A program made the translations under genes and the position numbers. Positions 1-37,163 of a DNA stretch of 37,163 nucleotides are shown here, in pieces (within the stretch, counting starts at the first letter, position 1; each line of letters starts with the position of its first letter). This DNA comes from Planctomycetota bacterium (GTDB taxonomy: Bacteria > Planctomycetota > SZUA-567), in NCBI GenBank assembly GCA_031289115.1, contig JAITQC010000107.1:1-37163 (forward strand), in the 5' to 3' direction. The notes beneath the pieces are model-generated. The model saw only the letters and a list, made by a program, of their open reading frames with translations. It did no database searches and was not told the origin of the DNA.

Positions 1-577
1 CCGAAATTTCCCGGATCTCCTGCATAAGCCCGTCTATCCTAGCCCGGACAAAGCCCTCGCGCTTCATCATGGCGATAACGTCGCGGTGCTCACCCTTGCG
101 GCCGCGGACTAGGGGAGAAAGAATCACAATCCGCCGCCCGGCCGCCTCATTAAGAATGCCATCGACTATCTGCTGGGGGGTCTGTCGCCGTATTGGCTTG
201 CCACAACGCCAGCAATGGGGCTCTCCCGCCCGAGCGAAAAGCACCCGGAGGTAGTCATAGACCTCGGTGGTGGTGGCGACGGTGGAACGGGGGGTGGCGT
301 GGCCTTTCCTTTGCCCAATGGCTATGGTGGGGGGAAGGCCGCTTATCGACTCGATGTCAGGTTTCCCAGCCACGGCCAGAAACTGCCGGGCGTAGGTGGA
401 CAGGCTTTCCACATAGCGACGCTGTCCCTCGACATAAATGGTGTCGAAAGCCAGACTGGATTTTCCCGAACCCGAGAGGCCAGAGAAGACGGTCAGGGTG
501 TTTCGCGGGATGTCGAGACTGAGATTCTGGAGGTTATGCTCCCTGGCGCCAACAATATGTATGCAATCAGTAGTCAT
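1..577 (-). CDS. uvrA: UvrABC excinuclease subunit A, N-terminal part (cut by window edge)
   Basis: UvrA is the ATPase that finds bulky DNA damage and loads UvrB in nucleotide excision repair. The minus strand from the ATG at 577 stays open for 192 codons to the window edge, so only the N-terminal fifth is visible. It opens with the family start ([17 protein letters not shown]), then the first Walker [10 protein letters not shown] at about residues 33-41, the conserved [17 protein letters not shown] block, a [16 protein letters not shown] block, and a CWRC pair at about residues 126-129 that fits the first zinc site. The start matches the usual UvrA N-terminus, but no good Shine-Dalgarno is seen (AAAGG lies too far upstream). 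The gene is divergent from the TolC-like gene. Identification is secure. Confidence 0.96.
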
Positions 578-613
578 GACTTGGTAGGGCCTTTGCTTTA
601 TAATATTTAATAT

Positions 614-642
614 ATTTTATATATATTTGATCTTTGCGGCAA
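614..642 (-). promoter_or_regulatory. Candidate sigma70 promoter for uvrA
   Basis: On the minus strand TTGCCG (642-637) and TAAAAT (619-614) are separated by 17 bases, in a very AT-rich patch (about 597-632) that stands out in this GC-rich sequence. It lies about 40 bases before the uvrA ATG. Other -10-like words overlap in the same AT run, so the exact hexamer is uncertain. Confidence 0.5.
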
Positions 643-844
643 TCTTCTTCCTAAGCTAAACTGCCTAAATCCAAGACTTAAGTCGCCAATGGCCGTCGCC
701 CGCCTCTGGCGATCGGTCGGGGTAAACCCGGATCCCGGCGGAAATTCAAGCCAGCCAAAACGTCTGACCCCACCCGCATAGTAGCCTGACGCCGGTTTTT
801 GTCAAAGGTTCTCCACCTTCCCGACGACAGTTTAAAAACCAGCA

Positions 845-873
845 TTGACGGTCGGCAAAAGTTGCTTTAATAT
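845..873 (+). promoter_or_regulatory. Sigma70 promoter for the TolC-like gene
   Basis: TTGACG (845-850), a 17-base spacer and TAATAT (868-873) form a good sigma70 promoter about 95 bases before the ATG at 969. Between 578 and 968 I see no gene, only this promoter, the uvrA promoter and an untranslated leader. Confidence 0.65.
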
Positions 874-968
874 CCTGGGGTCTCAACCTGAACTGTTGGC
901 CCTACCGGGCAGCTTGGTCGTCAGCGACAGTGGGGGGGGGAGCCACGGGGTGTCTTGGAGAACTATCT

Positions 969-2846
969 ATGAAACGAATTTGCCTGATCCTTTTCCTGCC
1001 GCCCCTTCTTGGCCTACTTCCGGGTTGCCTTCCTAGCGACAGCCAGATTGAAGACGACCTCTCGGCCGAGCGCCGGGCCGCCTACCAGGAATGGAAGAGC
1101 CTGCGCGAACGCGGGGAAAGCCACAGCGCCCGGGTCGATGGGCCGCTCTCGCTTGACGACGCGGTAAAAATAGCCCTGCAATTTAACAAGATTCTCCAGG
1201 AATCCCTGCAAGACCGCGATGTGGCGCGGGCGCGGCGCCTGTCGGCCTGGAGCGTGGCCCTCCCCAACGTCACCCTTACCGGAAGTGGCACCCGTACGGA
1301 AAACCGGGGCGGAAGCGACATCGACAGTTATTCCACCACCGTCCAGGTCAGCCAGCCGGTTTTCCAGGGCGAGGCTATACCGGCCCGGCTTCGCCAAAGC
1401 CGTTTTTTCACCGCCCTCACTGACCAAAACATCCGCACCACAGTGCAAAATCTCATAGCCGCCGTCGCTATAACCTATTACGACGCCCTGCTCGCGCAGG
1501 ACCTCCTTAACGCCAACCGCGAGGCGGTAATTAGCGCCGAGTCGCAGCTCCGGGTGGTGCGGGAGAAGCGTAACCAAGAAACCGCCACGGATTACGATGT
1601 CCTCCGAGCCCAGGTCGATGTCGCCACCTACCGGGCCCAGATGTTATCGCAGCAAAACTCCATCGACACCAACCGGGTAGCTCTCCTCAAATTAATGGGG
1701 GTGTCCCAGGATAGCCGGATATCTTTTTCCGACCAGCTAGAGTTTATTCCCATGCGCCCGGTGTTTGAGCGGGCGGTGGAGATCGCCTCGGGCCTTCGCC
1801 CAGACCTAAGGCAAGCCGAACTATCCGCTCGTATGGCCGAGGAGGCGGTGAGAATCGCCCAAAGCGCCTATTGGCCAATGGTAAGCGCTTCTATTAGCGA
1901 AGGTTGGAACGACGCCAGTAGCAGTAACGTTCCCGACAGTTGGCAGCGCCGGAACTGGCAGGCAGGTTTAAACGCCAGTTGGAGCTTCGGAGTCGACGAT
2001 ATTGGAAACATCCAGGAGTCCAAGGCCGAGGCCAGGAAAAGTCGCATCGCCGTCCTCGACCGGCAAGAGGACATGTTGCGGGAAATCCACGAGTACATAA
2101 ACACCCTGACCAACACCGAGGAGACGGTAAAAGCGCTGGAAGTAAACCAAAACGCCGCCCGGGAAGCCCTGCGCCTGGTCGAGATCGGTTACCAAGCCGG
2201 CGTCAAGACCGAGCTTGACGTCCAGGACGCCCGTAAAGCCCTGACCGATGTCCAGGCCCAGTACTACACCGCTATCACCAACCACACCAAAGCCCGGCTT
2301 AATCTCCAGGTCGCTATGGGGGTGCTTGGTCCCCGGCAGATCGGTGACGGCCCTCTCCCGGGGGTGGCGGTGCCGATAGCCAATATCACCGAGTTTGCCT
2401 CCCCGGAGACGGAGACGCTGGATGAGCCAGTCAGCCTCCCCGCGATGCCGAAAACCTCTTCCAACCCCCCGGTCCCTCCGGCCGCTAGACGTCCGGTGAC
2501 TGGGCTTAAACCACTTCCAGCCGCCCCCCGGGAGACAGTTGCGCTGCCCCCCGCCCCGGCCGCCCCTGACGAAAGCACCCCCGCCCCGATTTTGGCCGGG
2601 GGATTTTCCGACAGTATCATCGCCACGCTCCCAGAGGAAATCCTGGTCGCCCGGCGGGAGACTGAACCCAGTCCAAGTAGCACTCCGGACATCTTCCTTC
2701 TGCCTTCCCCTCCGGAGCGCCCGGAAGCGCCCAACCGGGCTGGCAAACCCGCTACCGCCGACAGCGCCACTAGCAAACCTGGCAAACCCCTGTTTCGGAT
2801 AACCACCAATTCCGGTAACCCGGCACCTGCGAAGGCGCGGCCTTAG
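969..2846 (+). CDS. TolC/OprM-type outer membrane efflux lipoprotein with long proline-rich tail
   Basis: This 625-residue protein belongs to the outer membrane efflux family, which forms trimeric channels for tripartite efflux pumps or type I secretion. The ATG at 969 is chosen because GGAG lies 8 bases upstream and because it gives a clean lipoprotein signal: MKR, a leucine-rich core, and the lipobox LLPGC (Cys at about residue 20). An upstream ATG at 930 would bury this signal. Two OEP repeats are visible: one with VSQPVFQGEAIPARLRQS and VAITYYDALLAQDLL, the second with ASGLRPDLRQAEL and LVEIGYQAGVKTELDVQDARKAL. From about residue 460 the chain becomes a roughly 165-residue Pro/Ala/Ser tail, unusual for the family and probably disordered. 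No membrane-fusion protein or pump gene lies beside it, so the partner is unknown. A strong hairpin follows the stop. Confidence 0.9.
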   Translation: MKRICLILFLPPLLGLLPGCLPSDSQIEDDLSAERRAAYQEWKSLRERGESHSARVDGPLSLDDAVKIALQFNKILQESLQDRDVARARRLSAWSVALPNVTLTGSGTRTENRGGSDIDSYSTTVQVSQPVFQGEAIPARLRQSRFFTALTDQNIRTTVQNLIAAVAITYYDALLAQDLLNANREAVISAESQLRVVREKRNQETATDYDVLRAQVDVATYRAQMLSQQNSIDTNRVALLKLMGVSQDSRISFSDQLEFIPMRPVFERAVEIASGLRPDLRQAELSARMAEEAVRIAQSAYWPMVSASISEGWNDASSSNVPDSWQRRNWQAGLNASWSFGVDDIGNIQESKAEARKSRIAVLDRQEDMLREIHEYINTLTNTEETVKALEVNQNAAREALRLVEIGYQAGVKTELDVQDARKALTDVQAQYYTAITNHTKARLNLQVAMGVLGPRQIGDGPLPGVAVPIANITEFASPETETLDEPVSLPAMPKTSSNPPVPPAARRPVTGLKPLPAAPRETVALPPAPAAPDESTPAPILAGGFSDSIIATLPEEILVARRETEPSPSSTPDIFLLPSPPERPEAPNRAGKPATADSATSKPGKPLFRITTNSGNPAPAKARP

Positions 2847-2863
2847 CTTTCTTTTCCTATAAC

Positions 2864-2897
2864 CCGGGGGCGGCTTTTGCCGCCCCCGGTCTTGTCT
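2864..2897 (+). terminator. Intrinsic terminator after the TolC-like gene
   Basis: An 11-bp perfect GC stem, CCGGGGGCGGC (2864-2874) against GCCGCCCCCGG (2879-2889), with a TTTT loop, begins 17 bases after the stop codon. The following tract (TCTTGTCT) is T-rich but not a pure T run, so termination may be partial. Confidence 0.75.
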
Positions 2898-2997
2898 ACC
2901 GTTTTAGGTAGCGAAGCTGGTTTTACTCACCCCGCTGGCTTGACCGGGCAGTGACCCAGGCCCCCCTGCCAGCCTTGCAACTCATGGAGATGGAACA

Positions 2998-4320
2998 ATG
3001 CTTGAACGCCTTTTCCGGCTAAGGGAATGCAACACCAACCCCGTTACGGAAATTCTGGCCGGCATCACTACCTTCCTCACCATGTGTTATATCCTGGCGG
3101 TAAACCCGGCAATCCTGGCTAGCTCCGGCATGCCCCGTGGCGCTGTCTTCACCGCCACCGCCATTAGCACCATCATCGCCACCCTGATGATGGGTTTCTA
3201 CGCCAACATGCCCTTCGCCCTTGCCCCCGGCATGGGTATAAACGCCTTCTTCACCTATGTGGTGGTGATCGCCCACGGTTACACCTGGCAAGAAGCCCTG
3301 ACCGCCACCCTTCTCTCCGGCCTGTTTTTCCTTGGCTTCAGTTTACTGGGTTTACGCTCCGCCATTATCAACGGCCTCCCCGACGGCCTCAAGGCGGCGA
3401 TAGGCATGTCCATCGGCTTTATGATCGCCTCCATGGGCCTGGTCAATGCCGGCATTATTGTCAAAACCGACGTTTTTCTTGGCCTGGCTGACCTCCGTCA
3501 AGGCCCCACTTTTGTCGCCGCCATCGGGATCATCCTGACCGCCGTCATCATGGCCATGCGTATCCGAGGCGGAATGATCCTGGGAATCCTTCTCACCTCC
3601 CTGCTCGGGGTTTTTGTCCAGGACCCCGCCACCGGCCACGCCGTCACCAATTGGACCATCCTCCAGGAACAGGGATTCTTCTCCGCCCCGCCATCCCTGG
3701 CCCCGATTTTTTTCCACTTCAGCCTTGATTTCCTCCAGCTCCTGAATCTCGATTTCCTGATAATCATCATCACCTTCCTCTTTGTCGACATCTTTGACAG
3801 CCTGGGGACCTTTGTGGGAATCCTCAACCGGGTTAGTGACGTCCATGATTACACTCCCAGCCTGTCGCGCTGCTTCATCACCGACTCGGTAGGCACTGTT
3901 ATCGGGGCGTGCCTCGGGACCAGCACCGTCACCACCTACGCCGAGAGTTCAGTTGGCGTGGCAGCGGGCGGGCGTTCCGGTCTCACCGCCGTGTCTATCG
4001 CCGCCTGCTTCATCGGCGCCCTCTTCTTCTCCAACCTCTTCCTGATCATCCCCTCCGCCGCCACCACCCCCGCCATGATCATGGTTGGCATGTTTCTGGT
4101 TCAGGCCTCCTTCAACCTCAACTTTTCCGACATCTCGATCGGGTTACCCGCCATGATCAGCACCATGATCACCGCCCTGACCTGGAGCATCTCGGACGGT
4201 TTGGCCTACGGCTGGATTTCCTACTTCCTTATCAAAGTCTGCACCGGCAAGTTCCGGGACCTTAATTCAGTGGTGGTGATTATTTCCATCATCTTTATCC
4301 TCAAAGCTATTTTCCTCTAA
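2998..4320 (+). CDS. NCS2-family purine permease (AzgA/PbuG type)
   Basis: The 440-residue polytopic membrane protein imports purine bases (hypoxanthine, guanine or adenine), probably with protons. It matches the AzgA-like branch (COG2252) throughout: the N-terminal NPVTEILAGITTFLTMCYI, NPAILASSGMP, and the binding-loop region NMPFALAPGMGINAFF, then FLFVDIFDSLGTFVGI and GTSTVTTYAESSVGVAAGGRSGL, all diagnostic family motifs. The length is normal and about twelve to fourteen hydrophobic spans are present. GGAG lies about 10 bases before the ATG. It follows a terminator, so it probably has its own promoter in 2900-2990, which I cannot place, and the endonuclease III gene starts four bases after its stop. 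The exact purine cannot be told from sequence. Confidence 0.93.
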   Translation: MLERLFRLRECNTNPVTEILAGITTFLTMCYILAVNPAILASSGMPRGAVFTATAISTIIATLMMGFYANMPFALAPGMGINAFFTYVVVIAHGYTWQEALTATLLSGLFFLGFSLLGLRSAIINGLPDGLKAAIGMSIGFMIASMGLVNAGIIVKTDVFLGLADLRQGPTFVAAIGIILTAVIMAMRIRGGMILGILLTSLLGVFVQDPATGHAVTNWTILQEQGFFSAPPSLAPIFFHFSLDFLQLLNLDFLIIIITFLFVDIFDSLGTFVGILNRVSDVHDYTPSLSRCFITDSVGTVIGACLGTSTVTTYAESSVGVAAGGRSGLTAVSIAACFIGALFFSNLFLIIPSAATTPAMIMVGMFLVQASFNLNFSDISIGLPAMISTMITALTWSISDGLAYGWISYFLIKVCTGKFRDLNSVVVIISIIFILKAIFL

Positions 4321-4324
4321 CCGC

Positions 4325-5095
4325 GTGGCGGTAGACAGGCAGTGTTTGCCCTCCCCCAGACCTGGCAAAAAAACGCCCGCCGGGCCAAGCGCTCGACTGC
4401 GGAACAAAGCCGCCCGGGTGGAACGCCTTCTTGCCGCCGCCTATCCTGACGCCAGGTGTACCCTGGATTTCACCACCCCTTTCCAGTGCCTGGTCGCCAC
4501 CACACTCTCGGCCCAAACCACCGACCAGAAGGTGAATCAGGTCACCCCGACCCTGTTTCGGGTCTTTCCCGATCCGGAAGCCTTGTCTCGGGCTAACCTA
4601 GCGGAAATCGCCGCCATTATCCGCCCCCTGGGTCTGGCTGGCCGTAAGTCCCGCCACCTCCGGGACAGCGCTATCGGCATTCTCCAGCGTTTCCAGGGGA
4701 AAGTTCCGCCGCGGCTGGAAGACCTGGTCACCCTCCCGGGCGTCGGCCGTAAAACCGCCAATTGCGTGCTTCTTAACGCCTTTGGAAAACCCGGCCTCAT
4801 GTGTGACACGCATTTCTGCCGCCTGACCCGCCGCCTGGGTTTCCACCACTTGGACGACCCGGAAAAAATCGAGGCGCTTTTCCGCCAGCTTCTGCCACCC
4901 GCCGCCTGGGGCGGCTTTAGCCACCGCCTGATCGCCCACGGCCGCGCCCTTTGCCAGGCGAGGAAACCCGCTTGCGAACTTTGTCCGCTCCGGTGCCTTT
5001 GCGTCATGGCGAAAAGTACTGGACCAAAAGGGCCACCCAGGGGAAAAACAACCGTCCCGCCGGAACAAACAAAGGCGAGGCGACTCGCCACCTAA
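4325..5095 (+). CDS. nth: Endonuclease III (DNA glycosylase/AP lyase)
   Basis: Endonuclease III removes oxidised pyrimidines from DNA and nicks the abasic site. The helix-hairpin-helix LPGVGRKTANCVL carries the catalytic lysine (about K143), and CDTHFCRLTRRLGF carries the catalytic aspartate (about D161); the 18-residue spacing equals that of E. coli K120-D138. The C-terminus holds the 4Fe-4S pattern C-X6-C-X2-C-X5-C (CQARKPACELCPLRCLC). At 256 residues it is longer than usual, owing to about 25 extra N-terminal residues and a basic tail. The start is uncertain: the reading frame opens with GTG at 4325, right behind the permease stop, and has no Shine-Dalgarno; TTG at 4346 or GTG at 4418 are alternatives. 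The tight spacing suggests co-transcription with the permease. Confidence 0.93.
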   Translation: MAVDRQCLPSPRPGKKTPAGPSARLRNKAARVERLLAAAYPDARCTLDFTTPFQCLVATTLSAQTTDQKVNQVTPTLFRVFPDPEALSRANLAEIAAIIRPLGLAGRKSRHLRDSAIGILQRFQGKVPPRLEDLVTLPGVGRKTANCVLLNAFGKPGLMCDTHFCRLTRRLGFHHLDDPEKIEALFRQLLPPAAWGGFSHRLIAHGRALCQARKPACELCPLRCLCVMAKSTGPKGPPRGKTTVPPEQTKARRLAT

Positions 5096-5467
5096 CCCCC
5101 CCCCCTTTGCCCAGGGCGAGATAATAATTGGAGTTAACCTGTTGCAAAAATTAAGCGTAGCCTTAAAATTAAACTCTACTGGAAAACCATCCACTTCACT
5201 CACGGCCCAATTTTCCCGGCTTCCCCAGTTAAATAACACCGTCCCCAATCCTGGTAGCCGCCTAAACGCTTGGCAATATCTTTAGTCACCTGCATTTTCC
5301 CTTGTCGCCTAATACCCTTAGTCCATTTCTGTTTGGTGGGGAAAGCCAGCCTTTGTCTTTCCCTCCCCCTTCACCACCCACCCCGTTACCCGTTTTGCCT
5401 CCTGCCGGGGACTGGGGCTCTCTGGCCCGGGGCGGTGGAACGAGACAACCCTTTGGCGGGAGAGTCC
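5096..5467. other. Intergenic region before the sugar ABC operon, no gene seen
   Basis: About 370 bases without a convincing gene. It has a C-rich start, an AT-richer part (about 5120-5180) and a C/T-rich end. The downstream operon promoter should be here, but the best pair I see (TTGCAA at 5141 with a poor -10 at 17 bases) is weak. The sugar ATPase frame stays open upstream through this stretch, but that extension looks nothing like the family and lacks a ribosome binding site. Confidence 0.4.
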
Positions 5468-6976
5468 ATGGAACCAACCCTCAAAATGGAACCCATCCTC
5501 AAAGTCGAAGACATCTCCAAGTCGTTTCCCGGCGTTGTCGCCCTGGACAAGGTCCGGATGGACCTCAGGGAAGGAGAGGTGCACGCCCTCCTTGGAGAAA
5601 ACGGTGCCGGCAAGTCAACCCTGATGAAAATCCTCTCCGGCGTCTACCAGCCTGACCGTGGCCGCATCACCTTCAAGGGCAACCCCATCACCTTTAGTAG
5701 CGCCCTGGATTCCCAAAAGGCTGGCATCAGCATTATCTACCAGGAGCTAAACCTCATCCCGCATCTAAGCGTTGCCCAAAACATTTTCCTCGGGAAAGAA
5801 CCGCTTAAATGGGGTTTTCACATCAATGACAAAAAAATGAACGCGGCGGCGGAAAAAATCCTCGGCGGCCTAAACACCCACCTGGACCCCCGCTCCCTGA
5901 TAAAAAACCTCGCCGTGTCCAAGCAGCAGATGGTGGAAGTGGCCAAGGCTCTGAGCAATAATTCCGAGGTGCTGATCATGGACGAGCCGACCTCCGCCCT
6001 CACCGGGGCGGAAATCGAGGAGCTCTTCCGGGTCATCCGGACTCTACGCAGCCAAAAGGTGGGGATAATATACATCTCCCACCGGCTGGAGGAACTCAAG
6101 TCTATCGCCGACCGGGTAACTATTTTACGCGACGGCCAATACATCTCCACCGACAACTACGCCGACCTCAACATGGGTGAAATTGTCAAACGCATGGTGG
6201 GGAGGGAAATGAAAAACAAGTTCCCCGAGAAAAAAGCCAAACCGTCTAACAAGGTGATCTTGGAGGTGAAAGATTACCAGCGCCGGGGCGAAACGGCGCT
6301 GGCGTCATTTTCACTACGGAGCGGAGAAATACTCGGGGTGGCCGGATTAATGGGGGCGGGACGCACCGAACTCGCCCGGGCCATTTTCGGAGCCGACCCG
6401 GTGAGCGGGGGCGAACTCCGGGTAGATGGCAAGCCGGTGGTGGTGAAAACCCCCCGTGACGCCATCCGTAACGGTATCGGCTATCTTTCCGAAGACCGCA
6501 AGTCCTTTGGCCTGGCGCTAGGCATGCAGGTGAAGGAAAACATCACCATGGCCTTTCTGGAGGAAGTGTCAAGCCGCAGCGGGCGCATCTACAAAAGCCG
6601 CGAGAAAGAGGTGGCGGAGCGCTTTATCCAAAGACTGAACATCCGCACCCCCAGCATCAGCAAGGCGGTGAAAAACCTCTCCGGCGGCAACCAACAGAAA
6701 GTGGTTATCGCCAAATGGCTCTTCCGCAACGCCAAAATCCTCTTCTTCGACGAGCCGACCCGCGGCATCGACGTGGCCTCGAAATTTTCCATTTATGAAC
6801 TGATGGACCAGCTCGCCGCTAGCGGCGCTGGCGTAATCATGATCTCCTCTGACCTACCGGAAATACTCGGCATGTCAGACCGGATTATGGTAATGTGCCA
6901 GGGACGTATCGCCGCCATCTTTGACCGTTCCGAAGCCACCCAGGAAAAGATACTGCAAAAAGCCGCCGGTCTGTAA
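5468..6976 (+). CDS. rbsA: Sugar ABC transporter ATP-binding protein, RbsA/MglA type
   Basis: This 502-residue protein has two fused ATPase domains, the hallmark of CUT2 sugar importers for ribose, galactose, allose, AI-2 and similar ligands. Domain 1 has Walker A GENGAGKST (about 43-51) and Walker B LIMDEPTSAL (about 172). Domain 2 has the degenerate Walker A GLMGAGRTEL typical of this family, signature LSGGNQQK (about 404) and Walker B FFDEPTRGID (about 428). The start at 5468 is set by GGGAG 5-6 bases upstream and by the alignment of MEPILKVEDISKSFPG with the family N-terminus. It is followed 66 bases later by the permease gene, so it heads an A-C-B operon. No sugar kinase or isomerase is nearby, so the substrate is not fixed by context. 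Confidence 0.93.
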   Translation: MEPTLKMEPILKVEDISKSFPGVVALDKVRMDLREGEVHALLGENGAGKSTLMKILSGVYQPDRGRITFKGNPITFSSALDSQKAGISIIYQELNLIPHLSVAQNIFLGKEPLKWGFHINDKKMNAAAEKILGGLNTHLDPRSLIKNLAVSKQQMVEVAKALSNNSEVLIMDEPTSALTGAEIEELFRVIRTLRSQKVGIIYISHRLEELKSIADRVTILRDGQYISTDNYADLNMGEIVKRMVGREMKNKFPEKKAKPSNKVILEVKDYQRRGETALASFSLRSGEILGVAGLMGAGRTELARAIFGADPVSGGELRVDGKPVVVKTPRDAIRNGIGYLSEDRKSFGLALGMQVKENITMAFLEEVSSRSGRIYKSREKEVAERFIQRLNIRTPSISKAVKNLSGGNQQKVVIAKWLFRNAKILFFDEPTRGIDVASKFSIYELMDQLAASGAGVIMISSDLPEILGMSDRIMVMCQGRIAAIFDRSEATQEKILQKAAGL

Positions 6977-7042
6977 CCCTTTGTTGGCTGGCAGGGCCAC
7001 CGCCCGGAACGCCCCGGCGGGAAAACTCAAGAAAGGAAGCAC

Positions 7043-8053
7043 ATGCCTAAGGACTTCCGTGACACTTTTAACGCCGACCTGCTCCAGAAATTCGCCGCCC
7101 TGGCGGGACTTCTGGGTCTTATCCTGGTGTTTTCCCTGATTTCCAAGAATTTCCCTACCCGGGCCAACATGATCAGCATCACTATCCAGACCACCAGTAT
7201 CGCCCTGGCCGGGATTGGCGTCACCTTTGTCATAATCACCGGCGGTATCGACCTTTCCATCGGCTCGGTCTTGGCCCTTTCCGGCGTGGCGGCGGGACTA
7301 CTAATCAAGAACGCCGGTTGGTCAGTTCCTAGCGCCCTAGTCGCTGGAGTCCTAACCGGCATGTTTTGCGGCTTCCTTAACGGCGCCATGGTGAACTACC
7401 TAAAACTGCCACCCTTCATCGCTACCCTGGGGATGATGCAGATAGTCAGGGGAGCGGGGTTACTGGCCACCGACGCCCGGTCCATACCTGGCCTACCGGA
7501 AGAAACCTTCGGCTGGCTAGGTAACGGCGCCATGTTCAGGACCTACAAGATACTCGACAACGGCAACCAGGTGGTGGATTTTGAAGGCATCCCCTTTTCA
7601 GTCACCCTGATGGTCATCCTGGCCATCATCTTCTACTACATCCTGGCCAACACTCGGCTAGGGCGTTACATTTACTCGGTCGGTTCCAACGAGGAGGCGA
7701 CCCGCCTTTCCGGAATCAACGTGGTGGCGATCAAATTTGCCGCCTACATCATCTGCGGCTTCTTCGCGGCAATCGCCGGCATTATAACCATGTCCCGTCT
7801 GGTCACGGTGCAACCAACCGCTGGCGACGCCTTCGAAATGGACGCCATCGCCTCGGCGGTAATCGGTGGAACCAGCCTCATGGGCGGGGTGGGAACAATT
7901 TCTGGCACCATCATCGGCGCCTTCATCATCGGCGTCCTCCGTAACGGTCTCAATATGCTCGGCGTCCAAGGCTTTGTCCAGAAGATCATCATTGGACTGG
8001 TGATAATAATCGCCGTCAGCACCGACCAGTTGCGCAACCGTAAAAACACCTGA
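7043..8053 (+). CDS. rbsC: Sugar ABC transporter permease, RbsC type
   Basis: The 336-residue inner-membrane permease of the CUT2 importer probably works as a homodimer with the preceding ATPase. Family motifs are plain: FVIITGGIDLSIGSV near residues 68-82, KLPPFIATLGMMQIVRGAG, the cytoplasmic coupling segment GRYIYSVGSNEEATRLSGINV, and GGTSLMGGVGTISGTIIGA near the end. About eight to ten hydrophobic spans are present. A good AAGGAAG Shine-Dalgarno sits before the ATG. The gene lies between the ATPase and binding-protein genes on the same strand. An insert-like stretch around residues 150-185 (PGLPEETFGWLGNGAMFR) is common in this family. Confidence 0.94.
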   Translation: MPKDFRDTFNADLLQKFAALAGLLGLILVFSLISKNFPTRANMISITIQTTSIALAGIGVTFVIITGGIDLSIGSVLALSGVAAGLLIKNAGWSVPSALVAGVLTGMFCGFLNGAMVNYLKLPPFIATLGMMQIVRGAGLLATDARSIPGLPEETFGWLGNGAMFRTYKILDNGNQVVDFEGIPFSVTLMVILAIIFYYILANTRLGRYIYSVGSNEEATRLSGINVVAIKFAAYIICGFFAAIAGIITMSRLVTVQPTAGDAFEMDAIASAVIGGTSLMGGVGTISGTIIGAFIIGVLRNGLNMLGVQGFVQKIIIGLVIIIAVSTDQLRNRKNT

Positions 8054-8136
8054 GGTCATCCCCCTTTCCCGGGCCTTGCCGGAGCGTATCCGGAGCCTGC
8101 CCGGGAAGGTTTGTCGATTTTTTCAAGGAGACTGAA

Positions 8137-9102
8137 ATGCGTGGAATTAGGAAAATTGGTTGGTTGGCAACACTAGCGATGGTGGTGGTTGGCTGGACGT
8201 CCGCCCAGGCCGCCGACGAGATCGCCGTCATCGTCAAGACTTTGAATTCAAGTTTTTGGCAAAATGTCAACCTGGGTTCCTCCAACGCCGAAAAGGAGTT
8301 GAAAGCGGCTGGCAAAAACATCACCATCTCCTTCAACGGTCCCGAAGCCGAAACCCGGATCGAAGATGAAGTCAACATGGTCGACAACGCGGTGAACCGT
8401 GGCGTCAAGGCGCTGGTTCTTGCCCCCAGCGACCCCGACGCCCTGGTCCCGCCCCTCCGTAAAGCCAAGGCCGCCGGGATTCCCGTAATTATCATTGACT
8501 CCCTCATCAACGGCGACGACCTCTACACTTCCTTCCTCGCCACCAACAACCAGGCGGCGGGCGAACTTTGTGCCAAGGAACTCATCACCCGCCTGGGCGG
8601 TCCCAGCAAAACTGGTAAAATCGCCATCATGTCCTACATCGCCGGGGTTGGTTCCGAAATCGGCCGGGTTGGTGGTTTCCGTTCCTACATCGAGAAAAAC
8701 TCCAAACTCACCATCGTCAACACCTATTACTCCAACGCCGACATGATCACCGCCATGAACCAGACCACCGATGTTTTGGCCGCGAACCCTGACCTCATTG
8801 GTATTTTCGGCGCCAACGAACCCACCGCGATCGGCATGGGCCGCGCCATTAAGACCCAGGGCATGAGCGGAAAACTGGTGGCAATCGGTTTCGACGGCGA
8901 CCAGAATTTGCAGGGTTTCGTCCGTGATGGCACCCTCCAGGGCATAGCGGTGCAAAGCTCCTACAACATGGGCTACCTCGGGGTAAAGGCGGCCATGGAC
9001 GCGATTGACGGCAAGAAATTGGACAAGGACATCGACACCGGCATCATTCTTGTCACCAAGGACAACATTGATTCCACCGATGCGAAGCAGGTGCTCTACT
9101 AG
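8137..9102 (+). CDS. rbsB: Periplasmic sugar-binding protein, RbsB type
   Basis: The 321-residue protein has a Sec signal peptide: positive MRGIRK, hydrophobic core, and AQA cleavage at about residue 25. The mature part is a type 1 periplasmic-binding fold: IAVIVKTLNSSFWQNVNLG, VKALVLAPSDPDAL, GIPVIIIDSLING, GIFGANEPTAIGMGRAI, VAIGFDGDQNLQGFVRDGTLQG. It would capture a sugar and hand it to the RbsC-like permease. The segment IIIDSLINGDD and the ribose-type FDG block place it in the ribose/allose group, but a single sugar cannot be assigned. AAGGAG lies 8 bases before the ATG. It is the last gene of the operon and is followed by a strong terminator. Confidence 0.93.
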   Translation: MRGIRKIGWLATLAMVVVGWTSAQAADEIAVIVKTLNSSFWQNVNLGSSNAEKELKAAGKNITISFNGPEAETRIEDEVNMVDNAVNRGVKALVLAPSDPDALVPPLRKAKAAGIPVIIIDSLINGDDLYTSFLATNNQAAGELCAKELITRLGGPSKTGKIAIMSYIAGVGSEIGRVGGFRSYIEKNSKLTIVNTYYSNADMITAMNQTTDVLAANPDLIGIFGANEPTAIGMGRAIKTQGMSGKLVAIGFDGDQNLQGFVRDGTLQGIAVQSSYNMGYLGVKAAMDAIDGKKLDKDIDTGIILVTKDNIDSTDAKQVLY

Positions 9103-9149
9103 TAAGGCTATTAGCTACCGCTAGCGACAACGCCTCGTTTCACTTCCCT

Positions 9150-9190
9150 CCCCCGGCCACCCCTTGGGCGGCCGGGGGATTTTGTCTTGT
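9150..9190 (+). terminator. Rho-independent terminator of the sugar ABC operon
   Basis: A perfect 9-bp stem, CCCCCGGCC (9150-9158) with GGCCGGGGG (9170-9178), an 11-base loop and then ATTTTGTCTTGT. It lies 48 bases after the binding-protein stop and separates the operon from the radical SAM gene. Confidence 0.88.
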
Positions 9191-9311
9191 CCCCACTGTG
9201 TTTCCCCCTTGCCTCCTGGTAAACGGCGAGGTGCCAGGCCGGAGCTAGCTAGAAAGGCCAAACCAGTGCTCCCCATGGTTTCCCAGCCAGACAGCGGGTG
9301 GAAAACAATCA

Positions 9312-9339
9312 TTGCTTAAAGGCCGGAATCGGCTATAAT
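9312..9339 (+). promoter_or_regulatory. Sigma70 promoter for the radical SAM gene
   Basis: TTGCTT (9312-9317), a 16-base spacer and a perfect TATAAT (9334-9339) lie 85 bases before the ATG at 9424. Transcription should begin near 9346, giving a leader of roughly 75 bases. The rest of the gap from 9191 holds no gene that I can support. Confidence 0.75.
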
Positions 9340-9423
9340 TTGATCTATAAAAGCACCCGTGGCGTTAACTCCCCTGAAACGGCCACCTTTTTTTTCCCCA
9401 AAAAATTGCCCGGCGGAGTTTGT

Positions 9424-10818
9424 ATGCTAAATGTTCAGCGTCTCGCTAATTACCTGGCTGCCAAAGGAATGTCCACCCTCCTCCCCACTCTTTCCAAACT
9501 CTCCCCCGACATCCTTATCGGCATTATGGATCACTTGAGCCGAGCCGGCATCAAGCGCATGAGCGAACAGCATCAGGGTAGCCCCGAGGAACTGGAGCGC
9601 CGGGTCGACGCTGCCCGCGGCTTTTTTGACATGGCGAAACGCAAGTTTCCCAGCCTGTCCCGGGCCACCCAGCAGAAACTCGCCTTCAACCTGTTTTTCC
9701 ACGCCATCCATGTCGGCGACGAGACGCGTCGGAGTTACCTTGCGCTCCATGGTGAAGTGCCTCCCTTTTTCCTCCTGATTTCCCCCTCCATGGCCTGCGA
9801 CCTCCACTGTAGCGGCTGTTACGCCTGGAAATACCCCAAGAACCAGTCGCTCCACCCGGACAAGGTGCGGGAAATTCTCCGCGAGGCCAGGGACGAGATG
9901 GGTATCTACTTCATCGCCATCACCGGCGGCGAACCCACTTTTTGGCCCCACCTGGAGGAGATCGCCGCCGAATTTGACGACATGTTTTTCCTGGTTTACA
10001 CCCATGGACAACGTATTGACGCTGCTATGGCCAAACGCTTCGCGGATCTGGGCAACATCTATCCCGCCATTTCGATAGAGGGCGACCGTTCACTCACCGA
10101 CGCCCGGCGGGGGGAAGGCGCCTACGACCGGGTAATGTCGGCCATGGCCAACCTTAACCAAAATGGCGTTCTTTTTGGCTTTAGCCTCACCCACACCCGT
10201 AACAACCACGACTACACCTGTTCCGACGCCTTTTTTAACACCATGGTGGCGGCGGGGGCGGCTTTCGGCTGGGTGTTCCAGTACATCCCCATTGGACGCG
10301 AACCCGACTTTAAACTGGTCCCGACTGCAGAGCAGCGCCTAGAACGCCGGGAACGCATCCAAGCCGTTCGTAAAGACAAGCCCATTCTGGTGTTTGATTT
10401 TTGGAATGACGGCGACGCGGTCGACGGTTGCCTGGCCTGGGGTCGGCGCTATCTCCATATTACCGCCCGGGGCTATGTCGAACCCTGCGTCTTTGTGCAT
10501 TTCGCCAAGGATTCCATCCATGACAAAAGCCTGGGTGAGTGCGTGCGTTCGGAGTGCTTCCGCGAGATGCGTTCCCGGGCGCCCTTCCACACCGATCTCC
10601 GGCGTCCCTGTCCCCAGATTGATCATCCGGAAATTTTGAAGGAAATTGTCGCCAAATACGGGCTCTTCGGCACCCATGAGGGGGCGGAGGACATCATTGG
10701 GCCGCATTATGACGCCCTCTGCGCCATCGCCGATGCCTACAGCAAGGAATTAAGTGACACTGACGCCCAGAAAGTCGCCGCTCCAGAGTCAACTTGCGCC
10801 GGTTGCCTGGCGGAATAG
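9424..10818 (+). CDS. Uncharacterised radical SAM protein
   Basis: The 464-residue protein carries the radical SAM cluster motif CxxxCxxC (CDLHCSGC, Cys 125, 129, 132), followed by the SAM-binding ITGGEPTFWP and a TIM-barrel-like middle. Further cysteines occur in CLAW, EPCVF, ECVRSECF, RPCPQIDH and the last residues CAGCLAE; they could bind a second Fe-S cluster as in SPASM/twitch proteins, but the spacing does not exactly match a pattern I know. The N-terminal 110 residues are helical and lack motifs. ATG 9424 is preferred over the upstream ATG at 9298 because GGAG lies 5 bases before it and because the TATAAT promoter at 9334 lies inside the longer frame. It has its own promoter and stands alone, so the substrate is unknown. 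It is not HpnH by sequence. Confidence 0.85.
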   Translation: MLNVQRLANYLAAKGMSTLLPTLSKLSPDILIGIMDHLSRAGIKRMSEQHQGSPEELERRVDAARGFFDMAKRKFPSLSRATQQKLAFNLFFHAIHVGDETRRSYLALHGEVPPFFLLISPSMACDLHCSGCYAWKYPKNQSLHPDKVREILREARDEMGIYFIAITGGEPTFWPHLEEIAAEFDDMFFLVYTHGQRIDAAMAKRFADLGNIYPAISIEGDRSLTDARRGEGAYDRVMSAMANLNQNGVLFGFSLTHTRNNHDYTCSDAFFNTMVAAGAAFGWVFQYIPIGREPDFKLVPTAEQRLERRERIQAVRKDKPILVFDFWNDGDAVDGCLAWGRRYLHITARGYVEPCVFVHFAKDSIHDKSLGECVRSECFREMRSRAPFHTDLRRPCPQIDHPEILKEIVAKYGLFGTHEGAEDIIGPHYDALCAIADAYSKELSDTDAQKVAAPESTCAGCLAE

Positions 10819-10854
10819 GACTGGGTGAACTCCCTTGGCCCGGGAATCCTTTGC

Positions 10855-10884
10855 TTGACAAATAAACTCTTTCGCGTGTATGCT
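10855..10884 (+). promoter_or_regulatory. Sigma70 promoter for the chemoreceptor gene
   Basis: A perfect TTGACA (10855-10860), an 18-base spacer and TATGCT (10879-10884) sit just after the radical SAM stop. The leader to the ATG at 11021 would be about 130 bases. No terminator is visible between the radical SAM stop and this promoter. Confidence 0.65.
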
Positions 10885-11020
10885 TAGGGGTTAATGTTTG
10901 GTGCCGGTGGCGCGCTATCCGCCAGTGGCAAGGGTTCACCATAAATACTTTTTTGCCTTAGCGGGGAAAGCGCATCCCCCGGTGATGTTATGTCGTGTTA
11001 CTAGTTTGGGATAACTATTC

Positions 11021-12835
11021 ATGAAATTTTTCTCCGGGCTTTTGGTTAGCATAAAAATGAAGCTGATTGTCAGCTTCATTGGCATATCCTTGGTTGCCCT
11101 CCTATCCGGCGTGGTCGGCATATACCCTTTTAACACCCTGGAAAAGAATATACGCCGCATCGGGCATGACAATCTGCAGGCGGTGCTTCTGATTAACAAG
11201 ATTATGGAGGAGCAGAACCATATTTTCGTGGCTGAACGCACCCTTCTCATCCGCCAGCTCTCTGACCAAGGCACCCGTCGCTCTTATTACGAGTCAATCG
11301 AGTCGTCCAACCGGGAAATCGAACAGGCCTCCCTGGCTTTTGAGGATCTGTCCCACAGCGACAGTGAAATGCAAATGTGGCGCTCCTACCGGGACTCAAA
11401 CCTGGAACTGACCCAGAAACGGGCCGAACTCACCACCGCTCTGTCCGATCAGGAGGATCTCCTTAACCAAGGCATCCGGGGCGGGCGCCAGTTTGACCGC
11501 ATCATCAACCACGCCTTCAACCTCGCTTTCACCGAGGTGAGCGAGCAGCGCACCCAGACCATCAAGATACTTGACCAGCTGATGGACGCCATCCGGGAGA
11601 ACGCGGTTAGCGCCATCGAATCCTCAGTCCAGTCGATACAGATAAGCCAACGTTGGCAGATAGTCCTGGTCATATCAGCCTTCCTGATTTCCATTATCGC
11701 CTCCATTCTCCTCTCCATCCACATCAGTAACCCCATCTTGAGGTGCGTCAACTACATCGCCACTGTCGCCAACGGAAATCTCCGGGACAACGTCGACTTC
11801 AGTTTCCTCCGCCACAACGGGGAAATCGGTCTCCTGGCCCGGGCGGTGCAACAGCTTATCGAGTCGCAGCGTATGGAAGTCGCCGTCGCCCGCGCCGTTG
11901 CCAATGGCGACTACACCTCTGAAGTGGCTTTGCGCTCGAACCAGGACGAACTAGGTTTAGCGGTGATGGCCATGGTGAACACCACCAAGGACGCCCTGAT
12001 CAAGGTAGACTCGGCGGTAAACAAAGTCACCACCGACGCTGGCGCCATCAACAAGGCCAGCCAGTCCCTTTCGCAGGGCGCCATGGAGACCGCCTCTTCA
12101 CTGGAGGAAATATCCGCCTCCATTTCCCAGATTAGCCAAAAGACCCGCGCCAACGCCTCCAACGCTGACAAGGCGGACAAAATGGCTACCGACAGCCGGA
12201 CCGCGGCTGACCAGGGTTACGCCTCGGTGGCCGAGTTGATCGGCGCCATGAAGGATATCGAGGACATTGGTGGGCAAATCGCCAAGGTAGTGAAGCTAAT
12301 CGACGACATCGCCTTCCAGACTAACCTCCTCGCCCTGAACGCCGCCGTGGAAGCGGCCCGGGCCGGACGCCACGGCCGCGGCTTCTCCATTGTCGCCGAC
12401 GAGGTCAGGAGTCTGGCAGGACGTAGCGCCAAGGCGGCCAAGGACACCTCGGTCATGGTTGGTAAAACCGTGGAGAAGATTCAGAAGGGCGTCCTCCTAG
12501 TCGAGCACACCGACAAGTCGCTCCGGGAAGTTGTCGCCAACGCCGCCCAGGTAGCCGAGCTTTTCCGGGAAATCGCCAAGGCCTCCAACGAGCAGTCGCA
12601 GGGGATTAGTCAAATCGCCTCCGGACTCTCCCAAATTGACCGGGTCACCCAGCACAACACCATGACCGCGGGCGACACCGCCTCCGCCGCCATTGCTCTC
12701 CTTCGCCAGGCGGAAACTCTGCGTAACATGATGGAACACTTCCGGCTTTACCCTGATGAACCGGCCAAAGGGAAGGAGCTATTGATGCGTAAACGTAACT
12801 CCATGCCTAACGAAGCCGGGAAATTAGGTGGCTAA
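11021..12835 (+). CDS. Methyl-accepting chemotaxis protein
   Basis: This 604-residue transmembrane chemoreceptor signals to CheA through CheW. TM1 lies at about residues 13-37. A periplasmic helical sensing region of four-helix-bundle type follows (about 38-211, with [26 protein letters not shown] cut here into a typical 4HB style). TM2 is at about 212-235 ([18 protein letters not shown]), then HAMP at 236-290 and a second HAMP-like segment with [20 protein letters not shown]. The kinase-control tip is [18 protein letters not shown] and [13 protein letters not shown] at about residues 431-465. No CheR-docking pentapeptide ends the protein. Its Shine-Dalgarno is poor (GGGATA), so the start could also be the Met at residue 13. 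It is 20 kb from cheA and possibly an independent transcript. Confidence 0.93.
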
Positions 12836-12913
12836 GGTCCACGCGTTACCCGCTTTCCTCCCCCACCGTTTCCCCCCCAGGCCCCGGCGTAGAATCGTAC
12901 CCAAGGTAAGAAT

Positions 12914-13882
12914 ATGAGCCGTAAAATCGACATCGCCAACACTTTCAGCGGGCCAATGGATCTCCTGTTGCATCTTATCCGCCGCGACGAAATGGATATC
13001 CACGACATCCCTATCGCCCGTCTCACCCGCCAATACCTGGCGGAAATAGACGGCTTGGGGCTAGTCGACTTGGAAGAAGCGACCGAATTCCTCGACCTCG
13101 CCAGCCGCCTGGTGGAGATAAAAGGCCGCCTGCTCCTCCCCCCCGAGGAAACACCTGCCAATGACGATAGCGAGGAAGAGGTTACCGATCTGGATCCTCG
13201 TTCTGGCCTGGTGGAGGCCCTCCTGGAATACCGCCAGCTTAAAGAAGCGTCCCGGCTTCTTGACGGCCTGGCTGAGGAACAGGAGAAACGCTTTCCCCAC
13301 CACCTCTGGCGGCAACCGGAACTGTCCCTAGGCGAAGACACGCCCGACCCGGTGGTTCTGGACGCGGCCGCTTTGTTTACCGCGGTCCAAGCCCTGCTTG
13401 AGAAAATCAAGCCACTCGAACGGGTCCAATCGGAAATCCCGCTGGCCCACCGCATCCAGCAAATTGGCGCGGTGCTCACCCAGACCGGGAAGACCCGTTT
13501 TTCCCACCTCCTGTCTGACAATGCCAATCGCCAGGAAATAGTCGCTTTTTTCATCGCCGTCCTCGAGATGTTGCGGCAGGGAGTGTTGACAGCGCGGCAA
13601 AACGGGACCTTTGCCGACTTGGTTCTGGAAAAAGCCTCACCGCCCCGGGTCAGCACCCCGGTCTGGTCTGCCAGGCGGCCCCTCCGGCCTAGCGGTAAGC
13701 AAAAAAACCGCCCGGCCCGGCGGCCTGTCTTTCCCGCCGCTACCCCGCCCCGACCCCAGGTAAAATCCGCCCGCCTTGGCCAAAGACCGCGCCGCGGCTG
13801 GACTGCCTTCCCCCCCAGCGCCGCCCCGGCCACCCTCCGTCCGGTTAAGTCCCGGGGACTACCCACCCGTTTCTTCTGTTGA
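12914..13882 (+). CDS. scpA: Segregation and condensation protein A
   Basis: ScpA is the kleisin subunit that bridges the SMC dimer with ScpB in chromosome segregation. The N-terminal domain is typical: FSGPMDLLLHLIRRDEMDIHDIPIARLTRQYL (quoted in parts; about residues 12-43) and LDLASRLVEIKGRLLLP. The region around residues 190-245 (IGAVLTQTGKTRFSHLL, IVAFFIAVLEMLRQGVL) is the C-terminal winged-helix that binds the SMC head. Residues about 250-322 are an extra tail rich in Pro, Arg and Ala, not part of usual ScpA proteins (about 240-270 residues). AAGG precedes the ATG by 7-8 bases. No scpB is adjacent, which is unusual since scpA-scpB are often paired. It follows the chemoreceptor by 78 bases. 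Confidence 0.92.
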   Translation: MSRKIDIANTFSGPMDLLLHLIRRDEMDIHDIPIARLTRQYLAEIDGLGLVDLEEATEFLDLASRLVEIKGRLLLPPEETPANDDSEEEVTDLDPRSGLVEALLEYRQLKEASRLLDGLAEEQEKRFPHHLWRQPELSLGEDTPDPVVLDAAALFTAVQALLEKIKPLERVQSEIPLAHRIQQIGAVLTQTGKTRFSHLLSDNANRQEIVAFFIAVLEMLRQGVLTARQNGTFADLVLEKASPPRVSTPVWSARRPLRPSGKQKNRPARRPVFPAATPPRPQVKSARLGQRPRRGWTAFPPSAAPATLRPVKSRGLPTRFFC

Positions 13883-13887
13883 AATAA

Positions 13888-13916
13888 TTGCCTCCCCGTC
13901 CCTTTCCGTCTATAAT
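13888..13916 (+). promoter_or_regulatory. Strong sigma70 promoter for glyA-serA
   Basis: TTGCCT (13888-13893), a 17-base spacer and a perfect TATAAT (13911-13916) begin 6 bases after the scpA stop. The leader to the glyA ATG at 14000 would be about 78 bases. I found no glycine- or SAM-riboswitch signature in it. Confidence 0.78.
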
Positions 13917-13999
13917 AGCCCTTTTTCCTGGCTGACCCGGGTAGCCGAGGTCAGTCTCCACCCGGGTCCCAGACATTGGCTGACAGCGAGGAATCCCCC

Positions 14000-15244
14000 A
14001 TGAACCAGAGCCTCCAGACAAGCGATCCCGAAATAGCCAGCATCATCGAAGCTGAACTCAGGCGGCAACGGGACGGTATCGAATTGATCGCCTCGGAAAA
14101 CTTCACTTCGCCGGCGGTGCTTGCGGCGCAGGGTTCCTGCCTTACCAACAAATACGCCGAAGGCTATCCTGGACGGCGTTACTACGGGGGTTGCGAAGAG
14201 ATCGACAAGGCGGAGGCGCTGGCGATCGAGCGGGTCAAGGCGCTTTTCGGGGCCGAGCACGCCAACGTCCAGCCGCACGCCGGTTCGCCTGCCAATCTGG
14301 CCGCCTACCTAGCCCTTATCAACCCCGGGGACAAAATTCTCGGTATGGACCTCTCGCACGGCGGCCACCTGACACACGGCTACAAGTTGAACTTCTCTGG
14401 CCGCCTCTTCAAAATCGCCTCCTACGGAGTGAGCCGGGAGACAGAAACCATCGACTACGCCGGCCTAGAGAAAACCGCCCGCGATTTCCAGCCCCAGATC
14501 ATTGTCGCCGGCGCTTCCGCCTATCCCCGCCGCATTGATTTCGCCCGTTTCGCCGAAATCGCCCACGCGGTCGGAGCTTACCTAATGGTCGACATGGCCC
14601 ACATCGCCGGTCTAGTGGCGACTGGGTTACATCCAAGCCCCATTCCCCACGCTGACGTGGTCACTTCCACCACCCACAAAACCCTCCGCGGTCCGCGTTC
14701 GGGGTTTATCCTCTGTAAGGAAGAGTTTGCCAAAAAGATCGACTCGGCGGTGTTTCCCGGTATGCAGGGCGGGCCACTGATGCACATTATCGCCGCCAAG
14801 GCTGTCGCCTTCCACGAAGCTGGCACTCCGGCTTTCAAAACCTATATGCAGAGTACTTTGGACAACGCCCAGGCCATGGCGGAGGAGTTCCTCCGCTCCG
14901 GCTTCCGCCTGGTTTCCGGTGGCACTGACAACCACCTGCTCCTAGTGGACGTGGCCTCTCGGGGACTGACCGGCAAGGCGGCGGAGGACATACTTTCCCG
15001 GGTGCGGATAACTGTAAACAAGAACCAGATACCTTTTGACACCCTGCCGCCCCTGAAGTCTTCCGGAATCCGCGTCGGCACCCCGGCCATAACCACCCGT
15101 GGCTTTGGCAAATCCGAGGCGGTGGAGACGGCCCGGCTGATCCACCAGGCTCTCTCCAACCCCGAGGACGACCGGAAGCTGGCGGCTTTGGCGGAAGAAG
15201 TGCTTGAACTCTGTCGCCACCACCCGCTTTACCCCGGGCTGTGA
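14000..15244 (+). CDS. glyA: Serine hydroxymethyltransferase
   Basis: SHMT interconverts serine and glycine with transfer of the C1 unit to tetrahydrofolate, using PLP. The 414-residue protein has normal length and all family blocks: [68 protein letters not shown] and the PLP lysine in [14 protein letters not shown] (about K227). The start at 14000 is chosen because AGGAA lies 6 bases upstream; the frame can be extended to a TTG at 13976 but that has no ribosome binding site. It heads a probable operon with serA 92 bases downstream, pairing serine synthesis and its use for one-carbon units. Confidence 0.97.
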
Positions 15245-15336
15245 CCAGCAGTGTCTCAGCGGCGCTTGTTTAAGCCAACCCTACCCCGTTGACCCGAGGG
15301 GTTTCCCGCGAGCATTATTAAAGGAAAAGTTGAACC

Positions 15337-16956
15337 ATGCCCAATTACACCATCGTGGCGGCCGACCACATCAAGGGAAGCGGCCTGGAAATTCTGAAAC
15401 AGTATTTTGGCGCCAGTAACGTGGTGGCGCGGGGAAAATTCGAGGAAGCCGAGCTGGTGGCTAACATCGCCAACTTCGACGCCGTCCTTGTCCGCTCCAA
15501 CACCCAGTTTACCCGTACCGCCATTATGGCGGCTAGCGACCGGTTGAAGCTGATCGGCCGGGCTGGGGTAGGCACCGACAACATTGACAAGCGAGCGGCG
15601 ACCGAAAAGGGGATAATCGTCATGAACACCCCCTTCGGCAACACTGTCTCCGCCGCCGAGCAAGCGATTGCCCTTCTCTTTGCCACTGCCCGCAACACCG
15701 CCCGCGCTGACGCCCTGATGCAACAGCACAACTGGGCCAAAAAAGAACTGGTGGGGATAGAGGTCTTTGACAAGGTTTTGGGGGTGGTTGGGATGGGGAA
15801 AATCGGGCAACACGTGGTGAAGGTCATGCAGGCGGCCGGCATGCACGTAATAGCCTTCGACCCCTATTTCCCGACCGAACGGGCGGGTGAGTTGAAAGTG
15901 GAAATCTGCCCGACTATTGAAGACCTCCTGGCCCGGGCTGACTTCGTCACTTTTCACACCCCCCTCACCGACCAAACCCGCAACCTCCTCTCCCGCGAAC
16001 GTATCGCCGGAATGAAAAAAGGCGCCCGGGTGGTCAATTGCGCCCGGGGAGGGATTATCGACGAGGTGGCCCTGGCCGAGGCGGTGCGGGACGGCCGTTT
16101 GGCCGCCGCTGGCTTCGATGTCTTCACCCAGGAGCCCTTGACCGAAGGACCGTTGTTCGGAGTGAAGAACATCACTTTGGCGCCGCACCTCGGGGCGTCA
16201 ACCGAGGAGGCGGAGGAACGGTGTGGGCGGCAACTGGCGGAACAGGTGGTGGATTATTTCCAGTCCGGACGCATCACCAACGCCGTCAACGTCACCTTCT
16301 CCCCCGACGAGAGCCTCCGGAACTATGCCGAACTGGCGGGTTCGATGGGACGTATCGCCGCTTACCTAGTGAATGCCCCGGTAAGCGAGGTTAACGTCCA
16401 CCTGGCCGGGGAGTTTTTCGCCGGCAAGGACGGCGGCATTATCCGTTCGGCAGCGGTGATGGGTATTCTCGACCGCTACGGAGTGGAAGGGGTGAACGAC
16501 ATCAACGCCGGCCACCTCGCCCAGCAGCGCGGCATCCGCTCCAACCTTACTTACGAAAGCAAGGCCAGTGGTTCAGTTCGCATCGACCATGTCGCCATAT
16601 TGGTCAAGGGCGTGCAGGACGGGGCGGAAAAAGCCACCAATCTGGCTGGCACTGTTTACCAGGACGGACGTAAACGGATTATCCAAATTGACGACGCCGA
16701 CATCGAAGTGCGCCTTGACCGCCATATGCTGTTTCTACGCTACCCTGACAAACCCGGCATCATCGGCCGGGTTGGTACTATCCTGGGGGAACGTGGCATC
16801 AACATTGAAAACATGCAGGTGGGGATACTGAAGAAACTCAAGAAAGCCTCCATGGTGATTGGCACTTCGCAGGCGGTGCCACCCGACCTTATTACCCAGC
16901 TCTGCAACGAGCCGCTCTTGGAGCTGGAGCGTATCTACGCCGTAGACGACCTCTAG
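15337..16956 (+). CDS. serA: D-3-phosphoglycerate dehydrogenase (long form)
   Basis: SerA oxidises 3-phosphoglycerate to phosphohydroxypyruvate, the first step of serine synthesis. At 539 residues this is the long type: substrate/NAD domains (GRAGVGTDNID, Rossmann motif GVVGMGKIGQHV, catalytic NCARGGIID, DVFTQEP and APHLGASTEEA), then the ASB intervening domain (about 320-455), then a C-terminal ACT domain (MLFLRYPDKPGIIGRVGTIL) that in relatives mediates serine feedback. AAAGGA lies upstream of the ATG. It follows glyA on the same strand, and the metallo-hydrolase gene begins 35 bases after its stop. Confidence 0.97.
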   Translation: MPNYTIVAADHIKGSGLEILKQYFGASNVVARGKFEEAELVANIANFDAVLVRSNTQFTRTAIMAASDRLKLIGRAGVGTDNIDKRAATEKGIIVMNTPFGNTVSAAEQAIALLFATARNTARADALMQQHNWAKKELVGIEVFDKVLGVVGMGKIGQHVVKVMQAAGMHVIAFDPYFPTERAGELKVEICPTIEDLLARADFVTFHTPLTDQTRNLLSRERIAGMKKGARVVNCARGGIIDEVALAEAVRDGRLAAAGFDVFTQEPLTEGPLFGVKNITLAPHLGASTEEAEERCGRQLAEQVVDYFQSGRITNAVNVTFSPDESLRNYAELAGSMGRIAAYLVNAPVSEVNVHLAGEFFAGKDGGIIRSAAVMGILDRYGVEGVNDINAGHLAQQRGIRSNLTYESKASGSVRIDHVAILVKGVQDGAEKATNLAGTVYQDGRKRIIQIDDADIEVRLDRHMLFLRYPDKPGIIGRVGTILGERGINIENMQVGILKKLKKASMVIGTSQAVPPDLITQLCNEPLLELERIYAVDDL

Positions 16957-16991
16957 CCTCAACGCAACTTTCCCAGCCAAAGGCAACCCTG

Positions 16992-17684
16992 ATGACCCTT
17001 AGCGTTACCTCGGGCGGCAACGCCGCCGTTTATCTGAAAACCGACAGCGCCCAAATCCTGATCGACCCCTTTTTCCAGGAAGTAGGGGGGGTGGGTGGTA
17101 GACCCGTCTGGTTCGGCGGGGCGGAGACCCCGCCCGCCAACCTGGTCTTAATAACCCATGCCCACCCCGACCACCTGGATACTCGTAAAACTCTGGCTTA
17201 TCTAAAAAAATCCTCGGCGGTACTGGCTGGTCCTGAGGCGGCGGTCCGTTTTTTCCGCCAAGACATCCCGGCCGAGCGTCTCCTTTCCCTAGAGCCTCGC
17301 GAAGGGAAAAAACCCCCGGACGCGGTGGAAAAAAAACTGGGTGAACTAAGCCTAACCGCCTTTCGCACCTATCACGCCAGCGGCCACAACAGTTACCTCC
17401 TGGAAATGCCGGGTGTCCGGGTGTACCACGACGCTGACAACGAGCTTACCCAACCTCTGGACATCGCTCGCCTGGGGCAACTAGACGCCCTTTTCCTCTG
17501 TCCTTGGGCCGGCTCAGGCGCGGGGGAACTACTGTCCCGGCTTAAACCTGGGAAATGGTTCCTGATCCACATGAACGACAGTGAAATTTCCGACCACCGG
17601 GCGGGTTATTTCCTGCCTGGCCTAATCTCTCCCGTCCCGTCCGGAGTGGTGGCGCTTTCCCCCGGCGAAAAGATGGAAATCTAG
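16992..17684 (+). CDS. Metallo-beta-lactamase-fold hydrolase (UlaG-like/COG2220)
   Basis: The 230-residue protein has the metal-binding motif HAHPDH (about residues 56-61) behind a short N-terminal strand region (GNAAVYLKTDSAQILIDPFF), and later YHASGHNSYLLEM, VYHDAD and LIHMND that would supply remaining metal ligands. This resembles the small UlaG-like branch, whose members act on varied phosphate esters or lactones or are uncharacterised. AAAGG precedes the ATG. The gene is 35 bases after serA and 27 bases before the LAB_N-glycosyltransferase gene, so it is likely in the same transcript; whether it serves the serine path or envelope sugar chemistry cannot be told. Confidence 0.85.
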   Translation: MTLSVTSGGNAAVYLKTDSAQILIDPFFQEVGGVGGRPVWFGGAETPPANLVLITHAHPDHLDTRKTLAYLKKSSAVLAGPEAAVRFFRQDIPAERLLSLEPREGKKPPDAVEKKLGELSLTAFRTYHASGHNSYLLEMPGVRVYHDADNELTQPLDIARLGQLDALFLCPWAGSGAGELLSRLKPGKWFLIHMNDSEISDHRAGYFLPGLISPVPSGVVALSPGEKMEI

Positions 17685-17711
17685 CCAAAACCGCCAGCGG
17701 GGAGCATTCCC

Positions 17712-18734
17712 ATGTTTGCCAGCATGCGTTGGGACTACTGGGAGCTTCTCGGTCTCGCCGGGGAATTCCTCTTTTTCTCCCGCCTCTTGGCGCAATGGCT
17801 AGCTTCCGAAAAAAGCGGCCGACCAAGAATCCCCCGGGTCTACTGGCACCTCTCCCTGGCCGGGGCGCTTATCCTCGCGGTTTACGCCCTGCACCTGGGT
17901 AGCTTCGCCGTCCTCCTGCCCCAGCTGTTTGGCCTCCTGTTTTACTGGCGAGGTCTACGTCTCGACCAGGCTGAGCGCCGGGAAAAGGCGCGTCGCCAGC
18001 GCCTTGGCCTTGACCGCCCCGATTACCCCTGGCCCAGCCTTTCCGTGATAGTGCCAGTACATAACGAAGAGGCGGCGCTTGCCAAAACCCTGGAGAGTAT
18101 CCTGGCCCAAGCAGGACCGGGCGAGGAATTCGAGGTGGTGGTGGGCCTGAACGGCTGTCAGGACAACTCCCGGGAAGTTGCTACCCGTTACCCGGTCCGC
18201 CTGGTCGAGGATCCCCGTTCCGGCATCGGCTTTGGGAAAAACCTCGGGGCGGGAATGGCTAAAGGGGAGGAATTGGTTTTTGTCGACGCCGACACCATCC
18301 TTCCCCCGGGGTCGCTACGCCAGCTCCGGGAAGCGGTGGCGGGCGTTCCCCACTACGTTGGAACCGTGCCGGGTTGGCCTGACCGGGGCGGCGGCGTGGT
18401 CAAGCTCTGTTTCCTGCTCGCCAATTTTATCACCCACCGCCGGCGCTGCCACTCCCCCGGCGGAGTGATAGTGATTGACCGCGAAACCTTCCAGGCTATC
18501 AACGGGTTTGACGAAGTACTCCCCACCAGCACTTCCACCGACCTAATCTGGCGCGGGCTTAAGACCGGGGCGGAATATGTCTACATCAACTCCTTCACCG
18601 CCGTCACCTCCATCCGCCGCTTCGAGAAAACCGGAGTGATCCACCAGATGCTGGACTGGCGGGACAGCCATCGCGCCCTCCGGGAAAACCACCGCGAGCG
18701 GGTGGTGGCGAAAACCTACTCTCCCTATCGCTAA
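17712..18734 (+). CDS. LAB_N domain fused to family 2 glycosyltransferase
   Basis: The 340-residue protein joins two domains. Residues about 8-85 match the LAB_N (lipid-A-disaccharide synthase N-terminal) membrane domain: LAGEFLFFSRLLAQWLASEK, IPRVYWHLSLAGALILAVYALH and an aromatic third span. Residues about 105-330 are a GT-A glycosyltransferase 2 domain: LSVIVPVHNEEAALAKTL, GLNGCQDNS, FVDADT (metal-binding D192/D194), GGVIVIDRETFQAINGFDE and STDLIWRGLKTGAEYVYI. The usual acidic ED before the late D is replaced by ST. It should transfer a sugar at the cytoplasmic face of the inner membrane, perhaps onto a lipid carrier or lipid A. GGGGAG precedes the ATG. The domains are clear, but acceptor and donor are unknown. 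Confidence 0.85.
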   Translation: MFASMRWDYWELLGLAGEFLFFSRLLAQWLASEKSGRPRIPRVYWHLSLAGALILAVYALHLGSFAVLLPQLFGLLFYWRGLRLDQAERREKARRQRLGLDRPDYPWPSLSVIVPVHNEEAALAKTLESILAQAGPGEEFEVVVGLNGCQDNSREVATRYPVRLVEDPRSGIGFGKNLGAGMAKGEELVFVDADTILPPGSLRQLREAVAGVPHYVGTVPGWPDRGGGVVKLCFLLANFITHRRRCHSPGGVIVIDRETFQAINGFDEVLPTSTSTDLIWRGLKTGAEYVYINSFTAVTSIRRFEKTGVIHQMLDWRDSHRALRENHRERVVAKTYSPYR

Positions 18735-18750
18735 ACTAGTCGTTTTTCCC

Positions 18751-18778
18751 TTGACCACCGGGCAATTTTCACTATATT
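18751..18778 (+). promoter_or_regulatory. Sigma70 promoter for the cbiMN operon
   Basis: TTGACC (18751-18756), a 16-base spacer and TATATT (18773-18778) lie 17 bases after the glycosyltransferase stop. Transcription near 18785 would give a structured leader of about 125 bases before cbiM. Confidence 0.65.
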
Positions 18779-18789
18779 TAACGTTTAAA

Positions 18790-18811
18790 AGGCCATGAAG
18801 GCCTGTTTTTT
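18790..18811 (+). terminator. Short hairpin with T run, candidate terminator of the glyA-GT2 transcript
   Basis: AGGCC (18790-18794), a five-base loop and GGCCT (18800-18804) are followed by G and six Ts. The stem has only five base pairs, so termination strength is doubtful. It lies just downstream of the predicted cbiMN start site and could instead shape that leader. Confidence 0.4.
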
Positions 18812-18860
18812 CACCTCAATTTCGTGTTTTCCCCACAAACCCGCCCCTGAAGGGACTACA

Positions 18861-18892
18861 GGCGTAAGACGCTTACGCCCCGTTCTCTTTTT
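18861..18892 (+). promoter_or_regulatory. Perfect inverted repeat directly upstream of cbiM
   Basis: GGCGTAAG (18861-18868), a three-base centre and CTTACGCC (18872-18879) form a perfect 8-bp inverted repeat, followed by CCGTTCTCTTTTTG. The repeat ends 18 bases before the Shine-Dalgarno GGAGG at 18898. It may act as an attenuator/terminator hairpin in the leader or as a DNA operator for a metal-responsive repressor. I do not see conserved sequence of the cobalamin or NiCo riboswitch. Confidence 0.55.
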
Positions 18893-18908
18893 GCACTGGA
18901 GGTGGGTC

Positions 18909-19967
18909 ATGCATATGGCAGACGCTTTGATTTCCCCGGCGGTGGGTGGGGTGTTTTGGGCCGCCACAGCTGGACTAGCGGCGCATTCGGCAAGAAAAAT
19001 CCGCGACAATCCCGAACAACCTGACATTCCCCTGATGGGGGTGATGGGGGCTTTTGTCTTCGCCGCCCAGATGATCAATTTCTCCATCCCCGGCACTGGT
19101 TCCAGTGGCCACCTGGGTGGGGGTTTGTTACTGGCCATTCTCCTGGGGCCCTGGCGAGGTTTCCTGACCCTGGCCTCGGTATTACTTATCCAATGCCTCT
19201 TCTTCGCTGACGGCGGTCTTCTCGCTTGGGGTTGTAACGTATTTAACCTCGGTTTTTACACCTGTTTCCTGGCTTATCCCCTCCTCTACCTACCCATAAG
19301 AGGCGCCCAACCCACCCGGCGGCGGCTAGTGATAGCCTCACTGGTGGCGGCGGTGGTTGGCCTGCAACTGGGAGCCTTTAGCGTAGTTTTGGAGACCCTG
19401 TTCTCAGGCGTGACCAGCCTAAGCCTAGGGGCCTTTATCCTCCTCATGCAACCCATACACTTGGCGATTGGCGTGGTCGAGGGACTGGCCACCGCCGCTC
19501 TGGTTTGCTATGTCTGGCGGGTACGGCCGGAAATCCTCGCCCCAGCTAGCGGGCAAAGTGGCACCGGCGCTGGTTCGGCCATTCTTTCGCGCCGGAGTGT
19601 CCTTTTAAGCCTGGCCGTTCTAGCCCTGCTGGTCGGAGGCTTCCTCTCCTGGTTCGCCTCCCCGTCTCCCGATGGTCTAGAATGGGCGTTGGAAAAAACC
19701 GCCCCTGCCGAAGCGGAAGTGACGCCAGAACCGGATATCCGTTCCACCCTGGCGGTCTGGCAGGAAAAAACCGCCATCCTCCCGGACTACGGCTTCCCGG
19801 CCGACCCGGAAGAGCCAGCCTCCCTGGAAGCCGAGGAAGCGGAAGCCTGGCCAGCGGTAAACGCTGGCACCAGCCTGGCGGGAGTGGTGGGTAGCGCCCT
19901 TACTCTGCTACTGGCTGGCCTGGTAGGCCTGGTGGTATCGCGCTGGCACCGACTCGCTAGCGGCTAA
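18909..19967 (+). CDS. cbiM: Cobalt/nickel ECF transporter substrate-binding protein CbiM fused to CbiN-like PDGLE domain
   Basis: CbiM is the S-component that binds Co(II) or Ni(II) in an energy-coupling-factor importer. The start at 18909 is fixed by GGAGG six bases upstream and by MHMADALISP: in this family the free N-terminal Met-His takes part in metal binding, so the longer frame from 18795 would destroy the site. Residues 1-215 are the multi-span CbiM domain (QMINFSIPGTGSSGHLGGG, LLAILLGPWRGF, GCNVFNLGFYTCFLAYP). After a linker come a TM at about 225-250, the SPDGLEWALEK motif (about 253) and LPDYGFP, and a final TM: the CbiN/PDGLE module. Total 352 residues, so this is a CbiMN fusion. 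Acidic residues are dense between 260 and 320. Co versus Ni is undecided. Confidence 0.93.
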   Translation: MHMADALISPAVGGVFWAATAGLAAHSARKIRDNPEQPDIPLMGVMGAFVFAAQMINFSIPGTGSSGHLGGGLLLAILLGPWRGFLTLASVLLIQCLFFADGGLLAWGCNVFNLGFYTCFLAYPLLYLPIRGAQPTRRRLVIASLVAAVVGLQLGAFSVVLETLFSGVTSLSLGAFILLMQPIHLAIGVVEGLATAALVCYVWRVRPEILAPASGQSGTGAGSAILSRRSVLLSLAVLALLVGGFLSWFASPSPDGLEWALEKTAPAEAEVTPEPDIRSTLAVWQEKTAILPDYGFPADPEEPASLEAEEAEAWPAVNAGTSLAGVVGSALTLLLAGLVGLVVSRWHRLASG

Positions 19968-20032
19968 GCCACCCCGGGGTTATTCCCGAGCCCCCTCCGT
20001 GCGGGGCGGGACCACCGCGAACCATCGCCAGA

Positions 20033-20057
20033 CGCCGGGGGCCTTAAGCCCTCGGCG
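20033..20057 (+). promoter_or_regulatory. Strong hairpin between cbiMN and cbiQ
   Basis: A 10-bp stem with one G-U wobble (20033-20042 with 20048-20057) and a CTTAA loop lies 66 bases after the cbiMN stop. The downstream bases (AGCGGTGTTTTC) have only a short T run. It could reduce read-through into cbiQ or protect the cbiMN message from 3' decay. The gap 19968-20080 has no other feature. Confidence 0.5.
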
Positions 20058-20080
20058 AGCGGTGTTTTCACTACGCCCGG

Positions 20081-20971
20081 ATGACCGGGGCGTTTTCTCC
20101 GGGGCGTCCACGCCGGGTTCCCGGGTCAGCCAGACCGAAGCGGGGGCAGTCCTTGCCGATCCTCCAGCAATGCTTGACCTGGTTACGCGACTTCGACCAT
20201 CTGGCCGACAGCCGCTCCACTCCCCTTAACCGCCGCCAGCCAGCGGCGGTTTTCCTGGTCGCCATCGCTTTTCTAGTCACCCTGATGTCCTTCTCCCGCT
20301 ACCAGGTGGCCGCCCTCCTCCCCCTAGCTATTTACCCCGCCTTACTCTGGGGATTTTCCCCGCTTTCCCTGGCAAGGCTAGCAAGCTTCCTGTTGTTGGT
20401 GGAACCCATCATCATTTGCTTGGGCATTCTCCACCCTTGGCTTGACACCCGTCCGGTGACTGTGGCCGGCTTTGTCTTCGCCCAGGGCTGGCTGGTCTTC
20501 CTTTCCCTTCTGGTGCGGGGAACCCTCGCCACCTCCTCGGTGCTCCTGCTGACAACGACACTTGGGCTGGACGGTCTGTGGCGGGGATTACGCCAACTAC
20601 GGGTACCCGCCTGGCTGGTTTTACAAATGGCCTTGACTTATCGTTACATATTGGTTTTGCTGGAGGAGACGGAACGCATCCTCACCGCCTACCGCCTGCG
20701 CTCGGGAAGAAGGACCGGGGTACGCCTGGGAGACTGGGGCTCCCTGGCTGGCGGCCTGTTTCTACGAACTTACGACCGGGCCGGAAGGGTGCACCAGGCC
20801 ATGCTCCTACGAGGTTTTGCCACCCACAACCCGTCCCCCGTCCCACCCGGCACCTGGGTGGCACAGGACTATCTTTATGTACTCCTCTGGTTCGCCTTTT
20901 TCGCCCTGGTCCGAACCCACGACCTGCCGTCCTGGCTTGGACAAAGCCTGGAAAGGATTTTCCCTTGGTGA
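20081..20971 (+). CDS. cbiQ: ECF transporter transmembrane protein CbiQ
   Basis: CbiQ is the T-component coupling ATP hydrolysis by CbiO to the CbiM substrate binder. The conserved part begins at about residue 29 (LTWLRDFDHLADSRSTPLNR) and includes several hydrophobic spans, the TTTLGLDGLWRGLRQLRVP segment, MALTYRYILVLLEETERILTAYRLRSG and the second coupling motif AMLLRGF, as expected for the coupling helices. The frame opens at ATG 20081, but the first 24 residues are Pro/Arg-rich and have no match to the family and no good Shine-Dalgarno; TTG at 20153 (residue 25) is a plausible true start. Its stop overlaps the cbiO start by four bases, indicating translational coupling. Confidence 0.9.
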   Translation: MTGAFSPGRPRRVPGSARPKRGQSLPILQQCLTWLRDFDHLADSRSTPLNRRQPAAVFLVAIAFLVTLMSFSRYQVAALLPLAIYPALLWGFSPLSLARLASFLLLVEPIIICLGILHPWLDTRPVTVAGFVFAQGWLVFLSLLVRGTLATSSVLLLTTTLGLDGLWRGLRQLRVPAWLVLQMALTYRYILVLLEETERILTAYRLRSGRRTGVRLGDWGSLAGGLFLRTYDRAGRVHQAMLLRGFATHNPSPVPPGTWVAQDYLYVLLWFAFFALVRTHDLPSWLGQSLERIFPW

Positions 20972-21777
20972 ATGGCGTTTTACTGGAGGCCAGGGGTGTT
21001 TCTTTCGCCTATCCCGGTGGGCCAAAGGTTATCGACAACCTGTCCCTGTCCCTATCCGGGCGGCAAAGCATCGGGGTGGTCGGGGCTAACGGCGCCGGCA
21101 AGTCCACCCTCCTCCTTCTCCTGGCCGGAGCGCTTAAACCAAACAGCGGCGAAATTGTCTTCGCGGAAGCGGGAAGAGCCCCGGTTAACCCCGCCACCAC
21201 CCCGGGACGAATAGGTCTGGCTTTCCAAAACCCGGATGACCAGTTGTTTTTGCCTAGCGTGTCCGAGGACGTGGCTTTTGGTCCTCGTAACCAGGGCCTG
21301 GCGGCGACGGAAGTGCAGGAACGGGTAACGACGGCCCTAGAGGAAACCGGCATAGGACACCTGGCCCGGCGCCCGCCCTTTCAGTTGTCAGGGGGGGAAA
21401 AGCGCACGGCGGCTCTGGCCAGCATCCTTTCCCTCCAGCCAGCCGTCCTCCTGCTTGACGAACCCACCGCTTCCCTGGATCCCCTGGCCCGGCGGCGCGC
21501 CATGCGCCTTCTCGCGAGTCTTGAACCCTTGAAGATCATTACCAGCCACGACCTCGACATGATCTGGGACACCTGCCAGCAGGTGGTTGTTCTTAAACAG
21601 GGCCGGATACTAACCACCGGCGCGACCCAGGATATTTTCACCCAGCCGGAGCTGTTGGGCGAAGCGGGACTGGAGCCACCGCTCCGTCTCCAGGGTTGCC
21701 CACGCTGCGGAGTTGCCTATTCCCCTCCCTTCGCCGCAGACCTTGCTGGCGAAGGGGTAGCGGCAGTGTCGGTCTAA
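20968..21777 (+). CDS. cbiO: ECF transporter ATP-binding protein CbiO
   Basis: CbiO powers cobalt/nickel uptake with CbiM and CbiQ. The GTG start at 20968 overlaps the cbiQ TGA (GTGA), and AAAGGA lies about 8 bases upstream; upstream extension of the frame in cbiQ is an artefact. The 269-residue protein has Walker A GANGAGKST, Q-loop FQNPDDQLFLPSVSEDVAFGP (typical of ECF ATPases, about residues 85-105), signature QLSGGEKR, Walker B VLLLDEPTASLDP and H-loop ITSHD. The C-terminus carries LQGCPRCGVAY, a CxxC that could touch metal, as a modest extension after the ATPase core. Confidence 0.94.
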   Translation: MNGVLLEARGVSFAYPGGPKVIDNLSLSLSGRQSIGVVGANGAGKSTLLLLLAGALKPNSGEIVFAEAGRAPVNPATTPGRIGLAFQNPDDQLFLPSVSEDVAFGPRNQGLAATEVQERVTTALEETGIGHLARRPPFQLSGGEKRTAALASILSLQPAVLLLDEPTASLDPLARRRAMRLLASLEPLKIITSHDLDMIWDTCQQVVVLKQGRILTTGATQDIFTQPELLGEAGLEPPLRLQGCPRCGVAYSPPFAADLAGEGVAAVSV

Positions 21778-21832
21778 GCCAGGCGGCGGGCGGGAGGGAC
21801 ACAATGACCCGAGTCAAAAGGGAGACGGCGTT

Positions 21833-22276
21833 ATGGTAGAAAGAAAAACCGTGGCGGTTATCGACGGGCAAGGGGGCGGAGTAGGGAAGGCGCTAGTGGA
21901 AAAACTCCGGCCCACCCTGGAAAAAACGGTGGAGATTCTGGTGTTAGGCACCAATTCTCTCGCCACCTCCCTGATGCTAAAAGCCGGAGCTGACCTCGGG
22001 GCCACTGGGGAAAACGCGGTGGTGGTGAATGTGGCGCGGGCTGACGTGATTCTGGGGCCGGTGGGAATTCTGGCGGCGGACGCCATGCTCGGGGAACTCA
22101 CCCCCCGGATGGCCGAGGCGATAGGGAAAAGTCGGGCGGAAAAAGTCCTGATCCCCATTAACCGTTGCGGTCTACACATCGTGGGACTGGGGGGGAAGGC
22201 GTTTAACAGTCTTATTGACGAAGCGGTGGAACTGACCAAAAACCTGCTTGCTGAGCAGCTGAAGCGAGGGGAATAA
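21833..22276 (+). CDS. DUF3842 family protein
   Basis: This 147-residue protein looks like DUF3842, a small family of anaerobic bacteria with no proven function. The N-terminus KTVAVIDGQGGGVGKALVEKL is a glycine-rich nucleotide-binding-like loop after a first beta strand, and ILVLGTNSLATSLMLKAGAD, VNVARADVILGPVGILAADAMLGELTP and ADAM-type helices complete an alpha/beta protein. Near the end, INRCGLHIVGL carries a Cys and His. AAGGGAG lies about 8 bases before the ATG. It follows cbiO by 55 bases on the same strand, which suggests a link with the metal importer. Family recognition is from memory and the role is open. Confidence 0.75.
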   Translation: MVERKTVAVIDGQGGGVGKALVEKLRPTLEKTVEILVLGTNSLATSLMLKAGADLGATGENAVVVNVARADVILGPVGILAADAMLGELTPRMAEAIGKSRAEKVLIPINRCGLHIVGLGGKAFNSLIDEAVELTKNLLAEQLKRGE

Positions 22277-22324
22277 CCCGGAACTTCTTAACCGTGGCGG
22301 GGCGGGAGGCGGGAAAAACTTAGC

Positions 22325-23347
22325 CTAAGACACCTGACTTCCCTGGCCTTTTTTCCTCTCCGGTAGGCGTTCAGAGGCTGATTCGACAATCCAACCAATC
22401 AATTCCTGGTAAGCAATGCCTTGGAGCCGGCAGATTATCGGCAAGTCGGAGTGCACTGGGTCGAGGCCTGCCAGGGGGTTTATCTCCATAAAATTAGGCA
22501 CCCCTTCCCGGTCGGAACGCAAGTCCACCCGGCCGCCGTCCCGGCATCCCAGTAGGCGGTAGGAGGCGAGGGCGGTCTCTCCGGCCGCTAGCGCCGTGGA
22601 GTCGCTAGCCAAGCGGTATTCTACCCGGTCCAGGTACTGGTCCTTGTTTTCAAAAGAGTAGACTTCGGGTTCGGCGTTAGGGAGGAGAATAACCTCCATT
22701 ACGCCAAGCACCCTGGCTTTTTCCCCGCTTCCCACAATTCCCACCGTGAATTCCCGCCCGGGGAGGAACTCCTCCACCAACACCGGCTGAGAGAAACGCT
22801 GGGCCAACTCCCGGACCGCCGGGCCAAGGGCGGCCGCTTCGCTGATTTTACCCCTGCCACTTACCCCTTTTCCCGTGCCCTCCCCCACTGGCTTGATAAA
22901 CAGGGGGTAGGTTAGTCCGGCGCTCTCCAGTTCCCAGCCTGGCGAGGGAAAAATCCGGAAGGCGGGAGTGGGAAGACCGGCGTCGCGAATCACGCTCTTG
23001 GTAAAAGCCTTATGGAGGCAAAGGGCCAGGGTAAAGGCGTCGGAGAAGACGCAGGGAATGGCGTAACCTTCAAGAAGAGCGGGAACTTGCGCCTCGCGGG
23101 CGTAGCCGTAGAGGCCTTCGGCGATATTAAACACCAAATCCCAGCTTTCGCCCCTGGCAAGGCGCTGCACTAGCGCTTCGAGGTTGCCAATACGCTCCAC
23201 TTGGCACTCGAGGGAAAGCAGGGCCGCTTCGATACCAGCCACTGTCCCGGGTTTGTCAAACTCGGCCACCGCCTCGGGACTGTACCCCTTGGCGAGATAA
23301 AACTCGCGAAGGTCGTAGGTAATGCCGACCCTGAGGCCTGGGGTCAT
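22325..23347 (-). CDS. D-alanine-D-alanine-ligase-like ATP-grasp protein
   Basis: The 340-residue protein is an ATP-grasp ligase of the Ddl superfamily (COG1181). ATP-grasp features are YPLFIKPVGEGTGKGVS (ATP-binding lysine and glycine loop), VLVEEFLPGREFTVGI and the metal-binding end FMEINPLAGLDPVHSDLPI. It differs from classical Ddl: the N-terminal catalytic HG-E block is replaced by DLVFNIAEGLYGYAREAQVP. Such divergent members are usually labelled D-Ala-D-Ala ligase but their amino acids are not established. The start at 23347 is chosen because its ATG overlaps the cysE TGA (ATGA), implying coupled translation; the frame runs 22 codons further upstream without family similarity. It is the last gene of a minus-strand operon, convergent with the DUF3842 gene. 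Confidence 0.85.
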   Translation of the reverse strand: MTPGLRVGITYDLREFYLAKGYSPEAVAEFDKPGTVAGIEAALLSLECQVERIGNLEALVQRLARGESWDLVFNIAEGLYGYAREAQVPALLEGYAIPCVFSDAFTLALCLHKAFTKSVIRDAGLPTPAFRIFPSPGWELESAGLTYPLFIKPVGEGTGKGVSGRGKISEAAALGPAVRELAQRFSQPVLVEEFLPGREFTVGIVGSGEKARVLGVMEVILLPNAEPEVYSFENKDQYLDRVEYRLASDSTALAAGETALASYRLLGCRDGGRVDLRSDREGVPNFMEINPLAGLDPVHSDLPIICRLQGIAYQELIGWIVESASERLPERKKGQGSQVS

Positions 23348-24243
23348 TTGAACACCAAATCGTCTTTGACCACCATCACCCGGGTATGGGGAGGAACCGA
23401 TTCGGTTAGCCAAACGCTGCCGCCAATGGTTGAGCCTTCACCCACCACCGTTTCACCCCCCAGGATAGTGGCGCCGGCGTAGATAACCACGTTGTCGCCA
23501 ATGCTTGGGTGGCGTTTCACCAGCCTAAGCTCCTGGCCTTTCACCGGCGTGTGGGCGCCAAGGGTAACCCCCTGGTAAAGAGTGACATTTTTCCCAATGC
23601 GCGTCGTTTCCCCGATTACCACCCCGGTGCCGTGGTCGATGAAAAAACCCGAACCGATAACCGCCCCTGGGTGGATGTCGATACCAGTGCGGGAATGCGC
23701 CAGCTCTGTCCACATGCGGGGAATTATCGGCACCTTCTCCTGGAAAAGAACATGCGCCAGACGCTGGGTGGCTACCGCCTCCATGCCTGGGTAGCAGAAA
23801 AGTATCTCATCGTGGCTGACCGCGGCCGGGTCGCGTTCGAAAGCGGCCGCCATGTCTTCCTTAAGTATCTTCCTGAGGGCCGGGAGCGACTGCAGCAGGC
23901 GTTCGACCGCTCTTCCCGCCCGGTCGCAGGCCCGGCATTCCTCGGCAGGTTTCTGGCGGATACGGCAACCGTAAGAAAAGGCGCGTTCGGCGAGCCGCCA
24001 GAGCTGGTCTCCCACTTGGCTAGCCCGGTCGTAAAAATAATTGGCCAGATTAGCCCGCGGCACCGCCTTCCCCTCCCGGTAACCCGGAAAGAGGATGGAG
24101 AGAAGGGTGTCGAGGATAGCCGCCACCGATTCCTTGTCGGGAAGGTCGTGCCCCTCAACGTGGTTTATAGCCAGATTGTCAGCGCAGCTTGTCACCAACT
24201 CCGCCACCAGGTCGGACATTCCCTTGACTTCATAAGGAGTCAT
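23344..24243 (-). CDS. cysE: Serine O-acetyltransferase
   Basis: It transfers acetyl from acetyl-CoA to serine, giving O-acetylserine for cysteine synthesis. The 299-residue protein has an N-terminal alpha-helical domain (about 1-175) and a C-terminal left-handed beta-helix of hexapeptide repeats: TGIDIHPGAVIGSGFFIDHGTG (quoted as two catalytic His regions, IDIHP and FIDHGTG), VVIGETTRIG, VTLYQGVTLGAH, KRHPSIGDNVVIYAGATILGG. The longer N-terminal domain (with ESVAAILDTLLSILFPGY) matches the EpsC/long SAT group seen in many anaerobes. GGAG lies 6 bases before the ATG. It overlaps the ATP-grasp gene by four bases and follows nadA by 75 bases. Serine for it could come from serA in this window. 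Confidence 0.92.
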   Translation of the reverse strand: MTPYEVKGMSDLVAELVTSCADNLAINHVEGHDLPDKESVAAILDTLLSILFPGYREGKAVPRANLANYFYDRASQVGDQLWRLAERAFSYGCRIRQKPAEECRACDRAGRAVERLLQSLPALRKILKEDMAAAFERDPAAVSHDEILFCYPGMEAVATQRLAHVLFQEKVPIIPRMWTELAHSRTGIDIHPGAVIGSGFFIDHGTGVVIGETTRIGKNVTLYQGVTLGAHTPVKGQELRLVKRHPSIGDNVVIYAGATILGGETVVGEGSTIGGSVWLTESVPPHTRVMVVKDDLVFK

Positions 24244-24318
24244 ATGCGTCTCCGAAATAAGGGAATCACCAGGGTAACCGGGGATTGCCCTTGCTTGTTT
24301 ACGGCGTAGAAATAGGGG

Positions 24319-25221
24319 TCACAACTCCAGCATGCGTTTTATCGGCTGAAACGCCTGCCTGGCGATGTCGGGGGGAACCGTCACCTCTGGTTCCATATCC
24401 TCCAAGGCCCAGAGAATTTTCTCCAGGGTATTCAACTTCATGTTCGGACAATCCGCCACTTCGGTCAGCGGGTAGAACACCTTGTCCGGGTTTTCCCGCC
24501 GCAAGGGGTGGAGCATGCCAATTTCCGAGGCGATGATAAACTCCTTGGCGTTGCTTTGCAGGCAGTAGTCGAGAATTCCGGTGGTGCTGGCCACCGCGTC
24601 GGCGTGGGCAAGTAACCCGGGACGACATTCCGGATGGGCCAGGAGAATAGCGCCGGGGTGTTTCTCCCGGGCGGCTACGGCCATTTCCGGCAGCATCCGC
24701 TCGTGGGTGGGACAGAAACCGTTCCACAGGGAAAGGGGTCGGCCGGATTTCTGGCTGGCGTAGAAACCGAGATTGCGGTCAGGAACAAAAAGCAACTCCC
24801 GCCCCTCCGGTGCCTGTTGAACCACCGCCACCGCATTGGCGCTGGTACAGCAGATGTCGGAAAGCGCCTTCACCGCCGCGGAGGAATTGACATAGGTTAT
24901 GACATAAGCCCCGGGATGAGCCGTTCGCCATTCCCGGAGCTGGCGCGGGGTCACCATGTTGGCCATGGGACACCCGGCGTTAAGGTCGGGCAGTAAAACC
25001 TTCTTGTCCGGGGCAAGGATGGCCGCGGTCTCGGCCATGAAGTGGACCCCGCAAAAAAGAATCACCTCCGCCTCGGTCTTGGCGGCCAGGCGGGAAAGCC
25101 CAAGACTGTCGCCAACCTGGTCAGCCACATCCTGAACTTCCGGAAGCTGGTAGTTGTGGGCGAGGATTATAGCGTTACGTTTTTTCTTGAGTTCAAGCAG
25201 GCGCTCGCTAACGCTAGTCAT
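24319..25221 (-). CDS. nadA: Quinolinate synthase A
   Basis: NadA condenses iminoaspartate with dihydroxyacetone phosphate to quinolinate in NAD synthesis, using an oxygen-sensitive 4Fe-4S cluster. The 300-residue protein is close to the short form, as in Thermotoga. Expected motifs are AIILAHNYQLPEVQDVADQVGDS, GVHFMAETA, NAGCPMANM, YVNSSAAVKALSDICCTSANA, PDRNLGFY, FCPTHERM and SEIGMLHPLRRENPDK. Probable cluster ligands are Cys84, Cys170 and Cys258. Its ATG overlaps the end of the histidine kinase gene by 8 bases, which is a coupled arrangement. nadB and nadC are not in the window. Confidence 0.96.
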   Translation of the reverse strand: MTSVSERLLELKKKRNAIILAHNYQLPEVQDVADQVGDSLGLSRLAAKTEAEVILFCGVHFMAETAAILAPDKKVLLPDLNAGCPMANMVTPRQLREWRTAHPGAYVITYVNSSAAVKALSDICCTSANAVAVVQQAPEGRELLFVPDRNLGFYASQKSGRPLSLWNGFCPTHERMLPEMAVAAREKHPGAILLAHPECRPGLLAHADAVASTTGILDYCLQSNAKEFIIASEIGMLHPLRRENPDKVFYPLTEVADCPNMKLNTLEKILWALEDMEPEVTVPPDIARQAFQPIKRMLEL

Positions 25222-26056
25222 CGTCTTTCACTTCCCCCCCATCCATCCCACCCTCCAGGTTGGCGCCAGTATCCTGGAACTCGAGGAAACGCCCGCGCGG
25301 CAAAGTTATGATGACCCGCGCTCCCCGGGAATCCATCTGTTCGACCCGGATGTTTCCCCGGTGATCGTCCACCGTCCGTTTGACAATTCCTAGCCCCAGG
25401 CCAGTGCCTTTCGGTTTAGTGGTGTAGAAAAGCTCGAAAATCTTTTCCTCGTCCCCGGGTATTATCCCCTCGCCATTGTCCTGGATAACCAGCTCTATCC
25501 CGTCATCCTCCTCGGCGGTGGCAATAACTATGCGACCCTCGAAATCCTCCGAGCACTTCTCCCGGAAAATCTCGATAGACTCGATAGAGTTATGCAGGAG
25601 ATTGAGGATCACGTGGGTAAACTGGTTTTTGTCAAGAACCACCGGAAACATGTCGTCAGCCAGGTTGGAGACAATGCTGATCCCCGCCTCGTCCGTTTCC
25701 GGCCGGATAAAATCAATTATCTCGCGGACAAACTGATTGAGGTCAGTGGGAACCGGATCAATCCGGGGAGGGCGGGCGAAACTGAGAAAAACGTCGAGCA
25801 TCTTGGCGAGCGACTTCACCTCCCCGTGAACCCTTTTGCAACGCCGCTCAAAACGGGGCCGGAGGTCAAGAGGGAGGCTCGCCATGTCCTCCACCAACAG
25901 TTGGACATTAAGCAGGATCGCATGGAGCGGCGTTTTGATTTCATGCACCAAGCCAGCCGCCAGCACCCCGACATAGGCGAAACGCTCCTCGCGGGCTTTT
26001 TCCTCGTCTTCCTTGGCTATGCGGCGCTTGGGCATAATTGGGTCCGCTTGGGTCAT
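25214..26056 (-). CDS. Soluble sensor histidine kinase
   Basis: The 280-residue protein has a HisKA dimerisation domain with phospho-His in AAGLVHEIKTPLHAIL (about residues 33-48), and a HATPase domain with N-box FTHVILNLLHNSIESI, G1 DNGEGIIPGD, F-box IFELFYTTKPKG and G2 GTGLGLGIVKRTVDDH. There is no transmembrane segment and no separate sensor domain; the only input is a roughly 25-residue charged N-terminus (KEDEEKAREERFAYVG). It lies in an operon with the CBS-pair gene 27 bases upstream, which could be its sensing partner, and overlaps nadA. No response regulator is nearby, so the target is unknown. An alternative start is the Met at residue 8. Confidence 0.9.
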   Translation of the reverse strand: MTQADPIMPKRRIAKEDEEKAREERFAYVGVLAAGLVHEIKTPLHAILLNVQLLVEDMASLPLDLRPRFERRCKRVHGEVKSLAKMLDVFLSFARPPRIDPVPTDLNQFVREIIDFIRPETDEAGISIVSNLADDMFPVVLDKNQFTHVILNLLHNSIESIEIFREKCSEDFEGRIVIATAEEDDGIELVIQDNGEGIIPGDEEKIFELFYTTKPKGTGLGLGIVKRTVDDHRGNIRVEQMDSRGARVIITLPRGRFLEFQDTGANLEGGMDGGEVKDDD

Positions 26057-26059
26057 TTG

Positions 26060-26077
26060 CCGGAGGAACGCCTCCGG
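26060..26077 (-). promoter_or_regulatory. Hairpin over the Shine-Dalgarno of the histidine kinase gene
   Basis: Perfect 7-bp arms CCGGAGG and CCTCCGG with a four-base loop sit in the 27-base gap before the kinase ATG at 26056. On the minus strand the only GGAGG before the ATG is in the 5' arm (26075-26071), 14 bases from the start, so folding would hide it. This may lower kinase synthesis or act as an RNA switch. Confidence 0.5.
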
Positions 26078-26083
26078 GCGGGG

Positions 26084-26809
26084 TTAAAACTGGTTGCCGT
26101 CCGAGGCGATGATGCGCCCGCTGTCGGTGGAGCGGGGACGGACATTCACCCCCGCTTTCAGGCGTTGCGACTCGTGGGTTTTCGAATGGAACGGCTCGGG
26201 GCAAAAGGCGCGCACTATGTCTTTCCAGGTCACTAAACCCAGCAGGCGCATGTTTTCATTAACCACCACCGGCAAACAGGAAATCTTGAAAGAGTTCATT
26301 ATGCGGATTGCCGCGGCTATGGTGGTGTCGGAAGCGATAAAACTGGGCTTTCGGGTCATTATTAAGCCGACTTTACGCCGCAGCAATTCAATGTCCCGGC
26401 GCTGCTCGTTCACCGTGCCGACAAAGGGGCTTACCGAGGCCAGAAAATCCCGGTCAGAGATAATCCCAATCAGCCCTCCCTCCTCGTCAACCACCGGTAA
26501 ATGGTGGAAACGAACCCGGGAAAAAATCCCCTTGACCGTCAAGACCGTGTCGTCGAAATTGATGGTGACCGGATTTTCCGACATGATTTCGCCGACCGGA
26601 TGGTTGCGCACATCCAGATCGGGCTCGATTTCCGGGAGTGGTTCGGCGTAGTCCTGCTGCTCAAGCAGAATCTCCTGCACCTTCTCCCAGGACCGGCGCT
26701 CCATGTCGTCTATAGTTGAGGAACTTTTCCTGTCTCTCTCGACCCGGCGATCCCGTTCCGCGTCATGCGGGTTTTTAATCTTGCGGTCACCCAAACCAAA
26801 AAACCACAT
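26084..26809 (-). CDS. CBS-domain pair protein
   Basis: The 241-residue cytoplasmic protein has two CBS motifs forming a Bateman module. CBS1 (about 72-127) reads VGEIMSENPVTINFDD, FHHLPVVDEEGGLIGIISDRDFL; CBS2 (about 148-205) reads VGLIMTRKPSFIASDTTI, KISCLPVVVNENMRLLGLVTWKDIV. CBS pairs often bind AMP, ATP, SAM or related adenylates. The first 65 residues are charged and unlike a known domain; the last 35 are also without motif. AAGGAG lies six bases before the ATG. It opens the CBS-kinase-nadA-cysE-ligase operon. Confidence 0.88.
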   Translation of the reverse strand: MWFFGLGDRKIKNPHDAERDRRVERDRKSSSTIDDMERRSWEKVQEILLEQQDYAEPLPEIEPDLDVRNHPVGEIMSENPVTINFDDTVLTVKGIFSRVRFHHLPVVDEEGGLIGIISDRDFLASVSPFVGTVNEQRRDIELLRRKVGLIMTRKPSFIASDTTIAAAIRIMNSFKISCLPVVVNENMRLLGLVTWKDIVRAFCPEPFHSKTHESQRLKAGVNVRPRSTDSGRIIASDGNQF

Positions 26810-26949
26810 ACCAAACTCCTTCCCTATAGGGTGTATTTACCTGGCGTTCGGGAGTCTACCCGACCCGTGGATTTCGGCGGCTTACGACTTCCTGTCACCA
26901 GTGCGGTAGCTGTCGCCATAACCCGCGGCAGCATTATCGCCATTTATTC

Positions 26950-26978
26950 TATATAAGCGGTAAGCAAAAAAAAGACAA
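26950..26978 (-). promoter_or_regulatory. Sigma70 promoter for the CBS-kinase-nadA operon
   Basis: On the minus strand TTGTCT (26978-26973), a 17-base spacer that begins with a T run, and TATATA (26955-26950) lie about 140 bases before the CBS gene. The rest of 26810-27131 has no gene: there is an AT-rich patch at 27010-27055 and a stem without T run (27072-27080 with 27093-27100). Confidence 0.55.
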
Positions 26979-27131
26979 AGTCTCCCCCAATGCGCCGGGT
27001 CTAGCCACCATTGTTATAATCTACCATAAATCATGTGGTTAGTATCATATTTTCCCGGTCGACTTAAGCGTCCCTCCCGGGGTCAACCCAGACCGGAGGG
27101 CGGGGGAGGAAGAAACATCCGCCCGGCGGCA

Positions 27132-27163
27132 TAAAAAAGGCCGTCAGGCGCTAGCCTGGCGAC
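27132..27163 (-). terminator. Intrinsic terminator after tRNA-Leu
   Basis: Reading the minus strand, a stem of about ten pairs (inner arms CAGGC/GCCTG, loop TAGC, one C-A mismatch and one G-U pair outside) is followed by C and six Ts, starting about 13 bases after the tRNA 3' end. Confidence 0.75.
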
Positions 27164-27175
27164 CCCGGCACATTC

Positions 27176-27259
27176 TGGTGCGGGAAGGGGGATTCGAACC
27201 CCCACGGATTGCTCCACAAGATCCTAAATCTTGCGTGTCTGCCATTCCACCATTCCCGC
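27176..27259 (-). tRNA. tRNA-Leu (anticodon UAG)
   Basis: The minus strand folds into a class II tRNA. The acceptor arms are GCGGGAA and TTCCCGC with discriminator A and an encoded CCA. The anticodon stem-loop is CAAGA-TTTAGGA-TCTTG, giving UAG, which reads CUN leucine codons. The variable arm is long, as expected for tRNA-Leu, and the T arm is GGGGGTTCGAATCCCCC. It lies 40 bases after the stop of the HTH-like gene on the same strand and before a terminator. Confidence 0.96.
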
Positions 27260-27299
27260 CGCACACTCTCCCCTTGGCTTTGGCCGCCAGAGAGGTCCC

Positions 27300-27947
27300 T
27301 TACTGCAAGGCCTCGAGTTCAACCAATGAGCGTTCGATTCGCTCCTTCAGGCCAGCCGGAACCGCCTCACTAAGACTTAGCTTGCGCCGAAGTTCACGCG
27401 CCAGGCGAAGCAGGACCACCAGGTCGCGCTTGGACGAGGTGGCGTCTATCACTTCGCTGGCGGCAGCGTCGGGGGCCCGAAGACTCTGGCGGAGTTCCCG
27501 CCTTAGTTCCGGTCCTTCCACCGCGTCGTCAAAGGCCTTGCGGTGGAGTTCCTTCACGGTGTCCCGGCTTAGTCGATCGTCCTGCCGCGCCTTGTCAAGA
27601 AGTTCGACAGTCTGAAAATCCGGGATGCGTTGGTCGCTTAGGCCTCCGGTGTCTTCTTCAAACGCCTGCAGACGCTTACCCTCGTACTTCTTCATGTAAT
27701 TGTAGCTGACCAGGAGTTTTTGCACCGTCGGCTTCTTTAAGCCGAGCTCTCTGGCGCAGTACACTTCGAAATCATCATAACCCCAAGTCTTGTAATCGCC
27801 GCCGTAGACAACCTCGTTAAGCAGCCGCCCCAGTTCCACCCAGGAGGCCCGGAACTGGCGAAGTGAAAGAAGAACCTGGTGACGCAGGGACCCCGGTTCC
27901 AGGGAGTCCAGTTGGCTGTCAATTTTCTTCACATTGGAGCTAGGCAT
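27300..27947 (-). CDS. Uncharacterised HTH-like protein
   Basis: I do not recognise a named family for this 215-residue soluble, charged protein. Residues about 28-90 (SLRQFRASWVELGRLLNEV, GYDDFEVYCARELGLKKPTVQKLL) look like a helix-turn-helix unit in the style of DUF3102-like or phage-type regulators: an entry helix, a WGY segment, then a turn with ELGLKKPTVQKLL as recognition helix. Residues 110-215 are mostly helical with many Arg/Glu/Leu, suited to a coiled coil. The start at 27947 follows GGAGAG 9-11 bases upstream; the frame extends 16 codons further without a ribosome site. A strong promoter lies at 28024-28051, and tRNA-Leu follows 40 bases after the stop, perhaps in the same transcript. 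A regulator is a guess. Confidence 0.7.
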   Translation of the reverse strand: MPSSNVKKIDSQLDSLEPGSLRHQVLLSLRQFRASWVELGRLLNEVVYGGDYKTWGYDDFEVYCARELGLKKPTVQKLLVSYNYMKKYEGKRLQAFEEDTGGLSDQRIPDFQTVELLDKARQDDRLSRDTVKELHRKAFDDAVEGPELRRELRQSLRAPDAAASEVIDATSSKRDLVVLLRLARELRRKLSLSEAVPAGLKERIERSLVELEALQ

Positions 27948-28023
27948 TTTTTCTTCTCTCCGCCTTGACCCCTGGGTACCGGGGCAAAAACCCATGGCGT
28001 CCGAGTTGAACGCCGGGTTTATA

Positions 28024-28051
28024 ATTATAGCGTTCCGACTTTTTTAGGCAA
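28024..28051 (-). promoter_or_regulatory. Sigma70 promoter for the HTH-like gene and possibly tRNA-Leu
   Basis: On the minus strand TTGCCT (28051-28046), a 16-base spacer and a perfect TATAAT (28029-28024) lie 77 bases before the ATG at 27947. No separate promoter is evident in the 40 bases between gene and tRNA. Confidence 0.72.
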
Positions 28052-28190
28052 TGCTCCGGGCGGGACATTGTTCCATATCCCCAGCTGGCCGCTTTTTCCT
28101 TGCCGAAACAGCCAGCGCCATGAAAATAGGCTTGTTACAGATGATTTTTTGTGGGCCGTTCCGGCTCCTCTCGGGGAAAAGGAGGATATT

Positions 28191-29537
28191 ATGGCGGAAC
28201 CGGTGACAATTGGGGTGGGGCTGATCGGTTCGGGGGTAGTGGGCGGCGGGGTGGCGGAAGTTCTTCTCACCCGGCGGGATCTCATCCGGCAACGCGCTGA
28301 GGTCGACCTAGATCTCCTTCTGGTGGCTGACAAGGAGCGCGAGCGCGCCCTTGCCACCGGCATCGCGCCGGACCGGATCACCGATGACTATCGTTCGGTG
28401 GTGTCTGACCCCCGGATAAGCATCGTGGTCGAACTTATTGGCGGCGTCAACCTGGCTTACGATGTGGTAAGCGCCGCCCTCCGGGCTGGCAAGCACGTAG
28501 TCACCGCCAACAAGGCGCTCCTGGCGGAAAGGGGGGGAGACCTCTTCGCCCTGGCCCGGACCAATAACCTTTGCCTCTCCTTCGAGGCCTCGGTAGCCGG
28601 TGGCATCCCCCTCCTTCTTTCCCTGCGCGAAGGACTTATCGCTAACCGTTTGAGTTCACTCCTAGGTATTGTCAACGGTACCTGCAACTACATACTCTCG
28701 GAAATGACCGCCAAGGGCATATCTTTCGCCGACAGCCTGAAGGAAGCGCAAAACCTGGGCTTTGCCGAAGCCGATCCTTCCACTGACATCGATGGCAAAG
28801 ATTCCGGACATAAGCTAGCCCTTCTCTCCGCCCTCGCCTTCGACACCTGGATAGATTTCCCCTCCCTGCATATCGAAGGCATCCGTAACATTCAGGACAG
28901 CGACATAAAAATCACCAGTTTCCTAGGTTACACCCTGAAACTACTGGCGGTCGCCCGAACCGACCCGCCGCCCCCACCCATCAGCCAGGGAATAAACCAG
29001 GAGTTGCCCGGGCCGGGAAGATTGTTCCTCTCGGTCCATCCCTCACTTCTTAGGAAGTCTAACCCCATGGCGTCGGTATCGGGAAGCCTTAACGCGGTAG
29101 AAACCAACGGGGACGTGGTGATGGAAAGCATGTTTTACGGCCGGGGGGCCGGACGCTATCCCACCGCCTCGGCGGTGGTCTCCGACATCGCCGCCATCGC
29201 CAAAAACCTGCGTTACGGTGGGGCCAGGGGTTGGTTCCCCCCCGCCAGCAATTCCTACCAGATCGCCCCCATGGAGGACTACCGGACCCGCTACTACCTC
29301 CGGTTCAATGTCCATGACCGTTCCGGAGTGTTGGGTATACTCGCCACCATTCTCGGTCGCCACCATGTCTCCATTGCCGCCATGCACCAGTTTGAAGACG
29401 ACCCGAACGACAATCTGGCCTCGGTCTGCCTCTCCACCCACTTGGCGCGGGAGGGTGATATCACCCAGGCTATAGCGGAAATCACCCGCATGGATTTTCT
29501 GGCCGGAGAGCCCGCCCTGATCCGGATAGAGGATTAG
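28191..29537 (+). CDS. hom: Homoserine dehydrogenase
   Basis: The enzyme reduces aspartate semialdehyde to homoserine for threonine and methionine synthesis. The 448-residue protein has the NAD(P) motif GLIGSGVVGGGVAEVL, VVELIGG, VVTANKALLAERG, FEASVAGGIPLL, GIVNGTCNYILSEM and the catalytic AEADPSTDIDGKDSGHKL, then a C-terminal ACT domain (YYLRFNVHDRSGVLGILATIL) likely to sense threonine. The start at 28191 is fixed by GGAGG six bases upstream; a longer frame from 28068 lacks family similarity. The upstream gap 27948-28190 contains the divergent promoter above but no clear forward promoter. A membrane-protein gene follows 74 bases later. Confidence 0.96.
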   Translation: MAEPVTIGVGLIGSGVVGGGVAEVLLTRRDLIRQRAEVDLDLLLVADKERERALATGIAPDRITDDYRSVVSDPRISIVVELIGGVNLAYDVVSAALRAGKHVVTANKALLAERGGDLFALARTNNLCLSFEASVAGGIPLLLSLREGLIANRLSSLLGIVNGTCNYILSEMTAKGISFADSLKEAQNLGFAEADPSTDIDGKDSGHKLALLSALAFDTWIDFPSLHIEGIRNIQDSDIKITSFLGYTLKLLAVARTDPPPPPISQGINQELPGPGRLFLSVHPSLLRKSNPMASVSGSLNAVETNGDVVMESMFYGRGAGRYPTASAVVSDIAAIAKNLRYGGARGWFPPASNSYQIAPMEDYRTRYYLRFNVHDRSGVLGILATILGRHHVSIAAMHQFEDDPNDNLASVCLSTHLAREGDITQAIAEITRMDFLAGEPALIRIED

Positions 29538-29611
29538 CGAAGCTTAAAGATAATGCCACCGAGGCACCACCGGTACACCGACTGGCGAGGCCTTAACCAA
29601 GGGAGAAGCGC

Positions 29612-30838
29612 ATGACTGATGCAACTTTGCCAACCGCCCCGGAGAAAAAGCCGGCTTCTTTCCTCGCCGCCCGTCAACCCAAACATATCCTGCTTTTCAT
29701 TCTGGCCCTGGCGGTGCTGATCGCCCTGGTTTACAGTCTGGCCAGTAACCCTAGGCGCAAAACCCCCTTGACCCTGGTGTCGGCTAATTCCCAGCTTTAT
29801 CTGGAAACCAGTGACTCTCCCCGGCTATTCAAGGCTTTGGCGGATTTTCCCCTGTGGACCCGGGAACGCCGCGCTAGCGCCAACGAACCCTGGAACCATA
29901 TTTTAGGAGCGCTAGCCAGCCGCATAGGTACGCAAGTCCACGCCCTGGGAGCCAATCTTCCCCTAGCTTGGCTTGCCTCCTCCCGCCAGGCCGCCCTGGC
30001 CCTGACGGGAAAAGACTCAGGCGCCACTGGGGAGCTCGCCTGGGTGATTTTCCTGGATGTTCCTAACCCCGGCCAGGTCCTCCAGGAGCTTCCCGGCCTT
30101 TTGGGAATAACGGCTGTCCCCGACTCGGAAGGAGAGGAAAATATCCTGAGCCTTACCGGTAGCGACAAGGGCAGTCTTTGCCTCGGGGTGGCCGGGGAGT
30201 GGCTTCTTGTCGCTTCCGACCCCGATCCCGTTCGTTTCGCCTTGGCCGCCAGCCCCGCCACCCCAAGCCTGGCCGGGAGTGGCGTCGTTCCCGACTGGCG
30301 CAGCGGTGACTCGCTACGGGGTTTTGTGCATCCCCTGTTGGGGAGCCGGGCGGTTTGGCCCTCCGCCAGCGGATTCGATCCGGCAGCCCGGATATCCTTC
30401 ATCGCCCGCCACCTGGGTGGCGGCGAAGTCGACCTCCATCTGGAGGTCCGGGAAGTCCTGGGTTCCCCCATCTTTTGGCTCTGGCAACTGTTAAAGCAGA
30501 TTTTATCCATAACCGCCATACTCTGCCTGGTATTAACCGCCGCCATACTCGCCCTGATGCTGGGATGGGGAAGCTGGCTTAAATACCTTGCCCAGAGGGC
30601 TGGGATTTATAACGCACCCTCCCCCCTGGCGGTCACCCCCTCGCCGGCTTTCCAGGAAGACAGCGCCCTCCCTGGCGAAAACGTCTTGACCCCCACCCCT
30701 CCTTCCAGCCTAGAGGAAACAGCAAAACCACGCCAGAAGCGCCGCGCTCCGTCCACGCGTTCGGTGGAGGAAAAAATCCGCCCCCAACGACCCCGGCCCC
30801 GCAAGAAATCCTCTGGCCAGGGAGACAGGGAAGCGTAG
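29612..30838 (+). CDS. Uncharacterised two-TM membrane protein
   Basis: This 408-residue protein is not recognised. It has an N-terminal TM (about 25-45, ILLFILALAVLIALVYSLA), a roughly 240-residue extracytoplasmic domain, a second TM (about 297-320, ITAILCLVLTAAILALMLGWG) and a basic, proline-rich cytoplasmic tail of about 80 residues ending in many Lys/Arg. The middle domain has beta-rich stretches (LAWVIFLDVPNPGQVLQELP, LCLGVAGEWLLVASDPDPVRFAL) reminiscent of DUF3352-like proteins that occur in some PVC and cyanobacterial genomes, but I cannot prove it. AAGGGAG precedes the ATG. It lies between hom and the YdjC-type gene on the same strand. Confidence 0.72.
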   Translation: MTDATLPTAPEKKPASFLAARQPKHILLFILALAVLIALVYSLASNPRRKTPLTLVSANSQLYLETSDSPRLFKALADFPLWTRERRASANEPWNHILGALASRIGTQVHALGANLPLAWLASSRQAALALTGKDSGATGELAWVIFLDVPNPGQVLQELPGLLGITAVPDSEGEENILSLTGSDKGSLCLGVAGEWLLVASDPDPVRFALAASPATPSLAGSGVVPDWRSGDSLRGFVHPLLGSRAVWPSASGFDPAARISFIARHLGGGEVDLHLEVREVLGSPIFWLWQLLKQILSITAILCLVLTAAILALMLGWGSWLKYLAQRAGIYNAPSPLAVTPSPAFQEDSALPGENVLTPTPPSSLEETAKPRQKRRAPSTRSVEEKIRPQRPRPRKKSSGQGDREA

Positions 30839-30889
30839 GCCGGCCTGGTCTTTACCGACTTAACATCGCCTTGATTCCAAAGAGGATAC

Positions 30890-31798
30890 ATGCCTAGCCG
30901 GCACCTGATAGTTACCGCGGACGATTTCGGTCTCTCCCCCGGCATCAACGCTGGTGTGGTGCTGGCCCACCGTCAGGGCATCCTCACATCCGCCTCCCTT
31001 CTCGCCACCGCCCCTTTTGCCGAAGCGGCCGCCAGTCTTGCCCGCGAGAATCCTGGTCTTGACATTGGCGTCCACCTTAACCTGGTCCGTGGCAAACCCG
31101 TCCTCCCTCCCGCCAGCCTTCCCAACTTGGTTGACCGGGACGGAGCCTTCCGTCTTTTTCGCTGGCGCCATCTTAGTCCCGCCTTTCTTGGCGAGGCGGA
31201 AAGGGAATACCGGGCCCAGATCGAAAAAAGCCTCTCCCTTGGCCTTGTCCCCAGCCACCTGGATTTCGAGAAACACCACGCCTGGCAGGCCGGCCTTTAT
31301 CGCCTGGCCTCCGACTTGGCCAGGGAATATGGTATCGGAGGGATTCGTAACCTAGCCGAGCCACTCGGCTGGTCCCTAAGGCATGGCAACTGGCCGGGCT
31401 GGCGCCGCTTGGTGATGTCCCTGGCTCTTCGTAGCGGCGTCCTGCTTGCCCGCCATTCCACCGCGCCCGGGCTACTACGCCCCGAGCATTTCCTGGGCCA
31501 ACTGCATATTGGCCAGCTAAACCAGGAGGCGTGGCTCAAAATCATCCCGCATCTCCCTCCAGGGATTAGCGAAGTGATGACCCACCCAGGCCAGCGGGAA
31601 AAAGATAGTAATCCTCCCAGTCTGGGTTGGCTTGGCGAGCACCGGGAGGTTGAGCTTTCCGCCCTTCTGTCCCCGGCGGTGAAAAGAGCGATTGAAAGCA
31701 ACTTCGTGCGCCTGGTCGGCTACCGGGACCTAATGCCAAGCCGGTTGGAGCAAGTCGATTCCAGCCAAACAGGAAAGCCGGTATTCCTTGACAGGTAA
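30890..31798 (+). CDS. YdjC/ChbG-family carbohydrate deacetylase
   Basis: The 302-residue protein has the family metal site: VTADDFGLSPGINAGV (two Asp, residues about 10-11), GVHLNLVRG (His), HLDFEKHHAW (His pair, where most relatives have HVDxHxH) and EVMTHPG. Relatives remove acetyl groups from N-acetylated oligosaccharides such as chitobiose; HpnK of hopanoid operons is also in this family and shares the TADDFG...GILTSASLL start. No hopanoid or chitin genes lie nearby, so the substrate is open. GAGGA precedes the ATG. Its 3' end overlaps the promoter of the chemotaxis cluster. Confidence 0.86.
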   Translation: MPSRHLIVTADDFGLSPGINAGVVLAHRQGILTSASLLATAPFAEAAASLARENPGLDIGVHLNLVRGKPVLPPASLPNLVDRDGAFRLFRWRHLSPAFLGEAEREYRAQIEKSLSLGLVPSHLDFEKHHAWQAGLYRLASDLAREYGIGGIRNLAEPLGWSLRHGNWPGWRRLVMSLALRSGVLLARHSTAPGLLRPEHFLGQLHIGQLNQEAWLKIIPHLPPGISEVMTHPGQREKDSNPPSLGWLGEHREVELSALLSPAVKRAIESNFVRLVGYRDLMPSRLEQVDSSQTGKPVFLDR

Positions 31799-31816
31799 AC
31801 CGCTATTGGCTATTAT
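31788..31816 (+). promoter_or_regulatory. Sigma70 promoter of the cheA-cheW-mcp cluster
   Basis: A perfect TTGACA (31788-31793), a 17-base spacer and TATTAT (31811-31816) overlap the last codons of the deacetylase gene. The leader to cheA would be about 165 bases. Confidence 0.75.
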
Positions 31817-31843
31817 ACGACTTACGCTAAGTTTCACGTTTTC

Positions 31844-31858
31844 CCGGAAAATTTCCGG
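31844..31858 (+). promoter_or_regulatory. Palindrome in the cheA leader
   Basis: CCGGAAA-A-TTTCCGG is a perfect 7-bp inverted repeat with one central base, about 20 bases downstream of the predicted start site. The position suits a repressor operator. No regulator is known. Confidence 0.45.
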
Positions 31859-31988
31859 TGGTGACACTATTGTTTCCCTGGAACAGGTGTGGGATTGCCT
31901 AAGGCAAGCTGTAGGATTTACCAATTACGCTGTCTTTTCGCTTTTGGGCGTTTTCGTCTCTCCTTTAGGTTGATAATCCGGTAACATC

Positions 31989-34900
31989 ATGGCGAATCAT
32001 CAATTATTGCAAGGTTTAGTATCAGAAGCTTCCGACCTTCTTGACGATGCGGAAGCAGCTCTGGTCAGCTACCCCAAGATCACTGACGACGCCGGACGTA
32101 ATGAGACGGTTAACCGTGTCTTCCGGCATTTCCACTCCATCAAGGGAAGCGCCGGCTTTGTTGAACTGAATGAAATAGCAAAAGTTACCCACGAAGCAGA
32201 AACCCTGCTTGAGCAATACCGCAACTCCTCCACCCTGGTGATGCCGCATGAGACTACCGATCTCCTCTGCCGCACCATCGATTTTCTGCGTATTCTCTTC
32301 GATGTCGAACTCCGGATGGCGGCTAATGATGAGACGGAAAAGCCGGCAGATATTATTTCCGACATGCAAGGCCTGATCCAGGAGATTTCCAACCGGGTCA
32401 AGAGCCTGAAAAACCGCCCTTCCGATTTGAATGTCGAGATAGAAGAAAATGGACGCACCCAGCAACATACCACCACCATACAGATATCGGGTAGGACTTC
32501 CCCTTCCCGGGTAATAGGTAAAGCCCCTAACCAAGTCGCCCCGCCGGAGGGAAAATCCGCCTCCGGTCTAGACGCTCCGCCACCCCACCCGCGCTCTGAT
32601 ACCACCATTATCCCCCGCCAGGGCGGTGGCAAGGCCGGTAGTGACACCACCAAAGTGAACAAAGCGGACGGGGCGAAAAGCCAGTCCGGCCGCAGATCCG
32701 CAACGAGCGAAAGCGATCGAAGACACTCTGACACCTCCATGTCCTACAAGAGCGACACCGCCACCATCATCCGGTCGCAAAACCTAGACTCCAACCTCAC
32801 CACCAACAAAAACGAGTTCCTCAACCGCTACATCAATGAGGCCAATGAACTCCTGGAACAGACTGAACAGGCTTTGCTCCTGATTGAACAGCACCCGGAA
32901 GACACGCAGGAGTCGATACAAGAGACTTTCCGCGCCTTGCACAGCTTCAAGGGCAACAGCGGTTTCATGAACCTGAGGGACCTGGAACACCTCAGCCACC
33001 GCATGGAGTCGGAAATTGAGAGTTCTATCAACAAATCCGTCGGCATAAACATCCAGACCATTGATGTCCTGCTCCAGATGATCGACGTCCTGCGCCAGGG
33101 CGTATTAAACCTTAGTTGCGGTGGTAGCGGAGAAATCCCCGAGGCGAACCTTTATATCACCATGATGGATGAGATCGGTTCCAGTAACTCCCGCGACACT
33201 GGCATGGTCAATACCCAAGTCCGCGATCCGGTGACCGCGGTGTCGGAAAAAGCCCCGGAGCCGCCGCCGCCACCACCACCGCCGCCACCAGAGCCTCCGG
33301 TAACCCCGGTGGCGCAGACCGCAGCGGAACCACCGTCAAAATCGGCGACCGCCGTACAAAAACGAATTCCCCAGATTGTCACCCGGAAAAACCGGAGTAG
33401 CCCGGACACAGCGGCCCCGGGCCCGGCTACGGCGGCAGTCCCTGTTGCTAAATCCCCGCCCTCGCGGCCGGTGGTAGCGGCCGCGGGGGCGGGAGCGGAG
33501 GAGCCACCCCAACCGCCTGCCGGTAACTCTCTGACCACTCTGGAGCCCCGCGGCAAAGCTTCTACCCAGGTGGATCTGGCTACTACTCCCCGCGTCACCC
33601 ATATTGAGCTTAACGGCCCCCTCCCTAACGCCACGCCGGCAACCAGGGAGATTAAGGCACCAACAAAAATGGAAGTTGAAGCCAAATTGACGCCAACTAG
33701 AAAAAAAACCACCCGTATCATGCCTACTCCGGATGCCCCGGTAGCGGTGCCTCCCCCACCGCCCGCGGCTGCCCCAACCGCCATCCGGCCGGTGGCGCCT
33801 CCCCGTGCCCCTATTCCTAAGGTGAATGCCCCGGAACAACCGGCGCCACCGCCCGTCACTACTCCGCGCGCCACCCCCAACAGCGCTGGCGCTGGAGCTG
33901 GGGCTGGCGCCGCTGCCGGTGCCTCACCCCAAAAAGGGGTGGCGGCTCCGCGGACTGACATCCGGGTTGACCTGAACAAACTCGACCTCATGCTTGACCT
34001 GGTTGGCGAACTGGTTATCGCCGAGACCATGGTCACCCGCCATCCCGCCCTTATTGACCAAGAGAATGAATCCCTGGAAAGGGCGGTTCACCAACTCCGC
34101 CGGGTCGCCAACTCCCTCCAAGACATGGCTATGTCGGTACGCATGATTCCCCTCTCCTCCACTTTCCGCCGCATGATCCGCCTGGTTTACGACCTTTCCA
34201 TCAAGGCGGGAAAACAGGTAGACCTCGTTCTCCTGGGTGAAGAAACGGAAGTCGACCGCACCGTGATCGAAAGGATCTCCGATCCCCTGGTCCATATCAT
34301 CCGTAACGCTATCGACCACGGGCTAGAAACCAGCGAAGATCGCCTGGCTTCGGGAAAACCGGAAACCGGCCGGGTGACTATCGAAGGGCGCCACGAAGGG
34401 GGCGAGGTCTGGATTGTCATCACCGACGATGGTCGCGGCCTCAGCCGGGAAAAAATTGTCCGAAAAGGGATTGAGCGCGGCCTCATCAACGGCGACGGTT
34501 CCGACCTCAGTGACGGGCAGATTTACCACCTTATTTTCGAACCCGGTTTTTCCACCGCTGACAAAATAACCGATATCTCCGGACGCGGTTTCGGTATGGA
34601 CGTGGTGAAGAAAAACATCGAGAAATTGTCAGGAAAAATAGATATCCGCACCCGTGAGGGCGAGGGGACCGCGGTCATTATGCGCATACCCTTGACCCTG
34701 GCGATTATCGAAGGCATGCTGGTGCGGGCCGGTGCCACGCGTTATATCATTCCTCTCCTTTCCATCCGCGAGTCGCTGAAACCCGACATCAGCCAGATCA
34801 TGTTCACCCCGGACGGCCAGGCCATGGTGAAGCTACGGCAAGACCTTATCCCGGTGGTGCGGCTGGACGAGGTTTTCCGGCGGGTGACGATGACTAAAAA

Positions 34901-35129
34901 AATCGAAGACGGCATTTTGATGGTGGTGGAGGGTGAAGACGGCGGGGTGGTGGCCTTGTTCGTCGATGAACTGCTCGGGCAGCAGGAGACCGTGATCAAA
35001 GGCCTCACCGGCTGGCTGAAAAAGTCGCGCGGGGTGTCGGGATGCACCGTTCTTGGCGATGGCGAGGTAGGATTGATTTTGGATATTGGCACCATCATCA
35101 AGGTGGCTAGCCGAAACGCCAATGTGTAG
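31989..35129 (+). CDS. cheA: Chemotaxis histidine kinase CheA with two Hpt domains
   Basis: CheA is the autophosphorylating kinase of chemotaxis. At 1046 residues it is much longer than usual (about 650-700). Hpt1 (about 1-110) has phospho-His49 in FRHFHSIKGSAGF; a Ser/Thr-rich linker (about 145-270) leads to Hpt2 (about 275-390) with His318 in FRALHSFKGNSGF. A Pro/Ala-rich linker of about 250 residues (about 405-650) includes a run of ten prolines near 425 and an Ala-Gly stretch near 635. Then come P3 dimerisation (RVDLNKLDLMLDLVGELVI), the P4 kinase domain (N-box HIIRNAIDHGLE with His769, DDGRGLS, GRGFGMDVVK) and P5, a CheW-like domain. No obvious P2 CheY-binding domain is seen. The Shine-Dalgarno is weak. 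cheW starts 50 bases downstream. Confidence 0.95.
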   Translation: MANHQLLQGLVSEASDLLDDAEAALVSYPKITDDAGRNETVNRVFRHFHSIKGSAGFVELNEIAKVTHEAETLLEQYRNSSTLVMPHETTDLLCRTIDFLRILFDVELRMAANDETEKPADIISDMQGLIQEISNRVKSLKNRPSDLNVEIEENGRTQQHTTTIQISGRTSPSRVIGKAPNQVAPPEGKSASGLDAPPPHPRSDTTIIPRQGGGKAGSDTTKVNKADGAKSQSGRRSATSESDRRHSDTSMSYKSDTATIIRSQNLDSNLTTNKNEFLNRYINEANELLEQTEQALLLIEQHPEDTQESIQETFRALHSFKGNSGFMNLRDLEHLSHRMESEIESSINKSVGINIQTIDVLLQMIDVLRQGVLNLSCGGSGEIPEANLYITMMDEIGSSNSRDTGMVNTQVRDPVTAVSEKAPEPPPPPPPPPPEPPVTPVAQTAAEPPSKSATAVQKRIPQIVTRKNRSSPDTAAPGPATAAVPVAKSPPSRPVVAAAGAGAEEPPQPPAGNSLTTLEPRGKASTQVDLATTPRVTHIELNGPLPNATPATREIKAPTKMEVEAKLTPTRKKTTRIMPTPDAPVAVPPPPPAAAPTAIRPVAPPRAPIPKVNAPEQPAPPPVTTPRATPNSAGAGAGAGAAAGASPQKGVAAPRTDIRVDLNKLDLMLDLVGELVIAETMVTRHPALIDQENESLERAVHQLRRVANSLQDMAMSVRMIPLSSTFRRMIRLVYDLSIKAGKQVDLVLLGEETEVDRTVIERISDPLVHIIRNAIDHGLETSEDRLASGKPETGRVTIEGRHEGGEVWIVITDDGRGLSREKIVRKGIERGLINGDGSDLSDGQIYHLIFEPGFSTADKITDISGRGFGMDVVKKNIEKLSGKIDIRTREGEGTAVIMRIPLTLAIIEGMLVRAGATRYIIPLLSIRESLKPDISQIMFTPDGQAMVKLRQDLIPVVRLDEVFRRVTMTKKIEDGILMVVEGEDGGVVALFVDELLGQQETVIKGLTGWLKKSRGVSGCTVLGDGEVGLILDIGTIIKVASRNANV

Positions 35130-35179
35130 AATAGGCGGGACCGGCTTACCAGAGCCAGCCTCGATCAAAGGAGATAGAC

Positions 35180-35689
35180 ATGCGCCAGGCAACATTGGAT
35201 GACATTTGGGGCGATGACGAGGAGGATGAAGACGCCCTCAAGGATCGCTACCTGACCTTCCATCTGGGCGACGAGGATTATGGTTTGGAAATCCGCCATG
35301 TCACAGAAATCATTTCTATCCAGAAAATCACTGACGTTCCTGACCTGCCGGATTTCGTCAAGGGTGTCATTAATCTTCGGGGCCAAGTTATCCCCACCCT
35401 AGACTTACGCTTGCGCTTTGGCCTGCCCGCGAAAGATTATGATGAACGCACCTGTGTCATTATCACTCGCATGAACGATATCCCGGTGGGGATCATTGTC
35501 GACACGGTGAATGAGGTGATGAATATCCCCTCGGAAACCATCTCCCCACCACCCTCGGTTCAAAAAGGGGCGGCGCACCGCTTTGTTGAGGGATTGGGTC
35601 GGGTTGGCGACTCAGTGAAAATACTTCTTAACGCTGAAAAACTATTGCATGGTGACGAGTTGGAACTTCTGGAGGCCTCGCAAGCCTAA
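35180..35689 (+). CDS. cheW: Chemotaxis adaptor protein CheW
   Basis: CheW couples receptors to CheA. The 169-residue protein has an acidic N-terminal extension (about 1-22, DDIWGDDEEDEDALKD) and then the CheW fold: YLTFHLGDEDYGLEIRHVTEII, the receptor-binding loop LPDFVKGVINLRGQVIPTLDLR, VIITRMNDIPVGIIVDTVNEVM and VKILLNAEKLL. AAAGGAG lies 8 bases before the ATG. It sits between cheA and an mcp gene. Confidence 0.95.
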   Translation: MRQATLDDIWGDDEEDEDALKDRYLTFHLGDEDYGLEIRHVTEIISIQKITDVPDLPDFVKGVINLRGQVIPTLDLRLRFGLPAKDYDERTCVIITRMNDIPVGIIVDTVNEVMNIPSETISPPPSVQKGAAHRFVEGLGRVGDSVKILLNAEKLLHGDELELLEASQA

Positions 35690-35803
35690 AACTTGGCCCA
35701 CAGCGACGCGGGTGCGGCCGTATGCCTCCCGGGGCCCCCGGCCTAGTGCCTAGCCCTGGAGTTGCGGATTTTACCCTGCTACCCCGGACAAAATGGACAA
35801 AAC

Positions 35804-37163
35804 ATGAACCCATTTTTTTCCTCAACCGTTAAAATCTTCCTGGCGGAAGTGGCTGTCTATCTGGCAGTCACCTTTGGTCTCCACTTTTCCCTCTTTTCCT
35901 CCACCCTCAGAGGTTTTTTCTCCCTGCCAGCGGAGGTTGACAGCTTTCTCTTAGTTCCTGCCCTTTACTCCGGACTGGTTGCCATGCTGGTGGCTGTTCT
36001 TGTCTCGCTGTACATGCGTTCCCGGATCCGCCAGCAGAACGCCGCGATGGAACAGGATACGCTGGACAATGTCCTTAACCCCGTCATTATCCTCGACGAC
36101 ATGAACCGCTATGTCATACTCAACCGTGCGGCTGAACTAACCCTGTCCCTCAACCGCAACCAAAGTATCGGTACTAGCGCCAGCCAAGAAATATCCTCCC
36201 TCGCCAACGGGTCAACGGCCAAATTCGGCAAAGATCTCTTCAAAGTTATGCGTTGCCAGGCCAGCTTCGGGGGACTAGACCAGTCCAGTGTCATGATAAC
36301 CCTCACGGATATTTCCCGCGACGTGATGCTAAAGGAAACGATGGCTTCCATAACCCGGGCCATGGGGGACCTCGAGTCGAACTCCATCAAAATTACCGAC
36401 TCCTCCACCATGCTTTCCCAGGGCGCCACCGAGCAGGCATCCTCCCTCGCTTCCATAACCACCTTCCTGGGCGAAATCAACAAGAAGGGTCAGGGGAGCT
36501 CTACCGCCGCCACCAAGGGAACCCAGTTGGCTATCCAGGCCAGGGAAGCGGCAGAGCATTCCAGCGCCGAAATCGTCAATACCCTTAAAGCCATGGCGGA
36601 TGTGCAGGAAGCCGGCGTCCGTATCGCCAGGATTGTCAAGATCATTGACGATGTGGCTTTCCAGACCAACCTCCTCGCCCTTAACGCCGCGGTCGAAGCG
36701 GCCCGGGCCGGTCGTCACGGCAAGGGGTTCGCCGTGGTAGCTGACGAGGTGCGTAACCTAGCTGGCCGGAGCGCCAAAGCGGCCAAAGACACCGCCAGCA
36801 TGGTGGAAGACATCACCACCCGTCTCGGTAACGCCGGTTCCTATATTCACAAACTCGAGGAGATGGTCCGTAACATTGTCCAGGACGCCATCCGTATGTC
36901 AGACGCCACCGCCAGCGCCTCCTCCGCCTCGGCAGAACAGGCCAGTGGCATCCAGCAGGTAAACCGCGAGCTTATTCAAATGGACACGGTTACCCATAGC
37001 ACCATGCTCGCCGCCGAGCAGACGGCGGCGGCGGTCGGGGTGTTTTCCCGGCAGACAACCGATGTCAAGAAAATGCTGGAGGAGATCACCGCCGCCTTCC
37101 ATATCGCTAGCGAGAATCAATCCGGTGCCCCTTCCTCCCAGCGGTCGCGACGCCCCGAGTATA
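35804..37163 (+). CDS. PAS-containing methyl-accepting chemotaxis protein (runs off window)
   Basis: The frame is open from ATG 35804 to the window edge (453 codons). Two closely spaced TMs (about 10-32 and 47-71) leave hardly any periplasmic domain, so sensing is likely internal: a PAS-like domain at about 82-150 (LNPVIILDDMNRYVILNRAAE, VMITLTDIS). The signalling domain follows without HAMP, with MGDLESNSIKITDSSTMLSQGATEQASSLA and the tip [21 protein letters not shown] (about residues 285-305; shown in parts) plus [20 protein letters not shown]. No strong Shine-Dalgarno is present. It is 114 bases after cheW and probably co-transcribed. The end of the protein lies outside. Confidence 0.92.
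   Translation, partial: MNPFFSSTVKIFLAEVAVYLAVTFGLHFSLFSSTLRGFFSLPAEVDSFLLVPALYSGLVAMLVAVLVSLYMRSRIRQQNAAMEQDTLDNVLNPVIILDDMNRYVILNRAAELTLSLNRNQSIGTSASQEISSLANGSTAKFGKDLFKVMRCQASFGGLDQSSVMITLTDISRDVMLKETMASITRAMGDLESNSIKITDSSTMLSQGATEQASSLASITTFLGEINKKGQGSSTAATKGTQLAIQAREAAEHSSAEIVNTLKAMADVQEAGVRIARIVKIIDDVAFQTNLLALNAAVEAARAGRHGKGFAVVADEVRNLAGRSAKAAKDTASMVEDITTRLGNAGSYIHKLEEMVRNIVQDAIRMSDATASASSASAEQASGIQQVNRELIQMDTVTHSTMLAAEQTAAAVGVFSRQTTDVKKMLEEITAAFHIASENQSGAPSSQRSRRPEY

Follow-up and report, generated by a model that had tools for sequence, protein, structure and literature searches.

The window analysed here, a stretch of 37,163 nucleotides of planctomycete DNA, encodes a protein in which a LAB_N membrane domain is joined to a family 2 glycosyltransferase (GT2). 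We propose, with a probability of about 0.45, that this protein is a cytosol-facing GT2 that glycosylates a membrane lipid, probably a phospholipid, bound by a SemiSWEET-like module. The N-terminal part (residues 8-98) is a three-helix half-transporter module, and residues 107-335 form a GT2 domain in which the DxD motif is intact and the usual acidic base is missing. The proposal draws on the kinship of LAB_N with SemiSWEET, the GT2 genes found at 29 of 30 LAB_N loci, the constraint on LAB_N, and the loss of the base with DxD retained. The genome that contains the window (G000) is 2.41 Mb in size and 82.7% complete, and the only LAB_N domain above threshold in it is that of the fusion.

The preliminary description had placed LAB_N at residues 8-85 and a GT2 domain with FVDADT at residues 105-330, and both assignments were borne out (Table 1). 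In the Pfam search, LAB_N matched at 65.8 bits, well above its cut-off of 26.7 (E 3.8e-18, model positions 1-70 of 71), and Glycos_transf_2 (PF00535) matched residues 111-219 at 73.3 bits, against a cut-off of 23.3 (E 2.9e-20); the LpxB catalytic domain PF02684 was absent among the Pfam rows of the protein. The AlphaFold2 model (mean pLDDT 81.7, pTM 0.77) has helices at residues 9-35, 42-62 and 65-98, followed by a GT-A fold; thus, the GT2 fold occupies about residues 107-335, and the PF00535 match covers its first half only. The best structural matches of the model were GT2 enzymes (6p61, Z 22.1, 2.3 A over 175 residues; WrtF, Z 21.9), so that membership in the GT2 family is indicated both by a PF00535 score over the cut-off and by the GT-A fold. 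We take FVDADT to be the metal/nucleotide-binding DxD motif of GT2. A frameshift or an assembly chimera was ruled out, as the same head-to-tail order in one stop-free frame is found in 11 other genomes of the same family.

Table 1. Positions in the window of the fusion gene and of its parts
Feature	Position	Strand	Remarks
LAB_N-GT2 fusion CDS	17712..18734	+	340 aa plus stop, ATG start; found complete in 11 further genomes of the family
GGGGAG, purine-rich	about 8 bases 5' of the ATG at 17712	+	sequence reading
LAB_N (PF07578), residues 13-82	17748..17957	+	Pfam and AlphaFold2; three predicted membrane helices
Glu18 in helix 1	17763..17765	+	E in 12/12 fusion proteins, Q in 19/19 stand-alone LAB_N compared
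GT2 catalytic domain, GT-A fold, residues 107-335	18030..18716	+	Pfam, AlphaFold2 and structural matches
FVDADT, residues 190-195	18279..18296	+	D192-A193-D194-T195 invariant in 12 fusions
STSTDLIW, residues 273-280	18528..18551	+	site where GT2s usually have the late acidic (ED) motif; E, D replaced by T274, S275
TSIRRFEK, residues 299-306	18606..18629	+	conserved basic motif of the GT2 subfamily

LAB_N is a three-helix relative of the SemiSWEET/PQ-loop proteins, akin to them at the superfamily level only; the lipid A name of the domain is therefore misleading. This kinship is already known and is not new here. A LAB_N profile of 25 sequences (6 fused, 19 stand-alone) was aligned by hhalign to 18 MtN3_slv (SemiSWEET) sequences with a probability of 95.0% (E 3.5e-8, 78 columns); these represent 18 of 20 loci, one being dropped for a stop in the match (L216) and one left out as a partial match (L226). 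As controls, none of ten column shuffles exceeded 1.3%, and reversing the alignment yielded 0.17%; LAB_N compared with GtrA gave 0.14%. The stand-alone LAB_N rows taken separately reached 93.8%, and the six fusion rows 69.4% (E 4.3e-5). When the LAB_N profile was compared to PDB sequences, 10 chains were listed up to E 10, of which the best seven were SemiSWEETs (top E 0.011). MtN3_slv (PF03083) was absent among the eight Pfam families listed at E up to 1 for the fusion protein.

A tandem LAB_N protein (L023:7974-8603, + strand) was modelled, with low confidence, with helices in the 3-1-3 arrangement of SWEET transporters. Its first domain matched SemiSWEET 5uhs (Z 9.7, 1.7 A over 80 residues) in a weak model (pLDDT 65.7, pTM 0.42), the alignment and the good match being limited to the first half. 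Superposition of the whole seven-helix model on SWEET 5cth (174 residues, Z 7.9, 7.1 A) proves nothing. Since designed helical proteins came close to this score (8e0l, Z 9.0), the structural match backs the profile result and is insufficient alone. The fold search with the whole fusion was swamped by GT-A domains and thus provided no test of the LAB_N fold. Sugar transport and dimerisation as in SemiSWEET are putative properties of the fused LAB_N.

Among the 12 fusion proteins, the mean identity was 0.68 in LAB_N versus 0.59 in GT2 and 0.34 in the linker. Fused LAB_N matches the stand-alone domain at G14, F21, R24, Q28, W29, E33, P41, W45, S48, G51, Y58, Y78 and R80, and there are four consistent differences (stand-alone Q18, S38, F44 and G70 correspond to E, P, Y and P in the fusion), where the fusion columns are from six of the 12 proteins and E18 was read in all 12. 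The retention of invariant residues, the consistent changes and the higher conservation speak for fused LAB_N as a putative working module with changed specificity, as opposed to a bare anchor. The alternative, in which LAB_N is a mere membrane anchor for GT2 with no role in transport or lipid binding, appears rather doubtful to us: the polar and aromatic residues kept as in stand-alone LAB_N are unexpected of a bare anchor, as is a domain more conserved than the catalytic one in 59 of 66 pairs. It agrees, however, with the existence of GT2-only relatives in the same family and order, with the second copy in G001, a GT2-only protein with a single hydrophobic segment (residues 13-31) where LAB_N would be, and with the GT2 tree, where the fusions do not form one clade, allowing for LAB_N loss.

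LAB_N as such is common (166 of 392 genomes in the Planctomycetota search). The suggestion that stand-alone LAB_N often lies near polyprenyl-phosphate glycosyltransferases was confirmed for the neighbour, and for its type it was supported by matches below cut-off. Among 30 stand-alone LAB_N loci, the best-scoring ones of one phylum (Planctomycetota), a GT2 lies no more than about 1.5 kb away in 29, and on the same strand in 28 of these. A GT2 was alongside at 0/20 MtN3_slv, 0/6 LpxB and 4/8 GtrA control loci; one set of 20 loci was picked for long frames. For example, in Methylobacter (L022) and Cytophagaceae (L023), the overlapping or closely spaced genes are in the order GT2, LAB_N (tandem in L023) and an ArnT-like enzyme. 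The GT2 partners in these two operons match the ArnC and PgfS models, and the GT-C enzyme of L022 matches the ArnT model, all below cut-off. In related genomes (L120, L124, L125), a GT2 adjoins LAB_N, and in L120 a PMT_2 enzyme does so as well. Hence, the GT2 partners of stand-alone LAB_N are, where typed, ArnC/DPMS-like in sequence, and some are followed by a GT-C enzyme. Given the GT2 neighbours and the fusions with PMT_2, GT87 and LpxB, LAB_N thus accompanies enzymes that make or use lipid-linked sugars.

Several other domain combinations were observed, each with an adjoining GT2. LAB_N is located at the C-terminus of a GT-C enzyme in L162:491-2605 (+; Pfam matches PMT_2, PMT and LAB_N) and in L177:1935-4094 (-; read by the script model only). 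Two LAB_N units precede a GT87 enzyme in one protein in L163:1965-3911 (+), and in L168:2076-3407 (+) LAB_N is followed in one frame by what appears, by eye, to be a metallophosphoesterase.

The fused GT2 did not turn out to be of the polyprenyl-phosphate type seen beside stand-alone LAB_N. Its closest NCBIfam models were TIGR04283, with 87.4 bits, short of the equivalog cut-off of 182 (E 1e-24), and MftF, with 64 versus 280 bits (E 8.7e-18). The ArnC model NF007986 gave 12.7 bits against a cut-off of 529, leaving the domain outside the curated DPMS/ArnC/GtrB models, and the HpnI model gave 26.8 of 310 bits. In the structural ranking, DPMS (5mlz, Z 18.5) and ArnC (9bhc, Z 18.2) were placed below many sugar-acceptor GT2s. 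Judging by these scores, the fused GT2 belongs to a branch other than the ArnC/DPMS type that accompanies stand-alone LAB_N. With regard to a possible HpnI/HpnK-like pairing, one YdjC gene (L116:2922-3929, -) was found next to a GT2-only relative and another (30890-31798, +) in the window, 12 kb from the fusion; both match HpnK under its cut-off of 232.6 bits (185 and 155 bits for the pair). Between the YdjC gene of the window and a homoserine dehydrogenase gene, there is an ORF of 408 aa (29612-30838, +) with no Pfam match at E up to 1e-4.

In inverting GT2 members, the catalytic base is usually an acidic residue of the late ED motif. This motif is missing in 18/18 members of the subfamily (12 fused, 6 not), which mostly have Q-G-T-S-T/S-D instead, whereas most outgroup GT2s have ED, EE or DD at this place (13 rows, two of which are the same protein; these exclude L200 and L204, which contain stops, and L208, which spans one). 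The alteration to STSTDLIW pointed out in the preliminary description is thus real with respect to the lost ED; however, because the motif is absent in fused and unfused members alike, it is a trait of the subfamily that is not due to the fusion. This loss, ED to TS in the window protein and shared by all 18 relatives, is what one would expect if the GT2 domain were a pseudoenzyme that now serves as a binding or regulatory partner. Such an outcome is highly improbable in our view: DxD and the donor-site residues are conserved, DAD being kept in 17/18 members (NVD in the second copy of G017), and 44 of 219 GT2 positions are invariant across the 12 fusions. According to the available part of PMC5526996, no catalytic base is required for the acceptor phosphate in PfDPMS; DPMS is a GT2 whose substrate is dolichyl phosphate. 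As DPMS-type GT2s do not need the base either, GT2 membership rests on fold and profile. The missing base would be explicable by a phosphate acceptor, by a retaining mechanism or by a base located elsewhere that is as yet undiscovered.

The search for proteins with the same domain order showed that the architecture is real and that it is no singleton: 12 of the 16 genomes of the family carry the complete fusion (G000-G003, G005, G006, G008, G010-G013 and G015). The GT2 part is found alone in G004 and G007, and neither the fusion nor the GT2 part was found in G009 and G014 of the same family. G016 and G017, which belong to the sister family within the order, encode GT2 and LAB_N separately. There was no full-length match outside the family among 392 Planctomycetota genomes, with up to five candidates scored per genome. 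The closest four full-length matches in named genomes were Planctomycetota MAGs (L002-L005, 58-62% identity), and of 215 matching plasmid records, none covered 80% of the query. The LAB_N-GT2 fusion was not found in the literature search; as most subscription papers were out of reach, we do not claim that it is undescribed. The architecture is conserved within one planctomycete family, and the pairing of LAB_N with a glycosyltransferase is of an already known kind.

In the LAB_N tree, which included six of the 12 fusion proteins, the six fused rows are split from the 19 stand-alone rows by one branch (100/97), the nearest stand-alone row being L094 of G017; a single origin of the fused LAB_N would be the simplest view. 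In the GT2 tree, the fusions do not form one clade, and that of G003 groups with the second copy of G001, which is GT2-only (97/93); this would fit an old fusion followed by losses of LAB_N.

The operon provided no lead to the function, because the neighbours of the fusion vary by genome and are not conserved. DprA adjoins the fusion in L002 and L107 and FIST in L108 and L110; a metallo-beta-lactamase-fold gene is near it in the window and L107, an Asp/Glu racemase gene in L111, and a carbamoyl-phosphate synthase gene in L112. The clusters common to fusion loci have two or three members each; one of them (c4, 146 aa, three loci) overlaps the 3' end of the fusion and looks spurious. In the window, the fusion is followed by a CbiM-PDGLE fusion gene (18795-19967, +), CbiQ (20081-20971) and an ABC ATPase, i.e., a cobalt-type ECF transporter. 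Another gene of the window (9298-10818, +) encodes a radical SAM/SPASM protein (506 aa) whose radical SAM domain is preceded by about 160 residues; no NCBIfam equivalog was over cut-off for this protein among the matches shown.

We also considered a one-chain synthase and flippase for a polyprenyl-phosphate sugar that feeds a periplasmic GT-C enzyme, similarly to GtrB-GtrA-Gtr, with LAB_N replacing GtrA. Stand-alone LAB_N occupies exactly this place in the operons of L022, L023 and L120, and LAB_N is homologous to SemiSWEET. Nevertheless, this explanation is unlikely for the fusion, since the fused GT2 is not DPMS-like, no GT-C gene is alongside the fusion at the loci read, and no PMT_2 was found in 7 of the 12 fusion genomes (G000, G006, G008, G010, G011, G013 and G015) and no GT87 in 10 of 12, including the same seven (genomes 61-92% complete). 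For the genome of the window, 82.7% complete, the search of these two GT-C families gave no match. Of the 12 fusion genomes, 9 lack a DPMS-like GT2 close to the LAB_N neighbour of G001; stand-alone LAB_N occurs only in the three fusion genomes that have this GT2 (G001, G003 and G005). It appears that the stand-alone pathway was lost and the fusion kept, and a flippase feeding a GT-C enzyme is unsupported in most of these genomes, as they lack stand-alone LAB_N, its GT2, and PMT_2 and GT87. The absence of GT-C enzymes weakens the three-component reading, with the genomes being 61-92% complete and the GT-C search comprising PMT_2 and GT87.

The remark that no other lipid A gene is nearby holds for the typed ORFs of the window (a part of all its ORFs). 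Lipid A is probably made in these bacteria, because LpxC is present in 18/18 and LpxB in 16/18 related genomes as separate genes; in G000, they are on contigs other than that of the fusion (LpxC on C196, LpxB on C122). A substrate would therefore exist for an enzyme of LPS or lipid A core synthesis in which LAB_N would, as in LpxB, be a sign that lipid A precursors are acted on, and LAB_N-LpxB fusions are described in Chlamydiaceae. Still, this role is quite unlikely: the LpxB of G000 is separate and, LAB_N being found only once in that genome, has no LAB_N above threshold, none of the typed window ORFs is a lipid A gene, and the neighbours of LAB_N are mostly GT2 enzymes, which are found beside none of the six LpxB loci.

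Returning to the glycosylation of a lipid held by the LAB_N module, the orientation can be predicted from the K/R counts in the LAB_N region (4 in loop 1, 0 in loop 2 and 9 after helix 3). By the positive-inside rule, the N-terminus would be outside, and the C-terminus with GT2 in the cytosol. The protein would be an inner-membrane enzyme with a cytosolic GT2 acting on a nucleotide sugar. Two chains may pair via LAB_N in a SemiSWEET-like manner, with the nucleotide sugar presumably bound by DAD and the head group of a membrane lipid, the putative acceptor, offered at or in the LAB_N cavity. Since the base is missing and a phosphate needs none, the accepting group would probably be a phosphate, that of polyprenyl phosphate or of another phospholipid; the sugar would then be transferred without a base. 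The glycolipid would be released or translocated, LAB_N either moving the product to the outer leaflet or merely holding it. Polyprenyl phosphate is a candidate to which two features point, the missing base and the LAB_N partner.

Several observations run counter to this lipid-glycosylating reading. The fused GT2 is not recognisably of the DPMS/ArnC type, and GT2-only relatives without LAB_N exist (G004, G007, G016 and G017). Seven of the 12 fusion genomes, G000 included, are without PMT_2, GT87 and the DPMS-like GT2, so that these seven showed no enzyme that would use a flipped polyprenyl-phosphate sugar. In addition, the phosphate acceptor is deduced from a missing residue, which a retaining mechanism or another base fits as well. 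A more far-reaching proposal, which we regard as doubtful and speculative, would make LAB_N the bacterial counterpart of eukaryotic MPDU1, a protein of the SemiSWEET fold that handles or flips lipid-phosphate sugars, here welded to a base-less GT2 to give a one-chain build-and-move enzyme, with Glu18 retuning the cavity to suit its glycolipid.

The initial notion that the fusion hints at LAB_N and sugar transfer acting together holds insofar as the fusion is real and GT2 enzymes are neighbours of LAB_N, whereas the lipid A name misleads and the fused GT2 is of another branch. This pairing, shared across most of one planctomycete family, suggests a module that handles sugar-bearing membrane lipids. 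The SemiSWEET homology, the near-constant GT2 neighbour and the fusions with GT2, PMT_2-type and GT87-type enzymes make LAB_N a concrete candidate for a small flippase; in the available text of PMC11127046, direct evidence of flippase activity is said to be lacking for the candidate movers of undecaprenyl-phosphate sugars. Of greater interest in these results, and directly testable, is the wider view that LAB_N is a SemiSWEET-type partner of enzymes for lipid-linked sugars, and the fusion provides a one-chain protein with a soluble donor for testing its candidacy.

Among glycosyltransferases, LpxB belongs to family GT19 and has a GT-B fold. The closest described parallel in architecture is found in Chlamydiaceae, where, according to the accessible portion of PMC3937554, LAB_N is fused to LpxB and the fusion has arisen from neighbouring genes. 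In both cases, an N-terminal LAB_N is attached to a membrane-associated glycosyltransferase acting on a lipid; the partner there is LpxB, whereas here it is a GT-A GT2 in a host that has a separate LpxB. The three-component GtrB-GtrA-Gtr glycosylation, in which GtrA is a proposed flippase (PMC11127046, available text), is alike in pairing a GT2 with a small membrane protein. It differs in that LAB_N is no GtrA (hhalign 0.14%), the fused GT2 is not DPMS-like, and G000 has no PMT_2 or GT87 match. The SemiSWEET/PQ-loop proteins share a homologous three-helix unit with LAB_N; they include MPDU1, whose role was given as unknown in 2012 in the part of PMC3281891 at hand. However, LAB_N has a motif of its own (R..QW..SE....P..FW..S), and the MtN3_slv model misses the window protein. 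Finally, the TIGR04283 and MftF glycosyltransferases are the best NCBIfam matches of the fused GT2, which differs from them in scoring far under both cut-offs and in the absence of the ED base motif.
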